64,000 nucleotides of DNA, from contig NZ_AOLN01000001.1 in the NCBI RefSeq assembly GCF_000337815.1, positions 248,001-312,000 of the forward strand. The letters run 5' to 3'. The translations under genes and the position numbers were made by a program. Positions 1 through 64,000 of the stretch are shown here, one piece after another. The stretch is from Haloferax mucosum ATCC BAA-1512. Lineage in GTDB: Archaea > Halobacteriota > Halobacteria > Halobacteriales > Haloferacaceae. The stretch's first letter is position 1; every line of letters starts with the position of its first letter. The notes below the pieces were generated by a model that was not told where the DNA came from, did not search any database, and saw nothing but the letters and a program-made list of their open reading frames with translations.

Positions 1-8943: not shown

Positions 8944-9654
8944 CTACGCTGATTTCGTCGTCTCCGTCTCGGCTGTCGTCCCTCCGGTGCTTTCAGACGG
9001 CGTTTCGGCTGGCGATTCAGGCGGCGTGTCGGTCAGCGAGTCCGAAGGGGTCTCAGCGGGTGTCGCAGTAGGCGTCTCACTGGGCGTACAAATCTCCCCG
9101 TCGGCCGATTCATCGTCCGCATCGTCCGGCGTCTCTGGGGGTTCAGACGCCGCGTCGTCGGGATTCGCTGTCGGCGTCTGCGTCTCGGTCGTGTTCTCCG
9201 GCTCCCTTGATTCGGTCCCCATTTCGTTCGTCTTCGGGCCCTCAGTCTCCGTTTCGTTCGCCGCAGTCTGGGGCGTTTCCGGTGTTTCGGACGGTTCCGG
9301 CGAGTCGGGTGAGGCGGGGGGTTCAGGCGTTTCCGGCATCGTCTGGTTCTCCGCCGGTGCTGTCTGGTTCTCCGCCGGTACGGTCTGATTCGCTGGTGTC
9401 GTCTCGTTCGAATCTATCGTCGTCCAGTTCGCGGCGGGCGTCGGGGCCGTCGTTGCAGTGGTCTCGGACTCGGTCTCGTTCGGACCCTCGGGGATGTTCG
9501 ACACGTCGGGTGGCGTAAAAACGCCAACACCGAAGGCGGCGCTCGCGGTCTCAGAGTCGGTCAACGCACCGTACGTGTACGCGCCGGTCGAGCCAACCAG
9601 CAGTCCGAAGACGAGCACGCCGACGAGCGCATTCCCGAGTTCGCCACGCTTCAC
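8944..9654 (-). CDS. Secreted SipW-dependent-type protein with Thr/Pro/Glu-rich stalk
   Basis: 236 aa, starting at GTG (9654) inside the stop of the signal peptidase gene (GTGA overlap). The leader KRGELGNALVGVLVFGLLVG is a hydrophobic signal, and the following YTYGALTDSETASAAFGVG resembles the TasA/camelysin pattern after the signal (a short A-x-x-T-D-x-E-T segment). Residues 50-236 are a low-complexity stalk of Thr, Pro, Glu, Asn and Ser with N-glycosylation sequons (NET, NQT, NTT). Likely a surface-exposed or cell-wall stalk protein processed by the adjacent peptidase. No folded domain is visible in the tail. Confidence 0.75.
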   Translation of the reverse strand: MKRGELGNALVGVLVFGLLVGSTGAYTYGALTDSETASAAFGVGVFTPPDVSNIPEGPNETESETTATTAPTPAANWTTIDSNETTPANQTVPAENQTAPAENQTMPETPEPPASPDSPEPSETPETPQTAANETETEGPKTNEMGTESREPENTTETQTPTANPDDAASEPPETPDDADDESADGEICTPSETPTATPAETPSDSLTDTPPESPAETPSESTGGTTAETETTKSA

Positions 9655-10199
9655 GCGTCTCCACCTTCGTTCTCCCTCCTTTCGTTTCGGTCTCCCCGGA
9701 CCAGTGCGTGGAGTTCGGTGACTGCGAGCAACCCGGCAGGAACGATGATTAATGAGAATTTCCCGAGCGGCGTGCCAGCGAAGGAGACGACGTAGCCGAA
9801 CCACGGGATATGGAACATGACGACGCCGACGACGCGGTCCGCACGGACTAGGCCGGGGTCTGGGTCCTCGTTGGCGTCGCCTTTCGTCTCGAAGTACAGG
9901 CCGTCCGTGCGCTCGTGTACCTCGACGACGCGGTGCGTCACGCGCACGTCGCTTTTCGACCCGTAGCCGCCGGGGGCGAAGGTGATGACGTCGCCTTCGG
10001 CGATTGTGTCGGTCGGTCGCTCGTCGAGGATGACGACGTCTCCAGCACCGATACTGGGTTCCATACTACCCGTGAGGACGACGTAGCTGTGTTCGGCACC
10101 GACGAGTGCGGGAACCGCGTAAACGGCCGCGGCGGCGACGGCGACGACGATGGCCAGCACGCCAACGGCCCGAAGCGAGCGTGAGACGGATGAGTGCAT
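9651..10199 (-). CDS. Signal peptidase I, S26B (SipW/Sec11-like)
   Basis: 182 aa membrane protease. N-terminal helix (12-33), catalytic serine in LTGSMEPSI near residue 45, catalytic histidine in VTHRVVEV near 88 (the archaeal/ER type uses His instead of Lys), the GDANEDPDPG box with a conserved Asp near 110, and a C-terminal hydrophobic helix (140-165). It sits between two genes whose products carry SipW-type leaders, so it is probably a dedicated peptidase for them and not the housekeeping enzyme. The middle gene of a three-gene operon on the minus strand. Confidence 0.9.
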   Translation of the reverse strand: MHSSVSRSLRAVGVLAIVVAVAAAAVYAVPALVGAEHSYVVLTGSMEPSIGAGDVVILDERPTDTIAEGDVITFAPGGYGSKSDVRVTHRVVEVHERTDGLYFETKGDANEDPDPGLVRADRVVGVVMFHIPWFGYVVSFAGTPLGKFSLIIVPAGLLAVTELHALVRGDRNERRENEGGDA

Positions 10200-10255
10200 A
10201 TGTTTCGTTGTTGATTTGATTCGCCGAAGGCGGGTGACGCCGCCGTCAGCCGGTA

Positions 10256-11401
10256 TTATTGGACGAGGATTTCGACGCCTGTCTCGTCGGCGAGGTCGGT
10301 GCTTCCGAGCGTGATGTCGCCGGTGACGGTCACGCCGCTGTCGAACGACCCAACGTCGAGTTGGATGCCGAGGGTCTCACCGCCGCTGTCGATGGACAGC
10401 GACCCGGGGGCGACGGGGATACCGTCGATTGCGAGGTTCTCGACGGTGACGTCGCCGCTCTTGAGAACCAAGGCGATGACGCCGCTCGTCGTGTCGGCCA
10501 CGTCGATGACGCCGGTTCCGGTCCCGTCAACGTCGAGCGACGCGGTGTCGCCGTCGGTCTCGAATGCGAAGCCGGCGGGCGAGCCATCGATGTCCCACGT
10601 CCGGTACGCGCCGGTCCCATCGACTTGGACGGACTCGGCCGTGCTGTCGGCGGTGTCGCCGCGAATCATCTTGCCCTTGAACGTCTCCGACCCGTTCCAG
10701 ACCGGGTAGCCCGTGTATTTCCCGCTCGTCGTGAACGCGAACCCGGACTGGCCGTCGATAACGTCTCCGAGCACCGCCTGCATCATGTCGAAGGCGAAAT
10801 CGACTTCGAAGCTATCGGTCTGAATCGTCGGCGGCGCGGACGAAGGGAGCTTCCAGTCGAGGCAGAAATCGACTTCCCCGCTCACGTCGAGCGGGTAGTG
10901 GGTGTTGAACGTCTTCCCCGATTGCAGGCGGTTGGTGGCCTTTCGGTATTGGTCGTCGCCGAGGTAGGTTCGGTTGCCCGACCCGTCTTCGAAGTACATC
11001 CGAACGAGCAGGTGTTCGCCGAGTTCGCCCGCTCCGGTCGTGTCTCCCGCCTCTTTTTCCATCTCTTCGCGGCCGTTTTCGCTGTCCGCGACGCGAGTGA
11101 TGCGAACGTCAACCGCTCCTGCGACGTTGCTCCCATTCGAGTTCGTTAGCGTCACGCAACCGATTCCGCTGTCACCGGGGACGATGGAGTTACTTCCCGT
11201 GTCGATGAGGGTGACGCTCGAATCCCCGCCGTCGATTCGGAGGTCCATCCGACCCGCGTATATCTGGTTTCCGTTGCTGTTTTCGGTATCGTTCAGTGCG
11301 GCAATCGTTCCTGCACCTGCGGTCGCGGATGCGACGCCGATGAGGGCGAGTCCACCGAGGACCTTCCGACGCGACAGTTCGATTGTATTGTCGTCCGTCA
11401 T
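10256..11401 (-). CDS. TasA/camelysin-like secreted protein (SipW-dependent type)
   Basis: 381 aa. N-terminus carries a twin-arginine-like leader (SRRKVLGGLALIGVASATAG) and then the segment TIAALNDTENSNGNQIYAGR, like the start of mature TasA/CalY proteins. Residues 45-230 contain TasA-like strand motifs (DSGIGCVTLTNSNGSNVAGA; DVRITRVADSENG; VDFCLDWKLP); residues 235-381 are a Gly/Thr/Asp-rich beta region with short repeats (DVDGTGTG, VDGTGAY). First gene of the operon with the SipW-like peptidase 56 bp downstream. TasA forms biofilm fibres in Bacillus, and archaeal bundling pili use a related fold by donor-strand exchange; a similar role here is inferred. Confidence 0.72.
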   Translation of the reverse strand: MTDDNTIELSRRKVLGGLALIGVASATAGAGTIAALNDTENSNGNQIYAGRMDLRIDGGDSSVTLIDTGSNSIVPGDSGIGCVTLTNSNGSNVAGAVDVRITRVADSENGREEMEKEAGDTTGAGELGEHLLVRMYFEDGSGNRTYLGDDQYRKATNRLQSGKTFNTHYPLDVSGEVDFCLDWKLPSSAPPTIQTDSFEVDFAFDMMQAVLGDVIDGQSGFAFTTSGKYTGYPVWNGSETFKGKMIRGDTADSTAESVQVDGTGAYRTWDIDGSPAGFAFETDGDTASLDVDGTGTGVIDVADTTSGVIALVLKSGDVTVENLAIDGIPVAPGSLSIDSGGETLGIQLDVGSFDSGVTVTGDITLGSTDLADETGVEILVQ

Positions 11402-11720
11402 TCACGAATCAGTTCGACCGTGAATCCCTTCGTTATCTGTCGGCTACCGGAATTTCACACTATCCGATATACCTGCCTGAGCCGAAGACGGTGGTAAGAG
11501 GCTCCTAAACCACTGAAAACCAGTAACACGACCGAATCGTCAGTGACCGTGTCGTCACGGCTCGCGTGAGATTCGAAGGTGGTATCCGTTTACTAACGGC
11601 CCACAGCCGTCCGAAAGGGAGTCTCCTCGAGAGTTTTGCGCTCTCTATCGGACGACTGCGGGTTCTCTCCCGTGTGTCCCGTGTTCTCTCTATCTCTCGC
11701 GCCATACGCTCCTCCTCGAA

Positions 11721-11777
11721 CCGAACACCCGCCCGTGCACCGAACACCCGCCCGTGCACCGAACACCCGCCCGCGCA
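11721..11777. repeat. 19-bp direct repeat, three copies, in a 472-bp gene-free region
   Basis: The unit CCGAACACCCGCCCGTGCA occurs at 11721, 11740 and 11759 (last copy with one T-to-C change). The whole interval 11402-11873 between the divergent TasA-like gene and gnaD holds no convincing gene; apart from this repeat and the gnaD promoter region I see nothing in it. Confidence 0.85.
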
Positions 11778-11844
11778 TCACACGTCCATCCGGCAGTCTT
11801 CGCTCGCCGTCCGATTCGTCACCCGTCGCACGGGTCGGGAAAAC

Positions 11845-11864
11845 TTTACTAATGTTCGAGTAAA
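11845..11864 (+). promoter_or_regulatory. Promoter and inverted repeat upstream of gnaD
   Basis: TTTACT (11845-11850) and AGTAAA (11859-11864) form a perfect 6-bp inverted repeat with an 8-bp spacer. The left arm also makes the TATA box, about 27 bp ahead of the ATG at 11874, so the gene is probably leaderless. A protein bound here would block TBP; the identity of any regulator is unknown. Confidence 0.5.
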
Positions 11865-11873
11865 CTACTTCGC

Positions 11874-13112
11874 ATGGGTAAGAACTACGCGGACCTTCAC
11901 GACCCGAACGCGGAGTACACGATGCGGGAGCTTTCCGCGGAGACGATGGGCGTGACCGCAAAGCGCGGTGGCGGCCGAGACGTGGAAATCACGGACGTAC
12001 AGACGACGATGGTGGACGGGAACTTCCCGTGGACACTTGTCCGCATCTACACCGACGCCGGTATCGTCGGCACCGGTGAGGCCTACTGGGGCGCTGGCGT
12101 TCCGGAACTCATCGAGCGCATGAAGCCCTTCATCGTGGGCGAGAACCCGCTCGACATCGACCGGCTGTACGAGCACCTCGTGCAAAAGATGTCCGGCGAA
12201 GGCTCCGTCGAGGGCGTCACCGTCACCGCCATCTCCGGCATCGAAATCGCCCTGCACGACCTCGCGGGCAAGATTCTCGAAATCCCGGCCTACCAACTGC
12301 TCGGCGGCAAGTACCGCGACAAGGTTCGCGTCTACTGTGACTGCCACACGGCCGACGAGGCCGACCCCGAAGCCTGCGCCGACGAGGCAGAACGCGTCGT
12401 CGAGGAACTCGGTTACGACGCCCTGAAGTTCGACCTCGACGTGCCGTCCGGACTCGAAAAGGACCGCGCCAACCGACATCTCCGTCCTGGCGAGATTCGA
12501 CACAAAGCCGAAATCGTCGAAGCCGTCACCGAGCGCGTGAAAGACCGCGCAGACGTCGCGTTCGACTGCCACTGGACCTTCTCGGGCGGCAGTGCGAAGC
12601 GCCTCGCCGCCGCTATCGAGGACTACGACGTCTGGTGGCTCGAAGACCCCGTCCCGCCGGAGAACCTCGAAGTCCAAGAGGAAGTCACGAAGTCCACCCT
12701 TACCCCCATTACGGTCGGCGAAAATCGCTACCGCGTGACCGAACTCCGCCGTCTCATCCAGAATCAGGCGGTCGATATCGTCGCCCCCGACATGCCCAAG
12801 GTCGGCGGCATGCGCGAGACACAGAAGATTGCGGACGTGGCGAACCAGTACTACGTTCCGGTCGCTATGCACAACGTCTCGTCGCCGGTTGCGACGATGG
12901 CCTCCGCGCACGTCGGCACGGCGATTCCGAACTCGCTGGCCGTCGAATACCACTCCTACGAACTCGGCTGGTGGGAGAACCTCGTCGAAGAGACCGTCAT
13001 CGAAGACGGCTACATCGAGATTCCGGAAGAGCCGGGTCTCGGCCTGACGCTCGATATGGACGCCGTCGAAGCGCACATGGTCGAAGGCGACACGTTGTTC
13101 GACGAGGAGTGA
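11874..13112 (+). CDS. gnaD: D-gluconate dehydratase (enolase superfamily)
   Basis: 412 aa. Converts gluconate to 2-keto-3-deoxygluconate, the first committed step of the semi-phosphorylative Entner-Doudoroff pathway of haloarchaea. Mandelate racemase/enolase-superfamily features: capping domain (1-150) with AYQLLGGKYRDKVRVYCD at the hinge, then the barrel with DCHWTFS (first metal Asp), WLEDPVPPEN (Glu), ITVGENRY (Glu), VAPDMPKVGGM and the catalytic-base region AMHNVSSP (His). No signal. It is a single gene with its own promoter; substrate assignment comes from homology and from the H. volcanii gene of this neighbourhood. Confidence 0.9.
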   Translation: MGKNYADLHDPNAEYTMRELSAETMGVTAKRGGGRDVEITDVQTTMVDGNFPWTLVRIYTDAGIVGTGEAYWGAGVPELIERMKPFIVGENPLDIDRLYEHLVQKMSGEGSVEGVTVTAISGIEIALHDLAGKILEIPAYQLLGGKYRDKVRVYCDCHTADEADPEACADEAERVVEELGYDALKFDLDVPSGLEKDRANRHLRPGEIRHKAEIVEAVTERVKDRADVAFDCHWTFSGGSAKRLAAAIEDYDVWWLEDPVPPENLEVQEEVTKSTLTPITVGENRYRVTELRRLIQNQAVDIVAPDMPKVGGMRETQKIADVANQYYVPVAMHNVSSPVATMASAHVGTAIPNSLAVEYHSYELGWWENLVEETVIEDGYIEIPEEPGLGLTLDMDAVEAHMVEGDTLFDEE

Positions 13113-13227
13113 AGCGACTCGGCGAGCCAGCGAATCTCCGATTCGCTCTGTTCGACGAAGCGTAAGCCGAGAGCGTTCTCCTGCGGTTTTTCTTCCCAAA
13201 CGAAGACCACACAGCGACTGCGCCGCC

Positions 13228-14361
13228 TTACCGCTCTTCGACCGGCACCCACGTCCGCCCCTTCTCACCGACGTACTGACTCCGGGGCCGAATGATGCGA
13301 TTGTCGGCGAGTTGTTCGAGACAGTGCGCTATCCAGCCGCCGACGCGGGCGACGGCGAACGTCGTCGTAAAGAGGTCTTTCGGGATGCCGACGCCGTGGA
13401 GGAGCGCGGCGGTGTAGAACTCGACGTTCGTTTCGAGTCGGCGTCCCGGTTTGTGCTCGGCGAGTAGCTCGACCGCAACGTCTTCGAACGTTTGGACGGT
13501 GTCGAAAAACTCGGTATCACCGCTGTCCTCGTAGAAGCTCTTGGCGGCCGCCGAGAGCACCGCCGCGCGGGGGTCGCGGACGCGGTAGACGCGGTGGCCG
13601 AAGCCCATCAGGCGCTCGCCGGCGTCGAGTTTCGCTTGGACGTACGCTCGCGGGTCGTCCCCGTCGGCGACCTCCCGAAGCATGTCGAGGACGGGACCGG
13701 GCGCGCCGCCGTGAAGCGGTCCTTTGAGCGTCCCGACGGCGGCGGTCGCCGCGGACACGACATCCGATTCAGTCGAGACGACGACGCGGGCAGTGAACGT
13801 CGAGGCGTTCAGGCCGTGGTCGATGACGGTGTTGAGGTACGTTTCGAGGCCGCGAACTTCGGCGTCGGTCGGCTCCTCGCCGTTCAGCATGTAATGATAG
13901 TTCGCGGCGTGGCCGAGGTCCGCGCGGGGTGCAACCGGTTCGTCGCCCGCTCGGTAGCGCCAGTACGTTGCGACGAGTGTCGGGAGGACGGCCACGACCC
14001 GCCGCGCCGCGGTCTCGTTCGACTGGTCGTCGGTTCCGAGCGTCGCGGCCGCGACGCCCATTCGGAGGGCGTCCATCGGCGGCTTGCGCTCGGTTGCGGC
14101 GCGCCGGAGCACGGCCCGAACCTCGTCGCCGATGTCGCGTCGCGCCGCGAGGTCGGCGCGGAACTCGTCGAGTTCGGCCGCTGTCGGCAGTCTATCGTTC
14201 AACAGCAAGAAGACGCTCTCCTCGTAGGTCGCGTTGGCCGCCAGTTCGGCGAGCGGGAAGCCGCCGATGATGAGTTCTCCCTCCTCGCCGTCGATGAAGC
14301 TCAGTTTCGTCTCCGCGACGAGCACACCCGCTAACCCGCGATTGAGTTCGACTTCGTCCAT
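13228..14361 (-). CDS. Citrate synthase family protein, divergent paralogue
   Basis: 377 aa, right size for an archaeal type I citrate synthase. Start at MDEVELNRGLAGV. Family motifs are present: catalytic His in DHGLNASTFTAR, LKGPLHGG, catalytic His in MGFGHRVYR. However, the catalytic Asp of the NVDFY motif is Glu (E314 in TNVEFYTA), and GGANE after the LHGG loop reads GGAPG. The substrate may therefore be other than acetyl-CoA plus oxaloacetate (2-methylcitrate synthase is one option), or turnover may be slow. A second, canonical citrate synthase is expected elsewhere in the genome. Divergent from the acetamidase-family gene. Confidence 0.85.
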   Translation of the reverse strand: MDEVELNRGLAGVLVAETKLSFIDGEEGELIIGGFPLAELAANATYEESVFLLLNDRLPTAAELDEFRADLAARRDIGDEVRAVLRRAATERKPPMDALRMGVAAATLGTDDQSNETAARRVVAVLPTLVATYWRYRAGDEPVAPRADLGHAANYHYMLNGEEPTDAEVRGLETYLNTVIDHGLNASTFTARVVVSTESDVVSAATAAVGTLKGPLHGGAPGPVLDMLREVADGDDPRAYVQAKLDAGERLMGFGHRVYRVRDPRAAVLSAAAKSFYEDSGDTEFFDTVQTFEDVAVELLAEHKPGRRLETNVEFYTAALLHGVGIPKDLFTTTFAVARVGGWIAHCLEQLADNRIIRPRSQYVGEKGRTWVPVEER

Positions 14362-14519
14362 GTCACTATCTAACACTACTGCTATGTATGTCAATCGACG
14401 TATCGAAGTCCGTTCTGTCGTGAGTCGCCGACAGTCGGCCGTCCGAAACTGAGACGGGAAAGAACGCGCCGCTCGCCGCCTAGTTAGTTTTGTTACGTCG
14501 CAACGACATATGCTAGCGC

Positions 14520-15479
14520 ATGTCGAACAACTATCGCGTCGAGTACGAACTGAGTGACGACGACGAGAACATTCATCACAAGTGGGACAACAGCATCGAA
14601 CCGGTCCTCACCGTCGAACCCGGGGAAGTCGTCCGATTCGAGTGTCGAGACGCCCTCGACGGGCAACTCACGCCGGACTCGACGGCCGACGATTTCGAGA
14701 ACGTCAGTTTCGACCCGGTGCACCCGCTCACCGGCCCGGTCGCTATCGACGGTGCCGAACCGGGGGACGTGCTCGCCGTCGAGTTCCTCGACTTCGAGCA
14801 CAAAGGTTGGGGCTATACGGGGTACATGCCGGGCGAGATGGGCTACGGCCTGCTTCCCGAGGAGTTCGAAGACGGCGGGCTATACGTTTGGGACCTCGGC
14901 GACGACGTTGCGCACTTCGTAAACGACATCGAGGTTCCGCTGAACCTGTTTCCCGGTATCGGCGGCGTGGCTCCGAAGACGCCCGGTGCACACAACACGC
15001 TCCCGCCGCGCGACACCGGCGGCAACATGGACTTGACGTATCTCACAGCGGGTTCGACGCTGTATCTCCCCGTCGAGGTCGCGGGGGCGTTGTTTTCGAC
15101 CGGTGATTGCCACGCGGCACAGGGTGACGGCGAAGTCTGTGTCACCGGTATCGAAGCGCCGATGTTCGTCACGGCGCGGTTCGACGTACTGAAAGACAAG
15201 TCCATCGCGCAACCCGAGTTGGAAACGTCGGGTTCGACGACGCACACCAACCCGGCGGACCCGGCCTACGGGACGACAGGCATCGCCGACAGCCTGATGA
15301 CGGCGATGAAGCGGGCGGTCAGCCACATGATTTCGCACCTCGAAGCCGAGCGCGACCTGACCCGCGGCGAGGCCTACATCCTCTGTTCCGCGGCGCTGAG
15401 TCTCAAAATAAGCGAGGTCGTCGGCGCGCCCAACTGGACGGTCACGGCGTACCTGCCGGACAGCATCTTCCCCGAGTGA
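14520..15479 (+). CDS. Acetamidase/formamidase family protein
   Basis: 319 aa, soluble. FmdA/AmdA-family features: EPGEVVRFECRDALDGQL, HPLTGPVAIDGAEPGDVLAV, the glycine-rich GGNMDLTYLTAGSTLYLPV and the metal-site motif STGDCHAAQGDGEVCVTGIE. Members hydrolyse formamide, acetamide or other short amides to ammonia and the acid using a metal. The substrate here is not known. Start at ATG 14520 follows a TATA-type box (TAGTTTTG, 14485-14492) by about 30 bp, so leaderless. Confidence 0.87.
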   Translation: MSNNYRVEYELSDDDENIHHKWDNSIEPVLTVEPGEVVRFECRDALDGQLTPDSTADDFENVSFDPVHPLTGPVAIDGAEPGDVLAVEFLDFEHKGWGYTGYMPGEMGYGLLPEEFEDGGLYVWDLGDDVAHFVNDIEVPLNLFPGIGGVAPKTPGAHNTLPPRDTGGNMDLTYLTAGSTLYLPVEVAGALFSTGDCHAAQGDGEVCVTGIEAPMFVTARFDVLKDKSIAQPELETSGSTTHTNPADPAYGTTGIADSLMTAMKRAVSHMISHLEAERDLTRGEAYILCSAALSLKISEVVGAPNWTVTAYLPDSIFPE

Positions 15480-15509
15480 GACACCCAACTATCGCCGGAC
15501 GAGCCGATT

Positions 15510-16703
15510 TCAGCGGGCATCCACCAGTCGAACGCCCCCGCTGGGTCGGCACGCGAACACCCGCGCGTCCGCCCCGACCCACTCGGTTGCCCGCGCGTCA
15601 ATCGCGTCCATCACGCGGCCGAGTTCGGCCCCGTCAACCAGCGCCACGGCACTGCCGCCGAATCCGCCACCGGTCATTCGCGCGCCGTAGACACCGTCGG
15701 TGCCGGTTGCGAGTTCGACCGCGGCGTCGAGTTCCGAGCAACTCACTTCGTAGTCGTCGCGGAGGCTCTCGTGGCCCGCGACCATCGCTTCGCCGACTCG
15801 CTCGAAGTCGCCCGCAGAGAGGGCGTCGCGGGCGCGTTTGACGCGCTCATTTTCGGTGGCGACGTGTCGCGCGCGGCGATAGTGGGCCGCATCGAGAGCG
15901 TCGGCGTGCGCCTCCAACAGGTCGCGGTCAACGTCTCTGAGTGCGTCGAGGGAGCGTCCGGACGCCTCCCGAAGCGCCGACAGCGCCTCGCGGCACTCGC
16001 GGACGCGGTCGTTGTAGCCCGAATCGGCCAGTTCGTGGGAGACGCCGGTGTCGATCACGAGTATGCCGACCGCGCCGCCGAGCGAGACCTGTTCGTACTC
16101 GCGGGTTCGACAGTCGAGAAAGAGCGCCGAATCCGGTTCACAGAGACCGGCCGCGAACTGGTCGAGAATGCCGCATTCGACCCCGACACCCTCGCGTTCG
16201 GCCCGCCAGCACGCCAGCGCGAGGTCGACCGTTGGAAGGTCGGCGTCGGCCGCGGCGAGGAGCGCCCGACCGGTGGCGAGTTCGAGTGCCGCGGACGACG
16301 AGAGACCCGCGCCGGTCGGCACGTCGGAGGCGATAGCGAGGTCCGCGCCGGGAACCGCGACTTGTTCGCGGAGGACGCGAGCGACGGCGGCGACGTAGGC
16401 GGCCCACCCGTCCGGCGCGTCGTCGGGTCCGATTGTCGCCGTCTCGTCGAAGTCGGTCGCATGGACGCGAAGCAGGTCGTCGTCGCGGGGGCGGGCCGCG
16501 ACCGCGACGTGTCGGTCAACGGCCGTCGGGAGACACAGGCCGTCGTTGTAGTCGGTGTGACCACCGACGAGGTTCACCCGGCCGGGTGCGACCGCGACGA
16601 ATGAGTCTCGTTCCGTCTCGCTCGATTTGGTTGCGAGCACGGCTTGCAGGCTCGATTTCGCCCGTCTCACCGGCTCGGTGGCTCCCGATTGCCCCCGCGT
16701 CAT
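15510..16703 (-). CDS. galK: Galactokinase-like GHMP kinase
   Basis: 397 aa. GHMP kinase motifs: substrate loop APGRVNLVGGHTDYNDG near residue 40, ATP-binding VPTGAGLSSSAALELA near 125, and the third motif GARMTGGGFGGSAVAL near 340. ILDQFAAGLCEPDSALFLDC carries the catalytic Asp region. The galactokinase signature normally reads GEHTDYN; here the Glu that contacts the sugar is Gly, so specificity may differ. The start ATG at 16703 lies in the stop of the upstream MOSC gene (4-bp overlap), making a two-gene operon. Confidence 0.85.
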   Translation of the reverse strand: MTRGQSGATEPVRRAKSSLQAVLATKSSETERDSFVAVAPGRVNLVGGHTDYNDGLCLPTAVDRHVAVAARPRDDDLLRVHATDFDETATIGPDDAPDGWAAYVAAVARVLREQVAVPGADLAIASDVPTGAGLSSSAALELATGRALLAAADADLPTVDLALACWRAEREGVGVECGILDQFAAGLCEPDSALFLDCRTREYEQVSLGGAVGILVIDTGVSHELADSGYNDRVRECREALSALREASGRSLDALRDVDRDLLEAHADALDAAHYRRARHVATENERVKRARDALSAGDFERVGEAMVAGHESLRDDYEVSCSELDAAVELATGTDGVYGARMTGGGFGGSAVALVDGAELGRVMDAIDARATEWVGADARVFACRPSGGVRLVDAR

Positions 16704-17269
16704 TCGTGTCCGGTCTCCGGGTTCGGTTCCGAAGACGCCGCTTCCGCGTCGCGCCCGCCGAGCCGGTCGGCGATTTCCCGCCCCATCTCGCGCGGGTTCG
16801 CTTCGGTCACGCGGAGCGTGTCGCCGACTGCGACGCGACCGGGCGTCACGACGTCGGCGCAGATACCGCCGCGGCGTTCCCGGAGCGCGGCGCCAACGTC
16901 GTCGCCGACGAGGTCGGCGAGATACGCGCAGGGTGGCCTGAGCTTCGTCCCGCGGAGTTCGGCCTCGCCGAGCGCGAACGTCGCATCGAGTAGGGCTGAC
17001 GGGTCGATACCGCGGACGACGACGTTTCGGCGGTGTCGTCCCCCGGAGAGGTCGAGGTCGAACTCGCGCTCGGCCTCGTCCAGTACTGCGGCATCGACGA
17101 GCGTCACCTGACAGCCATCGGTCGCCGAGTAGTACCCGTTGCCGTCGAAGTAGCGGTCGCCCTCGATACCGCCGTCTCTGACCGCGACGGTCTCGTGGGA
17201 CACCATCGCCTCGCCGCTCGACGGAGCGGTGTAGAGTCCGTCCACGCATCCGTGCATCTCACGTTTCAT
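16700..17269 (-). CDS. MOSC domain protein
   Basis: 189 aa. A beta-barrel MOSC (molybdenum cofactor sulfurase C-terminal) domain: DGGIEGDRYF, CQVTLVD, GRHRRNVVVRG and the conserved cysteine in KLRPPCAYLADL. MOSC proteins bind or move sulfur/molybdenum cofactor or reduce N-hydroxylated compounds; the role here is unknown. The ATG at 17269 is preferred over the in-frame GTG at 17284 because a CCTATTCGG box at 17297-17305 (minus strand) places the transcript start about there. It overlaps galK by 4 bp. Confidence 0.8.
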   Translation of the reverse strand: MKREMHGCVDGLYTAPSSGEAMVSHETVAVRDGGIEGDRYFDGNGYYSATDGCQVTLVDAAVLDEAEREFDLDLSGGRHRRNVVVRGIDPSALLDATFALGEAELRGTKLRPPCAYLADLVGDDVGAALRERRGGICADVVTPGRVAVGDTLRVTEANPREMGREIADRLGGRDAEAASSEPNPETGHE

Positions 17270-17359
17270 GCCTCTGGCTAGCACATGAAGAACCGAATAG
17301 GTTCGGACGGAGCGACCTACTGGTCTCTTCCCACCACCAACGACGTCGTCTGCGGGCAG

Positions 17360-17995
17360 TCAGCAGAGCGGTTTCGGGTCGACGCCGAGGTTGGCAAGCC
17401 CGTCCGCGTAGTCGTCGTAGGCGATTTGGACGACGTATTCGGCGACCATCTTCGCGCGCTCCCAGTCGTCGTCGCTCTCGCACAGTTCGTCCAGCAGGTC
17501 GAGACCGGTGTCGAGGGTGTCTTCGGTTTCCGATTTCAGCTCTCGAAACAGGTCTGCGCCCTGCCTGTCGGCTTCGTTGATGAAAAAGCCGATAACCTGT
17601 GTGTGCGTCCGAAGTGAGACGAGACCGCGGCCGACCATCCCGGCGGCAATTCGTTCGATAGTGTCGTCGCGTCCGCGGAGATAGGCGTGCATCGGGCCGG
17701 GTTCGTCGGGCAGGTCGATGTCGTCGTCGAGCGCGTCGAGCACGCGGTCGAGGTGCGTCGCTTCCTGTTCTGCGGTGGTTTCGAAGGCCGTCTTCGCCCG
17801 CTCGTCGGTCTCACTTTCCGCCCACGTGCGGAACGTCTCGCAGGCCGCGTGTTCCGAGAAGGCGGCGGCGCGAAGCACCGCCGGCTCGGAGAGGTCCGCC
17901 TCGGTGAGGGCCAACAGGAGCTTCGAGGAACCGAGTCGGTCGAGTTCTGTTTGCTTCGCCGTCTCGATGGAGTCGCGGAACGTTTCGGCGTTCAT
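17360..17995 (-). CDS. Ferritin-like/rubrerythrin-type protein
   Basis: 211 aa, all-helical and acidic. Two E-x-x-H-like metal motifs (AAAFSEHAACETF near 45 and TAEQEATHLDRVLD near 75) and a later helix pair (VGRGLVSLRTHTQVIGFF; MVAEYVVQIAYDDYADGL) fit a four-helix di-iron bundle. No rubredoxin domain follows. Rubrerythrin relatives reduce peroxide or store iron; here function is inferred from the fold only. Single gene; start ATG at 17995. Confidence 0.65.
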   Translation of the reverse strand: MNAETFRDSIETAKQTELDRLGSSKLLLALTEADLSEPAVLRAAAFSEHAACETFRTWAESETDERAKTAFETTAEQEATHLDRVLDALDDDIDLPDEPGPMHAYLRGRDDTIERIAAGMVGRGLVSLRTHTQVIGFFINEADRQGADLFRELKSETEDTLDTGLDLLDELCESDDDWERAKMVAEYVVQIAYDDYADGLANLGVDPKPLC

Positions 17996-18174
17996 GGGTG
18001 TTCACTGGGCGGCCGTCGATGTGAACGTTAGCCTCGGTAACCTTTTCCGTACCCGACAACCGGAGTCCGGACTCACAGATAGCGACTTTCCGACGACACT
18101 GACGGTCCTACGGTGCTATCAATAGTGATACCGCGTGGGGAGGGTTGAAATACGGCTGGCTGGTGAGACCAGTT

Positions 18175-19971
18175 ATGACCGACCCCTCGGAACAGGTCAC
18201 TGCCGACGTGAGAAGACGCGTCGATGGACAGGCCCTCCTTTCTCAATTAGATATCGATGACGCAGAAATCGAGTGGCGGAAGTCGTTCGTCCGTCTCTCT
18301 GCGGCGGACGAGCGGCGTGTCAGCGAGCTTCAGCCGCTTTTCGATGAGTTTGCAGACGACTTCGCCGCCAACTTCTACGACCATCTCGGCGAGCACGCGG
18401 AGGCCACGGCGTTTTTCGGCCGCTCGACGAAGACGATGGAGCGGCTACAGGCGGACCAAGCGGCCTACCTTCGACAACTGGCCTCCGGCGAGTACGACGC
18501 CGACTACTTCGCAACGCGGGCGCGAATCGGGAAGATACACGATTTGATAGACCTCGGGCCGAAGTTCTACCTCGGCGCGTATTCGGTGTACTACGAGGGG
18601 ATAACCGAAGCAATCGCGTCCGACGTGAAAGCAGAGTTCGGCGGGTCCGATACTGACACCGCCACTGACGCGACATCTGGAGCCGAATCCGGGGCTGGCG
18701 ACGACGACGGAACTCGGGCTGACGGGCTTTTGCGTGGGTTGTTGTCCGGACTCGGTGACGGCGGCGACCGCGATAGCCTCGCTCGCGGCGGGGGCGATGG
18801 GAATCAGGTCGATGCCGCGGTCGATGCGCTCGTCGAGCGACTCCTTCCGGTGTTGAAACTGCTTTCTCTCGACCAACAGGTTGCGATGGACACGTACATC
18901 CACTCGCACAGCGAGGCCGCGCGGACCGCCGCGGCGCGTCGTCGGCAACTCGCCGCCGAGGTCGAAGCCGACGTGAGCGAACCGGTAGAGGAGTTGCTTT
19001 CGACCTCCGAACAGGTCACCAACCGGACCACCGACATCGAAGCGACCGCCGAAGAACAGGCTGAGGACATGGCCACGGTTGCGGCGGAAGTCTCGGATAT
19101 GAGCGCGACAGTCGAGGAAATCGCGGCGACGGCCGAGGAAGTCGAACGCACCAGCGCGGACGCCGCAGACCGCGCCGCCGAAGGCGAGGATGCGGCCGAC
19201 GAAGCCATCGACGTGATGCGCGACGTCAGTGAAGCCGCCGAAACCGCGTCGAGCGACGTCCAACGCCTCCACGACCAAATCGAGGAAATCGACGAAGTAC
19301 TCGACGCCATCAACGATATCGCCGAACAGACGAATCTGCTCGCGCTCAACGCCTCTATCGAGGCGGCCCGCGCGGGCGAGGCGGGTGAGGGATTCGCCGT
19401 CGTCGCAAACGAGGTGAAGAACCTCGCCGAAGAGTCACAGGCGCGTGCGACGGAAGTCGAGACAACTGTAGACAACATCCAAGAAGACGCACAGGACACC
19501 ATCGACAGCCTCTCGCAGACGACCGACCGCCTCTACGACGGTATCGACCGCGGCGAAGACGTGATGCGGAGTCTCTCGGACATCTCCTCGGCGGTCGAAC
19601 AGGCGACCGTCGGCGTCAGCGAAGTCGCGTCCGCGACCGACGACCAAGCCGAGAGCGCCGAACAAATCGCCGATATGGTCGATGACGCGAACGCGCGTGC
19701 GGACGCCGTCTCAGCGAAAATCGCGGAAATTGCCGACGCGACCCGCTCGCAAACCCAACAGGTCCTCGCAATCCGCGATGCCGCGATGCGACTCGGCGGC
19801 GACGACCGACAGGAGTCGCAACTCGACGACGGTGGAGACCGGCCAGCATCGCAGTCCAGCAGTGGACTTCCGGGCGATATCGACGGCCCGCCGGCTAGCG
19901 TCCTTGACGACACCGACTACGACGACTCGCCGGACCCGAATCTCAGCAACGACGGCGGAACGCCACAGTAA
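18175..19971 (+). CDS. HemAT-type aerotaxis transducer (globin-coupled methyl-accepting protein)
   Basis: 598 aa, soluble. Residues 1-155 are a protoglobin-like sensor globin with the proximal His in [20 protein letters not shown]; it binds heme and senses oxygen. Residues 155-235 are an Asp/Gly/Thr-rich linker unusual in HemAT. Residues 240-300 continue the globin's helices ([20 protein letters not shown]), and 300-560 are a cytoplasmic MCP helical hairpin with the conserved tip [20 protein letters not shown]. The tail (560-598) is polar. The signal goes to CheA via CheW and the flagellar (archaellum) motor. Start at ATG 18175, not the upstream in-frame ATG. Confidence 0.9.
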
Positions 19972-20077
19972 CGCCAGCGAAACACCGCAGTAACGCGGTT
20001 GAACGCCACAGTAACGCCAGCGAAACACCGCAGTAACGCGGTTGAACGCCACAGTAACGCCAGCGAAACACCGCAGT
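19958..20077. repeat. 43-bp tandem repeat overlapping the transducer stop codon
   Basis: The unit begins GAACGCCACAGTAACGCCAG and ends CAGTAACGCGGTT. Two perfect copies (19958-20000, 20001-20043) and most of a third (20044-20077). The stop codon of the transducer gene (19969-19971) lies in the first copy. The unit itself contains two related 12-mers (CCACAGTAACGC, CCGCAGTAACGC). Confidence 0.92.
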
Positions 20078-20156
20078 GAACGGCGACAGGACCGCGCGGT
20101 AGAGTCTCCGTCGAAGCCGCGGAGCGTTCTTGCGGGCCGAGTACGTAGATGTGAGT

Positions 20157-21296
20157 ATGACTCCCGACGAACTCGCGGCACGACTCCAGCGCGGCGACCC
20201 GACGGCCGTCCTCGACGTTCGAAACCGTGACGAGTTCGACACGTGGCACATCGACGGCCAGCACGTGACAGCGACGCAGATTCCGGCGATCAAGTTCACG
20301 CAAGCTGAGGTGACTGGCACCGTCTCGGACCTCGCAGACCAGTTTCGAGACGTGCCGTCGCCGGTCGTCGTCGCCTGCGGTGAAGGCCGGTCGAGCGCGA
20401 CCGTCGCCGACTTGCTCACCGAGGCCGGCGTCGAAGCCGAAAACCTCGAAGATGGGATGGAGGGCTGGGCGCGCGTCTACCGCGCCCACGAGGTCGAACA
20501 CGACGAGGCGACGGTGCTCCAGTACGACCGCCCGTCGAGCGGCTGTCTCGCCTACATGGTCGTCGGCGGCGACGAAGCGGTCGTCATCGACCCGCTTCGG
20601 GCGTTCGCATCGCGGTACGTCGAAGACGCCCGCGAACGCGGTGCTGAACTCGTCGCCGCCGTGGACACGCACGTCCACGCCGACCACGTAAGCGGCGTCC
20701 GCGCTGTCGCCGAACTCGCGGACGTCCCCGCCGTCGTCCCGGTCGGAGCGGTCGAGCGCGGTCTCGATTTCGACGCCAGACTGGTCGAAGACGGTGACAC
20801 TGTGTCGGTCGGAAACGCATCGCTCACCGCGGTTCACGCGCCAGGACACACGAGCGAGATGACCGCCTACCGCCTCGGCGACCTGCTTTTCGTCGGCGAC
20901 AGCCTCTTTTTGGAGAGCGTCGCACGGCCAGACCTCGAAGACGGCGACGAGGGCGCACCCGACGCGGCCAGACGGCTCTACGAAACGCTCCGCGACCGCT
21001 ACGGCGAGTTCGACGACGAGATACGCGTCGCTCCCGGCCACTACAGCGACCGGGCCGACCCCGACGAAAGCGGCGGCTACGTGGCGACGCTCGGAACGCT
21101 CCGCGACCGTCTCGGGGCGCTCTCGATGGACGAAGCCGAGTTCGTCTCGTTCGTCCTCGACGACATGCCGCCGCGCCCGGCCAACTACGAGCGAATCATC
21201 GACGCGAATCTCGGCCGCGACTCCCTTGACGACGACGAAGCGTTCGAAGTCGAGTTGGGACCGAACAACTGCGCGGCGACGGCGAGCGGCGAGTGA
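20157..21296 (+). CDS. Rhodanese / metallo-beta-lactamase fusion
   Basis: 379 aa. Residues 1-105 are a rhodanese domain (LDVRNRDEFDTWHIDG; active-site Cys in VACGEGRSSATV). Residues 115-330 are a metallo-beta-lactamase domain with the metal motif DTHVHADHVSG, a further His in VHAPGHTSEM, the bridging Asp in LLFVGDSLF and a final His in VAPGHYSD. Such pairs are persulfide dioxygenase or sulfur-transfer enzymes; here the rhodanese comes first. Likely handles glutathione-like thiol persulfides (gamma-glutamylcysteine in haloarchaea). Start at ATG 20157. Confidence 0.87.
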   Translation: MTPDELAARLQRGDPTAVLDVRNRDEFDTWHIDGQHVTATQIPAIKFTQAEVTGTVSDLADQFRDVPSPVVVACGEGRSSATVADLLTEAGVEAENLEDGMEGWARVYRAHEVEHDEATVLQYDRPSSGCLAYMVVGGDEAVVIDPLRAFASRYVEDARERGAELVAAVDTHVHADHVSGVRAVAELADVPAVVPVGAVERGLDFDARLVEDGDTVSVGNASLTAVHAPGHTSEMTAYRLGDLLFVGDSLFLESVARPDLEDGDEGAPDAARRLYETLRDRYGEFDDEIRVAPGHYSDRADPDESGGYVATLGTLRDRLGALSMDEAEFVSFVLDDMPPRPANYERIIDANLGRDSLDDDEAFEVELGPNNCAATASGE

Positions 21297-21332
21297 CGGG
21301 TCGATTGCCGAGACGAGTGGCGAGGTGACTAC

Positions 21333-21368
21333 GAATCGACCGACGAATCGACCGACGAATCGACTGAC
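21333..21368. repeat. 12-bp direct repeat, three copies
   Basis: GAATCGACCGAC at 21333 and 21345, and GAATCGACTGAC at 21357, between the convergent ends of the rhodanese and ferredoxin genes. Non-coding. Confidence 0.85.
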
Positions 21369-21494
21369 GTATTGGTCAACTGACGACGCGTTGGGTTCGT
21401 TCCCGGGCGTGAGCGCGACTCGCTGACCGGGCGCGTAGCGAGAACAAAAAGAATCTGTGCGCGGTCGTGGTCGCCCGCGCGGTGACACCCGTCG

Positions 21495-21821
21495 TTAGTC
21501 GTCGTCTGCGACGGTGCCCGCGGTCGCGGCGTCGTCTTCGATGCTCGGGGGGTAGACGCCGCGGTCGAGCTTCAGGTCGCTCTGCGGGCGAGCCATACAG
21601 GTAAGCGCGTACTTCTCGGCTTCTTCTTCGGTCAGGCCGCGAGCGGCCGGTTGAGTGACGTCGCCTTCGAGAATCTCCGCGGAACAGGCCAGACACATCC
21701 CGACGCGGCAAGAGTACTCCTGTGCGATTCCTTCCTCGATGCAGGCTTTGAGAATCGTCTGCTTGTCGGACACGGTGATGGTCTCGCCCGTTCCGACGAA
21801 CTCGACGGTGTACTCGGTCAT
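21495..21821 (-). CDS. 2Fe-2S ferredoxin
   Basis: 108 aa. Plant-type cluster ligands are visible: YSCRVGMCLACSAEI (C-x4-C-x2-C) and LTCMARP further on. It lacks the large acidic N-terminal insertion of the major halophilic ferredoxin, so it is one of the smaller paralogues. Electron carrier in the cytoplasm; partner unknown. ATG at 21821 preferred, since the upstream codons overlap the TTTATC-type promoter (21853-21860 on the minus strand). The tail after residue 95 is disordered and acidic. Confidence 0.9.
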   Translation of the reverse strand: MTEYTVEFVGTGETITVSDKQTILKACIEEGIAQEYSCRVGMCLACSAEILEGDVTQPAARGLTEEEAEKYALTCMARPQSDLKLDRGVYPPSIEDDAATAGTVADDD

Positions 21822-21902
21822 ACCGCGGCGTATGAGGGAACGCACCAAAACTGTTTATCAAACAGCCGGGTCCGACGGGAGATTCGTCGTCTAAAAGAGG
21901 AC

Positions 21903-22424
21903 TCATTCGGCGGCGTCGGCGTCCGACTCGGCTTCGGTTCCGGTCGCCGACGCGTCGGTCTCCGCTTCCGTCTCCGCCCCTGCCTGCTCGCTTTCGTCTT
22001 CGTCCATCCGAATCGTGAGCACCGGCACCGGCGACGTTCGGACGACGCGTTCGGTGACGCTTCCGAGCAAATAGTGGCTCAGTCCGGTTCGGCCGTGGGT
22101 GCCCATGACCACGAGGTCGATGTCGTGGTCGTCGATGTAGTCCCGAATCGAGCGATAGGCGGTTCCCGTGACCACTTCGGTCTCGATTTCAGCGCCCGAC
22201 GTTTTCGCGGCTTCTTTGATGTGCCCGGTCGCGGCTTCGCCCTCGCGTTCGAGCGCGTTGATGACGACATCGGCGCCGGCATCGAGCGAGGTGTAGATGC
22301 TCGTATCGACGACGTACAGCGCGTGCACCCGTGAATCGTACGTCTCTGCGAGGTCGAGCGCGTGGTCGATGGCGCGCTCGGCGGCTTTGCTTCCGTCGGT
22401 CGGCACAAGGATTTCGCTGTACAT
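21903..22424 (-). CDS. Universal stress protein (UspA family)
   Basis: 173 aa. One Usp domain (1-140): ILVPTDGSKAAERAIDHAL at the start and the ATP-binding run VVMGTHGRTGLSHYLLGSVT (G-x2-G-x9-G[S/T]), so this is an ATP-binding type. Residues 142-173 are an acidic Glu/Ala/Thr tail. Stress-related regulator of unspecific role; single gene with its own promoter. Confidence 0.92.
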   Translation of the reverse strand: MYSEILVPTDGSKAAERAIDHALDLAETYDSRVHALYVVDTSIYTSLDAGADVVINALEREGEAATGHIKEAAKTSGAEIETEVVTGTAYRSIRDYIDDHDIDLVVMGTHGRTGLSHYLLGSVTERVVRTSPVPVLTIRMDEDESEQAGAETEAETDASATGTEAESDADAAE

Positions 22425-22458
22425 GACAGAGTATACTCAGTCGGGAACGGGATTAGTT

Positions 22459-22746
22459 CTACTCCTCGTTCTCGTCGTCTTGGAAGGACAGAATCGACGA
22501 TTCACAGGCCTGTAGGCCGTCGATTCGGGCGGTTCCGTCGTCGAGTTCGACCGTCTCGACGACAGACCAGCCTGACTCGTCGGCGTACGCGGCACCTTTG
22601 ACCCACGAGTCGGTGGCGAAAAGCAGGCCGCGCGCCGGCCCGTCGTTTTCGACGGCGACGACGAGGTCGAACGCCTCGGAGCGATTCAGCGATGTGAGTT
22701 CCTGCGGCTCTAACGGCCGCGGTGGAAGCGAGTCGATGAGCGTCAT
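22459..22746 (-). CDS. Small conserved hypothetical protein
   Basis: 95 aa, acidic, soluble; starts MTLIDSLPPRPLEPQELTSL. It has an alternating strand pattern (FDLVVAVENDGPARGLLFAT, WSVVETVELDD) suggesting a small beta-rich fold. I do not recognise the family. It is divergent from the Agl23-type gene and 34 bp from uspA on the same strand. Confidence 0.65.
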   Translation of the reverse strand: MTLIDSLPPRPLEPQELTSLNRSEAFDLVVAVENDGPARGLLFATDSWVKGAAYADESGWSVVETVELDDGTARIDGLQACESSILSFQDDENEE

Positions 22747-22868
22747 ATCCGTGTGCTACCGGTCGGCGGAGATGATGCTTTCGAAGCTGTCGGTGCCGGC
22801 GCACGATTCGTGGCGCTTCGCTCGAATGTTCCGTAACCTTTCTGCCGTCCGGCGCGCCACGTCTCCTC

Positions 22869-24512
22869 ATGATACCCTCCCGCGTCGGGCAACGGCTCGA
22901 CCGAACGGCGCTCGCCGTCGGCGCACTCGCCCTCGTGGCGCTCGTCGTCCGCCTTGTCGGTCTCGGCGGGCGACCACTCCACTGGGACGAGGCCCGCGTC
23001 GGCTACTGGAGCCTCCGCTACCTCGAAACCGGCTTTTTCCAATACCGGCCGGTCGCTGGCGGACCGCTCGTATACCTCCTCTCGCGGACTTCACTGGCCG
23101 TCTTCGGAACGACCGACTTCGCGCTCAGACTGCCGGTTGCGGTCGTCGGTGCGGTGCTCCCGCTCGTGAGCCTCCTCTTTCGGGACTACCTCGAATCCGA
23201 CGAGACAGTCGCGCTCGCGCTCGTCCTCGCGGTGAACCCGCTTCTCGTCTACTACGGCCGGTTCGCCCGCGGAGACGTGCTCGCAATCGGCTTCGCGTTC
23301 GCGGCCTTCGGGTTTGCGCTCCGACTCGCAAACGGTCACGGACGGAAGAACGCCTACGGTCTGGCCGCGGCCTGCGCGCTCGCAATCGCCGCCTCGGGTC
23401 TCGGTATCGTCGCGCTCTGCTGTCTCGGCGTCGCCGGCCTGCTCGTGTTCGACCACGCCGCGCTCGTGTCGTCGGCGCGCCCCGCCGCGATGCGACTCGG
23501 TGAGTTCTCCGCGCGCCTCCGCGGTGGGGTGACACCGGCCGCACGTGCCGTCCTCGTCTTCGTCGGTCTCTACGTCTTCACGTTCGCCCCGCGAGCGGGC
23601 GTGACCGACAGGGCCGGACTCTACACGCCCGGGACGATTCTCGGCGCAATCGACGTGGCGCTGTTCGAATCCGTGCGCCGGTTCGTCGGCGTCCGCATCG
23701 TCAACCGCTACCCCGGTGCGACACACGAGTATCTCCCGTACCTCGCTAACCTCGGCGAGACACTCGCGCTCGCGGCGCTCCCGGTGACGCTCCTCGGAGT
23801 CGGCGTCTTCGTCGTTGACCGCTACACTGCCGGCGGTCCGCGGCGCGTCGTCTCAGCGGCGGTCTACTGGGCGGGTGCGTCGCTCGCGTTCGTCCCGATG
23901 TTGACTGAGGTGTCTGCCCCGTGGCTCGGCGTCTACGTCGTCGTCCCGCTCGCCATCCCGGCGGCGGTCGGTCTCGCCGCGCTCGGCCGGTGGGGAAGAC
24001 GAGCGTTCGACAGCCAGGATACGCCTCGCGTCGCGGCGGCGATTCTCGTCTTGCTCGCGCTCGGTGCGCAGACCGGCGCGGTTGCGACGACCGAGGTGTA
24101 CGCTCCGAGCGACCGCGACACCAACCTCGCACACTACGGCCAGCCGCCGAGCGACTTCGCCGCGTTCCGCGAGAACCTCTCGACGTGGGTCGGCCCGACC
24201 GAGGATTCGGACGCCGACGTGCTCTACTACGGGAGTTCGATGTACGTCTCGGACGGCGCGGCGGACTACCCGCCGGTCCCCGACGAGTGGGGTGAGCAAC
24301 TGCCGATGGCGTGGTACGTCGAACGAACCGGTGCCGACACGGCGTCCGTGACGGACGCGACCGCGCTCGAACGACGGTCGTCGATTCCGCCGGTCGTCAT
24401 CGCGCCCGCATCAGAGCGCGACACGTTGGCACCGAGACTCGACGGCTACGTCGCACACACCTATCAGACAGGGCTTTGGGGGCGTCCAATCGTCGTCTTC
24501 GTGAAAAACTGA
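22869..24512 (+). CDS. Polytopic membrane protein, Agl23/TIGR03663-type (GT-C-like)
   Basis: 547 aa with about 10-12 membrane helices. After the first helix comes GRPLHWDEARVGYWSLRYLE, the acidic loop typical of PMT/GT-C glycosyltransferases (Asp-Glu). Families of this shape in haloarchaea are called 'flippase activity-associated protein Agl23' and are linked to N-glycosylation or lipid-linked sugar handling. The C-terminal 150 residues form a soluble extracytoplasmic domain. Function is inferred. Monocistronic; rhomboid RhoII, whose loss alters an N-glycan in H. volcanii, lies 3.5 kb away. Confidence 0.75.
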   Translation: MIPSRVGQRLDRTALAVGALALVALVVRLVGLGGRPLHWDEARVGYWSLRYLETGFFQYRPVAGGPLVYLLSRTSLAVFGTTDFALRLPVAVVGAVLPLVSLLFRDYLESDETVALALVLAVNPLLVYYGRFARGDVLAIGFAFAAFGFALRLANGHGRKNAYGLAAACALAIAASGLGIVALCCLGVAGLLVFDHAALVSSARPAAMRLGEFSARLRGGVTPAARAVLVFVGLYVFTFAPRAGVTDRAGLYTPGTILGAIDVALFESVRRFVGVRIVNRYPGATHEYLPYLANLGETLALAALPVTLLGVGVFVVDRYTAGGPRRVVSAAVYWAGASLAFVPMLTEVSAPWLGVYVVVPLAIPAAVGLAALGRWGRRAFDSQDTPRVAAAILVLLALGAQTGAVATTEVYAPSDRDTNLAHYGQPPSDFAAFRENLSTWVGPTEDSDADVLYYGSSMYVSDGAADYPPVPDEWGEQLPMAWYVERTGADTASVTDATALERRSSIPPVVIAPASERDTLAPRLDGYVAHTYQTGLWGRPIVVFVKN

Positions 24513-24553
24513 GAGACTGCAAGACCGAGAACCGCCGAGAGACCGCGGCGCGC

Positions 24554-25504
24554 TTATCTAAATCCCATCGCTTCGATCTGTTCTTGGTAGCGGTTCCGGA
24601 TGGTGACCTCGGTGACCTGCGCGACGTCCGCGACTTCGCGCTGAGTCTTTTTTTCGTTGCAGAGAAGCGAGGCCGCGTAGATTGCGGCGGCGGCGAATCC
24701 GGTCGGAGACTTCCCGGAGAGAAGTCCCTGTTCCGCGGAGACATCGATAATCTCGGTCGCCTTCGCCTGTACCTCCTCGGAGAGTTCGAGTGCGGAGGCG
24801 AACCGGGGGACGAACTGCTTCGGGTCGACCGGCTTGAGTTCCAATCCGAGTTCCTGGGAAATGTAGCGGTACGTGCGACCGATTTCTTTCTGCGGGACGC
24901 GAGACACTTCGGCGACTTCGTCGAGCGAGCGCGGGATTCCCTCCTGCCGACAGGCGGCGTAGAGCGCCGATGTGGCGACGCCCTCGATAGACCGCCCGCG
25001 AATCAGGTCTTCGTTGAGGGCGCGTCGGTAGATGACGGATGCGACCTCGCGTACCGACCGCGGTACGCCGAGTGCGGACGCCATCCGGTCGATTTCACTG
25101 AGTGCGAACTGGAGGTTTCGCTCGCCCGCGTCTTTCGTTCGAATTCGTTCCTGCCACTTTCGAAGCCGGTGCATCTGCGACCGCTTTTCGGACGAGAGCG
25201 ACCGACCGTAGGCGTCTTTGTCCTTCCAGTCGATGGTCGTCGTCAACCCGCGGTCGTGCATCGTCTCGGTGATGGGAGCACCGACGCGCGACTTCGACTG
25301 GCGTTCGGAGTGGTTGAACGCGCGCCACTCCGGACCACGGTCGATCTGTCGCTCATCGAGAACGAGACCACAGTCGTCACACACTAACTCCCCCTGATCT
25401 GCGTCTGTGACGATCTGGTCCGACCCGCACTCCGGGCAGTTGACTTGCTCGTCCTCTTGTGCCGTTGCCTCCTCTCGCTGACGCTGCCGGCTCGGACGTT
25501 CCAT
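24554..25504 (-). CDS. tfb: Transcription initiation factor IIB
   Basis: 316 aa. N-terminal zinc ribbon (CPECGSDQ ... CDDCGLVLD), B-reader/B-linker region ([20 protein letters not shown]), and two cyclin-like repeats (about 130-215 and 225-312) that hold the TBP-TATA complex. Recruits RNA polymerase to promoters. Haloarchaea carry many TFBs; this is one paralogue and the number cannot be assigned from sequence. A TTTAAA box lies about 28 bp upstream and the transcript is leaderless. Confidence 0.97.
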
Positions 25505-25506
25505 TA

Positions 25507-25540
25507 AAAGGTTTCTGGTGGAGCGTGAATTTAAACCTTT
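25507..25540 (-). promoter_or_regulatory. tfb promoter with perfect 8-bp inverted repeat
   Basis: AAAGGTTT (25507-25514) and AAACCTTT (25533-25540) are exact reverse complements, 18 bp apart. The distal arm overlaps the TATA box (TTTAAA, 25530-25535) and the proximal arm lies directly before the ATG at 25504, spanning the expected transcription start. A dimeric regulator or autoregulation is possible; not known. Confidence 0.5.
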
Positions 25541-25645
25541 GTAACAGAATTATGACACAGGTCGCAGTCGTGCGATTCGAGGCGTTCGGATTCAGGTCGT
25601 TCCGACTCAACTACTAATACAGTTCCCTGACAAACGGTAAATCAG

Positions 25646-26659
25646 ATGGTAAGACGTGTTACCCTGACCCTCGGTATCGTATTACTCGTTGTTCTGGCTG
25701 GGTGCGTCGGTGTGGGTGGCGCAGACACCGAATCTCCGACGGCGGAATTGACACCGACCGAATCAGTAGCCGCCGAAACGACGGCCGCGGAGACGACGGT
25801 CACTGAGACGACCACCACCAATCAGTCGGCATCGGTGACCGCCGTGTCGGGTGACGTCACGGTCGAAGTCGTCGAAGTCGTTGACGGCGATACGATAAAG
25901 GTCGTCATGCCGAACGGGTCCCGCGAGACGATTCGACTCCTCGGCGTCGATACGCCCGAGGTCTACGGCGAAAATACGCCTGACGAGTTCAAGGGCGTCC
26001 CCGAGACCGACGCCGGAAAACGGTGTCTCGGCGAGGCGGGCGAGGACGCGAGCGCCTACGCGAAGTCGAGACTCTCCGGGCGGACCGTCGAACTCAGATA
26101 CGACGAGAAAGCCGGAAAGCGCGGCTACTACGGCCGGATTCTCGCCTACGTCGTCGTTGACGGCTCGGAGTTCAACTACGACCTCATCACCGAGGGGCAC
26201 GCTCGATTCTACGACAGTTCGTTCGAAGAGCGCGAGCGGTACGACCGCGCCGAACGCGAAGCACGCGAGCGCGGCGTCGGTCTCTGGTCCTGTGCGACCG
26301 AGGGTGGTGACGGCGGTTCGGACAACGACGACGGACTGTCCGTCACCGTCGCCGCCGACGCGCCCGGAAACGACAACAACAACCTCAACGAAGAGACGGT
26401 GACGCTCGAAAACGGCGGCGACAGCGCTATCGACCTCTCGGGGTGGACTATCTCGGACGCCGCGGGTTCGACGTACACCTTTGCCGACGGGACGGAACTT
26501 GCGAGCGGCGCGACGATTACGCTCCACACCGGGTCGGGGTCAGACACGGCAACCGACGTGTACTGGGAACGCGCTGGTGCGGTCTGGAACAACGGCGGCG
26601 ATACGGTCACGGTGCGCGACGCGACTGGTTCGGAAGTCCTCACGCACACGTACGACTGA
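25646..26659 (+). CDS. Secreted lipoprotein nuclease: SNase domain plus lamin-tail domain
   Basis: 337 aa. Lipobox LVVLAGC (Cys near 21) after a short signal, then a Thr/Glu-rich spacer. Residues 70-215 are a staphylococcal-nuclease domain (VEVVDGDTIKV, RLLGVDTPEV, GRILAYV, ERYDRAEREARERGVGLW) with the usual Asp/Arg/Glu catalytic residues. Residues 225-337 are a lamin-tail-like beta domain (LNEETVTLENGGDSAIDLSG; WTISDAAGSTYTFADG). It probably degrades extracellular DNA at the cell surface; the beta domain may bind substrate or envelope. Single gene. Confidence 0.9.
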   Translation: MVRRVTLTLGIVLLVVLAGCVGVGGADTESPTAELTPTESVAAETTAAETTVTETTTTNQSASVTAVSGDVTVEVVEVVDGDTIKVVMPNGSRETIRLLGVDTPEVYGENTPDEFKGVPETDAGKRCLGEAGEDASAYAKSRLSGRTVELRYDEKAGKRGYYGRILAYVVVDGSEFNYDLITEGHARFYDSSFEERERYDRAEREARERGVGLWSCATEGGDGGSDNDDGLSVTVAADAPGNDNNNLNEETVTLENGGDSAIDLSGWTISDAAGSTYTFADGTELASGATITLHTGSGSDTATDVYWERAGAVWNNGGDTVTVRDATGSEVLTHTYD

Positions 26660-26867
26660 AAAACTGACCGCGTGCTACTTCGACGCGGGGACCGTGCGAC
26701 TCCACATCCCGTGTGGGGGATGGGGGTTGGAGCGTGTGACCCCCGGAAGCCCTACGTTCTGCTCGATTATCAGTGTCTAGTCTGTTTTTCCGGTCGCATA
26801 CGCCGTCTTCGACCCGCTGACCCGGAGCGCCACGTCATAAAAAATTACTATTGCGCATTTCCAAAGC

Positions 26868-26875
26868 TATATACA
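26868..26875 (+). promoter_or_regulatory. TATA box for the 26901 operon
   Basis: CTATATAC sits 26-33 bp ahead of the ATG at 26901 in an AT-rich patch (26837-26885), giving a leaderless two-gene transcript. The rest of the 26660-26900 gap holds no gene; a weak CATCCC/GGGATG hairpin at 26705-26722 may end the nuclease transcript. Confidence 0.6.
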
Positions 26876-26900
26876 TAACCAAAGGAAATGTGAGGGTGTC

Positions 26901-27296
26901 ATGAGCACCCTCGACACGTCTTCCGTCGAAGCCGCCGTCGCCGCAGGTCGTCCGACCGATTTCACGCCGGTCGCACTCGACGCATCGAATCTGGATTCGA
27001 CCGCGCCCGCGCACCTCCGCGACCTGAAAGCCGGACTCGCTGACGAGGGCTACTTGCCCGCGGAACTCACCGTCGAAGCGCAGTTCTGCGAGGACGACCC
27101 GTTTGCGGTGCAAGCCGAATCCGACCGCCTCCGGGAGTACGTCCGCGCCGCCGCGTTCCTCGGCGTCGGACGCGTCATCGTCGATGTCGCCGACTGTTGT
27201 CGCCCCGAGGAGACGGCGTCGGCACTCGCCGCGCTCGACGAACGCGCCCACCGCGAAGGTGTCGCTTTTGAGGTTCGGGGTTCCATCGACGCTTGA
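26901..27296 (+). CDS. Conserved hypothetical protein, co-translated with METTL5-like methyltransferase
   Basis: 131 aa, acidic, alpha/beta. Visible blocks: ELTVEAQFCEDDPFAVQAES and AAAFLGVGRVIVDVADCCRP. No catalytic motif recognised. Its stop overlaps the next ATG (TGATG), and this tight coupling to a probable rRNA methyltransferase hints at a role in ribosome or RNA work; that is inference. A leaderless start follows a clear TATA box. Confidence 0.75.
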   Translation: MSTLDTSSVEAAVAAGRPTDFTPVALDASNLDSTAPAHLRDLKAGLADEGYLPAELTVEAQFCEDDPFAVQAESDRLREYVRAAAFLGVGRVIVDVADCCRPEETASALAALDERAHREGVAFEVRGSIDA

Positions 27297-27922
27297 TGGC
27301 AACCAAGGCCGCGCTCGAAGCGCAGTTGGCGGTGGTCGCCGGATTCGAGGCTCCCAAGGTCTCTCTCGAACAGTATCCGACGCCGCCGGACCTCGCGGCG
27401 CACCTCGTTCACCTCGCGGACCTCCGCGGTGATATCGAGAGCACGACCGTTCTCGACCTCGGAACCGGAACCGGCATGCTCGCGCTCGGCGCCGCGCTCA
27501 GGTCACCCGCCCGCGTCGTCGGCGTCGAACTCGACCCGGACGCGCTCGACACCGCGCTCGACAACGCCCGCCGCGTCGGTGCCAGCGCCCCAATTCACTG
27601 GATTCGCGGCGACGCCACTCGCCTCCCGCTTTGTCTTCCCGACGACCAACCGGTCACCGTGTTGATGAACCCGCCTTTCGGTGCTCAACGGGGCAACGAG
27701 CACGCTGACCGCGCGTTCCTCGATGCGGTCTCGCGCGTCGCGGACGTGTCGTACTCCGTCCACAACGAGGGGAGCAAGGAGTTCGTCGAATCGTTCGTCG
27801 CCGACGCGGACGGCGAACTCACCGACGCGTTCCGGGCGACGTTCGACCTCGAACGACAGTTCGACTTCCACGACGCCGACCGCCGCGAACTCGACGCGGA
27901 AGTGTTCCGAATCGAGTGGTAA
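27293..27922 (+). CDS. METTL5-family (N6-adenine type) methyltransferase
   Basis: 209 aa. SAM-binding VLDLGTGTGMLALGA near 50, acidic loop VGVELDPDALD, and the N6-amino methyltransferase motif MNPPFGAQRG near 123. Eukaryotic METTL5 makes m6A in 18S rRNA with TRMT112; archaeal relatives are thought to act with Trm112. rRNA as substrate is therefore inferred. The gene overlaps the upstream ORF by 4 bp. Confidence 0.88.
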   Translation: MMATKAALEAQLAVVAGFEAPKVSLEQYPTPPDLAAHLVHLADLRGDIESTTVLDLGTGTGMLALGAALRSPARVVGVELDPDALDTALDNARRVGASAPIHWIRGDATRLPLCLPDDQPVTVLMNPPFGAQRGNEHADRAFLDAVSRVADVSYSVHNEGSKEFVESFVADADGELTDAFRATFDLERQFDFHDADRRELDAEVFRIEW

Positions 27923-27935
27923 CCGGAGCTGTCTC

Positions 27936-29591
27936 CTACTTATACGATTCCTGTCGGGCGATACGGACTCGCGTCCCTTGCGACTCCGCGAACACGAACG
28001 ACCCCTCTCGAACGAACCGAATCCCATCGAGGGTCGTGCTCACGTTCTTCGTCGGCATCGGCCCTCTGACGGTGCCGCGTTCCGACGAGACCTGTAGGTC
28101 GTACCCCGTCGCGGTCGGAACGACAGAGATGTTGCGACGGGAGACGACGGGTTCGGCCCGAACTGCGCCCGTCTTGTAAGCCAGTGTCGCGTTCTCGTCG
28201 CCAGCGAGGAACACTCGATACGCCGCGTTCCCCGACCCGACGACGGCGTAGCCGTCCCGCGAGGCGGTCACCTCGTCGCGCCACCCGAGTCCGCCCAACC
28301 GAACGGTCGAGTCGCCCGCGAACGCCAACCGGTTTTTCGAGACTGCTGTCGTCCAGATGCCGCGTCGCTGGCTCTTGACGATGACGCCGGACGTGTTCGT
28401 CGTCGTCGATTCTCCGAACAGTTCGACGTCGAATGCGGCGGTTAGCCCGTTCGGTACGTCTTCGGCGTAGGTCACCTCGTAATCCCTGACCGAGACGCTT
28501 TCGCCGGGGAGGTCGTCGCCGGCGGTGGTAAAGAGGTTGTACAGCACCGCCGGACCCGACAGCGACGACACGACGAGCAGTAAGACGACGACGCCGACCT
28601 GCCAGTGACGCGCCGACGGGAGCGACCCCGATGGCGCGCGCTCGCGGAGTGGCCTGTCGGACGCCGAAACGGTGAGCGCGACGAGCAACGCGAGGAGGAC
28701 GACGAGAGCGAATCCGACGGCGCGAAAGAGGACGTACGTCCCGCCGCCGCGGAAGAAGTACACCGCCCACAGCGACTCACTGATTGCGAACAGCAGGACG
28801 CCGGCGAAGCTTCGAAACGCCGGTACGCGCACCTCCCGCCGTTGTCTGGCGACCCAGACGCCGAGGAGGATTCCGAACAGGAGTCCGATTGCGTGCCCTT
28901 GAATGGCGATTTGCGCCCACCACGGCGTGGAGAACACGGGCCGGGCCGACGCGACAACTTCGGGCGACAACATCGCGTTGTAGAAGACGCTGACGACGCG
29001 TCCCGAGACGAAGGCGAGAACGGTCGTCAGCGGCCGAGTGACGAGTGCGAATCCAGCGAACGCGAACACGACGCCGGAGAACCCGATGACCGGGCCGAGT
29101 GCGAACACCGAGGTGAGAAGGCCGACGACGAAGACGGCACCGGGGAAGATGACGAACGCCCGAACGTACGGATTCTCGCGGAGCGATCCAAACGAGGTCG
29201 AACCGCGCCGAGTCGGGTAGTGACTCCACACGTACTCGGCGACCGGTGCCAGCGTGAGCGTCCCGATGAGGTTCCCGGTGAGGTGACTGGCACCGGAGTG
29301 TGAAAACGGGGCCACGACCATCCCGAGGGGGTAGAAGTACGACCACGCCCGAAACGGGATGACGACGGGTCGATACCACGTCGAAAGCCCGTCTTGGACG
29401 AATAGATAGACGAATAGAACGCCGCCGACACTTACGAGAGTCCCCCACGGAAGGCCGAAGAGGAACCGACGGCGGAGCACGGCCGCGAACCGACTCGGAC
29501 GGTCCGCGAGTGCGAGCGCGACGACGGCGACGAGAAGCGTGGCGACGGCGGCGAGCCGGTGAAACGGAATCCAGCCCGGAATGTCTAGCAT
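27936..29591 (-). CDS. rhoII: Rhomboid family intramembrane serine protease
   Basis: 551 aa. Residues 1-330 hold about nine membrane helices including a rhomboid core: GASHLTGNLIGTL (His/Asn oxyanion region, near 120), catalytic serine in GPVIGFSGVVFAFAG near 175, catalytic His in IQGHAIGLLFGILLG near 240. Residues 335-551 are a large extracytoplasmic beta-rich domain with Asn sequons. It cleaves membrane proteins within the bilayer. In H. volcanii, deletion of the corresponding gene was reported to alter an N-linked oligosaccharide on the S-layer glycoprotein. Convergent with the METTL5-like gene. Confidence 0.92.
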   Translation of the reverse strand: MLDIPGWIPFHRLAAVATLLVAVVALALADRPSRFAAVLRRRFLFGLPWGTLVSVGGVLFVYLFVQDGLSTWYRPVVIPFRAWSYFYPLGMVVAPFSHSGASHLTGNLIGTLTLAPVAEYVWSHYPTRRGSTSFGSLRENPYVRAFVIFPGAVFVVGLLTSVFALGPVIGFSGVVFAFAGFALVTRPLTTVLAFVSGRVVSVFYNAMLSPEVVASARPVFSTPWWAQIAIQGHAIGLLFGILLGVWVARQRREVRVPAFRSFAGVLLFAISESLWAVYFFRGGGTYVLFRAVGFALVVLLALLVALTVSASDRPLRERAPSGSLPSARHWQVGVVVLLLVVSSLSGPAVLYNLFTTAGDDLPGESVSVRDYEVTYAEDVPNGLTAAFDVELFGESTTTNTSGVIVKSQRRGIWTTAVSKNRLAFAGDSTVRLGGLGWRDEVTASRDGYAVVGSGNAAYRVFLAGDENATLAYKTGAVRAEPVVSRRNISVVPTATGYDLQVSSERGTVRGPMPTKNVSTTLDGIRFVREGSFVFAESQGTRVRIARQESYK

Positions 29592-29720
29592 TGGCTACCT
29601 GTGTCGTGCGAACGGGTGATAAAGAAACCCGCGGAGAACTGCTTGAAACGTGCTATCGAGCGACACGACTACGGCGACGGCGAACGCCGCTCGAAAGGCT
29701 CGGACGGGTGTCCCCGTCGT

Positions 29721-29999
29721 TCAAATCTTGCCTTCGGCGTCGTCTGCCAGTTCTTCCATCCGCTTGCCGACGCGTCCGGCACTCGAAAACTCGTCGTCGC
29801 TCATCGCGGTTGCGAGGGCGTTTCCGAGCACGAACACGGCATGTTTGTGTTCACTCTTGGATTTGTGGACGTGCGACGGCTCGACGCTGAGTTCGTCGTA
29901 CGGGTCGAAGAGACTCGAATCGACGTGGTCGCGCGCCGAAAAGTGATCCTTGATGATGACCATCTGTTCGTGCAGCTCCAGCAGTTCGTCCTTGTGCAT
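29721..29999 (-). CDS. UPF0058 family protein
   Basis: 92 aa, helical. MHKDELLELHEQMVIIKDHF followed by VHKSKSEHKHAVFVLGNALA is the conserved core of UPF0058, a small archaeal family of unknown role with several His residues that may bind metal. Single gene. Confidence 0.85.
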   Translation of the reverse strand: MHKDELLELHEQMVIIKDHFSARDHVDSSLFDPYDELSVEPSHVHKSKSEHKHAVFVLGNALATAMSDDEFSSAGRVGKRMEELADDAEGKI

Positions 30000-30057
30000 G
30001 AGAGTTCGTTAGGCGCGAGGATGTTTTAAGAGTTATTGGGGACTTCTGTCATCCGGC

Positions 30058-30270
30058 TCAGAAGACGTACTCGTCTTCGTGGCCCATCATTCCGTCGTCT
30101 TCGAAGGCGCGGTCCTCGTCGGACATCGGACCGCTCGTTTTGTACGCGCGGATACCGGTCGAAAGGAGGTCTTCGATAGCCTCGTCGCGGTTGACGAACT
30201 CGCCCTGCTCGACGAGCTGGACGATCTGCATCTCTAGGTGTTCCGGCACGGTAATCTCTACTTTGGGCAT
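30058..30270 (-). CDS. Ribbon-helix-helix (CopG/NikR-like) DNA-binding protein
   Basis: 70 aa. MPKVEITVPEHLEMQIVQLV is a beta strand plus helix of an RHH domain, then FVNRDEAIEDLLSTGIRAY is the second helix; the rest is an acidic tail with a His (MMGHEDEYVF). RHH proteins bind DNA as dimers. Start at 30270 chosen because TATAT at about 30299-30304 (minus strand) lies 30 bp upstream. No toxin or metal operon is adjacent, so the target is unknown. Confidence 0.85.
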   Translation of the reverse strand: MPKVEITVPEHLEMQIVQLVEQGEFVNRDEAIEDLLSTGIRAYKTSGPMSDEDRAFEDDGMMGHEDEYVF

Positions 30271-30522
30271 CTGAACGTCCGACGCTTTGGAAGGGCCGTA
30301 TATAACTCTACCGGGGGGCCAATAGGGATTCCCGAAGGTCAGCAAGAGCGACGTACGGGTTCAGTATTCTTCGGTGGTATGATTGTGGAAACCGAGACGC
30401 CGAAGTAGCCAACACGTCGCAACCGAGGCGGCAAGCACTTTCGCCCGTCGCCGACACCCGGGCGGTCACACGAGCGGGACCGGAGTCGTTACTGATAGGT
30501 GCGTCGGGTCGAAGGTTCGAGC

Positions 30523-31116
30523 ATGCCCAAAGACGTGACGCACCTCTACGAGGAGTTCGACGGCGACCGACTCCCGCCGGGCCAACGCGAGACCCAAGGA
30601 TTTCCGGTCCTCTCGAAGAGCGGGACGCCCTCGTGGGACCCCGAATCGTGGTCGTTCGAGGTGTGGGGAGCGGTCGAAAACCAACTCGACCTCTCGTTCG
30701 ACGAGTTCCGCGACCTCCCCTCGGAGACGCAGATTCAGGACTTCCACTGCGTCACCGGCTGGAGCAAGTTCGACTGCGAGTTCGAGGGCGTCACCTTCCC
30801 GACGCTCGCGGAGAAAGCGGGCGTCGCCGACGACGCGGTTCACGTGATGTTCCACGCGATGGACGGCTACACGACGAACCTCCCGCTCGACCAGTGCATG
30901 CGCGACGAAGTGATGTTCGTCTGGGGCTACGACGGCGACGACCTACCCACGGACCACGGCGGCCCGCTTCGAGTCGTTACCCCGCACAGGTACGCCTACA
31001 AAGGTGCGAAATGGGTGACCGGCGTCGAATTCCTCACGGAACCCGAACGTGGCTACTGGGAGAAGCGGGGCTACTCGAACACGGCAAACCCGTGGGACGA
31101 AGAGCGGTACAGTTAG
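30523..31116 (+). CDS. Sulfite oxidase-like molybdopterin oxidoreductase
   Basis: 197 aa. An oxidoreductase Mo-cofactor domain: WSFEVWGAVENQLDLSFDEF, the Mo-ligand cysteine in IQDFHCVTGWSKFD, and LRVVTPHRYAYKGAKWVTG. No signal peptide and no C-terminal dimerisation domain, so a short cytosolic form like YedY-type catalytic cores without export. Substrate unknown. Start at ATG 30523 (MPKDVTHLYEEF), where family similarity begins. Confidence 0.88.
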   Translation: MPKDVTHLYEEFDGDRLPPGQRETQGFPVLSKSGTPSWDPESWSFEVWGAVENQLDLSFDEFRDLPSETQIQDFHCVTGWSKFDCEFEGVTFPTLAEKAGVADDAVHVMFHAMDGYTTNLPLDQCMRDEVMFVWGYDGDDLPTDHGGPLRVVTPHRYAYKGAKWVTGVEFLTEPERGYWEKRGYSNTANPWDEERYS

Positions 31117-31253
31117 AGTCGGGGTGGTCCCTCCCGCGAGAGCCACAATCTGTTGACTAATATACAAATATGGGCGCGCTGTGGCTGATATCTCGACTCT
31201 CTCACAGAACAGAAGGGAGAGTTTCAAGCGTCCCCGGTCCTGAGCCTCGTTCG

Positions 31254-32579
31254 ATGGAACCGTTGCGGACCGACGAGGTGACAACACATCTCGTCAGCAG
31301 GTCGGTTCGACTGTCTGCACCGCCCGTTACGGCGTCTCTCGCGGCGGTGCACCGCCCGCGGACGGTGTGGACCGCCCCCGACGAGCCAACCGTCGTCGGT
31401 GGCGGCGCGGCCGTGACCGTTGAGTCTGATGGCCCGGCGCGTCTCACGCGCGCCCGCGAGGCCGCGACGTCGCTGTTCGACGATGCCGATATCGACGGCC
31501 CGTCGGTCGGTCGCCCGCGTTTCTTCGGCGGGTTCGCGTTTCACGAAGCGGCGACCGGACGAAATCCGTGGGGTGACTTCCCGGCGGCGCGGTTCGTCGT
31601 TCCCGAGGTACAACTCGTGTTCGACGGCGACGACGCGTGGCTCACGGTCACCGCCGTCGGTGACGCTCCCGAGGCGGTCGAACACCGACTCGCGGAGGTC
31701 CGCGAGACGCTCACCGACCTCCCCGACGCGCCGCCACAGGGACCGCCCGGCGTTTCGGAACGCCACCGAACTACCTCTGTCGATGCGTGGCGTGACAGCG
31801 TCGAAGTGGCAGTTTCGCACATCCTCGCGGGCGAACTCAGAAAGGTCGTTCTCGCGCAGGCGCTCGAAGTCGAACTCGACCGACCGGCGTCCGTTCCCGA
31901 CCTGCTCGCCCGTCTCGGCGATACCTACCCCGAGTGCCACCGCTTCCTCGTCGAACCCGAGACGGGTGCGAGCTTCCTCGGTGCGACACCCGAGCGACTC
32001 GTGTCGCTCCGGGGCCGCGAGGTCGAAACCGGCGCGCTCGCCGGAACGACCGGCCGCGGAGACACCGACGACGAAGACGAGTGGTTAGCGGACGAACTCC
32101 TCGCAAGCGAGAAGGACAACCACGAACACGAACTCGTCGCCGAGACGATTCGGGAGCAACTCGACCCGTTTTCGGCCGATATTCGCGTCGGCGACCGCGG
32201 CATCCGCAAACTCGCTACCGTCCAACACCTCTGGACGCCTATCGACGCCACGCTCGAACGCGACGAACACGTGCTTTCGCTCGTGAACGCGCTCCACCCG
32301 ACGCCTGCGGTCGGCGGTCTGCCACCCGCGGCCGCACTCGACGTTATCCGTGACACCGAACCCTTCGACCGCGGCTGGTACGCCGCGCCTGTCGGCTGGT
32401 TCGACGCCGACGGCGACGGCAGTTTCGCGGTCGCCATCCGCTCGGCTATCGTTGACGACACGCTGGCGACGCTCTTTGCGGGCGTCGGTCTCGTCGCCGA
32501 TTCTGACCCCGACGCCGAGTGGGACGAAGTCCAACTCAAGTACCGACCCATCCTGGACGAACTCGAACGCGACGACTGA
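31254..32579 (+). CDS. menF: Isochorismate synthase
   Basis: 441 aa. Converts chorismate to isochorismate at the head of menaquinone synthesis. C-terminal chorismate-binding domain: VLAQALEVELD, PECHRFLVEPETGASFLGAT, the ETGALAGTTGRG loop, LLASEKDNHEHELVAETIRE, HPTPAVGGLP and the FAVAIRSAIV strand. N-terminal half is the usual poorly conserved domain. Start ATG 31254. menD follows after 54 bp and is clearly in the same operon. Confidence 0.93.
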   Translation: MEPLRTDEVTTHLVSRSVRLSAPPVTASLAAVHRPRTVWTAPDEPTVVGGGAAVTVESDGPARLTRAREAATSLFDDADIDGPSVGRPRFFGGFAFHEAATGRNPWGDFPAARFVVPEVQLVFDGDDAWLTVTAVGDAPEAVEHRLAEVRETLTDLPDAPPQGPPGVSERHRTTSVDAWRDSVEVAVSHILAGELRKVVLAQALEVELDRPASVPDLLARLGDTYPECHRFLVEPETGASFLGATPERLVSLRGREVETGALAGTTGRGDTDDEDEWLADELLASEKDNHEHELVAETIREQLDPFSADIRVGDRGIRKLATVQHLWTPIDATLERDEHVLSLVNALHPTPAVGGLPPAAALDVIRDTEPFDRGWYAAPVGWFDADGDGSFAVAIRSAIVDDTLATLFAGVGLVADSDPDAEWDEVQLKYRPILDELERDD

Positions 32580-32633
32580 ACGTTCGAGCCGTCTTTTGTA
32601 CCGACTCACCACGACGATTAGAGACAACACGAG

Positions 32634-34382
32634 ATGACAGCGCCGAACCGAAACACCCTCTGGGCACGAACGTTCGCCGACGAACTGGCACGCACCGGTA
32701 TCGACGCGGTGTGCATCGCACCCGGCAGTCGCTCGACGCCGCTCACCGAGGCGTTCGACCGCCACGACGACATCGAGACGTTCTCGCACCTCGACGAGCG
32801 CTCTGCGGCCTACTTCGCGCTCGGCCGCGCACGACGCACGGGCGACGTAACGCCCATCGTCTGCACCTCCGGCACCGCCGCCGCGAACTTCCACCCGGCC
32901 GTCATCGAGGCGTCGCAGGCGCGCGTGCCGATGCTCGTCCTCACCGCCGACCGACCGCCGGAACTCCGCGACAGCGGGGCGAATCAGACCGTCGATCAAG
33001 AGAAACTCTACGGCGGCGCGGTCCGCTGGTATAAGGATATGCCCGAACCCGAGGCGACGACGCGAAAGCTTCGGGGACTCCGAACGACTGCGGCGCGCGC
33101 CGTCTCGGAGGCGACCGGCGTCGATTCCGGTCCGGTCCACCTCAATTTTCCCTTCCGAAAGCCGCTCGAACCGACCCGCGTCGAAGACGACGTTCCGGCC
33201 GACCTCGACCCCGCGGCGCTCGACGGGCGCGGCGCGAACACGCCGTACGTCAAGACGACCGGCGGCGCACCCGAACTCTCGGAGGACCACCTCCGAAAGC
33301 TCGCTGACGAACTCGCCGTGGACCGCGGGCTCATCGTCGCCGGTCCCGCCGACCCGCCGGGATTCAACGCCGAAGCCCTCGCCGCCTTCGCGCACGCGAC
33401 CGGCTTCCCCATCGTCGCCGACCCGCTCTCCGGACTCCGATTCGGCGGCCACACCCGGACGACAACCGTCCTCGGCGGCTACGACGCCTACCTCGACGAG
33501 CGCGTCACCGCCGACTGGCCAGACCCCGAAGTCGTCGTCAGAATCGGCGCGTCGCCGACCTCGAAGCCCCTTCGAAAGTACCTCGCGCGCACCGACGCCC
33601 GACAGTATCTCGTGGACCCGACAGGCCGGTGGCGTGAAGCCGAGTTCACCACGACGGACCTCGTCGAAGCCGAGCCATCCGTGCTCGCGTGGCGACTCTC
33701 GCAACTCGTTCGCAACCGCTCCGATTCAGCGTGGAACCAGTTGTGGACCGACGCTGAAGCGGCACACTGGGACGCTGTTGACACCGAAACCGACGCGTTC
33801 GAGGGTCGAATCGCGGCCGACGTGGCAGACCTCGCGCCCGAGCCATCGACCGTCTTCGTCTCGAACTCGATGCCTGTCCGCGACCTCGACCGATTCGCCC
33901 GTCCCTCGACGAAAGCGCGGACCGTCCTCGGAAATCGCGGCGCGTCCGGTATCGACGGCATCGTCTCTTCGGCCCTCGGTGCCGGGTCGGCGACGACCGA
34001 CCATCTGACGCTTGTCACCGGTGACCTCGCGTACTACCACGACATGAACGGCCTGCTCGCACTCGGCCGACTCGGCGTGGACGCGACTATCGTCCTCGTC
34101 AACAACGACGGCGGCGGCATCTTCCACATGCTCCCCATCGAAGAGTACGAACCGCCGTTCACCGACCAGTTCAAGACGCCACACGGTCTCGAATTCGAGG
34201 CGACAGCGGACCTCTACGACCTCTCGTTCGACTCGGTCGGAACCGACGAGTTCCGCGACGCCTACGCCGACGCCGTCGCATCCGATGGAACCGACGTTAT
34301 CGAGGTCCGGACCGACGCCGAAGACTCTCACCGCGTGCGCGACGACCTGCGTGAGCGGGTCGTGGAGGCGTTAGTCAACTGA
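32634..34382 (+). CDS. menD: SEPHCHC synthase (2-succinyl-5-enolpyruvyl-6-hydroxy-3-cyclohexene-1-carboxylate synthase)
   Basis: 582 aa, ThDP-dependent. Condenses isochorismate with 2-oxoglutarate. PYR domain with PGSRSTPLTEAF and the ThDP-activating Glu region; central domain; PP domain with ThDP/Mg motif GDLAYYHDMNGLLALGRLG through VLVNNDGGGIF. Other MenD marks: VCTSGTAAANFHPAVIEAS and LTADRPPELRDSGANQTVDQ. Full length. Second gene of the menFD operon. Confidence 0.96.
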   Translation: MTAPNRNTLWARTFADELARTGIDAVCIAPGSRSTPLTEAFDRHDDIETFSHLDERSAAYFALGRARRTGDVTPIVCTSGTAAANFHPAVIEASQARVPMLVLTADRPPELRDSGANQTVDQEKLYGGAVRWYKDMPEPEATTRKLRGLRTTAARAVSEATGVDSGPVHLNFPFRKPLEPTRVEDDVPADLDPAALDGRGANTPYVKTTGGAPELSEDHLRKLADELAVDRGLIVAGPADPPGFNAEALAAFAHATGFPIVADPLSGLRFGGHTRTTTVLGGYDAYLDERVTADWPDPEVVVRIGASPTSKPLRKYLARTDARQYLVDPTGRWREAEFTTTDLVEAEPSVLAWRLSQLVRNRSDSAWNQLWTDAEAAHWDAVDTETDAFEGRIAADVADLAPEPSTVFVSNSMPVRDLDRFARPSTKARTVLGNRGASGIDGIVSSALGAGSATTDHLTLVTGDLAYYHDMNGLLALGRLGVDATIVLVNNDGGGIFHMLPIEEYEPPFTDQFKTPHGLEFEATADLYDLSFDSVGTDEFRDAYADAVASDGTDVIEVRTDAEDSHRVRDDLRERVVEALVN

Positions 34383-34533
34383 GTCTCGCTCCCATCTGTG
34401 TCAACTGGTTAACTTTTTGCCCCCGGATTTTATCGTGGTTGCATGCCCTCCACACGGATTCCTACGTTATTGCAGTCGCCGCCGGGCTGACGTCGTGGTT
34501 GACGGGTCCGCGCGGGCCGCTCCGGAGCGACGG

Positions 34534-35097
34534 TCACTCGCCCGCGTCCGACGTGTTCGACCGCCGGGGCGTCTCAGTCATACGCTCCGTGAGCCGGGTT
34601 GCGGCCCCGTAGAGGCTGACGTCTAGCAGGACCGACAACCCGCCGATGACGCCGCCGATGAGACCGGCGATAGACACGATAAAGAGCACGATGAGGGCGA
34701 ACGAGGCGACCTGCGAGATGTTCTCTGCGATGTTGCCGACGGGCGTGACGGCCTGTACGGGGTTGGTCAGGAAGACGATGAGAAAGAAGACGGCGACGAT
34801 ACCGAGCACGAACGCCGACCCGATGCGCGCGCCGCCGACGAACCCGTACCAGACGAGCGACCGCAGTCCACCCTCGGGCCGGTCATCGAGCCCGCCGACA
34901 CGAAGCGCTCGGCGGGTCGAAGCCACGGTCAGCGCCCAGAGGTAACCGAAGACGAGTACGCCCGGAACCGTTCCGAATCCGGAAAGCGAGCCGGCAAGTC
35001 CGCCGCTCGTGTGGGCGATAAAGAGAGCCACGAGACTGAGAATCACGAGGTTGAACGTCGAGACGACCCACACCTCGAACCAGTCGGCGTCACCCAT
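34534..35097 (-). CDS. Four- to five-helix membrane protein, unknown
   Basis: 187 aa. Membrane helices near 10-30, 45-65, 85-105, 115-140 and 145-165. The middle loop RRALRVGGLDDRPEGGLRSL is basic. No family recognised. It overlaps the upstream CopD-like gene by 8 bp (35090-35097), so the two form an operon convergent with menD. Confidence 0.7.
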   Translation of the reverse strand: MGDADWFEVWVVSTFNLVILSLVALFIAHTSGGLAGSLSGFGTVPGVLVFGYLWALTVASTRRALRVGGLDDRPEGGLRSLVWYGFVGGARIGSAFVLGIVAVFFLIVFLTNPVQAVTPVGNIAENISQVASFALIVLFIVSIAGLIGGVIGGLSVLLDVSLYGAATRLTERMTETPRRSNTSDAGE

Positions 35098-35524
35098 GTG
35101 CGAGCACCTCGGCGAGTGCGACGAGGACGAGAATCGCACCGGCGGTCGCGCCGTAACTCCGACTGAGAAGCGCACGTCCGGCGGCCGTCGGCGCTCGGTC
35201 TCGAAGTCGAAGGACGACGAGCGTCCGCACGAACGACCCGAAGACGAAGCCGATGACGGCCGCGAGTTTCGTCGTCAGGATGGTCCCCCAGCGCGTCGTC
35301 GGTCCCGGCGGGCCGAGCGTCCCGAGATTGCCGACGCCGGTGACGAGTAGCAGACCCATCGTTCCCCAGAATACCCACTCATAGGTGGTTGCGAGCGACC
35401 GATTCTGCGGACGCGAACTCTCGGACGTACGGAACGCGGCCCACGCGAACACCGCCCCACCGAAGATGAGCGCCATCCCCGAGACGTGGACGAAGCGCAC
35501 GAGAAGCGACGAGACCAGAGACAT
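35090..35524 (-). CDS. CopD-like/DUF-type four-helix membrane protein
   Basis: 144 aa with four membrane helices: LVRFVHVSGMALIFGGAVFA, WVFWGTMGLLLVTGVGNL, LAAVIGFVFGSFVRTLVVL and GAILVLVALAEVL. The His near the first helix (FVHVSGM) and 'G..FG' pattern resemble CopD-type copper-resistance membrane domains. TATA box TATATTTAC at 35552-35560 (minus strand) gives a leaderless start at 35524. Role unproved. Confidence 0.68.
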   Translation of the reverse strand: MSLVSSLLVRFVHVSGMALIFGGAVFAWAAFRTSESSRPQNRSLATTYEWVFWGTMGLLLVTGVGNLGTLGPPGPTTRWGTILTTKLAAVIGFVFGSFVRTLVVLRLRDRAPTAAGRALLSRSYGATAGAILVLVALAEVLAHG

Positions 35525-35660
35525 GTCGTGGTAACTATCATTTTTCGGAGTAAATATAGGTGGGTGTGGGATGGCCGCTGGCGCTGGGGTCACCGTCGAA
35601 CCGCTCGTCGCAGTCGCGTCGCAAGCGAATCTTTTTGCGCCGCCCGCGCCGCCACTCGAT

Positions 35661-36578
35661 ATGGTCTCTGAGATTTTTGACCCCGACCGCTGGGAACCGG
35701 TCGATGGTTCCGAGGCGTTCGACGACATCACCTACCACCGCGCCGTCGATGTTCCGGCAGTTCGAATCGCTTTCGACCGCCCGGACGTTCGAAACGCCTT
35801 CCGACCGGGGACGGTTGACGAACTCTATGCGGCGCTCGACGACGCCAGAAAGCGGGCCGACGTGGGCTGTGTTCTTCTGACCGGCAACGGTCCCTCGGAG
35901 AAAGACGGCGGCTGGGCGTTCTGTTCCGGCGGCGACCAGTCGGTTCGCGGCGGCTCTGGCTACGAGTACCGCGACGACGACGAAGCGGACGTGTCCGACG
36001 ACCCGCTCGTCCGCGAGGCGAAAGCCGGTCGCCTGCACATTCTCGAAGTCCAGCGACTCATCCGATTCATGCCGAAACCCGTCGTCGCCGTGGTGCCGGG
36101 GTGGGCCGTCGGCGGCGGCCACTCCCTGCACGTCGTCTGCGACATGACACTCGCATCGGCGGAGCACGCGAAGTTCCTCCAGACCGACCCCGACGTGGCC
36201 TCCTTCGACGGCGGCTTCGGCTCGGCCTACCTCGCTAAACAGGTCGGTCAGAAGAAGGCCCGCGAAGTGTTCTTCATGGGCAAGACGTACTCCGCCGAGG
36301 AAGCCGTAGACATGGGGATGGCGAACGAGGCGATTCCGCACGAGGAGCTAGAGGACGTCGCACTGGAGTGGGCCGACGAGATGACGAAGAAGTCGCCGAC
36401 GGCGATGCGGATGCTCAAGTACGCCTTCAACATGACCGATGACGGCATGGTCGGCCAGCAAGTGTTCGCCGGCGAAGCGACCCGACTCGCTTACATGACC
36501 GAGGAGGCACAGGAAGGCCGCGACGCGTTCCTCGAAAAGCGCGAGCCACGATTCCGCGACTATCCGTGGCACTACTGA
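35661..36578 (+). CDS. menB: 1,4-dihydroxy-2-naphthoyl-CoA synthase
   Basis: 305 aa crotonase-fold enzyme closing the naphthalene ring from o-succinylbenzoyl-CoA. Motifs: FCSGGDQSVRGGSGYEY, oxyanion hole VPGWAVGGGHSLHVVCDMTL, and MenB-specific QTDPDVASFDGGFGSAYLAK plus the C-terminal YPWHY end. ATG at 35661 chosen: family similarity starts at MVSEIFDP, and TCTTTTTGC at 35627-35635 is a plausible TATA box 27-33 bp ahead; the longer frame from 35571 adds a low-complexity stretch. Confidence 0.95.
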   Translation: MVSEIFDPDRWEPVDGSEAFDDITYHRAVDVPAVRIAFDRPDVRNAFRPGTVDELYAALDDARKRADVGCVLLTGNGPSEKDGGWAFCSGGDQSVRGGSGYEYRDDDEADVSDDPLVREAKAGRLHILEVQRLIRFMPKPVVAVVPGWAVGGGHSLHVVCDMTLASAEHAKFLQTDPDVASFDGGFGSAYLAKQVGQKKAREVFFMGKTYSAEEAVDMGMANEAIPHEELEDVALEWADEMTKKSPTAMRMLKYAFNMTDDGMVGQQVFAGEATRLAYMTEEAQEGRDAFLEKREPRFRDYPWHY

Positions 36579-36602
36579 GAACACCCGGCGTGTCAGCGTA
36601 TT

Positions 36603-36618
36603 TTTAGGCTGACCAAAG
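36603..36618 (+). promoter_or_regulatory. Upstream copy of DtxR-like operator
   Basis: TTTAGGctgaCCAAAG: same layout as the perfect palindrome 36 bp downstream, with one mismatch in the right arm. It lies just upstream of the probable TATA box (ATTAGAAAAC, 36619-36628). Confidence 0.6.
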
Positions 36619-36638
36619 ATTAGAAAACGACTTATGTG

Positions 36639-36654
36639 TTTAGGTGGGCCTAAA
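36639..36654 (+). promoter_or_regulatory. Perfect DtxR-like operator at the transcription start of the iron-binding protein gene
   Basis: TTTAGG-TGGG-CCTAAA, a perfect 6-bp inverted repeat with a 4-bp centre, three bases before the ATG at 36658. Sites of TTAGG...CCTAA shape are used by DtxR/IdeR/SirR-type metal-dependent repressors (established for the family). Binding here would cover the transcription start and block initiation when iron or manganese is plentiful (inference). Confidence 0.7.
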
Positions 36655-36657
36655 ACT

Positions 36658-37872
36658 ATGGACAAACGTTCATCGGGGCGGAAAACACTGACACGGCGCA
36701 ACTGTATGCGATATGGCGGGGCGGTCATCGGCGCTGGCTTGCTCGCCGGCTGTACGTCCGATTCCTCGGGAAGCGACGACGCGACCGAGACGGCCACGAC
36801 GACAGAGACAGAGACAGAGACGGACACGACGACGACCGCGGAGGCGGACGAGTCGTACACCGTGACGATGGCACCGGCAGGCGAGGTCACTTTCGAATCG
36901 GTTCCCGAGTCGTGGGTCGCCTACGACGGCGGCTACGCCGACATGGGCGTCGCACTCGGCGTCGGCGACAGGATGACCGGTATCGGCGGTGCAGGCCGAT
37001 ATTACAGCTACGTCTACGACGAACTCCCGGGCGTGAGCATCGACCGCGAGCAAATCGAGCAGAACCAACTCTCGGACGGCGACATGTCCAAGGAGATGTT
37101 CTACGAGCTGGACAACGATGTGCATCTGATGGACCCCGAGATGCTCGTCAACTGGTTCGGGTGGAAACAGGAGGACGTTGACGAGATTTCCAAGAACGTC
37201 GCTCCGTTCGTAGGCAACCTCAACTTCCGCCGCGAAGACGAGTGGCACGACTACCGGTACTACACGCTCTACGAGGCCTTCGAAAAGATGGCCGAAGTCT
37301 TCCAAGAACGAGAGCGGTACGAGGCGTTCAAGGAACTTCACGACGAGTTCATCGCCGACATCCAGACGAAACTCCCGCCGGCCGACGAGCGCCCTAACGT
37401 CCTTCTCGTCTACGCGGGAAGCGACCAACCCGAAGCGTTCTCGCCGTACCGCCTCAACGACAAGGGAACGAGCAAGAAACAGTGGCACGACCTCGGCGTC
37501 AGCGACGCGCTCGCCGGAACCGGCGTGAAAGGCCTGAGCACCACGGACCGCGGAAAAATCGACTACGAGACCATGCTCGAAATCGACCCCGACGTGATTC
37601 TCCTGCGCGCTCACGAACGCAAGTCGGCGACCGAGTTCCGCGACACCGTCCTCGACTTCATGCAGTCGCATCCGGTTGCGAGCGAACTCACCGCGGTCCA
37701 AAACGAGCGCGTCTACCGCGGTGGCTACCTCTATCAGGGACCGATTCAGAACCTGTTCTTGACCGAGCGCGGCGCACAGCAACTTTTCCCCGGCGTGTTC
37801 GGCGAAGTGACCGGCGACACCGAACTGTTCGACAGACAGCGGGTCGCAGACATCGTCACCGGGTCCTCCTGA
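36658..37872 (+). CDS. Iron(III)-chelate ABC transporter substrate-binding lipoprotein
   Basis: 404 aa. Twin-arginine-like leader (RKTLTRRNCMRYGG) with lipobox GLLAGC, then a Thr/Glu linker and a type III periplasmic-binding fold: YTVTMAPAGEVTFESVPESW, DMGVALGVGDRMTGIG, a long inter-lobe helix (LYEAFEKMAEVFQERERYEA), LLVYAGSDQPEAFSPYRLND and IDYETMLEIDPDVILLRAHE. The family binds siderophore- or heme-type iron. No permease or ATPase gene is adjacent. Behind twin DtxR-like operators, so probably iron-regulated; co-transcribed with the FAD protein 2 bp downstream. Confidence 0.88.
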   Translation: MDKRSSGRKTLTRRNCMRYGGAVIGAGLLAGCTSDSSGSDDATETATTTETETETDTTTTAEADESYTVTMAPAGEVTFESVPESWVAYDGGYADMGVALGVGDRMTGIGGAGRYYSYVYDELPGVSIDREQIEQNQLSDGDMSKEMFYELDNDVHLMDPEMLVNWFGWKQEDVDEISKNVAPFVGNLNFRREDEWHDYRYYTLYEAFEKMAEVFQERERYEAFKELHDEFIADIQTKLPPADERPNVLLVYAGSDQPEAFSPYRLNDKGTSKKQWHDLGVSDALAGTGVKGLSTTDRGKIDYETMLEIDPDVILLRAHERKSATEFRDTVLDFMQSHPVASELTAVQNERVYRGGYLYQGPIQNLFLTERGAQQLFPGVFGEVTGDTELFDRQRVADIVTGSS

Positions 37873-37874
37873 GA

Positions 37875-38774
37875 ATGACTGCAAACGAGAACCAGTCCAC
37901 GGCGGACGAGTACGACTACGACGTAGTCATCGTCGGCGGCGGTCCCGCGGGTTGTTCGGCGGGTGTGTTCACCGGCCGGTACGGTCTCGATACGGTCATC
38001 TTCGACCGCGGCCGCTCCTCGCTTCGACGGTGTGCGTACCTCGAAAACTACCTCGGGTTCCCGGCGGGAATCGACATCGACACGCTCTATGAGTTGATGC
38101 ACGACCACGCCGAAGAAGCCGGGTGCGAAATCGTCCCCGACCTCGTCGAAGCAGTCAGGCAGGCCGAGACGGGATATACCGTCACGACGCAGGAAGGCCG
38201 GACCGTCACCGCCGGACAGGTCGTCGCGGCGGCCAGATACGGCGGTGACTTCCTCAAACCGCTCGGCGACGACGAGATGTTCATCCAGTACGAGTACGAG
38301 GGTGAAGAACGCGAGCGATTCAACCGCGACTACCCCGGCGAAGACGGAGCCACGCCGTTCGACGGTCTGTACGTCGCGGCACCGGTGACCGGCATCAACG
38401 CGCAGGCGATTATCTCCGCCGGTCACGGCGCGCGAGTCGCTCGAACCGTCATCGCCGACTACCGCCACACACAGGGCTACCCCGAGGAAATCGCGGACCA
38501 CTGGGACTGGATGCGGCGCGAAGCGGAACTCGAAGGTGACCGCGACGACTGGCGCGAGTGGTTCGACGAGCGTGTCCCCGACGACGTTGCCCTCGACGAC
38601 GGCGAACGCCGCGACCTCCGCGAGGCCGCCATCGACCGGCGACTCTCGACGTATCTCTCCGAAGCGGACGTCGAAGCGCGAACCGAACGCGGCCACGAAC
38701 GACTCGCCGAACACCTCGATATCGACGCCAGAACCGACTCCGACGGGGCATCCGACTCCGATTCAGACGACTGA
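37875..38774 (+). CDS. Compact FAD-dependent oxidoreductase (thioredoxin reductase-like, NAD(P)H domain absent)
   Basis: 299 aa. Residues 15-115 carry the FAD Rossmann start DVVIVGGGPAGCSAGVFTGR and FDRGRSSLRRCAYLENYLGF; then VVAAARYGGDFLKPLG, and the C-terminal FAD motif FDGLYVAAPVTGINAQAIIS near 155-175. The segment between is only about 35 residues, so the NAD(P)H-binding domain and CxxC centre of thioredoxin reductase are missing. Residues 190-299 are a charged helical tail ending in Asp/Ser repeats. With the iron-binding lipoprotein 2 bp upstream, a ferric-chelate reductase or release role is inferred. Confidence 0.8.
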   Translation: MTANENQSTADEYDYDVVIVGGGPAGCSAGVFTGRYGLDTVIFDRGRSSLRRCAYLENYLGFPAGIDIDTLYELMHDHAEEAGCEIVPDLVEAVRQAETGYTVTTQEGRTVTAGQVVAAARYGGDFLKPLGDDEMFIQYEYEGEERERFNRDYPGEDGATPFDGLYVAAPVTGINAQAIISAGHGARVARTVIADYRHTQGYPEEIADHWDWMRREAELEGDRDDWREWFDERVPDDVALDDGERRDLREAAIDRRLSTYLSEADVEARTERGHERLAEHLDIDARTDSDGASDSDSDD

Positions 38775-38931
38775 CTTCGTCGGGTCACGGATTCAGACGC
38801 CGACGCCGACGACTGCCTCGACGCCGGCACCGACACCGACTCTGACTCCGACGCCAAACTGCCGTACGCTTCCCGCCGTCTCGGCGTCGAACGATTTTCG
38901 ATAGGAACTTACTCACTGCTCCGGCCCTCGT

Positions 38932-39879
38932 ATGCAGATAATGAGCACGCAGGACATCTCTCGCACGAAGGCGTGGGTGATGGCGTCGCGGCCGCAGACG
39001 CTCCCCGCGGCGGCCGCCCCCGTTCTCGTCGGCACCGCCGTCGCGGTGTCTGCCGACAAGTTCGCCGCGCTCCCCGCGTTTGCGGCCCTCGTCGGGGCGC
39101 TTCTCATCCAAATCGGGACCAACTTCGCCAACGACTACTACGACGCGGTTCAGGGCGCTGACACCGAGGCCAGAGAGGGCTTCACGCGCGTCACGGCGGG
39201 CGGACTCATCCCGCCGTCAGCGGTCAAACGCGCCATGTACCTCACGTTCGCCGCCGCCATCCTCCTCGGCACGTATCTCGTCTACGTCGGCGGCGTGCCC
39301 ATCCTCGTTATCGGACTGCTGTCGGTCGCTTCCGGCATCGCCTACACCGGGGGTCCGTACCCGCTCGGCTACCACGGTCTCGGCGATCTGTTCGTCTTCG
39401 TCTTCTTTGGACTCGTCGCCGTCGTCGGGACGTTCTACGTGCAGGCCGCACACATCGTCGCCGAGCCGTTCACGGTCGGGATTCCGGAGGGAACCATCAC
39501 TCTCGTCGCCGTCCTCGCCAGCCTCCCGATTGCGGCGCTTTCGACCAACATCCTCGTCGTCAACAACATCCGAGACAAGGAAGAAGACGCGACGACGGGA
39601 AAGCGAACGCTCGCGGTCCGATTCGGCTACGGCGTCGCTCGCGGTGAGTATCTTGCGATGCTCGCGCTCGCCTACGCGGTACCGTTCTATCTCTGGACGC
39701 GCGCTGGGTTCGAGTGGTTCGTCCTCCTGCCGCTCCTCTCGATGCCCGTCGCGGCTCGTATCGCACAGACCGTCGTGACAGAAACGAAGGGCGCGAAGCT
39801 CAACCCGGCGCTCGAAGACACCGGAAAGCTCCTCGCGCTCTACGCCGTCCTCTTTTCGGTCGGAGTCGTCCTCGCATAA
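38932..39879 (+). CDS. menA: 1,4-dihydroxy-2-naphthoate polyprenyltransferase
   Basis: 315 aa, about nine membrane helices, UbiA family. Attaches the prenyl chain to DHNA. First Asp-rich motif NFANDYYDAVQGAD near 65-80 and second VVNNIRDKEEDATTGKRTLAV near 200-220, both Mg-diphosphate sites. Start 38932 or, equally possible, the in-frame ATG at 38941. Its stop overlaps menC (TAATG), so translation is coupled. Confidence 0.95.
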   Translation: MQIMSTQDISRTKAWVMASRPQTLPAAAAPVLVGTAVAVSADKFAALPAFAALVGALLIQIGTNFANDYYDAVQGADTEAREGFTRVTAGGLIPPSAVKRAMYLTFAAAILLGTYLVYVGGVPILVIGLLSVASGIAYTGGPYPLGYHGLGDLFVFVFFGLVAVVGTFYVQAAHIVAEPFTVGIPEGTITLVAVLASLPIAALSTNILVVNNIRDKEEDATTGKRTLAVRFGYGVARGEYLAMLALAYAVPFYLWTRAGFEWFVLLPLLSMPVAARIAQTVVTETKGAKLNPALEDTGKLLALYAVLFSVGVVLA

Positions 39880-40907
39880 TGGACGTTCGAATCCGCCCGT
39901 TCGCGGTCGAACTCCGACACCCGCTCGCCACCGCAACGGGCGACATCGAGCGCCGCGAGGGATTTCTCGTCGCGGTCGATATCGCAGGGACGACGGGTAT
40001 CGGTGAGGCGACACCGCTTCCGGGCTGGACCGAATCACGCGCCGAGTGCCGAGACGCTCTCGACGCGGTTTCGGACCCGGCGCTCGCGCTCGAATCCGGC
40101 GACCTTGACGACACACCGGCCGCCAGACACGCCGTCTCGCTCGCCCTCGCCGATGCCCGCGCCCGCGCCGCGGACCGCCCGCTCGCGGCGACACTAGACA
40201 CCAGTTCGCACACCTCGCTTCCGGTGAATGCGACGGTCGGAGACGCCGGAGCCGACGAGACCGTCGAAGCGGCGAAAACGGCCGTCTCGGAGGGATACGA
40301 GTGCATCAAGCTGAAGGTCGGGGCGCGGAATCCGGCGGCAGACGCGGCTCGAATCCGAGCGGTTCGTGACGCCGTCGGTCCCGACGTGTCGATTCGGGCC
40401 GACGCGAACGCCTCGTGGGACCGCTGGACCGCAGACCGATTTCTCGACGCCGTCGCCGACATCGGTCTCGAATACCTCGAACAACCGCTTGCGGCCGAGG
40501 AACTCGACGGCCACGCGGTCCTCAGACGCCTCCACGATACGCCTATCGCGCTCGACGAGTCGCTCGCCGCGGTCTCACCGGCGCGCGCCATCGCGTCGAA
40601 CGCGGCCGACGTGCTCGTCTGCAAGCCGATGGCGCTCGGCGGTCCCGACCGCGTCCGCGACGTGGCCACGCGCGCCCGAGACGCGGCCGTCGGTGTCGTC
40701 GTGACGACGACCATCGACGCCGTCGTCGGCCGACTCGGCGCACTCCACGTCGCCGCATCGCTCCCCGGCGACCGCGCCCACGGGCTAGCCACCGCCTCGT
40801 TTCTCGATGGCGACCTCGCGGCTGACCCCGCGCCAGTTCGGGACGGGACGATGCGCGTCCCCGAGGCTCCCGGTCTCGGCATCGACGTGGCCGACTGCTT
40901 CGACTGA
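39879..40907 (+). CDS. menC: o-Succinylbenzoate synthase
   Basis: 342 aa, enolase superfamily. Dehydrates SHCHC to o-succinylbenzoate. Catalytic KxK in CIKLKVGARN near 150, metal ligands in SIRADANASW (Asp), EYLEQPLAAEE (Glu) and IALDES (Asp), and the second Lys in VLVCKPMALGG. Capping domain 1-105. Co-translated with menA although it acts earlier in the pathway. Confidence 0.94.
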   Translation: MDVRIRPFAVELRHPLATATGDIERREGFLVAVDIAGTTGIGEATPLPGWTESRAECRDALDAVSDPALALESGDLDDTPAARHAVSLALADARARAADRPLAATLDTSSHTSLPVNATVGDAGADETVEAAKTAVSEGYECIKLKVGARNPAADAARIRAVRDAVGPDVSIRADANASWDRWTADRFLDAVADIGLEYLEQPLAAEELDGHAVLRRLHDTPIALDESLAAVSPARAIASNAADVLVCKPMALGGPDRVRDVATRARDAAVGVVVTTTIDAVVGRLGALHVAASLPGDRAHGLATASFLDGDLAADPAPVRDGTMRVPEAPGLGIDVADCFD

Positions 40908-40978
40908 GGTGTCTTCTCGGCCGGTTCAACTCTCCACTGACCAAACGTTTTTCACGATTCTGCACGTCCACGTCGAGG

Positions 40979-41782
40979 ATGACCGAGGTCGAACTCGATT
41001 CCGATGCAGTACGACTCGATATCGACGCCGGCGTCGCCACGGTGACGCTCGACGCCCCGGAGACGCGAAATGCACTGACCGTTGACGTGACGGCCGGGGT
41101 GCGCGAGGCGCTGTCGTCGCTCCCGGACGACGCCAGATGCGTCGTGTTCCGCGGGAGCGAGGGTGTGTTCTGCGCCGGCGGCGACGTGAACGCCATGATG
41201 GAACTTCAGGCCGACGCGATGTCGCTTCCCGACGCTGTGGACCACATCGTCCACGACACCGCCGACTGCGTCCGTCGCGTGTACGAGTGCGACCTCCCGA
41301 CTGTCGCGGCTATCGACGGCGCGGCCGTCGGCGCGGGAGCCTCGCTCGCAATCGCTTGCGACCTCCAACTGCTCAGCGAGGATTCCCACATCGGATTCGG
41401 CTTCCGTCGTGTCGGTCTCGCAGTCGATTCGGGACTGTCGTACCTGCTTCCTCGACTCGTCGGGCGAAATGTGGCGATGGAACTCGTCTATACCGGCGAA
41501 CTGCTCGGTCCCGACCGGGCGCTCGAACTCGGCGTCGTGAACCGCGTCGCCCCGGCCGACGAGTTCGAAGCCGAACTGGACGAGTTGACGGCGCGAATCA
41601 CGAGCGGGCCGACGAAGGCGCTCACCGCCTCCAAGCGTCTGCTTCGCCGACCCGACGACTCTATCGAGGCGGCTATCGAACACGAGGCGGCGGCACAAGC
41701 CGTCATCTTCGAGACGGAAGACCACGCCGAGGGCGTCGAATCGTTCATGGCTCGGCGCGAACCGGAGTTCGAAGGCCGTTAA
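40979..41782 (+). CDS. Enoyl-CoA hydratase/isomerase family protein (PaaG-like)
   Basis: 267 aa crotonase fold. Oxyanion-hole loops FCAGGDVNAM and IDGAAVGAGASLAIACDLQL. The two catalytic Glu of classical hydratases are replaced: Ser in GASLA, and GLAVDSGLSYLLPRLVG where PaaG-type isomerases use Asp. So an isomerase or another crotonase activity is more likely than plain hydration. Acts on an acyl-CoA; pathway unknown. 71 bp behind menC, perhaps with its own promoter. Confidence 0.87.
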   Translation: MTEVELDSDAVRLDIDAGVATVTLDAPETRNALTVDVTAGVREALSSLPDDARCVVFRGSEGVFCAGGDVNAMMELQADAMSLPDAVDHIVHDTADCVRRVYECDLPTVAAIDGAAVGAGASLAIACDLQLLSEDSHIGFGFRRVGLAVDSGLSYLLPRLVGRNVAMELVYTGELLGPDRALELGVVNRVAPADEFEAELDELTARITSGPTKALTASKRLLRRPDDSIEAAIEHEAAAQAVIFETEDHAEGVESFMARREPEFEGR

Positions 41783-41887
41783 GAACGCTCCCGTCCAGTG
41801 CGTTGCACTCAACGCGTCAGCGGCCAATTAGTCACTCTGGTTTCCGTGAGCGCAGACTACTTGGCCGACTCCCGAGTTGAAGCTGAC

Positions 41888-42613
41888 ATGAGTACGGTCC
41901 CCACCGTCACGGTCTGGAACGAGTTCCGACACGAGAAAGAAAACGACGACGTCGCCGTAATCTACCCCGACGGCATCCACGAGACCATCGCCGATGGTCT
42001 CCGCGATGTGGGCTACGACGTGCACACTGCGACGCTCGACGAACCCGAACACGGACTCACCGAGTCGGTCCTCGACGAGACGGACGTGCTAGCGTGGTGG
42101 GGACACAAAGCCCACGACGAAGTCGATGACGAGATTGTCGAGCGCGTCGCCGGGCGCGTCCGCGACGGGATGGGCTTCGTCGTCCTCCATTCGGGCCACT
42201 ACTCCAAGCCCTTCAAGCGCCTGATGGGCACGACGTGTTCGCTCAAGTGGCGCGAAGCGGGCGAAACAGAACGCGTCTGGACCGTCGAACCCGGCCACCC
42301 TATCGCCGATGGACTTCCCGAATCGTTCGAGGTGCCCAGAGCCGAGATGTACGGCGAGCGGTTCGACGTTCCCGCGCCGGACGAACTCGTGTTCCTCTCG
42401 TGGTTCGAAGGCGGCGAAGTGTTCCGAAGCGGCTGTTGCTACACGCGTGGAAAGGGCCGAATCTTCTACTTCCGGCCGGGTCACGAGACGTACCCTATCT
42501 ACGAGCAACCAGAGATTCGGACCGTCCTCGTAAACGCCGTCGATTGGGCGGCACCCGGAGACGGACCGGACCCGTACTTCGGAAACTCGGACCCGCTCGA
42601 AGACCTCGAATAG
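41888..42613 (+). CDS. ThuA domain protein
   Basis: 241 aa. Class I glutamine amidotransferase-like ThuA fold: [71 protein letters not shown] and [20 protein letters not shown]. ThuA (trehalose utilisation) proteins process keto-sugars. ATG at 41888 chosen where the conserved [10 protein letters not shown] begins. A truncated SDR gene follows 30 bp downstream, so this was probably a sugar-oxidation operon. Confidence 0.9.
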
Positions 42614-42642
42614 GGACGCGCGAGCCGCCTCGAATCGAGCTC

Positions 42643-42933
42643 TACGCGGCGAAACACGGCGTTATCGGACTGACTCGCTCGGCCGCGCTCGAAGTAGCAA
42701 CCGAGAACGTTCGCGTCAACGCCGTCTGTCCGGGCGTCATCGAGACGCCGATGGTCGAGCGCGTCGTCGGCGATGACGAAGCGGTGCAGGAGGGACTCCT
42801 CGCCGCCGAGCCAATCGGGCGCATCGGGAAACCCGAGGAAATCGCAAGCACCGTCGTCTACCTCTGCTCTGACGACGCGTCGTTCGTCACCGGCCACCCG
42901 ATGGTCGTCGATGGCGGCTACGTCGTCCCGTGA
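42643..42933 (+). pseudogene. Short-chain dehydrogenase (SDR) remnant, N-terminal two thirds missing
   Basis: 96 codons in frame to TGA, encoding YAAKHGVIGLTRSAALEVAT, VRVNAVCPGVIETPM and DASFVTGHPMVVDGGYV: the last 96 of about 250 residues of a classical SDR. The NAD-binding Rossmann half and the catalytic Ser are absent. The Y-x-x-x-K active-site motif is one residue short (Y-A-A-K). Upstream in the same frame the translation is non-coding in style and reads back through thuA. Likely a deletion relic. Confidence 0.8.
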
Positions 42934-43085
42934 GCGTTCCGTAACGGCCGTGACCATCCGAGAACGCTCTGAACGCCTCATCTTTTGCGCTCCTAACCAC
43001 TGCGAATCGGCGTGAGTCGTCGGCGTGAGCGCGTCGCCGAGAAACGCCGAGTGCAATAAGTACCCACAGTTCTCAGTGTTCTAAC

Positions 43086-43199
43086 ATGGCACAACCGACG
43101 AGTGGACAGCGGCGACTCATGTTCGTCCTGTTCGCGGTTGCAACGCTGGTCTTCCTCCTCGGAATCGTCGTTATCGGATACCTCTCGGGCGCGATTTAA
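43086..43199 (+). CDS. 37-aa single-helix membrane protein
   Basis: Encodes MAQPTSGQRRLMFVLFAVAT and continues LVFLLGIVVIGYLSGAI: a short polar N-terminus with RR, then one strong membrane helix to the end. AATAAGTA at 43055-43062 lies 24-31 bp upstream, giving a leaderless start. The pattern of a positive patch followed by a helix is that of a real small membrane protein. Function unknown. Confidence 0.72.
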   Translation: MAQPTSGQRRLMFVLFAVATLVFLLGIVVIGYLSGAI

Positions 43200-43230
43200 C
43201 GTCTCGTTTGGTCTCTCGGCTGTCGAACGA

Positions 43231-44106
43231 TTAGCGAGTCGCGTCGTCCGGGCGGAACGTCTTTCCGCGCTTGCTGTCGGCGGTCATGCGGCGGAGCGTC
43301 GCCGCCGCGTTGCTCGCATCGTAGCCGAACAGCACGTCTTCGGCGTACTCGTCTGCGACCTCAACCGCGTGAATGAGGTCGTCTACATCGACGTTCACGG
43401 CGTACAGTTCGAGCGACAGCGAGACGTCGTAGGGGGCTAACAGGGAGACGAAGCCTCGTGCGATGGTTTCCAACCAGTAGGTCGTTCCGTAGTGGGTGTC
43501 GTACAGCGGGACGACGAACTCATCGACGTGCGCCGAGAGCGCTTCGATGTCGAGACCGGCGCGTCGATAGAGGTGGCCCGGATACGGGTCGGGATAGAGC
43601 GTGAGAGAGACGCGCCCGGGGATGTGCTCTGCGGCCTCGGCCACGAAGTCGGTGATGACTGCCGCGCGCCACTCGAACCACGCGTCTTCGTCGTCGGTGT
43701 CGCGGTCGTGTTCGTCCGCCCACGCCTCGAACTGGGTCGTACAACGCTCACACCGGCAGTATTCGTCGCGGGGGAAACCAACGTCGTCGAGTCGAACGTC
43801 GCCGTTTTCGGCGGCCGCATCGTCGATGATTTCGAGCAGGCCCGCGCGGTACTTCTCGTTCGTCGGGCAGATGTAGGCCCAATCAAAGTAGGTTCGGTCC
43901 CGCGTCGCCAGGTTGCCTTCGTCATCGACCGGGACGAGAGTCGGGTCCTCGTTCGCGGCGGCGGTGTCGCCGAAACACGAAATCATGTTCACGGCGTTCG
44001 GAAGCGGTGCGGCCGCCCGGCCGGTCACGTCTTTGACCTCGTAGAAGCCGCGGTCGAACTCGGGCCAGTCGATTTCCTCTGCGTTGCGCGTGACGACCCC
44101 GTACAT
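43231..44106 (-). CDS. Conserved hypothetical protein with CxxC, TIM-barrel/glycosidase-like
   Basis: 291 aa, soluble, acidic. Strand-loop pattern typical of a TIM barrel: YGVVTRNAEEIDWPEFD, FDWAYICPTNEKYRAGLLEI, GFPRDEYCRCERCTTQFEAW (C-x2-C within CRCERC), RVSLTLYPDPYPGHLYRRAG, EFVVPLYDTHYGTTYWLETI, VSLSLELYAVNVDVDDLIHA and VLFGYDASN. Proteins with a 'C-RC--C' after a D-x-x-C loop are often annotated as putative glycoside-hydrolase-like. Enzymatic role not proved. Start at 44106 (MYGVVTRN). Confidence 0.65.
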   Translation of the reverse strand: MYGVVTRNAEEIDWPEFDRGFYEVKDVTGRAAAPLPNAVNMISCFGDTAAANEDPTLVPVDDEGNLATRDRTYFDWAYICPTNEKYRAGLLEIIDDAAAENGDVRLDDVGFPRDEYCRCERCTTQFEAWADEHDRDTDDEDAWFEWRAAVITDFVAEAAEHIPGRVSLTLYPDPYPGHLYRRAGLDIEALSAHVDEFVVPLYDTHYGTTYWLETIARGFVSLLAPYDVSLSLELYAVNVDVDDLIHAVEVADEYAEDVLFGYDASNAAATLRRMTADSKRGKTFRPDDATR

Positions 44107-44286
44107 ATCCGCGGGTTCGCGCGGACGCCGGGTAAGTGGTTCGTTCTCGGCGCTCACGGGACGCGACGGCCGGCGGTTTCGGTCTGACTCGGCCAGAGAC
44201 GGACACACAGCTCACAGCGACACGCCGTACTCACGCGGCAAATAGAAACCAACCCGGTCGGAGGAGACCGAGTTACAGACGGGAAG

Positions 44287-44391
44287 TTACTCTTCGATCT
44301 CGACTTCGACGGTCTCTCCGTCGCCGGAGAAGACGGTGTAAACGAGTGCGACGAGTGCCAGTACCAAGACGAGTTTCGCCTTTTTGGACAT
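44287..44391 (-). CDS. 34-aa single-helix membrane protein
   Basis: Encodes MSKKAKLVLVLALVALVYTV followed by FSGDGETVEVEIEE: basic start, one membrane helix, and a short acidic end. The clean alternation of the basic N-terminus, hydrophobic core and acidic tail and the normal stop support a real gene. It is too short for ordinary ORF callers. Function unknown. Confidence 0.72.
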   Translation of the reverse strand: MSKKAKLVLVLALVALVYTVFSGDGETVEVEIEE

Positions 44392-44565
44392 ACTGACGCC
44401 TACGACGGCACGACACTAATTGATTACGACATGATGACGACACGAGGAGTGCTGTTTCTGACACGCGACACGATTGATTGTGTTTCGAATTCGGGTACTC
44501 GTTCACAGAAGCATTATCACTATGGAAGATAATCACTAACACGCACAAGTCGTGCCTGATTTCGG

Positions 44566-46146
44566 ATGTCCATCGACCCGCAACTCCGCGTTCTCTCGGT
44601 CGGCGGCGACCGAGCCATTTCTCGGGCCGTAGAGCAGGCCGTATCGCGGATGACGGTCGAGCACGTCGAGACGCTCGACGCCGCGCGCTCGGCGCTCGAA
44701 GACGGCTCGTTCGACTGTCTGATTCTCGCTGAAACGCTTCCTGATGGCGATGGTACGACGGTGCTCCGGGAGGCCCGCGCGGCCGAGTTGGAGTTCCCCG
44801 TCGTATTTTTGGCCGACGACCCCACGTCCCAGTCGTTGACCGAGCTTGTTGACCTCGGCATCTCGGGATACCTCACGGGCGACTCCTTCGACCCGGACGA
44901 GGCGCTCGCCCCGCGAGTCGGCCGTCTCGCCCGTCGCCACCGAGTCGAACAATCGACGCGCGTTTCGGTCACGGAATCCGGGCAGGACGGTGACCGTGGA
45001 TGGGTCGTCGAAGACGCTCTCGACGCCCTCGACGACGTGTTTTACGTCTACGACCAGGAGGGCCGCCTCGTCTCGTGGAACAGTCGGTTCAGCGAACTCA
45101 CGAACAAATCCGACGAGGAACTGTTCGGCACGCACGCCGAGTCGTTCTTCGCAGACGGCGACAGCGAGGTGGTCAGACGCGCCGTCGAACAGGTGATGGA
45201 AAACGGGGAGACGGTCTTCGAGGCGCGGCTCCCGACGACGAGAGGGACGATTCTGTTCCAACTCACCGGCCACCGTCTCGTCGCGCCTGACGGAACCGTC
45301 GTCGGATTTTGTGGCGTCGGCCGCGACATTACCGTTCTCAGACAACACGAAGAACGGCTCGCTCGGCAGAACGAACGACTCGACGAGTTCGCGCGCGTCC
45401 TCTCGCACGACCTTCGAAATCCGCTTTCTATCTCGACCGGGTTCCTCAACCTCGAACGACAGGAAAACGACTCCGAGTACCTCGAACGCGTCGCCACCTC
45501 GCTCGACCGGATGAGCGAAATCGTCAGCAACGTCCTGAAGGCGGCGCGGCGGGAGCGGACCGTCGTCGAGTTCTCGCCTATCGCCTTCGAATCGCTCGTC
45601 GAACAGGCGTGGGACACCGCCGACACCGGCAACGCAACCCTCGACATCGACACCGAGAAGGTCATCCACGCCGACTCCGCGCGTCTCCAACGACTGTTCG
45701 AGAACCTCTTTCGGAACGTCGCCGACCACGCTGGGCCGACGCCGACGGTGACAGTCGAGGTGCTGGACGGCGACACCGGGTTCGTGGTCGAAGACGACGG
45801 CAACGGCATCGACTCGGATATCGCGGGACAGGTGTTCGAGCCTGGATTCACGACCGCGCCGAACGGCACGGGATTCGGTCTCGACATCGTTCGGTCGCTG
45901 GCCGAGGCGCACGGATGGTCGGTTTCGGTCGTTGACTGTTCGTCCAGCGGCGCTCGCTTCGAGTTCACCGGGGTCTCGTTCACCGATTCGGAACCCGAAC
46001 TCGACGGGTCGGGTGTCGATGGCGTGGGCGACCTGAACGGCGTAGAAAATGGAGAGTCCCTGAGAGACACAGCACGGACAGACGGGCTGACGGAGGGTGA
46101 AAACGCAGACGGCGACTCTGACGAACCAGAGCCGTACAAACTGTAA
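44566..46146 (+). CDS. Sensor histidine kinase with pseudo-receiver, PAS, HisKA and HATPase domains
   Basis: 526 aa, soluble. Residues 5-125 are a receiver fold with the phosphoacceptor changed to Ala (A55 in DCLILAETLPDGDG), the acidic pair changed to Gly-Gly (VGGDRA), and the KP lysine lost. Residues 145-265 are a PAS domain (ALDDVFYVYDQEGRLVSWN). His281 in LSHDLRNPLSIST starts HisKA; then a HATPase with NLFRNVADH, VEDDGNGIDS and NGTGFGLDIV. The last 60 residues are acidic and disordered. Input signal unknown; no cognate regulator adjacent. Confidence 0.92.
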   Translation: MSIDPQLRVLSVGGDRAISRAVEQAVSRMTVEHVETLDAARSALEDGSFDCLILAETLPDGDGTTVLREARAAELEFPVVFLADDPTSQSLTELVDLGISGYLTGDSFDPDEALAPRVGRLARRHRVEQSTRVSVTESGQDGDRGWVVEDALDALDDVFYVYDQEGRLVSWNSRFSELTNKSDEELFGTHAESFFADGDSEVVRRAVEQVMENGETVFEARLPTTRGTILFQLTGHRLVAPDGTVVGFCGVGRDITVLRQHEERLARQNERLDEFARVLSHDLRNPLSISTGFLNLERQENDSEYLERVATSLDRMSEIVSNVLKAARRERTVVEFSPIAFESLVEQAWDTADTGNATLDIDTEKVIHADSARLQRLFENLFRNVADHAGPTPTVTVEVLDGDTGFVVEDDGNGIDSDIAGQVFEPGFTTAPNGTGFGLDIVRSLAEAHGWSVSVVDCSSSGARFEFTGVSFTDSEPELDGSGVDGVGDLNGVENGESLRDTARTDGLTEGENADGDSDEPEPYKL

Positions 46147-46153
46147 GCGGCGG

Positions 46154-46621
46154 TTAGTTGACGTCGAGGTTGGCGGCGACTTCGTCTTCTCGAACGATGG
46201 ACTCGCAGTAATCACAGCGAACGCCGTCTGAGAGGACCGTAAAGCGGGAGGTAATCGGCTCGTCGGCGTTGGTGATGCAGTTGCGGTTCGGACAGGAAAT
46301 AATGCCCGTGACGATGTCGGGACGCACGACGCGGTTCTTTTCGACCACGTCGTAATCGCGGACGATGTTGATGCTCGCCGCGGGCGCGATGAGCGAAAGT
46401 ACGTCCACTTCGGACTGGCTCAGTTCGCGGCCTTCGACCTTGACGATGTCTTTGCGGCCGAGGCGGTCCGACGGGACGTTCATCCCGACCGAGACCGCTT
46501 CGCCACTCGTGGCGTCGATGCCGAGAATGGCGAGGACGTTGAGTGCCTGTCCGGCGGCGACGTGGTCGATGACGGTTCCGTTTTGAATCTTCGAGACGCG
46601 GAGTTGGTGGTCGTCAGTCAT
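46154..46621 (-). CDS. pyrI: Aspartate carbamoyltransferase regulatory chain
   Basis: 155 aa. Nucleotide-binding N-terminal domain ([20 protein letters not shown]) and C-terminal zinc site from CPNRNCITN and CDYCESI. Binds CTP/ATP to control the PyrB trimer. Starts 8 bp inside the pyrB stop region (overlap 46614-46621), so translated with pyrB. Confidence 0.97.
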
Positions 46622-47531
46622 CGGCTTGGGAGAGGAGGATGTCCAGAAGCGCCATCCGGACCGGGATGCCGTTGTGAGCCTGTTCGAAGTACGTCGCGTG
46701 GTCGGTGTCGTCGATATCGGGCGAAATCTCGTCCACGCGCGGAAGCGGGTGCATGACGGTGAGGTCGTCGGTGGCGGCCTCCAGCGTCTCGGCGTCGATT
46801 TGGTACTGCCCCGCGACCTTTCGGTACTCGTTTTCGTCGGGGAAACGCTCGCGCTGGATGCGCGTCACGTAGAGCACGTCGAGTTCGGGAAGCACGTCGT
46901 CGAGTTGCGTGTGCTCTTTGACCTGCGCGCCAGCGGCGTGGAGGTCGTACCGAACGTTTCGCGGGAGACGAAGGCTCTCGGGGCTGATGAAGTGCTGGCT
47001 GACGTCGAAGTTCGTCAGCGCCCCCGCGAGAGAGTGCACCGTCCGCCCGTACTTCAGGTCGCCCATGATACCGATAGTGAGGTCGTCGAGTCCGGCGTTC
47101 TCTCGAATCGTATAGAGGTCGAGGAGCGTCTGACTCGGGTGTTGGCCCGCGCCGTCACCGGCGTTGACGAGCGGGATGTCAACGAACTCGGCGGCCATCG
47201 TGGCCGCGCCCTCGCTCGGGTGACGGAGCACGAGCGCGTCCGCGTAGCCTTCGACCACGCGAACGGTGTCGGCGAGCGTCTCGCCTTTCTTGACCGACGA
47301 GGACTCGACGGGTCCCATATCGACTGTCTGGCCGCCGAGGCGTTTCATCGCGGTGTCGAAGCTCATTCGAGTTCGCGTGCTCGGCTCGAAAAAACAGAGC
47401 CCAAGAACCTTTCCGGCGTGCCGTTGCCGGAATGCGGCCGTATCGTCGTCGATTTCGGCCGCGCGGTCGAGCACCGCCTCGATGTCCTCCCGCGAGAGGT
47501 GTGCCGCGGAGATGAGGTGGTCCTGACGCAT
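46614..47531 (-). CDS. pyrB: Aspartate carbamoyltransferase catalytic chain
   Basis: 305 aa. Commits carbamoyl phosphate and aspartate to pyrimidines. [20 protein letters not shown] near 50 (carbamoyl-phosphate loop), [29 protein letters not shown] and the [12 protein letters not shown] loop. Start ATG 47531 ([12 protein letters not shown]); TATATC at 47549-47554 serves as promoter. The 47532-47779 interval otherwise holds no gene. Confidence 0.97.
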
Positions 47532-47779
47532 CGGTGAATCAGGCGACCTATATCGACTTGAATCCCTCGGCATCGGCCGACGCGTGTGATATACAAAACC
47601 ATGCACAAGCAATCCGGCTGTGGACGAACTGTGGACGAGAGACGACGAACCGCAACCGAATCGTAGGTAATCGGCGAACGAACGGGAGATACCAACCCGC
47701 GGGCGGTCGAATGGCCCTCAGTTCGCAGGACGCAGTTCACGCGCGGTCTCGGTGTCGATACCGCTCGTCGCCGGTGCGC

Positions 47780-49033
47780 TCAGGGCCAGTTGCCGCTGGA
47801 GTCGTACGCATCGACGACGCGTCGGATAGCGACGACGTACGCCGCGGTCCGGAAGTTCGGGAGGTCGTGTGTCTCGTAGGCTTCGACGAGGTTGTCGAAG
47901 GCATCGACGATGATGCGTTCGAGTTCGTCGTTGACGCGCTCTTCGGTCCAGTAGAAGCGCTGGCGGTTCTGGACCCACTCGAAGTAACTCACGGTGACGC
48001 CGCCCGCGTTGGCGAGAATGTCGGGCAGGACGTGTACGTCGCGTCCGGTGAGTACCTCGTCGGCCTCGGGTGTGAGCGGGCCGTTCGCGGCCTCGACGAT
48101 CATGTCCGCCTGTACCTCACGGGCGAGTTCACCGTCGATGGCGTTTTCGAGCGCCGCGGGGACGAGCAGGTCAACGTCGAGCGTGAGCAGTTCGTCGTTC
48201 GTTAGCGCCTCGGTGTCGCGGTAACCGGAGACACTTCCGGTCTCGTTTTTGAACTGCTTGACGTCGCGGGCGTCGATACCGTCGGGGTTGTAGACTGCAC
48301 CGGAGGAGTCGGAGACGGCGACGACCGTCGCGCCGAGGTCTTCGATGAGTTTCGCGGCGACGGAGCCAGCGTTCCCGTAACCCTGTACGGCGACCGTCGC
48401 GCCCTCGATGTCGCGGTCGAGGTAGTCGAACGCCTCGCGCGCCGTGAGCATCGTCGAGCGACCGGTCGCTTCGACGCGGCCCTCGCTCCCACCGTTCGAG
48501 AGCGCCTTCCCCGTGATGACGCCCGGCGCGGTGGTGTTTTCGAGGGTCTCGTAGGTGTCTTTGATCCAGTTCATCTCGCGCTGGCCGGTGTTTACGTCCG
48601 GCGCGGGAATGTCGCGGTCTTCGCCGATGAGCGGGCGGAGTTCCTTTGCGAACGCCCGCGAGACGCGTTCGAGTTCGGTCTCGCTGTAGTCGGACGGGTC
48701 GATGACGATGCCGCCCTTGCCGCCGCCGTAGGGAATGTCAACGACGGCGCACTTGTAGACCATCCAGCCGGAAAGCGCCTTCACCTCGTCGCGGGTGACG
48801 CCCGGGTGATAGCGAATGCCGCCTTTGTACGGGCCGCGGTCGCCGTTGAACTGCGACCGGTAGGCACGGAACACGCCGATATCGCCGTCGTCCATCTCGA
48901 CGGAGAGATTCGTTTCGAGGACTCGTTCGGGGTTTTTCAGTCGCTCGATTACGTCGCCGCGCACGTCGAGGTAGGCCGCCGCGTCGTCGATTTGCTCCTG
49001 CAAACTCTCGAATGGATTCGCCTCTTGTGACAT
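47780..49033 (-). CDS. gdhA: Glutamate dehydrogenase (first paralogue)
   Basis: 417 aa. Interconverts 2-oxoglutarate plus ammonia with glutamate. [14 protein letters not shown], catalytic Lys in [14 protein letters not shown], and a C-terminal Rossmann domain [20 protein letters not shown]. The region [20 protein letters not shown] is typical. Promoter TTAAAC at 49059-49064 (minus strand), leaderless. The second copy at 50101-51387 is about two thirds alike by eye, with the CitE-like gene between. Confidence 0.94.
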
Positions 49034-49145
49034 GACCTAATAGCCTGTAGGCACCCGTTTAAGCGTAGCGGGGATTTTAGCATATCATGACAGTAATACG
49101 CATTTGTACCTCACGCGACAACCTTAAACAGACGACGGAGGGGCG

Positions 49146-49985
49146 TTAGTACGATTCGTCCGCTCGGTCGAGGATATTTTCGGCTTGTTTGACGAGCGGC
49201 GCGTCTATCATCTCGCCGTCAACGCCGAAGACACCGCGGCCCTCGGCGGCCGCTTCGTCGCGGGCGCGAAGCACCTTCCTCGCCCACGTCACGTCCTCGG
49301 TGTCGGGCGAAAAGGCGTCGTTGATGATGGGCACTTGTGCGGGGTGGATTGCGAGTTTCCCGTCGTAGCCGAGTTCCCGACCGAACCGGGCGTCTGCGCG
49401 GAGTCCGGTTTCGTCCTGATAATCGACGTGGAGCGTGTCGATGGCATCGACGTCGGCGGCGGCGGCCGCGACGACGACGCGCTCACGGGCGTAGAGCACC
49501 TCGGTTCCGTCCTCGGTCCGCGTCGCGCCCACGTCGGCCGCGAAGTCCTCTGCGCCGAAGATGACGGCCGCGGTGTCGGCCGCGGCGGCAACGTCGGGGG
49601 CGGCGAGCACGCCCGCGGCGCTCTCGATGATTGCGATGACGGGACAGTCGGCACCGACTTCTCTCGCGGCGCTGGCGACGCGCGTCACGTCCGTCGAACC
49701 CGTCGCTTTCGGGACGACGAGCGCGTCCGGTGGCTGGCGTTCGCAGACGGCCGTGATATCGTCAAGTCCGGTCTCGCCCGGATTCACTCGAACCGTGACT
49801 TCGGCGTCGGGGTCGAACTCGGGGTCCGCGAGCACTTCGACGACGGCCGCTCTCGCCTCGGCTTTTCGCTCGGGCGCAACGGCGTCTTCGAGGTCGAACA
49901 CGAGCACGTCGGCACCCGATTCGGGCGCTTTTCGCATCAGTTCCGGTCTGTCGCCGGGGGAAAACAACACACTGCGTCGTGGCAT
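49146..49985 (-). CDS. HpcH/HpaI/CitE-family aldolase/lyase (malyl-CoA lyase-like)
   Basis: 279 aa TIM barrel. MPRRSVLFSPGDRPELMRKA, VFDLEDAVAPERKAEARAAV (Mg site Glu/Asp), TVRVNPGETG, VVPKATGS, IAIIESAAGVLAAPDVA (Glu), IFGAEDFAADVGATRTEDG and KLAIHPAQVPIIN. Family members cleave citryl-CoA, malyl-CoA or beta-methylmalyl-CoA. No alpha or gamma subunits of citrate lyase are nearby, so a malyl-CoA-type lyase is more likely. Start at 49985. Confidence 0.87.
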   Translation of the reverse strand: MPRRSVLFSPGDRPELMRKAPESGADVLVFDLEDAVAPERKAEARAAVVEVLADPEFDPDAEVTVRVNPGETGLDDITAVCERQPPDALVVPKATGSTDVTRVASAAREVGADCPVIAIIESAAGVLAAPDVAAAADTAAVIFGAEDFAADVGATRTEDGTEVLYARERVVVAAAAADVDAIDTLHVDYQDETGLRADARFGRELGYDGKLAIHPAQVPIINDAFSPDTEDVTWARKVLRARDEAAAEGRGVFGVDGEMIDAPLVKQAENILDRADESY

Positions 49986-50100
49986 CGTAGATAGCGTTTC
50001 GTTCGGCACTGTCAAGAATGATACCGTTCGGATGTCTGACGAAAAAGCGAACGCCTGTGGCTGAACCGCGTCGTCGCCGGCTACGGCTCGAACGGCTGTC

Positions 50101-51387
50101 TCAGGGCCAGAGACCGCGGTGTTCGTGAGCGGCCGCGACGCGCTTGAGCGCGACCATGTAGGCGGCGTCGCGCCACGTCACGTCGTTTTCTTCGACCTGC
50201 TCGCGGACTGCGTCCCACGCGCTGAGCATCTCGGATTCGAGTTCGTCGTGGACGCGTTCGAGCGACCACGAGCGGTGGTTGAGGTCCTGGAGCCACTCGA
50301 AGTAGCTCACGGTGACGCCGCCGGCGTTGGCGAGGATGTCGGGGACGACCGGGATGTCGCGCTGTTCGAAGACTTCGCCAGCGGCCGAGGTGGTCGGGCC
50401 GTTGGCACCCTCGACGATGAGGCTCGCCTGCACGTCGTTTGCGTTTTCGGCGGTCAGGACGTTGCCGATGGCCGCAGGGATGAGCACGTCAACGTCGAGT
50501 TCGAGGAGTTCCTCGTTGGAGAGCTTCTGCGGTGCGTCGTACTTCATGACGGCCTCAGGCTCTTCTTCGTGGGTCGGCACGTCGTGCGTGTCGAGACCGT
50601 CGGGGTCGTAGATGGCTCCGTTCACGTCGGAGACGGCGACGACCGTCGCGCCGTAATCGTCGAGGAGGCGCGCGGCGGGCGCACCGACGGAACCGAATCC
50701 TTGCACGGCGACGGTGGTGTCTTCGATGTCCCAGCCGTGGTAGTCGATTGCCTCGCGGGCGATGATGGCGACAGAGCGGCCGGGCGCGGTGTCACGACCC
50801 TTGCTTCCGCCGACGACCGGCGGCTTGCCCGTCACGACGCCAGCCTGCGTCTCGCCTTCCTGCATCGAGTAGGCGTCCATGAACCACGCCATCGTCTGTG
50901 CGTCCGTACCCATGTCGGGCGCGGGGATGTCCTTCGTGGGACCGATGAACGGACGGAGTTCTTCGGCGAAGCGTCGGGTGAGACGCTCTTTCTCGTCGGT
51001 CGAGAGGTCCTTGGGGTTGACGACGATGCCGCCTTTGCCGCCGCCGAAGGGGATGTCCATCACGGCGCACTTCCACGTCATCCACATCGAGAGACCGATA
51101 CACTCGTCTTCGGTCACGTCGGGGTGGAACCGGAGGCCGCCCTTGTAAGGGCCGCGCACGCTGTCGTGCTGGGCGCGGTAGCCGGTGTACACGGCGGTCG
51201 AGCCGTCGTCACGTTCGAGCGGGACCGAAACACGGTGAACCTGGTTTGGGTGGCGCAGGCGCTCGATGACGCCGGGGTCCACGTCGAGGTGTTCCGCCGC
51301 GCGTTCGAGCTGTCGGCGGGCCGTTTCGAGGGCTGTCTCTTCCGTCGGTTCGTCGTCCGTCTCGGTGGATGGTGCTGCGGATGCCAT
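50101..51387 (-). CDS. gdhB: Glutamate dehydrogenase (second paralogue)
   Basis: 428 aa. Same motifs as the first copy: [20 protein letters not shown], catalytic Lys in [15 protein letters not shown], and [20 protein letters not shown]. The start ATG at 51387 is chosen; a longer in-frame start at 51492 adds a basic, Pro-rich segment and its ATG lies upstream of the transcription start implied by the TTATAATT box (51508-51515). That gives a leader of about 100 nt with a GCCGGC hairpin at 51399-51415. Confidence 0.93.
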
Positions 51388-51613
51388 AGTGCATTCGTGC
51401 CGGCCACGTGCCGGCGGAGCCGGTTTGACAGGGGGTACTGCCTCGCGCGACCTCCGACCGCCATCGGGGGCTGTCAGAGTGCGCTTTCGCATGCCTCGAC
51501 TGTCGGTAATTATAATGGTTGTTATCTGGTTTCGCTCGGGGCAATAGTTGTCACACCGCGTAAGTCCGGGTTCGACCGGCACGATTTTATCACGGTCTTA
51601 CACATTCTCGACT

Positions 51614-52075
51614 ATGACCGGTCTGTACTACGAGGAGTTCGAGGTCGGCCAGACCATCGAACACGAAAAGCGTCGCACCGTCTCCGAGTCGGACAACCAG
51701 CAGTTCTGCGACATGACGATGAACCAGCAACCGCTCCACCTCGACGCCGAGTTCGCGTCCGAGACGCAGTTCGGCGAGCGGTTAGTCAACGGGCTGTACA
51801 CGATGAGTCTCGCCGTCGGTCTCTCGATTCCCGACACGACCGACGGAACCATCGTGGCGAATCTGAGCTACGACGACGTGTCGCATCCGAACCCGGTGTT
51901 TCACGGCGACACGCTCCGCGCGCAGACGACCGTCCTCGACAAGCGCGAGACCTCAGACGGCGACCGCGGCGTCGTGACGATGCACGTCGAAGTGTTCAAT
52001 CAGGACGACGACCTCGTCTGTGAGTTCGAGCGCACGGCCCTGTCGCTGAAGAAAGCGCACGCTGACGTAGCGTAG
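51614..52075 (+). CDS. MaoC-like hot-dog hydratase
   Basis: 153 aa. YYEEFEVGQTIEHEKRRTVS, then the hydratase motif DMTMNQQPLHLDAEFASE (Asp/His pair), ERLVNGLYTMSLAVGLSI, and HGDTLRAQTTVLDKRETSDG. Adds water to an enoyl-CoA such as mesaconyl- or crotonyl-CoA; substrate unknown. GATTTTATC at 51581-51589 is the TATA box and the start is leaderless. Divergent from gdhB. Confidence 0.87.
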   Translation: MTGLYYEEFEVGQTIEHEKRRTVSESDNQQFCDMTMNQQPLHLDAEFASETQFGERLVNGLYTMSLAVGLSIPDTTDGTIVANLSYDDVSHPNPVFHGDTLRAQTTVLDKRETSDGDRGVVTMHVEVFNQDDDLVCEFERTALSLKKAHADVA

Positions 52076-52158
52076 GCACCGTCGCCTCCAACCCGGACGC
52101 CCGCTCGTCCCACCCTCGCTACCCGTACCGCTTTCTTTCTCGCGTCGCTACGTCGGCT

Positions 52159-52590
52159 ATGGACTTCGACGGGTTTGCGTCTCGTCTCTCCGAGTTCGCC
52201 GCTCGCGCACCCGCGCCGACGGCCGTCGCGCGAGTCGGTCTCGGAGCGATGGTGTTCGCCGCTGGCGTTCACAAACTTCTCGACCCGCTCGCGTGGTCGG
52301 CCTACGTCACAGACTGGCTCGCGCCGTTTCTCGTCGTCTCGCCCGTCGCGTTCATGCTCGTCAACGGCGTCCTCGAAGTCGGCTTCGGCGCGGCCATCGT
52401 CGCGGACCGATACACCAGTGTTGCGAGCGCCGTCGCGGCCGTCTCGCTCACGGTGACGTGTCTCTATCTCGCGGTCGTCTTCGTCGTCGAAGGCGGTCTG
52501 TTCGGCGACGTGCTCGCCCGCGACGTCGGTCTCGCCGGACTCGCGTGGGCCGTGCTCGTCGATTCGCTTCGAGGCAGAAATTATAGGTGA
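52159..52590 (+). CDS. DoxX family membrane protein
   Basis: 143 aa, four helices. ARVGLGAMVFAAGVHKLLDP, LAPFLVVSPVAFMLVNGVLE and VEGGLFGDVLARDVGLAGLA match the DoxX core. DoxX proteins are small quinone- or redox-associated membrane proteins. Followed after 25 bp by a lipoprotein gene. Confidence 0.85.
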   Translation: MDFDGFASRLSEFAARAPAPTAVARVGLGAMVFAAGVHKLLDPLAWSAYVTDWLAPFLVVSPVAFMLVNGVLEVGFGAAIVADRYTSVASAVAAVSLTVTCLYLAVVFVVEGGLFGDVLARDVGLAGLAWAVLVDSLRGRNYR

Positions 52591-52615
52591 ATAGACACGA
52601 TACGGTGAGAGGTCC

Positions 52616-53113
52616 ATGTCGTTTCTCTCTCGGTCTCGACGGCGCGCACTGCAGACGCTCGGCGGAGTCGCCACGATGGCGCTTTGCGGATGTACTGGTG
52701 CACCCAACCCCTTCCAAGCGCCGTCGGCGCGTATCGCAGAAGTTCAACTCCTCAATACCGACGCCGCAGTCCACCGGTTCGGACTCCGAATCGAGACGGA
52801 CGAGACCGTGACGTACGAACGGACGCACGTCGTCGCTCCAGCGAGGAAAGTCGGCACCGACGAGACCGTGACATCGGGCGACAGTTCCACGAACGACTCG
52901 GTGACGGCTGAGCCAGTTCCCGTCGTCTCTGACGGACTCCCGGCCGAGCGCGGGCGGCAAACCGTCTCCGTCGAAGTCGTGGGAGAAGGCGAACACGAGT
53001 CGGTCACGTACGAAGACGAGGCGTGCTACAGCGTCGTCGTCGAATATCAGTCGGGCACGCTCAACTTCTTTTCGTCCCGTGGGGACGACAAGTGCCCGGA
53101 TTCCCAGTCGTAA
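52616..53113 (+). CDS. Tat-exported small lipoprotein
   Basis: 165 aa. SRSRRRALQTLGGVATMALC then GC of the lipobox (CGCTGAP): a twin-arginine signal with lipidation. The mature part is a single beta-sandwich-like domain (EVQLLNTDAAVHRFGLRIET; VEVVGEGEHESVTYEDEACY) with two Cys near the end (ACYSV, DKCPDS) that may form a disulfide. No family recognised; extracytoplasmic. Confidence 0.75.
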   Translation: MSFLSRSRRRALQTLGGVATMALCGCTGAPNPFQAPSARIAEVQLLNTDAAVHRFGLRIETDETVTYERTHVVAPARKVGTDETVTSGDSSTNDSVTAEPVPVVSDGLPAERGRQTVSVEVVGEGEHESVTYEDEACYSVVVEYQSGTLNFFSSRGDDKCPDSQS

Positions 53114-53129
53114 GCGCCACCGTCCCGAA

Positions 53130-53489
53130 CTACCTGACTGTCGTCGCAAGGATGAGTTGGACGTTCATCAGCCCCGCGACGCCCCACGGCACGGCGACGC
53201 CGATTGGAATCGACGCGCGATATCGCGCCGGCAGGGTCGTCCACGCACCGACGGCGACCGCGACGACGACGAGTTTCAAAAAGAGCAACGACCCGACCGC
53301 ACCGAGGGTCGGCATCAGTGCGAGAACGACCGGATTCAGCTCCGTCAACCCCTGTCCGAGTCCGTACAGCGTGGTCAACACGTCGAGCGCGAACGCCAAC
53401 ATGGTCACGCCCCAGAGGGCGTGGTCACCGCTCACCGCATTCGACAGCGTCGCTTGGAACCCCCGGAACCGGGGAATCTCGTGGCTCAT
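53130..53489 (-). CDS. DUF5658 family membrane protein
   Basis: 119 aa with three to four membrane helices. The sequence ALDVLTTLYGLGQGLTELNP is the family hallmark (D-x-x-T-T...E-x-N-P), from memory of DUF5658. Function unknown. Start at 53489; the 53490-53755 gap has no gene. Confidence 0.8.
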   Translation of the reverse strand: MSHEIPRFRGFQATLSNAVSGDHALWGVTMLAFALDVLTTLYGLGQGLTELNPVVLALMPTLGAVGSLLFLKLVVVAVAVGAWTTLPARYRASIPIGVAVPWGVAGLMNVQLILATTVR

Positions 53490-53755
53490 GATAGGACACC
53501 GACGAACGAGCGGTCCCGCCGACCGGGAACGTCTCGGCCCTCGATACGAGCCATTGAGTCGGGACACTCCTCAGTACGAACTGCTTAGGTCACTTATCGA
53601 GACATTATCCGGCCGAAAAACTGAGAATTAACGTCCAGTCGTCCAGAAAGACACGAATCCGAACTATTCAAAAGTGCGAGACATTTGGGCTTCGAGACGG
53701 GTCCGGACCGGTACGATTCCGTCGGTGGGAACTCGGCCGGTCCGTCAGGTCCCGT

Positions 53756-55504
53756 TCAGAGGACAGTGCCGTGTTTCTTGTCCGGGAGCGACTTGTCCAC
53801 GTCGGCGTAGAACTCGAAGCGGTTGACGAGTTCGTCGCGGAGACTCGACGGCGGGACGATTTCGTCGATGACGACTTCGCTCGCCATCCGGTGGGCGTCG
53901 ATGTCCTCGCGGTACTCCTCGCGGAGTTCGGCTTCGCGCTGTTTGCGCGCTTCGGGGTCGTCGATTGCGTCGAGTTTGTTCGCGTAGACGGCGTTGATAG
54001 CCGCTTCGGGACCCATGATACCGATTTCGCCCGACGGAAGCGCGATGACGCTGTCGGGGTCGTAGGCGGGACCACCCATCGCGTAGATACCCGCGCCGTA
54101 GGCCTTGCGGACGATGACGGTCTGTTTGGGGACCGTCGCCGACGACGTGGCGTAGATGAACTTCTTGCCCTTTTCGAGAATCGCGTCTTTTTCGACTTGC
54201 GACCCGGCCATAAAGCCCGGCGTGTCACAGAGGTAGAGCAGTGGAATCTCGTAGGCGTCGCAGGTCCAGATGAACTCTGCGGCCTTCTCGGCGGCGTCGG
54301 GGAAGATCGCGCCCGAGCGCTCTGTCGGCTGGTTGGCGACGATACCGACCGGCCGACCGTCGATGCGGGCGAACGCGGTGACGATTTCTTTCCCGTAGTC
54401 GGGTTTCAGTTCGAACACCGATTCGGCGTCTACGACGCGCTCGATGAGGTCGTGGGCGTCGTAGGGGCGGTTCGGCGACTCGGGAATGAGTTCGTCGATG
54501 CCGCCGGGAGAGAGCCGCGGCGGTTTCGGGTCGGACCGCGGCGGCTTCTCGCCCGCCTTATCGGGCAGATACGTGATGAGTTGCGAGACGAGTTCGCGGG
54601 CGTGTTCTTCGTCGCGGGCGACGAGGTCGGCGCTACCGGACTCTTGGGCGTGCATCTGTGCGCCGCCGAGGTCCTGCATGGAAATCTCCTCGCCGGTCAC
54701 CATCTTCACCATACGCGGCGAGGCGATGGCCATCGCGGACATGCCTTCGACCATTATGGTGAAGTCTGCGAAGACCGGGGTGTAGGCGGCACCTGCGATA
54801 CACGGCCCGTAGAGGACGCAAATCTGCGGTACGTAGCCCGAGAGCATCGAGTGGTTGTAGTAGTACTTCCCGATACCTTCGCGGTTGGCGAAGAAGCCGG
54901 TTTGTTGGTCGATGCGGCCGCCGGAGGAGTCCATCAGGTACAACACCGGCTTGCCGGTCTTGAGCGCCCGCTGTTGCATGCGCAGGAACTTCTCGACGCC
55001 GCGGCGGGCCATCGACCCGGCCTTGACGGTGAAGTCGTTGGCCATGAAGTGCAGGTCGCGGCCCTCGAACTCCGCGGCACCGGTAAGAAGTCCGTCGCCC
55101 GGCAGACGGTTGTTCGGGTCCGCTTCGTCAACCTCGGGCGAGTCCTCGTGCCACGAGTCGAAGTTGGCGAACTTGCCGTCTTCGAACTTCAGGCCCTCGG
55201 GGAACCAGTGGTCGAGGCGGTCGCGGACGAACAACTTCCCCGACTCGGGAAGGCGGTCTTTGTACTTCTGCGGGCCACCGCTGAGGATGTCGGCGATTTC
55301 CTCGCGGAGCTTTGCTTCCCGTTCTGTCGGACTCACCTCGTCGTCGTCGAGTGGGAAGGCGTCTGCGGGCGGTTCGGCGTTCGCCACGGACTCGTCGCCG
55401 TCGCCGACGAAGACGTTCACGTCGGTTCCGAGGTGCCGAGCCAGCGCGCTTGCGATGGCTTCGGCCTCGTCACCGGTCGCGCCGTCGCCGATTCTGACCT
55501 TCAT
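53756..55504 (-). CDS. pccB: Acyl-CoA carboxylase carboxyltransferase subunit (PccB-like)
   Basis: 582 aa, soluble. Two crotonase-like halves: first near 140-330 (LYLMDSSGGRIDQQTGFFAN; ICVLYGPCIAGAAYTPVFAD; DLGGAQMHAQESGSADLVAR), second near 370-560 (RPVGIVANQPTERSGAIFPD; LLYLCDTPGFMAGSQVEKDA). Transfers carboxyl from biotin to acetyl-, propionyl- or another acyl-CoA. Residues 1-75 are an unusual N-terminal domain. No biotin carboxylase gene is in the window. Start 55504 (MKVRIGDG). Confidence 0.93.
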   Translation of the reverse strand: MKVRIGDGATGDEAEAIASALARHLGTDVNVFVGDGDESVANAEPPADAFPLDDDEVSPTEREAKLREEIADILSGGPQKYKDRLPESGKLFVRDRLDHWFPEGLKFEDGKFANFDSWHEDSPEVDEADPNNRLPGDGLLTGAAEFEGRDLHFMANDFTVKAGSMARRGVEKFLRMQQRALKTGKPVLYLMDSSGGRIDQQTGFFANREGIGKYYYNHSMLSGYVPQICVLYGPCIAGAAYTPVFADFTIMVEGMSAMAIASPRMVKMVTGEEISMQDLGGAQMHAQESGSADLVARDEEHARELVSQLITYLPDKAGEKPPRSDPKPPRLSPGGIDELIPESPNRPYDAHDLIERVVDAESVFELKPDYGKEIVTAFARIDGRPVGIVANQPTERSGAIFPDAAEKAAEFIWTCDAYEIPLLYLCDTPGFMAGSQVEKDAILEKGKKFIYATSSATVPKQTVIVRKAYGAGIYAMGGPAYDPDSVIALPSGEIGIMGPEAAINAVYANKLDAIDDPEARKQREAELREEYREDIDAHRMASEVVIDEIVPPSSLRDELVNRFEFYADVDKSLPDKKHGTVL

Positions 55505-55620
55505 ACACTGGGATGTATCACCGGATTCAAAATGGTTTTCCATGTATGTTTCGGCGAACGAACCGAGCGTACGGGTCTCTACAGACCACGTTCGACCGTC
55601 GAAAAGAGCCGTCTCGGAGT

Positions 55621-56514
55621 TCAGTCGAGTGCCGCTTCGAGTTTCGTCACGAGGTCGGTGTTGCCGATGTAGAGCGGCGTGCGCGCGTGGAGTTCGTCCT
55701 TGTCAACGTCCAGAAGCGACTTCGTGCCGTCGGAGGTGGCCCCGCCAGCCGTCTCGATAACGTAGCCGATTGGGTAGCCTTCGAACTGTACGCGGAGTTT
55801 GCCCTCCGGAGCCGACTGAAGCGTCGGGTAACTGAAGATGCCGCCGTAGGTGAGAATCTGATTTACGTCGCCGATCATCGACCCGCCGTAGCGGAGTTTT
55901 CGGGACGCGTCTTGTTCGACCTCGCGGGCGAACGCTTCGAAATCGTCGGTCCAGTCGGGAACGCGGCCACCGAACCCGTAGACAGTTCCGTCTTCGGGGA
56001 GTGTGATGTCCTCGCGGACGAGTTCGTAGCTCGAATCGTCGTAGACGACGTACTCGTTGACGGTGCCGTCGCGGGCGACAATCATCGTCATGACAGGCCC
56101 GTAGAGGACGTAGCCGGCGGCGACGAGGTCGCGGCCGTGCGCCGGAAGCGGCCCGTCGTAGACGGCGAAGATGGTCCCCATGGTGTTGTTCGGTTTGAGG
56201 TTTGACGAGCCGTCGAGCGGGTCGAGTGCGACAGAAAGCGACCCGTTCCCCACGTCGATGGACTCGGCTCGTTCCTCGCTCGCGTACTCGCCGACGCCTT
56301 CGAGCGCGCCGATACGTTCACACAGTAGGTCGTCGGCGAACACGTCTGCGGCCATCTGCGTCTCGCCGCTTGGGTTCTCCTCTTCGGCCGCGACGCGGCG
56401 GCCCGGCAGTCCCGTCCGAATCTCGGGTGCGGTGCTCGCAATGACATCGACGACCTCGTCGATGGTCCGAATTTCGCGCGCCGTGTCGGCGGTGTTGATG
56501 TCTTTGGTTGCCAT
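55621..56514 (-). CDS. fbp: Fructose-1,6-bisphosphatase, class I
   Basis: 297 aa. Gluconeogenic phosphatase. Metal site [20 protein letters not shown] (D-P-x-D-G-S-S), [39 protein letters not shown] and [18 protein letters not shown]. Start at 56514: GAGGTG lies 8-9 nt before it, and this ATG overlaps the stop of a short upstream ORF (TGATG). Opposes fba in this same region. Confidence 0.96.
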
Positions 56515-56657
56515 CACAGACACCTCTCGTCGGGTCCGCGGGAGGTGCGCGCCACGGTCCCACCGAGGTAGGAACCGAGACCGAGGGCTGTCGAAGGCGG
56601 AGAGTCCGTTTGCGGGGATGTGACGGACGTGTCGAAGCCGGACATCATCTGGTTCAT
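56514..56657 (-). CDS. Possible 47-codon upstream ORF coupled to fbp
   Basis: Frame from ATG 56657 to TGA whose last base is the first base of the fbp ATG. Translation begins [20 protein letters not shown] and includes [26 protein letters not shown] at 56672-56682 predicts a transcript start near 56650, close to the internal Met codons 4 and 5 (56648, 56645), so translation could start there leaderless. Third-position GC is high but the surrounding DNA is also GC-rich, so coding is not certain. It may be a small protein or a leader peptide for fbp. Confidence 0.5.
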
Positions 56658-56671
56658 GATGGTGTAACCCA

Positions 56672-56682
56672 ATATATAAAAA
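56672..56682 (-). promoter_or_regulatory. TATA box of the fbp transcript
   Basis: On the minus strand TTTTTATATAT, the strongest TATA box near the gene, about 160 bp ahead of the fbp ATG and 20 bp ahead of the upstream ORF. It predicts either a 135-nt leader or a translated upstream ORF. Confidence 0.65.
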
Positions 56683-56985
56683 CTACGTCTATCGGGAACG
56701 AGTGATTGTGCCGGATTTTGCGTTTATGGAGTCCCTAACCAAATATTACGGCAATTTATGCAATGAATAGAACTTACTACACATATAGTAAATCTTCGGG
56801 TCCTATGAACGCACTTCGGCGAGTCCCCCGCTTTCCGAGTGCGCAGTCTTTCACGTCGATTACGTCGTGCCGCGTTCCATCTTCCCTGTCCCAACCCGTT
56901 ATTCGCGCTTGCTCGGATTCGAGGTCTCGTTTTTGCCTCGCTTCTGCCCGCTGACTTTCCCCGCTGATTCCGCCCGTTGACCGCT
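56683..56985. other. Intergenic region, no gene seen
   Basis: About 300 bp with an AT-rich patch (56700-56800) between the divergent fbp promoter and the end of the next minus-strand gene. A partial palindrome ACTACACATATAGTA occurs at 56775-56790. No coding frame, tRNA or clear RNA hairpin was found. Confidence 0.55.
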
Positions 56986-58134
56986 TCACTCCATCGCGTC
57001 GAGCGCCTGCGATTTCCACGCGTTCACGACTGTCGGGTCGATTTGGAGCGCGTCGGCGACGTGTTCCGGGTCCGCGGTGGCGAGTCGTCGGACCGATCGG
57101 ACGCCCGCCTCGGCGAGGAGGTCGGCGTCGTCGGCGTCGATTCCGTCGAGCGTCGTCACCGGTTCCGGTTTCGACCGCTCGCGCCACGCGGCCTCGGCGG
57201 CGAGCGCGTCTCCAGAGCCGTCGGCGGACGCGCCCGATTGAGTTTCAGCCCCCCCGCGCGGCGTCCAGTCGCCCCCTCGATTCGGACTGTTGCCCCGCGA
57301 TTCGTCGGGTCCGCTCGGCGTCCAATCGCCCGATTGCGTCGGTGAATCGTCGTTTGTCGCGTCCGCTCCCGAGGGTTCCCAGTCGCCCTCGCGGTCCGGA
57401 CCGCGCGACACCGAAGCCTGCCCGGTCGGTGTCCAATCGCCCGAGGTGTCGTCCTCGTCGTCGGTTCCCCAGTCGCCGGAACTCGCGGCGACCCACTCTC
57501 GTTCGTCGTCGCCCAAGCCGCGGACCTGCGAGGACCGGCGGTCTAAGTCCTCACCAGAGCCGAACGACCACGAAAGCGAGTGCCAGCGCCGAATCTTCGC
57601 CGCGACGCCGGGATTGACGTCCGCCTCGACGAGGTCGCGGTAGCACACGTCCCCATCGACGATTGCGCCCGCATCGATGTTCGACGCGGACAGCGACTCG
57701 GCCGTCGCCGGGCCGATGTACTTCAGGTCCTCCAACGCGGTCGGTACCGCGTCGGGCGCGTCGTACGGCCGCGGACTGAGGAGGTGTTCGATTGCCTCGT
57801 CGGTGTCCGTCGGGAGGTCGTCGTGTTCGGTGATGTACGCTTGATAGCTCGATACGGGGAGCCGTAGTTCGGAGCCACCGGTGGCGTCGTCGCCATTCGT
57901 TGGCGCACTGTCGTCGCCATCGTCTCCGTCCGGCGCACTGTCGTCGCCATCGTCTCCGTCCGGCGCACTGTCGTCGCCATCGTCTCCGTCCGGCGCACTG
58001 TCGTCCCCCTCGGATAGCCGCGCGTCGGTCGGGTTCGACTCCTCGTCGGCGTCGGTTAGGTGATCCTGCACGTCCCCCGTTCCCCCTTCAGCGCCGCCTT
58101 CGTCTCGTTTGCCCGTCTCATTCGTGCCAGTCAC
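56986..58134 (-). CDS. Helix-hairpin-helix protein with GDW repeats (DUF7409-like)
   Basis: 382 aa. Residues 40-80 are a perfect Asp/Gly/Ser/Ala/Pro tandem ([10 protein letters not shown]). Residues 125-200 hold a helix-hairpin-helix-like domain ([37 protein letters not shown]). Residues 215-310 carry five spaced motifs of the form (S/E/G)GDW(G/T/E)x: [39 protein letters not shown]. The C-terminal 60 residues are a second HhH ([19 protein letters not shown]). HhH domains bind DNA, so a DNA-binding or repair role is likely; the GDW repeats are unexplained. Confidence 0.72.
57901..58008. repeat. 30-bp coding minisatellite, 3.6 copies
   Basis: Unit CGGCGCACTGTCGTCGCCAT followed by CGTCTCCGTC, perfect at 57931 and 57961, first copy (57901) with one change, partial copy at 57991. 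It encodes the ten-residue repeat [10 protein letters not shown] in the HhH protein. Confidence 0.95.
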
Positions 58135-58249
58135 CGTTGCATATCTCCATTTCGGCCCCGAACTTGAGCGTTTCCGTGATAGTCACGAGTTTGTCACGAT
58201 TCTCGTCGCTTCGGCAAGTTTTACCTCACCACCTTGCGCAGTGGCCCAC

Positions 58250-59110
58250 ATGCACGGTACGAACGAGATTGACACGGTGGGCGTTGTCGGTGCTGGAACG
58301 ATGGGTAACGGAATCGCACAGGTCGCGGCGATGGCAGGCTACGACGTGGTCATGCGCGACCTCCAAGCCGAGTACGTCGAAAACGGACTCGAATCCATCG
58401 CGGACAGTCTCTCGCGGTTCGTCTCGAAAGACAAACTCAGCGAGAGCGAAGCCGAGGCGACGAAAGACCGCATCACAGGCACGACCGAACTGGACGACCT
58501 CGCCGACTGCGACCTCGTCGTCGAGGCGGCCGTCGAAAACATGGACATCAAGCGCGACATCTTCGCCGACCTCGACGATATCGTCCCCGAGGGCGTCGTC
58601 CTTGCGACGAACACGAGTACGCTCTCGATTACGACAATCGCGGCCGCGACGGAGCGGCCCGAACTGGTCGTCGGCCTGCACTTCATGAACCCCGTCCCCA
58701 TCATGAAGGGCGTCGAAGTCGTCCGCGGCGAGAAGACCGACCCCGAAGTGGTCGAGTTCGCCCACGAGTTCTCCGAGGACCTCGGCAAGGAGACGTGGGA
58801 GTCCGACGACAAGCCCGGATTCGTCACCAACCGCATCCTGATGCCGTGGCTCAACGAGGGCATTCGCGCCTACGACGAGGGTGTCGCCTCGAAAGAGGAC
58901 ATCGACCGCGGGATGACCCTCGGCACGAACGTCCCGATGGGACCGCTCACGCTCGCCGACCACATCGGTCTCGACATCTGTCTGGACGCCTCCGAGACGC
59001 TCTTCGAGGAACTCGGCGATCGATACAAGCCCGCGTACCTGCTCAAGCGCAAAGTCGCCGCCGGCGACCTCGGTAAGAAGACCGGGAAGGGCTTCTACGA
59101 GTACGACTAA
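58250..59110 (+). CDS. 3-hydroxyacyl-CoA dehydrogenase
   Basis: 286 aa. NAD Rossmann fold [56 protein letters not shown], catalytic His in [20 protein letters not shown], then the C-terminal helical domain with [20 protein letters not shown] and [20 protein letters not shown]. Oxidises 3-hydroxyacyl-CoA in fatty-acid or branched-chain degradation, or runs in reverse in polyester synthesis. Start at 58250: TTTTACC at 58219-58225 is 25-31 bp upstream. Confidence 0.94.
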
Positions 59111-59155
59111 TCCGGTCGCGGCGAGGCGACACGCGACCAGTTCAATTTTCGACGC

Positions 59156-59386
59156 TTACGACTTCGATTTCTCTCGGGCGCGCATCACGCCGGCGACGAC
59201 CACGCTAACAAGGAAGAACAGACCGCCCACCCCGGCTAGTGCGGCCGCCAGCCCGGCCACCACCTCGGAACTGCCGGTGCCAGCGCCCGCGGCGGCGGTG
59301 AGGAGCGCGCCGAACAGGAAGATGGCGGCGACGAAGCCGCCGACGAAGAGCACGAAGGTCGGCGAGAGGTAGTCGTCTGCGGGCAC
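59156..59386 (-). CDS. Small two-helix membrane protein, GTG start
   Basis: 76 aa. Starts at GTG 59386 (PADDYLSPTFVLFVGG); no in-frame ATG is available. Helices VLFVGGFVAAIFLFGALL and LAAALAGVGGLFFLVSVVVA with a short Gly/Ser loop between; basic end (MRAREKSKS). Function unknown. Divergent from the ABC transporter operon. Confidence 0.65.
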   Translation of the reverse strand: MPADDYLSPTFVLFVGGFVAAIFLFGALLTAAAGAGTGSSEVVAGLAAALAGVGGLFFLVSVVVAGVMRAREKSKS

Positions 59387-59497
59387 ACCGGTTCTTTCAC
59401 CGCCGAAATACCAAACTGTTTGCCCGCGACTCGAACGCCTATCAGTTCTGAAACCCCGCGCGAACCCTTTTATGCCGTCCCGCGTGAAGGTCTGGCA

Positions 59498-60415
59498 ATG
59501 ATAACGGTCGAGAACTTGCGAAAAGCCTACGGCGACTTTCCCGCCGTCGTGGGAAGCGACTTCGCGGTCGAGTCGGGCGAGGTGTTCGGCATCGTCGGCC
59601 CAAACGGTGCGGGAAAGACGACGACGCTGAAGATGCTCGCCGGTCTCGTCGAACCGACCGCCGGCACGGCGTCGGTCCTCGGCTTCGACCCCGAGGACCC
59701 CGAGATGCGACGCAAACTCGGCTTCCTCCCGGAGGAATCGCCGCTCTACGAGGACATGACGCCGCGGTCGTATCTTCGTTTCTTCGCGGACCTGTACGAC
59801 GTACCCCGCGATGTGGCCGACGAGCGAACCAGCCGAGTGCTCGACCGCCTCGACCTCGAATACCGAGACAGACGCATCGGCGACATGTCCAAGGGGATGA
59901 AACGCAAGGTCGCAATCGCCCGCTCGCTCGTCAACGACCCCGATTTGCTCATCTACGACGAACCCGCGAGCGGTCTCGACCCGCTGACGACGAACGTCGT
60001 GCTCGACTTCGTTCAAGAACTCCGCGACGAGGACAAGACCGTCGTGTTCAGCGCTCACAACTTGTTTCACGTCGAATCCATCTGCGACCGTGTGGTCATC
60101 ATGAACCGCGGCGAAATCATCGCCCGCGGGACGGTCCCCGAGATACGTGCGAAACACGGCGAGACGACCTACCGCGTCTACACGACCGTCTCGCTCCCGC
60201 AGACCGAAACCGAAACCGGTCCCGACGGCGAGCGCCACGTCGCGGTCGTCGATGACATGGCGGCCGTCGAATCGCTCCGCGAAACGGCCGAAGCGGCGGG
60301 TGGCCGCGTCGCCGACATCCGAACCGACGAGGCGTCGCTAGAAGACATCTTCCTCCGACTCGCCGCCGACGCGCCGACGAAGAGCACCGTTGAAGGAGGT
60401 CGCGGGCGCTCGTGA
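59498..60415 (+). CDS. ABC transporter ATPase (ABC-2 export type)
   Basis: 305 aa. Walker A GPNGAGKTTT near 38, Q-loop FLPEESPLY, signature DMSKGMKRKVAIARS near 130, Walker B LLIYDEPASG, and H-loop FSAHNL. The C-terminal part (225-305) is the extra domain of CcmA/NatA-type exporters. CTTTTATG at 59467-59474 makes a leaderless start at 59498. Operon with two permeases. Confidence 0.94.
   Translation: MITVENLRKAYGDFPAVVGSDFAVESGEVFGIVGPNGAGKTTTLKMLAGLVEPTAGTASVLGFDPEDPEMRRKLGFLPEESPLYEDMTPRSYLRFFADLYDVPRDVADERTSRVLDRLDLEYRDRRIGDMSKGMKRKVAIARSLVNDPDLLIYDEPASGLDPLTTNVVLDFVQELRDEDKTVVFSAHNLFHVESICDRVVIMNRGEIIARGTVPEIRAKHGETTYRVYTTVSLPQTETETGPDGERHVAVVDDMAAVESLRETAEAAGGRVADIRTDEASLEDIFLRLAADAPTKSTVEGGRGRS
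60395..60400 (+). promoter_or_regulatory. Shine-Dalgarno of the first permease
   Basis: GGAGGT lies 11 nt before the GTG at 60412, within the end of the ATPase gene. It decides the start of the permease, which otherwise has no upstream start. Confidence 0.75.
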
Positions 60416-62340
60416 CCGACGAACCCTCTACCGACGGCGACTCGTCCAGCGACCGCGACGGAATTCGGGCGCGACTGGCCCATCTCTGGACGCAACTCGT
60501 CGCACACGCCCGCGCCGTAACCAGAATCGCCCGCTGGGAGGTGTCGCGCTCGGCCGGGACGGTTGACCGCCGCACCGCCGTTCTCGGACTCGTCGCTCTC
60601 GTCGTCGCCGGTGGAATCGCCGCTGGAGCGGCGGGCGGCGGCGTCGCCCTCGACCGCGACCTCTACCGAGTCGGCATCGCCGCCGATAGCCCGTATTACG
60701 ACGCAGTCGAGCAGTCGCCGACGCTCGACCCGCGACCGATCTCCGACGCGAACGTCGAACTCATCGTCACCGAACGACACGTCTCAGTCGCCGACACGCG
60801 GACCGGTGACGCGGCCTACGGGGCGTTCCGCGACGCGGTCGAATCGTACAACGAACGACAGATGCTCGCCGAGGAGAACGAATCCGCGGCGTTCCCCGTC
60901 GTCGTCACGCTCCAGTACCGAGAGCGCGGTGCACTCGTTCCCGCAGGGAGTCGCGTCGATGGCGGGTCGGGAGGCGCGGGCACTGCAGGTGACTCCGCCG
61001 GCCCGTCGGGTACTGACGGAGCGGGCGAGAGCGATTCGCCAGCCGACACGACGACCGGCGACGGTTCGGTCGGAACCGGTCCGAGCGCGTCCGATGCGGC
61101 GGCCGCAGACGACGGCGAAGTCGGCGCACCCCCGCTCGGCGGCGCGGCAAGTCTCTTCGGCGGCGACACGAGCGGTTCGCCCGCGAACATCAACCCGCCG
61201 TTTCCCTTCGCGTCGCTCGTCCTCGCGTTCGCCTTTCTCGTGCCGATGAACTTCGTGATTCAGGCCTACGGGTCGAGCATCCTCAACGAGCGAATTAATC
61301 GGCGCGGCGAACTTCTGTTGGTCGCACCCGTCTCGCCGGGTGATATCGTCGCCGGAAAGACGCTCCCGTATCTGCTCGGCACGGTCGCAATCACCACCGT
61401 CATCGCGGCGGCCGTCGGCGGTGGTCTCGTCTCCATCGCGGCCGTCGTCCCGGTCGGACTCCTGTTTCTCTCCGCGACGTTCGTCGGCGCGATGTTCGCC
61501 CGCTCGTTCAAAGAACTCACGTTCGTCACGGTGACTGTCTCGGTCTTCTTGACGACCTACACGTTCGTTCCGGCCATCTTCACGAACGTCACGCCAATCG
61601 CGCTCATCTCGCCGCTGACGCTCGTCGTCCGCGACTTGGGCGGCGGGTCAATCCCACTCGGTGAGTTCGCCTTCTCGGTCGCTCCGATTCTCCTCGCCGC
61701 GGTCGTGTTGTTCCTCCTCGGCACCGGCGTCTACCGCGAAGAAGACATGTTCACCCAGCGGTCGGTCCCGCTCAAGTTCCTCGACGCGCTCGACAGTCGC
61801 ATCTCGCGCCCGCGTTCCGTCGCGTCGCTGTCGGCGCTGTCGATTCCGTTCGTCTTCATCGCCGAACTCCTCGCTATCGCCGTGTTGTTCATCCTCCCAA
61901 TCGACGTGACCGTCCCGCTCGTCCTCGTCGCGGTCGCGGTCGTCGAAGAATTCGCAAAGAGCCTTCACGTCTACGCGGCCTTCGAGAAGGGCCGATTCGC
62001 GCGGACGATTCGAACGTCGCTCGTCCTCGGCGGACTGTCGGGTCTCGGCTTCTTCGTGGGCGAGAAGTTCACCGCCATCGCACAAATCGCCGGACTGCAA
62101 TCGCTGACGCTCGGACAGACCGCGTTCGCGCCCGCCGGTATCGGCCTCGCCGACTCCGCAGGGGTGGTCCCGCTCGTCGCGGTCGGCTTGCTCCTCGCAC
62201 CGCTCGTGCTTCACGCCGTAACGGCGAGCGTCACCGCGCTGGGCGCAAGCCGAAGTAAATCCGCCTACGCCCTCTCGCTCGTCGGCGCGATTGCGATTCA
62301 CCTCGTCTACAACCTTCAGGTGGTGTCGTTCCTTGGGTAG
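60412..62340 (+). CDS. ABC-2 permease fused to a PrsW-like intramembrane protease domain
   Basis: 642 aa from GTG 60412 (overlaps the ATPase by 4 bp). Residues 45-450 form an ABC-2 exporter half: one helix, a large extracytoplasmic loop (70-255, with a Gly/Ser/Asp-rich stretch), then five helices with SILNERINRRGELLLVAPVS (the coupling region). Residues 475-642 are a second polytopic domain with PrsW marks: VVEEFAKSLHV (E512-E513-x-x-K516), GLGFFVGE (E551), LVLHAVTASVTALG (H601), and IHLVYNL (H630-x-x-x-N634). PrsW-type proteases cleave membrane substrates using Glu and His. Confidence 0.82.
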   Translation: MTDEPSTDGDSSSDRDGIRARLAHLWTQLVAHARAVTRIARWEVSRSAGTVDRRTAVLGLVALVVAGGIAAGAAGGGVALDRDLYRVGIAADSPYYDAVEQSPTLDPRPISDANVELIVTERHVSVADTRTGDAAYGAFRDAVESYNERQMLAEENESAAFPVVVTLQYRERGALVPAGSRVDGGSGGAGTAGDSAGPSGTDGAGESDSPADTTTGDGSVGTGPSASDAAAADDGEVGAPPLGGAASLFGGDTSGSPANINPPFPFASLVLAFAFLVPMNFVIQAYGSSILNERINRRGELLLVAPVSPGDIVAGKTLPYLLGTVAITTVIAAAVGGGLVSIAAVVPVGLLFLSATFVGAMFARSFKELTFVTVTVSVFLTTYTFVPAIFTNVTPIALISPLTLVVRDLGGGSIPLGEFAFSVAPILLAAVVLFLLGTGVYREEDMFTQRSVPLKFLDALDSRISRPRSVASLSALSIPFVFIAELLAIAVLFILPIDVTVPLVLVAVAVVEEFAKSLHVYAAFEKGRFARTIRTSLVLGGLSGLGFFVGEKFTAIAQIAGLQSLTLGQTAFAPAGIGLADSAGVVPLVAVGLLLAPLVLHAVTASVTALGASRSKSAYALSLVGAIAIHLVYNLQVVSFLG

Positions 62341-63391
62341 TCCGCGATTCACCATCGCTCGGCGCGAACTCGACAGTTTACGAAAGGAGAAAACCATCGT
62401 GTTGGCGCTGGCGATTCAGCTCTTCGTGGCGGCGTTTTCATCGTTCCTCGTCGTCGGTCTCGTCTCCCTGTACGACCCCGGCGCGGCGAGCTATCAGGTC
62501 GATGTCGCCATCGCCGGCGACGAAGACGCTGTTGACGACTTATTACGCGCCGTCGGCTCCGAATCCGGACTCAACGGACGCATCTACACGTCTCAATCCA
62601 CCGCGATGACGGCCTTCGAAGAACGGCAGGTCGATGCCGTCTTACGGGCATCGACGGGCGAAGACGGGCGCATACAGGTCGCCGCGGTCGCGCCTGATAC
62701 CGGCGTGGAGACGACCGCAGTCGTCGTTAGACTCCGTGGCGCGCTCCGCGAACTGGAACGAACCGAGCGCGCCGAGCGGAGTCCGTTCCTCTCCACCACG
62801 CCGCTTCCCGTGCCGACAGCAATCGAGTCGAGTCCGTATTTCGGCTTTACCTACACGGTGCTCGTCCCGCTTTTGTTGTTCTTGCCCGTGTTCATCTCCG
62901 GGTCGCTCGTCGTAGACTCGCTGACCGAAGAGGTCGCCCGCGGGACGCTCGAACTGCTTCGGGTTGCACCAGTGAGTTTCTCGACCGTCGTCGATGGAAA
63001 ACTCCTCGCCGCGGGCGGGTTAGCCCCGATTCAGGCGGTCGCGTGGATGTTCTTGCTCCAACTGAATGGGACCGCCATCGCCAACCTGCCGTGGCTGTTC
63101 GGAATGGTCGCCGGGCTCTCGGCTGTGGTCGTCACGCTCGGCGCGACCGTCGCAATCACGGCACCCGACCGCCGCACGTCGCAACTGCTCTACTCGCTCG
63201 GCGTGTTGCTCGTCTTCGCCGGAACGTCGCTCCTACCGCTCAACCCTGCGAACTCGGCGGCGAAGTTGGCACTCGGAACCGCAGGCGTCGGCCCGCGGGC
63301 GGCCGTTCTTGGTCTCGTCGGAGTCGGTCTCGTCGGACTCGTCGGGTTGCGAGTCGTCGTCTCCCGGGTTGACCCGAACGAACTCGGATAA
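62333..63391 (+). CDS. ABC-2 permease, second subunit
   Basis: 352 aa. Same exporter family: one helix (26-48), an extracytoplasmic domain (50-170), then helices from 180 on, with the coupling segment DSLTEEVARGTLELLRVAPV. TTG start at 62333 (overlaps the first permease by 8 bp) with AGGTGG at 62319-62324 in front. Together with the ATPase makes a heteromeric exporter, probably for a membrane-associated or peptide substrate; not identified. Confidence 0.85.
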   Translation: MGSPRFTIARRELDSLRKEKTIVLALAIQLFVAAFSSFLVVGLVSLYDPGAASYQVDVAIAGDEDAVDDLLRAVGSESGLNGRIYTSQSTAMTAFEERQVDAVLRASTGEDGRIQVAAVAPDTGVETTAVVVRLRGALRELERTERAERSPFLSTTPLPVPTAIESSPYFGFTYTVLVPLLLFLPVFISGSLVVDSLTEEVARGTLELLRVAPVSFSTVVDGKLLAAGGLAPIQAVAWMFLLQLNGTAIANLPWLFGMVAGLSAVVVTLGATVAITAPDRRTSQLLYSLGVLLVFAGTSLLPLNPANSAAKLALGTAGVGPRAAVLGLVGVGLVGLVGLRVVVSRVDPNELG

Positions 63392-63513
63392 CGGCACTCT
63401 GCGGGCGGAGATAGCTTCGTGGTTCCGACCCACGTTCTCGATTGCTTTCGCGCAGGCAACTGAGGCCGCTTGCCACCGGAACGCGTACATGTCCGGAGTC
63501 CGAGGGGCGACAT

Positions 63514-63852
63514 ATGGCACTCGGAGGAACCGCAAAGAAGCTCCAGAAGGTCGCAGAGATGGCCGAAGACGTATACAAGAAGCTCAACGAGTTGCGCGAG
63601 CAAATCGTCGAGGTCCGCGAGACGGTCACAGAGACGAAAGCGCGAGTTGACCGTCTCGAATCCGAAAACGCCGAACAGCGGGCGATTCTCGAAGCGATTG
63701 CCGAGGACCAGGGCATCGACCTCGACGCGGCCGTCGCACAGGCGCACATCACCCAAGCGGAGGACGAGTCCGAAGCCGACGCGACCGGTGACGAGTCTTC
63801 TGACGACGTGACGACCGGGACCCGCGACGAATCCACATCGGCCGACCAGTAG
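63514..63852 (+). CDS. Coiled-coil protein (DUF5798-like)
   Basis: 112 aa. Starts MALGGTAKKLQKVAEMAEDV, a long helix with heptads through LRE...ETKARVDRLESEN (30-70) and an acidic unstructured tail. Resembles DUF5798 of haloarchaea (from memory), function unknown. Start at 63514, where helix prediction begins. Confidence 0.72.
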   Translation: MALGGTAKKLQKVAEMAEDVYKKLNELREQIVEVRETVTETKARVDRLESENAEQRAILEAIAEDQGIDLDAAVAQAHITQAEDESEADATGDESSDDVTTGTRDESTSADQ

Positions 63853-63926
63853 CGTTCGGAGCCTCGATTTCTCCGCGAATTTCGAACGACGGCTCCCGCG
63901 ACGAGCGGATGGAAACGTTCAGGAAC

Positions 63927-63945
63927 GGGGGCAACATTTGCCCCC
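63927..63945 (+). promoter_or_regulatory. Perfect hairpin abutting the start of the final gene
   Basis: GGGGGCAA-CAT-TTGCCCCC, 8-bp perfect arms with a 3-nt loop, ending 2 nt before the ATG at 63948. No T run follows, so it is not an intrinsic terminator of the usual type. It may be an operator or an RNA fold that occludes the start. Confidence 0.65.
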
Positions 63946-63947
63946 GT

Positions 63948-64000
63948 ATGACCACGCACCGCGAACCGTTCGACTCGGTGCTCGACACCATCGGTGAGAC
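63948..64000 (+). CDS. Probable PLP-dependent cysteine synthase, first 17 codons
   Basis: Only MTTHREPFDSVLDTIGE is present before the window ends. The sequence DSVLDTIG(E/N)T is how cysteine synthase/OAS sulfhydrylase proteins begin (usually TIGNTPLV). Identity needs the next 100 bases. Confidence 0.55.
   Translation, partial: MTTHREPFDSVLDTIGE

Follow-up and report, generated by a model that had tools for sequence, protein, structure and literature searches.

Among the known systems closest to the locus presented here is tapA-sipW-tasA of Bacillus subtilis, which combines a TasA-like subunit, a dedicated S26B peptidase, and a donor-strand partner gene that overlaps the peptidase gene, with tapA lying upstream of sipW (PMC10151520). 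The TasA donor strand comprises residues 28 to 38, and its buried contacts include F29 and F39 (PMC9674648); TapA residues 44 to 57 alone support biofilm formation (PMC10151520). Bacillus cereus sipW-calY likewise pairs a PF12389 protein with a cognate SipW, and its camelysin fibres are formed without a TapA homologue, a second camelysin being the presumed partner (PMC10151520). Archaeal TasA-like subunits are also known from the bundling pili of Pyrobaculum (AbpA) and the AbpX fibres of Pyrodictium, in both of which subunits are joined by donor strands (PMC9674648, PMC11952670). We found no description of SipW or TasA in haloarchaea in the open-access literature; an earlier mention is possible.

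We present here a three-gene locus from a 64,000-nucleotide stretch of Haloferax mucosum DNA (the window), which we read, with a probability of about 0.6, as a module for filaments that would be assembled by donor-strand exchange. A first-pass annotation had suggested a SipW/TasA-like system at this position; our analysis supports that reading as a candidate and revises its scale, the nature of the third gene, and the likely export route.

Locus organization

The three overlapping or closely spaced genes of the first-pass annotation were recovered on the minus strand with the same order and coordinates. Their features are as follows.

10256..11401, minus strand: gene 1, putative filament subunit of TasA/camelysin type, 381 aa, P0001 (TIGR04088, family profile against PDB, VIA)
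11300..11401, minus strand: gene 1 leader, residues 1-34, with SRRKVLGG, h-region, and GTIA (sequence, RR conservation)
11252..11299, minus strand: gene 1 predicted donor-strand segment, residues 35-50, ALNDTENSNGNQIYAG (inferred from TIGR04088 match and TasA register)
10766..11251, minus strand: gene 1 predicted TasA-like beta-sandwich domain, residues 51-212 (alignment, profile, predicted fold, VIA)
10259..10765, minus strand: gene 1 extra C-terminal beta-rich domain, residues 213-381 (identity between Haloferax species)
10200..10255, minus strand: spacer separating genes 1 and 2, 56 nt, GC-rich hairpin (folding z -1.2 to -3.3)
9651..10199, minus strand: gene 2, SipW-type S26B signal peptidase, 182 aa, P0002 (TIGR02228, NF046067, catalytic residues)
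10065-10067, 9933-9935, and 9876-9878, minus strand: P0002 catalytic residues Ser45, His89, and Asp108 (conservation)
8944..9654, minus strand: gene 3, protein with a predicted donor strand and a stalk, 236 aa, P0003, GTG start (coupling, motif, composition)
9568..9654, minus strand: gene 3 leader, residues 1-29, without twin-arginine motif, Sec type (sequence, homologous leaders)
9517..9567, minus strand: gene 3 predicted donor strand, residues 30-46, ALTDSETASAAFGVGVF (motif register, alternation)
8947..9516, minus strand: gene 3 Thr/Pro/Glu-rich low-complexity stalk, residues 47-236 (composition)

Genes 1 and 2 are separated by 56 nt, and genes 2 and 3 overlap by 4 nt (GTGA). Orthologous loci in H. 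profundi, H. larsenii, and H. elongans contain the identical gene set in identical order. Because the gene 1 leader and gene 2 score above the cut-offs of TIGR04088 and TIGR02228, respectively, the locus is not a chance assembly of reading frames. The GC-rich hairpin in the spacer after gene 1 is found in four of four Haloferax loci, at a position common to the three other species and with differing sequence; its folding scores (z -1.2 to -3.3) are individually weak, and control of the ratio of subunit to accessory proteins is a possible role.

The module is flanked by genes for a HAD-type hydrolase (6089-7309) and an MR/MLE enzyme (11874-13112), both of which are present in 15 of 15 Haloferax genomes. 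Spacing was compared in 13 of these, leaving out G243 and G252: the gap between the flanking genes is 3.4 to 4.9 kb in the four genomes with the module at this site and about 1.5 to 2.4 kb in the nine without it. Seven genomes lacking the module here, including G126 and G236, encode a more distant peptidase elsewhere in the genome. From this spacing and these peptidases, the module is a presence/absence locus in the genus. The window also contains, in the flank of the module, a gene for a small PF17648 "Luciferase domain" protein (8441-8887) and, at 7419-7500, short tandem repeats whose plus-strand reading gives DTDRRG units.

Gene 1, a TasA-like protein

P0001 matches TIGR04088 (SipW-cognate signal peptide) over residues 18 to 50 with 25.1 bits against a cut-off of 19, a class assignment that covers the leader and not the module. 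The leader is followed by AALNDTENSNG, and residues 35 to 50 are in register with TasA A28-G42, from which register cleavage is predicted at A34/A35. The stretch from the conserved Asp to the following hydrophobic position is one residue longer in the subunits than in TasA, so their strand register may differ. Against PDB, P0001 alone had no match by phmmer, and no relatives were found in the viral contigs searched. Its PF12389 scores (15.7 bits alone and 16.8 bits for residues 1-215) are below the Pfam gathering score of 22.5, which is an annotation threshold and not a biological feature; the family is matched by 20 of 22 haloarchaeal P0001 relatives (best, 2e-14).

A domain profile built from 22 homologues was searched against all PDB sequences. 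B. subtilis TasA was the top match (5of1 and 5of2, 1.7e-6; 8aur, 2.4e-6) and spanned profile positions 41 to 207, the whole domain. P0001 keeps this domain in full, down to the Q-x-D strand motif at its C-terminal end. The next sequence had an E value of 0.17; AbpX, at 0.53, was not significantly similar, and AbpA was not among the matches listed. A structure model of P0001 built from four sequences had a pLDDT of 48 and a pTM of 0.45, and a single-sequence fold (pLDDT 41) was set aside as unusable. VIA re-ranking of the four-sequence model placed TasA first and second (5of2, Z 8.8 with 142 residues aligned; 5of1, Z 8.7 with 155); the TasA fibre 8aur had Z 7.3 (132 aligned), and unrelated sandwiches with about 100 residues aligned came within 1 Z of TasA. 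This comparison did not refute the TasA-like fold proposed in the first-pass annotation. Foldseek of the same model against PDB gave low-TM matches, with TasA absent from the best 50. The model being weak and TasA being absent there, the case for the fold leans on the sequence profile, and the fold evidence taken alone would be a tie. On the independent profile together with the VIA re-ranking, we consider it very probable that P0001 is homologous to TasA, as first proposed.

The extra C-terminal domain (residues 213-381) shares 36 to 43% identity between Haloferax species, versus 67 to 84% for residues 33-212, and a search of the examined ORFs with its profile gave three further haloarchaeal proteins. 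The domain probably serves as a decoration exposed at the surface.

Gene 2, an S26B signal peptidase

P0002 scores 98 bits against TIGR02228 (archaeal signal peptidase I; cut-off, 51.85), and Ser45, His89, and Asp108 are identical in 98 of 98 sequences. NF046067, the Bacillus SipW equivalog model, matches with an E value of 2e-29 and 102.5 bits, under its cut-off of 190, which makes P0002 SipW-like but places it outside the Bacillus equivalog group. At least one other S26B peptidase over cut-off is encoded on contig C10 of the same genome and was not recovered with P0002 as the query at an E value of 1e-3; gene 2 is thus distinct from the housekeeping peptidase. These results agree with the dedicated S26B peptidase of the first-pass annotation: gene 2 is presumably such an enzyme, and it probably trims the TasA-like protein.

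Gene 3, a predicted donor-strand-plus-stalk protein

P0003 had no family match in Pfam and curated-model searches, TIGR04088 included. Codon-position GC alone does not separate gene 3 from an opposite-strand ORF; it is distinguished by a leader conserved between species and by its conserved overlap with the peptidase gene. In 84 of 97 peptidase loci (80 of the 97 chosen by peptidase alone), an ORF with a hydrophobic leader has its start -14 to +1 nt from the peptidase stop codon, with a four-base overlap in 49 and a one-base overlap in 13. Two loci (L047 and L050) have the stalk gene upstream of the peptidase gene and overlapping its start, the arrangement of tapA and sipW.

The products of these ORFs after the peptidase stop usually contain the motif T-x-A-x-[LF]-S-D-x-E, a strand of amphipathic character, and a tail of low complexity. 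The Asp-centred motif fits 60 of 86 stalk ORFs, which when aligned read T(-6) x A(-4) x [LF](-2) S D(0) [ST] E(+2), followed by polar/hydrophobic alternation; the D-x-E motif is replaced in some homologues. Among these 60, position -2 is 100% hydrophobic, the hydrophobic fraction is 0.80, 0.50, 0.87, and 0.62 at +4, +6, +8, and +10 and 0.13, 0.08, 0.12, and 0.23 at +3, +5, +7, and +9, and the alternation is 0.55 against a within-sequence shuffle maximum of 0.15. The T-x-A-x-[FL]-S-D-x-E register is common to the TasA-like subunits and the stalk proteins, and stalk positions -2 and +8 correspond to TasA F29 and F39. With TasA A28 set on P0003 A30, a gap-free alignment pairs F29 with L31 and F39 with F41. 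It draws on the PDB profile alignment, a published description of TasA residues (PMC9674648), and the N-terminal sequence of TasA.

Past the strand, P0003 consists of about 92% T/P/S/E/D/N/G/Q/A; the tail of 186 residues contains T41 P31 E31 A21 S16. The protein has eight N-X-S/T N-glycosylation sequons, and no C-terminal anchor was found in it. The stalk ORF of locus L098 ends in PGFDFAAGVLAALAALALLVRRAES, a PGF-CTERM-like surface anchor.

The first-pass annotation had cast the stalk protein as the TapA-like partner. The predicted donor-strand N-terminus and the gene coupling lend this role further support; P0003 is not a TapA homologue, since the Ig-like core is absent, and at most it resembles the N-terminus of TapA in action. 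Given the strand register with TasA and the sufficiency of TapA residues 44 to 57, the sequence of P0003 suggests a naturally occurring starter reduced to a strand on a stalk.

Export route

RR is invariant across the 22 aligned P0001 homologues and is carried by 255 of the 259 leaders in the subunit family, with a Tat-like context in 246, a count biased upward because the profile was built on RR-bearing sequences. The stalk leaders mostly lack it (RR in 11 of 86, strict Tat motif in 3). This suggests that the TasA-like subunits are exported by Tat and the stalk proteins by Sec. If so, the subunits would traverse the membrane folded, unlike TasA.

Distribution among haloarchaea

The system is confined neither to this genome nor to Haloferax. 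A survey of 243 genomes of the order recovered P0001-like proteins in 83 and P0002-like peptidases in 91; 82 genomes have both, 1 has only the former, 9 have only the latter, and 151 have neither (Fisher P = 4e-53, for genomes that share ancestry and are not independent events). A TasA-like ORF lies within about 6 kb of the peptidase in 96 of the 97 loci. H. volcanii and 11 of the 15 Haloferax genomes gave TIGR04088 matches. Roughly one in three haloarchaeal genomes encodes the TasA-like and peptidase parts, usually with a stalk gene, so the module is probably a widespread surface-filament system.

Variants were also observed. Two Haloferax genomes (G126 and G236) have no recognisable stalk gene; the peptidase gene is followed instead by one for a 628- to 637-aa protein with no recognisable leader and a C-terminal TasA-like domain (L041:8951-10864 and L042:5454-7340), which is a different answer to the partner problem. 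The present genome encodes a second SipW-cognate protein on contig C15 (L036:71-1432), 453 aa long with a TasA-like N-terminus, which scores 23.2 bits against PF12389, over the cut-off, and has relatives in G239 and G245. No S26 peptidase was found near it in the 12 kb examined, and P0002 may act on it in trans. In genomes belonging to the same family (L083-L103 and similar loci), the SipW-like ORF is often extended to 320 to 530 aa and accompanied by four to twelve SipW-cognate domains.

Proposed assembly and alternatives

In the filament reading, gene 1 would encode the subunit, exported through its twin-arginine leader. The gene 2 peptidase would cut at about A34/A35 and free the N-terminal strand. 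The freed strand would lodge in the open groove of the following subunit's beta-sandwich, the mode of assembly known from TasA fibres and archaeal bundling pili. The outside of the filament would be decorated by the fast-diverging C-terminal domain. Gene 3, translationally coupled to the peptidase gene, would provide the first donor strand on a disordered, probably glycosylated stalk, acting like the short TapA N-terminus that starts TasA fibres, and would probably keep the base of the filament close to the membrane and S-layer. Weighing against this reading are the weak structure model, the PF12389 score of P0001 below the gathering score, the extra residue in the subunit strand region, the two Haloferax genomes with no recognisable stalk gene, the upward bias of the subunit RR count, and the lack of a C-terminal anchor in P0003. 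More tentatively, haloarchaea may possess a distinct kind of donor-strand filament, in which folded Tat-exported subunits carry a leader-joined strand unlocked by an S26B peptidase, and a Sec-exported strand-plus-stalk protein, coupled to the peptidase, serves as starter and tether.

The coupling of gene 3 to the peptidase gene and not to the subunit gene would also fit a membrane-tethered protein that serves the peptidase as partner or substrate adaptor, with an uncleaved leader, a stalk through the S-layer, and an overlap that reflects a fixed complex. Such a role accords with the lack of any membrane anchor in P0003 besides the leader and with the substitution of D-x-E in some homologues. 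We think it unlikely: the segment after the gene 3 leader has the cleavage-region motif and strand register of the subunits together with buried-strand alternation, neither of which a bare anchor would require, and the L098 stalk protein has a C-terminal anchor of its own.

The subunits themselves might not polymerise. In many haloarchaeal relatives of 450 to 700 aa, the match to P0001 is limited to some 60 residues at the N-terminus, so the leader serves varied proteins, and P0001 has a large extra domain; the TasA-like proteins could then be secreted or S-layer-associated monomers and the module a surface-protein secretion cassette. This seems doubtful to us, as P0001 retains the entire TasA domain, Q-x-D strand motif included, and elsewhere a peptidase dedicated to leaders of this kind goes with strand-exchange fibres (PMC9674648, PMC10151520). 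The name of PF12389, "Camelysin metallo-endopeptidase", would point to a metalloprotease, a reading that we rejected as very improbable: the family also takes in the structural fibre protein TasA, and a metal-binding His or Cys cluster is absent from the columns that are invariant in the 22 homologues.

Relation to known systems

The haloarchaeal locus shares with tapA-sipW-tasA the leader motif and strand register but differs in gene order (tasA-like, sipW, stalk), in the twin-arginine leader of the subunit, in the extra C-terminal domain of about 170 fast-diverging residues, which TasA lacks, and in a partner without the Ig-like core of TapA. Its proposed partner is a strand plus stalk, whereas that of B. 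cereus is presumed to be a second camelysin.

If the filament reading is correct, a filament system that is not of the type IV kind is present in roughly one in three haloarchaea, among them, on family-model evidence, the tractable model H. volcanii, and could account for part of the haloarchaeal biofilm matrix. A euryarchaeal branch with another export route would then join the bacterial TasA fibres and the crenarchaeal bundling pili. Gene 3 would represent a natural minimal TapA, in which evolution may have retained only the strand that sufficed in the TapA truncation.

Follow-up and report, generated by a model that had tools for sequence, protein, structure and literature searches.

How is an iron-uptake gene controlled when it lies inside a menaquinone (men) gene cluster? 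The window, a stretch of 64,000 nucleotides of Haloferax mucosum ATCC BAA-1512 (contig NZ_AOLN01000001.1, positions 248,001 to 312,000, forward strand), raises this question at a substrate-binding protein (SBP) gene that a preliminary description of the sequence had assigned to such a setting. The genes concerned are:

35571 to 36578, plus strand: menB-like gene, directly upstream of the SBP gene (PF00378; HVO_1465 is menB)
36658 to 37872, plus strand: siderophore/iron-type SBP, 404 amino acids (PF01497, E = 2.7e-22)
37869 to 38774, plus strand: thioredoxin-reductase-like flavoprotein, its open reading frame overlapping the SBP stop codon
38932 to 39879, plus strand: menA-like UbiA prenyltransferase, downstream (PF01040; HVO_1462 is menA)

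The SBP has a twin-arginine and a lipobox-like N-terminus by eye, its closest named relatives (Haloferax larsenii and H. elongans) are 80 to 82% identical to it, and it has no match above cut-off in NCBIfam. Passages of PMC8305020 give the H. volcanii genes as menB HVO_1465, menA HVO_1462, menC HVO_1461, menD HVO_1469, and menF HVO_1470. The window has the same gene order, and HVO_1464 therefore occupies the place of the SBP; this position, the PF01497 match, and the men-gene flanks together bear out the assignment of an iron-type SBP inside the menaquinone cluster. In the parts of PMC11349517 that concern it, HVO_1464 belongs to a set of 11 fhuD paralogues and is 8.0-fold up in iron starvation, other fhuD paralogues rise as well, and a ferR signal is said to precede all fhu genes or operons. 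The flavoprotein, of which only the N-terminal 120 residues resemble thioredoxin reductases, probably belongs to the SBP operon and may, at a guess, be a ferri-siderophore reductase partner. In several named loci that lack men genes (L094, L095, L102, L103, L106, L108, L111, and L112), a relative of it is encoded no more than about 4 kb from the SBP. The SBP-flavoprotein pair stands inside the men cluster in only 8 of 30 named loci, from seven Haloferax and Halogeometricum limi, and has the appearance of a lineage-specific insertion there.

Two palindromes of the type TTTAGG-N4-CCTAAA fill most of the 79-bp gap between the end of the menB-like gene at 36578 and the start of the SBP gene at 36658, and a core promoter lies between them:

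36603 to 36618, no strand: upstream operator (site 1), TTTAGGCTGACCAAAG, with core TTAGGCTGACCAAA at 36604 to 36617
36621 to 36626, plus strand: BRE, TAGAAA, by matrix match (family consensus TCGRAR)
36630 to 36635, plus strand: TATA element, ACTTAT, by matrix match (family consensus TTWTAT)
36639 to 36654, no strand: downstream operator (site 2), perfect TTTAGGTGGGCCTAAA, core 10/10

Site 1 departs from the 16-mer at two positions and from the 14-bp core at one (9/10 core positions), the latter at core position 12, a variant common among upstream partners. The two sites start 36 bp apart, and three bases (36655 to 36657) separate site 2 from the ATG at 36658; the twin sites, their distance, and their placement before the gene all stand as first described. 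So does their identity as DtxR-type operators, inasmuch as both match in sequence the DtxR/IdeR single-dimer consensus TTAGGNNNNCCTAA (10/10 for site 2, 9/10 for site 1), a 14-bp core that, in the pertinent text of PMC8464063, can be bound by one IdeR dimer. With up to two mismatches allowed, the window holds two matches against 0.31 expected, a number reached by 2 of 100 shuffles, and has no match beyond sites 1 and 2. We therefore no longer count the men genes themselves as regulon members, and only readthrough could link them to the operators.

The spacer between the operators follows a consensus of TCGRAR, three variable bases, and TTWTAT in the 67 pairs at 36 bp that we oriented by the downstream start codon, and sections of PMC4983044 describe haloarchaeal BRE and TATA motifs as CGAAA and TTWT. 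The window spacer scores 14.1 with the matrix, a value reached by 0.15% of 2000 shuffles, the window itself being among the 63 training spacers. The string ATTAGAAAAC, earlier taken as the TATA box, is present at 36619 to 36628 but constitutes the BRE region; that assignment is dropped, as the matrix match puts the TATA element at 36630 to 36635. Counting from the ATG as +1, TTAT occupies -26 to -23 and two adenines lie at -34/-33, positions expected of archaeal promoters according to portions of PMC4158304. On the same numbering, site 1 covers approximately -55 to -40 and site 2 approximately -19 to -4. Of the earlier proposal that one site lies upstream of TBP/TFB and the other on the transcription start, the first half holds, with the sites bracketing BRE and TATA, but the second does not, as site 2 lies between TATA and the start. 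The core of site 1 ends 3 bp from the BRE, and that of site 2 begins 4 bp after the TATA element. Among the 36-bp pairs, the distance from the downstream core to the start codon is mostly 4 to 5 bp. Leaderless transcripts make up 72% of the protein-coding transcripts of H. volcanii in the figures seen in PMC4983044, and the SBP gene is probably leaderless too, starting at the likely ATG at 36658.

Counts within this 3.37-Mb genome separate the exact motif from its imperfect forms. The exact core TTAGGN4CCTAA occurs 27 times genome-wide against once for the reversed control, whereas with one mismatch allowed there are 44 matches against 54 for the control. Since the one-mismatch motif is no commoner than its control, an isolated imperfect site such as that at 36603 means nothing alone; site 1 is credible because a perfect site lies 36 bp away and because its mismatch is of a kind common in upstream partners. 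Seven of the nine neighboring site pairs less than 60 bp apart in the genome sit at exactly 36 bp (the window pair, C1:118477/118513, C12:27755/27791, C18:147764/147800, C19:21973/22009, C20:8118/8154, and C20:16756/16792); the other two are spaced at 37 bp (C4:231246/231283) and 31 bp (C12:27513/27544). In the regions examined, with open reading frames of at least 100 codons, 14 exact sites lie 3 to 8 bp before start codons, many of them of Tat-type SBPs, and the predicted recurrence at other iron-uptake promoters is thereby borne out. Genome-wide enrichment and placement at iron-uptake promoters together mark a haloarchaeal FerR/TroR-type regulon, and the motif has both. Half of these 14 sites are paired with an upstream core matching at least 8/10 (six at 36 bp, one at 37 bp) and half are unpaired, so pairing is not needed for a functional site.

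Genes adjoining sites elsewhere in the genome encode further SBPs, a class-III aminotransferase, a lipoprotein with DUF5059/plastocyanin domains, an RraA-like protein, and a polysaccharide deacetylase, and in one case a DUF7260 gene followed by a DtxR-like gene. At C20:16756-16805 (L128) a perfect pair spaced at 36 bp stands before an SBP-like open reading frame of only 153 codons, possibly a broken SBP gene that retains its operators. At C12:27513-27804 (L123) two pairs with spacings of 31 and 36 bp lie 242 bp apart, with a NifU-like gene on one side and, on the other, an operon with DUF7260 and a divergent DtxR-like gene, a layout in which one DtxR gene is possibly controlled by another.

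The arrangement recurs in relatives. Two exact cores with a gap of 4 to 34 bp were found in 105 of 170 family genomes (reversed control, 0 in all), and a gap of 35 to 65 bp in 12 of 167, several of these being triples; in a class-wide draw, 159 of 242 genomes had a pair (reversed control, 0). Among the matches listed, the spacing is 36 bp in 62 of 75 pairs within the family (34 in 8, 35 in 3, 27 in 2) and in 36 of 75 from other families (34 in 13, 35 in 7, 37 in 5, and 20 to 43 in the remaining 14), counts that cover pairs from 33 and 46 genomes, respectively, and in which orthologous promoters recur, so that the pairs should not be taken as independent. When loci were retrieved solely by homology to the SBP, an upstream partner matching at least 8/10 accompanied 44 of the 46 start-proximal exact sites, a total of 44 or 43 depending on the duplicate rule and thresholds, and one to which shared promoter ancestry contributes. 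The distance in those 44 is 36 bp in 40, 35 in 3, and 34 in 1, with 0 by background at other distances.

Conservation is closest where the gene order is shared. The SBP gene directly follows menB, as in the window, in 8 of 30 named relatives' loci, and all 8 have a partner at exactly 36 bp matching at least 9/10. The volcanii-type relatives (Haloferax sp. Q22, marisrubri, denitrificans, massiliensis, and sulfurifontis) carry the two operators with the same 36-bp spacing, and CCGAA occurs in the upstream one. The site check took in 26 of the 30 named SBP loci, of which 5 lack a core matching at least 9/10 close to the matched start, 1 has a site without a partner, and 1 has a partner at 34 bp; L096, L097, L100, and L103, outside the check, have pairs at 35, 35, 36, and 36 bp. 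A second class of exact pairs, 20 to 21 bp apart and placed before a small gene, occurs in other haloarchaeal families (L135, L139, and L134), and the one product tested was DUF7552. The recurrence of the 36-bp, promoter-flanking layout at many iron genes of relatives suggests that it may be a standard two-sided switch.

Our reading, to which we give a probability of roughly 0.72, is that the 52-bp stretch is an iron-repressed, double-operator promoter with a candidate DtxR-family repressor on both sides. Sequence architecture, recurrence, and conservation form its basis here, and the DtxR consensus and the iron response of the counterpart HVO_1464 come from the literature; what we infer is which kind of regulator acts, that both sites are occupied, that repression comes from either side, and where transcription starts. 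Under sufficient iron, a metal-loaded DtxR-family dimer would sit on each TTAGGN4CCTAA palindrome, where the dimer at site 2, directly after TATA, would obstruct RNA polymerase and the start region, and the dimer at site 1, directly before the BRE, would hinder TFB. As iron falls, the dimers would leave, and the SBP and flavoprotein genes would be transcribed, probably without a leader. The closest archaeal precedent is MDR1 of Archaeoglobus fulgidus, which the accessible text of PMC2995911 and PMC4158304 describes as a metal-dependent repressor that blocks polymerase recruitment from a site downstream of BRE/TATA; site 2 likewise lies directly downstream of TATA, the mark of MDR1-type repression. 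The H. mucosum promoter goes beyond MDR1, as far as those accounts extend, in that a further site precedes the BRE at a fixed distance, and because site 1 adjoins the BRE, it is uncertain whether TBP and TFB would bind here, with polymerase excluded, in the MDR1 manner. Given that MDR1 blocks polymerase and that the core of site 1 ends so near the BRE, we favor occlusion from two sides, with site 2 primary.

What fixes the spacing bears on the first alternative, in which the two dimers form a cooperative unit, touching across the promoter, and the 36-bp spacing serves their contact. In 58 of 63 pairs at 36 bp, gaps of 3 bp and 4 bp separate the core promoter from site 1 and site 2, respectively. 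At spacings of 34 and 35 bp it is the upstream gap that becomes shorter, the downstream gap remaining at 4 in 10 of 15 and 7 of 10 pairs, respectively, and at 37 bp the downstream gap is 5 in 5 of 5. This gap analysis took its orientation from the better matrix score and used 30 of the 36 listed pairs at 34, 35, and 37 bp; six 34-bp pairs were left out, namely G047, G057, G058, and G221 (near-duplicates by eye), G193, and G231. Because spacing changes track the gaps to BRE and TATA, each operator appears to be placed relative to the core promoter, usually with the upstream operator 1 to 3 bp before the BRE and the downstream one 4 to 5 bp after TATA. We dropped strict helical phasing between the operators as the cause of the spacing on the same observation. 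The sharp 36-bp peak is what a cooperative unit would produce, as is a weaker upstream site filled with help from the downstream one; however, the spacings of 34, 35, and 37 bp show that dimer-dimer contact is not required, and 36 bp amounts to about 3.4 turns at 10.5 bp per turn, which would leave the dimers on nearly opposite faces of straight DNA. We consider cooperativity unlikely, though it is the strongest of the alternatives.

The inequality of the operators bears on the next. A single logo, approximately TTTAGGCNNGCCTAAA, is common to both operators in 81 pairs, which suggests one binding protein. Where a pair is unequal, the worse match is upstream in 5 of 5 cases in this genome and in 21 of 22 in the SBP-homologue loci. 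The best reading of these matches is that the downstream site would be primary and the upstream site weaker and auxiliary. We dropped the idea that the upstream operator serves a divergent promoter, as menB reads in the same direction, with 24 bases between its end and site 1. The operators might instead have opposite roles, the downstream one repressing and the upstream one recruiting TBP or TFB in another metal state or through a DtxR paralogue. Archaeal sites upstream of BRE/TATA often activate and those downstream repress, in the passages of PMC4158304 at hand, and TrmB, TrmBL1, and Tgr are described there with palindromes either upstream of BRE/TATA or at the start, the side deciding between activation and repression; here, in contrast, the same motif stands on both sides of one promoter. 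The lesser constraint on the upstream operator and the presence of several DtxR proteins in the genome also speak for opposite roles. Against them stand the shared logo, the 3 bp between site 1 and the BRE, at which a dimer would be expected to hinder TFB, and the many proximal sites that work without a partner, as far as is known. This division of labor is distinctly doubtful.

Still more speculative, and improbable to our minds, is a double lock, in which two DtxR-type dimers flanking BRE/TATA would hold TBP and TFB on a bent, partly unwound promoter. TBP-induced unwinding amounts to about a third of a turn. Dimers that are out of phase on straight DNA would thereby come roughly into phase, and repression might then trap a poised preinitiation complex. 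If that were true, iron genes of Halobacteria would as a standard hold such a complex trapped rather than excluded.

Candidate regulators are at hand on either side of the Pfam cut-offs: three DtxR proteins lie above them, L046 (232 amino acids, FeoA), L048 (230 amino acids, FeoA), and L047 (150 amino acids), and a fourth DtxR-like protein, in L050, lies just below, its divergent gene downstream of the 36-bp pair C12:27755/27791. In the loci examined, L046, L047, and L048 showed no related site. The TroR motif reportedly lies about 100 nt upstream of start codons, which differs from the layout here and counts against our reading of the promoter. H. volcanii has Idr, SirR, and TroR, as stated in part of PMC11349517. 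Solved relatives of L046 include IdeR, DtxR, and manganese regulators such as MntR, and it is conceivable on that account, the DtxR family including MntR-type manganese sensors, that the regulator mainly answers to manganese or another metal rather than iron. We judge this very improbable, however, as iron starvation raises HVO_1464 and other fhuD paralogues (PMC11349517, in the portions cited above) and the targets are siderophore-type SBPs. That the palindromes are chance occurrences without a regulatory role is next to impossible: the one-mismatch count stays within its control, but the excess of exact cores, the fixed spacing of partners in unselected SBP-homologue loci, and the conservation in eight named promoters of the same gene order lead us to drop it.

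Already known, or very likely so, are the motif, the regulon, and the iron response. The FerR/DtxR regulon of Halobacteria (Leyn and Rodionov 2015, as cited in PMC11349517) likewise has fhu genes preceded by a DtxR-family signal, and HVO_1464, the counterpart of the window SBP, is in the iron-starvation set in the relevant extracts of PMC11349517. IdeR/DtxR of Actinobacteria has, in the corresponding part of PMC8464063, the identical 14-bp consensus per dimer. Bacterial IdeR/DtxR usually places two dimers on one overlapping 19-bp site, on opposite DNA faces, whereas here two separate sites flank the core promoter. In the excerpts covered of the open-licence literature we found no description of a rigid, promoter-framed pair of DtxR operators around an archaeal TATA.

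An operator pair that follows the promoter and is common across Halobacteria offers a test case for how bacterial-type repressors meet the eukaryote-like start machinery of Archaea. For finding iron-regulated genes, the exact pair is also more specific as a search pattern than the single motif, since the reversed control gave none in 170 and 242 genomes. For H. mucosum itself, the prediction is that the iron-uptake gene inside the menaquinone cluster has a switch of its own.

Follow-up and report, generated by a model that had tools for sequence, protein, structure and literature searches.

Whether an ABC exporter permease and an intramembrane protease can be parts of one archaeal machine, and what such a machine would do, is the question raised by a gene of Haloferax mucosum. 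The gene lies in a 64,000-nucleotide stretch of the genome (the window), and a sequence-only reading had proposed that its single product both processes and exports a substrate. The open reading frame and coordinates of that reading were correct, and all of the residues it named (E512, E513, K516, E551, H601, H630 and N634) are present in the translation. The fused gene begins with GTG at 60412, in a 4-base overlap with the stop codon of the ATPase gene, and its own stop ends at 62340; the second permease gene, which probably starts with TTG at 62333, overlaps it in turn.

59498..60415, + strand: ABC ATPase of the operon, 305 aa (PF00005, 103 bits)
60412..62340, + strand: ABC-2/type V exporter permease and predicted PrsW/APH-1-type intramembrane protease in one gene, 642 aa
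60412..61776, + strand: permease part, residues 1-455 (AlphaFold2 model matches; PF12698 score below cut-off)
61807..62337, + strand: predicted protease part, residues 466-642 (PF13367, 33.3 bits; invariant residues; domain model)
62333..63391, + strand: second ABC-2 permease, probable start (PF12698, 55.6 bits)

The PF00005 and PF12698 matches of the flanking genes, together with the recurrence of the gene set in relatives, bear out the operon of ATPase, fused permease and second permease that had been described.

Architecture of the fused protein

The N-terminal part had been taken for an ABC-2 exporter permease, and it can be recognized as one from its fold and its operon partners. It is laid out as an elbow helix, TM1 (residues 53-75), an external domain (~85-265) that includes a disordered Gly/Ser-rich stretch, and TM2-TM6, which extend up to residue 440. 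An AlphaFold2 model of the fused protein (59 sequences, pLDDT 79.6, pTM 0.72) matched ABCA1, ABCA4 and NosFY in the PDB over residues 32-450, with Z scores of 13-14 and rmsd values of mostly 3.4-4 Å. When the full-length protein was analyzed by hmmscan, its score against PF12698 was 20.2 bits, under the cut-off of 31.6. Because the assignment rests on the six-TM permease fold of a type V exporter and on the ATPase and partner permease of the operon, the ABC-2 label is one of fold rather than of Pfam membership.

The assignment of the C-terminal part to PrsW was borne out by HMM search: PF13367 matched the isolated C-terminal 177 residues with an E-value of 4.6e-8 and a score of 33.3 bits, above its cut-off of 23.5, and gave 32.4 bits in a six-frame search. 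An hmmscan of the full-length fused protein missed the PrsW match, apparently through a filter effect, since the isolated domain passes the cut-off. Among distant members of the family, 10 of 22 match PF13367 at E-values up to 1. A PrsW-type domain is therefore present as had been claimed, although it covers ~177 residues (466-642) and not 165.

The motifs of PrsW, EExxK, His and HxxxD/N, lie in membrane helices (PMC4602095). In the Haloferax protein, EExxK followed by Glu, His and HxxxD/N is distributed over four successive predicted transmembrane helices, with E512, E513 and K516 in TM8, E551 in TM9, H601 in TM10, and H630 and N634 in TM11. H601, which had been placed in a loop, lies in the middle of its predicted helix (587-614). 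Counted along the predicted helices with the usual topology of ABC-2 permeases taken as given, E512, E513, E551, H601 and H630 are situated at 0.38-0.57 of membrane depth from the outside, a measure of depth within helices and not of distances between residues. The charges of the loops agree with the positive-inside rule. On this estimate the Glu and His residues do not fall on opposite sides of the membrane, an arrangement that would have spoken against the earlier proposal, and the similar depth of catalytic-type residues in four consecutive predicted helices agrees with a single active site.

Modelled alone, the C-terminal domain (pLDDT 85.0, pTM 0.80) has the core transmembrane topology of APH-1 and Rce1. 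Structures were compared by VIA-align after Foldseek, which gave no significant E-value for either the fused-protein or the domain model, and VIA-align placed gamma-secretase APH-1 at the top (5a63, Z 11.4 over 163 residues; 8oqy, 11.1; 8oqz, 10.7), followed by a group of unrelated entries at Z 8.4 and by Rce1 (4cad) at Z 5.5, on a scale where helical bundles alone can reach middling values. PDB sequence searches with the A1 and A2 profiles returned nothing relevant. Since ABC-2 membrane domains themselves have the APH-1 topology, lacking its polar residues (PMC6588880, by the ECOD authors), a fold match alone is weak proof, and it is the residues rather than the fold that decide.

The residues are conserved to a striking degree. 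In an alignment of 101 homologues, of which 81 are haloarchaeal (the window included) and 20 belong to other families within the phylum, every sequence has E512, E513, K516, E551, K552, H601 and H630; at position 634, 97 sequences have N and 4 have D. Between haloarchaea and the other groups the permease part is only ~25-33% identical, so that the motif residues are far more strictly held than the rest of the protein. Sixteen further, divergent copies, judged by eye, retain the motifs as well. We infer that the C-terminal part is a glutamic intramembrane protease domain of the APH-1/PrsW/Rce1 type, putatively active.

Recurrence of the three-gene module

A survey of haloarchaeal genomes had been suggested as a check on the fusion, and it shows the same fused gene in 91 of 146 genomes of the order Halobacteriales; its absence from about a third of those searched indicates that the module is not essential everywhere. 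A named genome collection yielded 224 related stretches (80 were retained), which come from Haloferax, Halobellus, Halorubrum, Natrinema, Haladaptatus and many other haloarchaea, and a plasmid collection contained a single haloarchaeal relative. Across 295 Halobacteriota genomes, a profile of the protease part found matches in 141, nearly always in an ORF of ~520-640 aa or longer. A profile of the permease alone found 148, almost always in single copy and in ORFs of at least ~520 aa, except for pieces that were broken or at contig edges; one of the 148, G326, is a marginal match (4.5e-7), and without it the count is 147. Eight of the permease-profile genomes were outside the protease-profile list. 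The loci of seven (L155-L160 and L168) were read by eye and have EExxK, EK, H and HxxYN; in the eighth, G370, the permease piece is at a contig edge. For copies other than those read residue by residue, the fusion is established by the protease-profile match and ORF length. Since the permease family occurs in half of these genomes and practically never lacks the protease domain, the fusion is no sequencing artefact, nor are its two parts split in relatives.

A profile of the second permease hit 147 genomes, which are exactly those with the fused permease once G326 is left aside. This shared distribution of the second permease and of ORFs long enough to hold the protease domain argues that the parts work together. 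The ATPase is usually adjacent to the permease pair, and was so in nearly all loci read, although several loci had no ATPase that we could find nearby. In haloarchaea the three genes overlap on one strand. Outside haloarchaea the ATPase is mostly divergent while the two permeases are still together (L123-L142, L153-L168), showing that gene order has changed at least once while the gene set was kept. Thus the ATPase, the protease-fused permease with all of its motif residues, and the second permease are kept together across Halobacteriota. Carriers outside haloarchaea are, judging from the phylum, likely to be mainly methanogens and their relatives. In a maximum-likelihood tree of 51 proteins, the 20 haloarchaeal rows formed one group (97/97), with one other lineage nearest, a pattern more in keeping with vertical inheritance than with frequent transfer. 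Recurrence in about half of the sampled Halobacteriota genomes points to an old, putative machine coupling cutting to ATP-driven export.

Neighborhoods were compared in search of a conserved fourth gene or small peptide, and in most genera only the three-gene module emerged above shadow-ORF noise. A conserved small secreted peptide, for which a search had been suggested, was not found near the module in the loci examined, which weakens a bacteriocin-style reading. Immediately 3′ of the module in the window is a gene for a DUF5798 coiled-coil protein (63523-63849, + strand; 118.5 bits), probably cytosolic and not a substrate. Two relatives depart from the common pattern. In Halorussus salinisoli (L050, 5992-7953), an extra fused copy lacks both partner genes, ATPase and second permease, over a distance of 6 kb and adjoins homing-endonuclease-repeat, TnpB-like and archaellin-like genes. 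In Haloferax massiliensis (L048, 5996-8635), a copy ~790 bases longer than its relatives has a split permease score and a match length that is not a multiple of three, for which an insertion, a frameshift or a sequencing error may be responsible.

Relation to known fusions and proteases

The joining of a permease to an intramembrane protease is not unprecedented: NCBIfam family NF041647 already names a polypeptide in which an N-terminal ABC-2 permease is followed by a C-terminal intramembrane protease from the superfamily to which the Haloferax domain also belongs. In NF041647, however, the protease is CPBP, whereas that of Haloferax mucosum is PrsW-type, and the NF041647 permease part matches, instead of the fused permease, the free-standing second one of the operon (23.4 bits over residues 4-236). 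The fused protein has no match at E-values up to 1 to the family, whose cut-off is 435 bits, and none of 148 Halobacteriota genomes passes that cut-off; many of their second permeases match below it. Using hhalign, the strongest NF041647 permease match (L147) aligned with the second permease at an E-value of 3.5e-8, as against 0.0027 for the fused one, and a search via L147 for bacterial relatives of the CPBP fusion found none. The resemblance of the NF041647 permease to the unfused partner suggests that the bacterial fusion, compared here by way of the profile and L147, and the archaeal one are probably independent in origin. The combination of permease and intramembrane protease in one chain is thus of a known kind, while the archaeal PrsW-type fusion appears to be undescribed. 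Our literature search found no description of it, which is weak evidence as many journals lie outside its coverage; at least one homologue is annotated merely as an ABC transporter permease subunit, and the fusion has probably been overlooked for that reason.

PrsW, the site-1 protease of RsiW, shares its motifs with the fused domain, which differs in being attached to an ABC permease, in having HxxxN, as in Rce1, instead of HxxxD, and in its low Pfam score. Rce1/CPBP and APH-1 share the membrane fold; APH-1 is without a full active site, and Rce1 has EExxxR and is unfused. Peptidase-containing ABC exporters of the C39 type also have a protease fused to an exporter, but theirs is a soluble cysteine protease on another exporter class, with different folds throughout.

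Possible roles of a protease-bearing exporter

We propose that the module is a cut-and-export machine for membrane-anchored peptides, the best explanation for its features, in which our confidence falls a little short of even. According to this model, the two permeases would assemble on a dimer of the ATPase into a type V exporter. The attached domain would act as a glutamic intramembrane protease, its site located about halfway through the bilayer, and would cut leader or anchor segments embedded in the membrane. The permeases, moving under the drive of ATP, would pull out the released hydrophobic product and export it. With no substrate gene beside the module, there are probably several substrates whose genes lie elsewhere, and these could include spent signal peptides or lipoprotein leaders. 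The process-and-export mechanism put forward earlier is still plausible as a reading of the sequence, and the conservation behind the fusion is unusually strong. A precedent is provided by Eep with EcsAB/PptAB, in which an intramembrane protease and an ABC exporter act in sequence; in Staphylococcus aureus, the release of peptides derived from lipoprotein leaders requires both Eep and EcsAB (PMC7157817). These are bacterial proteins encoded by separate genes, and since Eep belongs to another protease class, the membrane metalloproteases, the parallel extends only to the logic.

The main rival reading, on balance unlikely, is that the module is a regulated protease whose ABC part does not export and, like FtsEX or BceAB, either senses or works as a mechanical switch, so that the ATP cycle turns on a site-1-type protease that cuts a regulatory membrane protein. 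PrsW itself carries out site-1 cleavage in an envelope-stress pathway (PMC4602095), ABC systems that sense and do not transport are known (PMC7828314), and both the large external domain of the fused permease and the failure to find an export substrate encoded nearby would suit such a device. Against this, no regulator is conserved beside the module, and the exporter fold of the ABC-2 core is well conserved and accompanied by a full second permease.

A non-proteolytic use of the fold, in which the domain would present or modify the substrate of an ordinary lipid or drug exporter through lipid or acyl chemistry or as an APH-1-like scaffold, appears doubtful. APH-1 is indeed the closest solved fold, and LnsB, a relative of CPBP, acts in lipoprotein N-acylation (PMC7387801), but LnsB, SpdC and APH-1 no longer have the full set of catalytic motif residues (PMC7387801), which makes this role less likely for a family that keeps all of them in 101 of 101 members. 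Rather improbable, too, is a function in membrane-protein quality control or sorting, with the protease cutting C-terminal or orphan anchors and the ABC part dislocating the remnant. The CPBP protease myxosortase cuts off a transmembrane sorting tag at the protein C terminus (PMC11980579), and the lack of a neighboring substrate gene fits many scattered substrates; nevertheless, this role is not required by an outward-type ABC-2 exporter. That the fusion arose by chance or in assembly, or that the protease is a decayed remnant, is wholly improbable. The sole point in favor is the PrsW match missed in the full-length hmmscan, and this reading is refuted by the recurrence of the fusion in both genome samples and by invariant motifs, the six catalytic-type residues being identical throughout the alignment even in the ~25-33%-identity copies.

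More tentatively, the cut-and-export proposal may be extended to a one-polypeptide, ATP-driven machine that would have served Halobacteriota as a single-copy housekeeping system since before the haloarchaea split from their phylum relatives, and that would deal with spent signal peptides or lipoprotein leaders in a way undescribed in archaea. Because exporter and protease are inseparable in one gene, which occurs in genetically tractable Haloferax species, their coupling is directly testable. To our knowledge, almost no substrates of archaeal PrsW/CPBP proteases are known. The genome from which the window is taken also has a separate PrsW gene, at 91226-91825 of contig C11 (147 bits).
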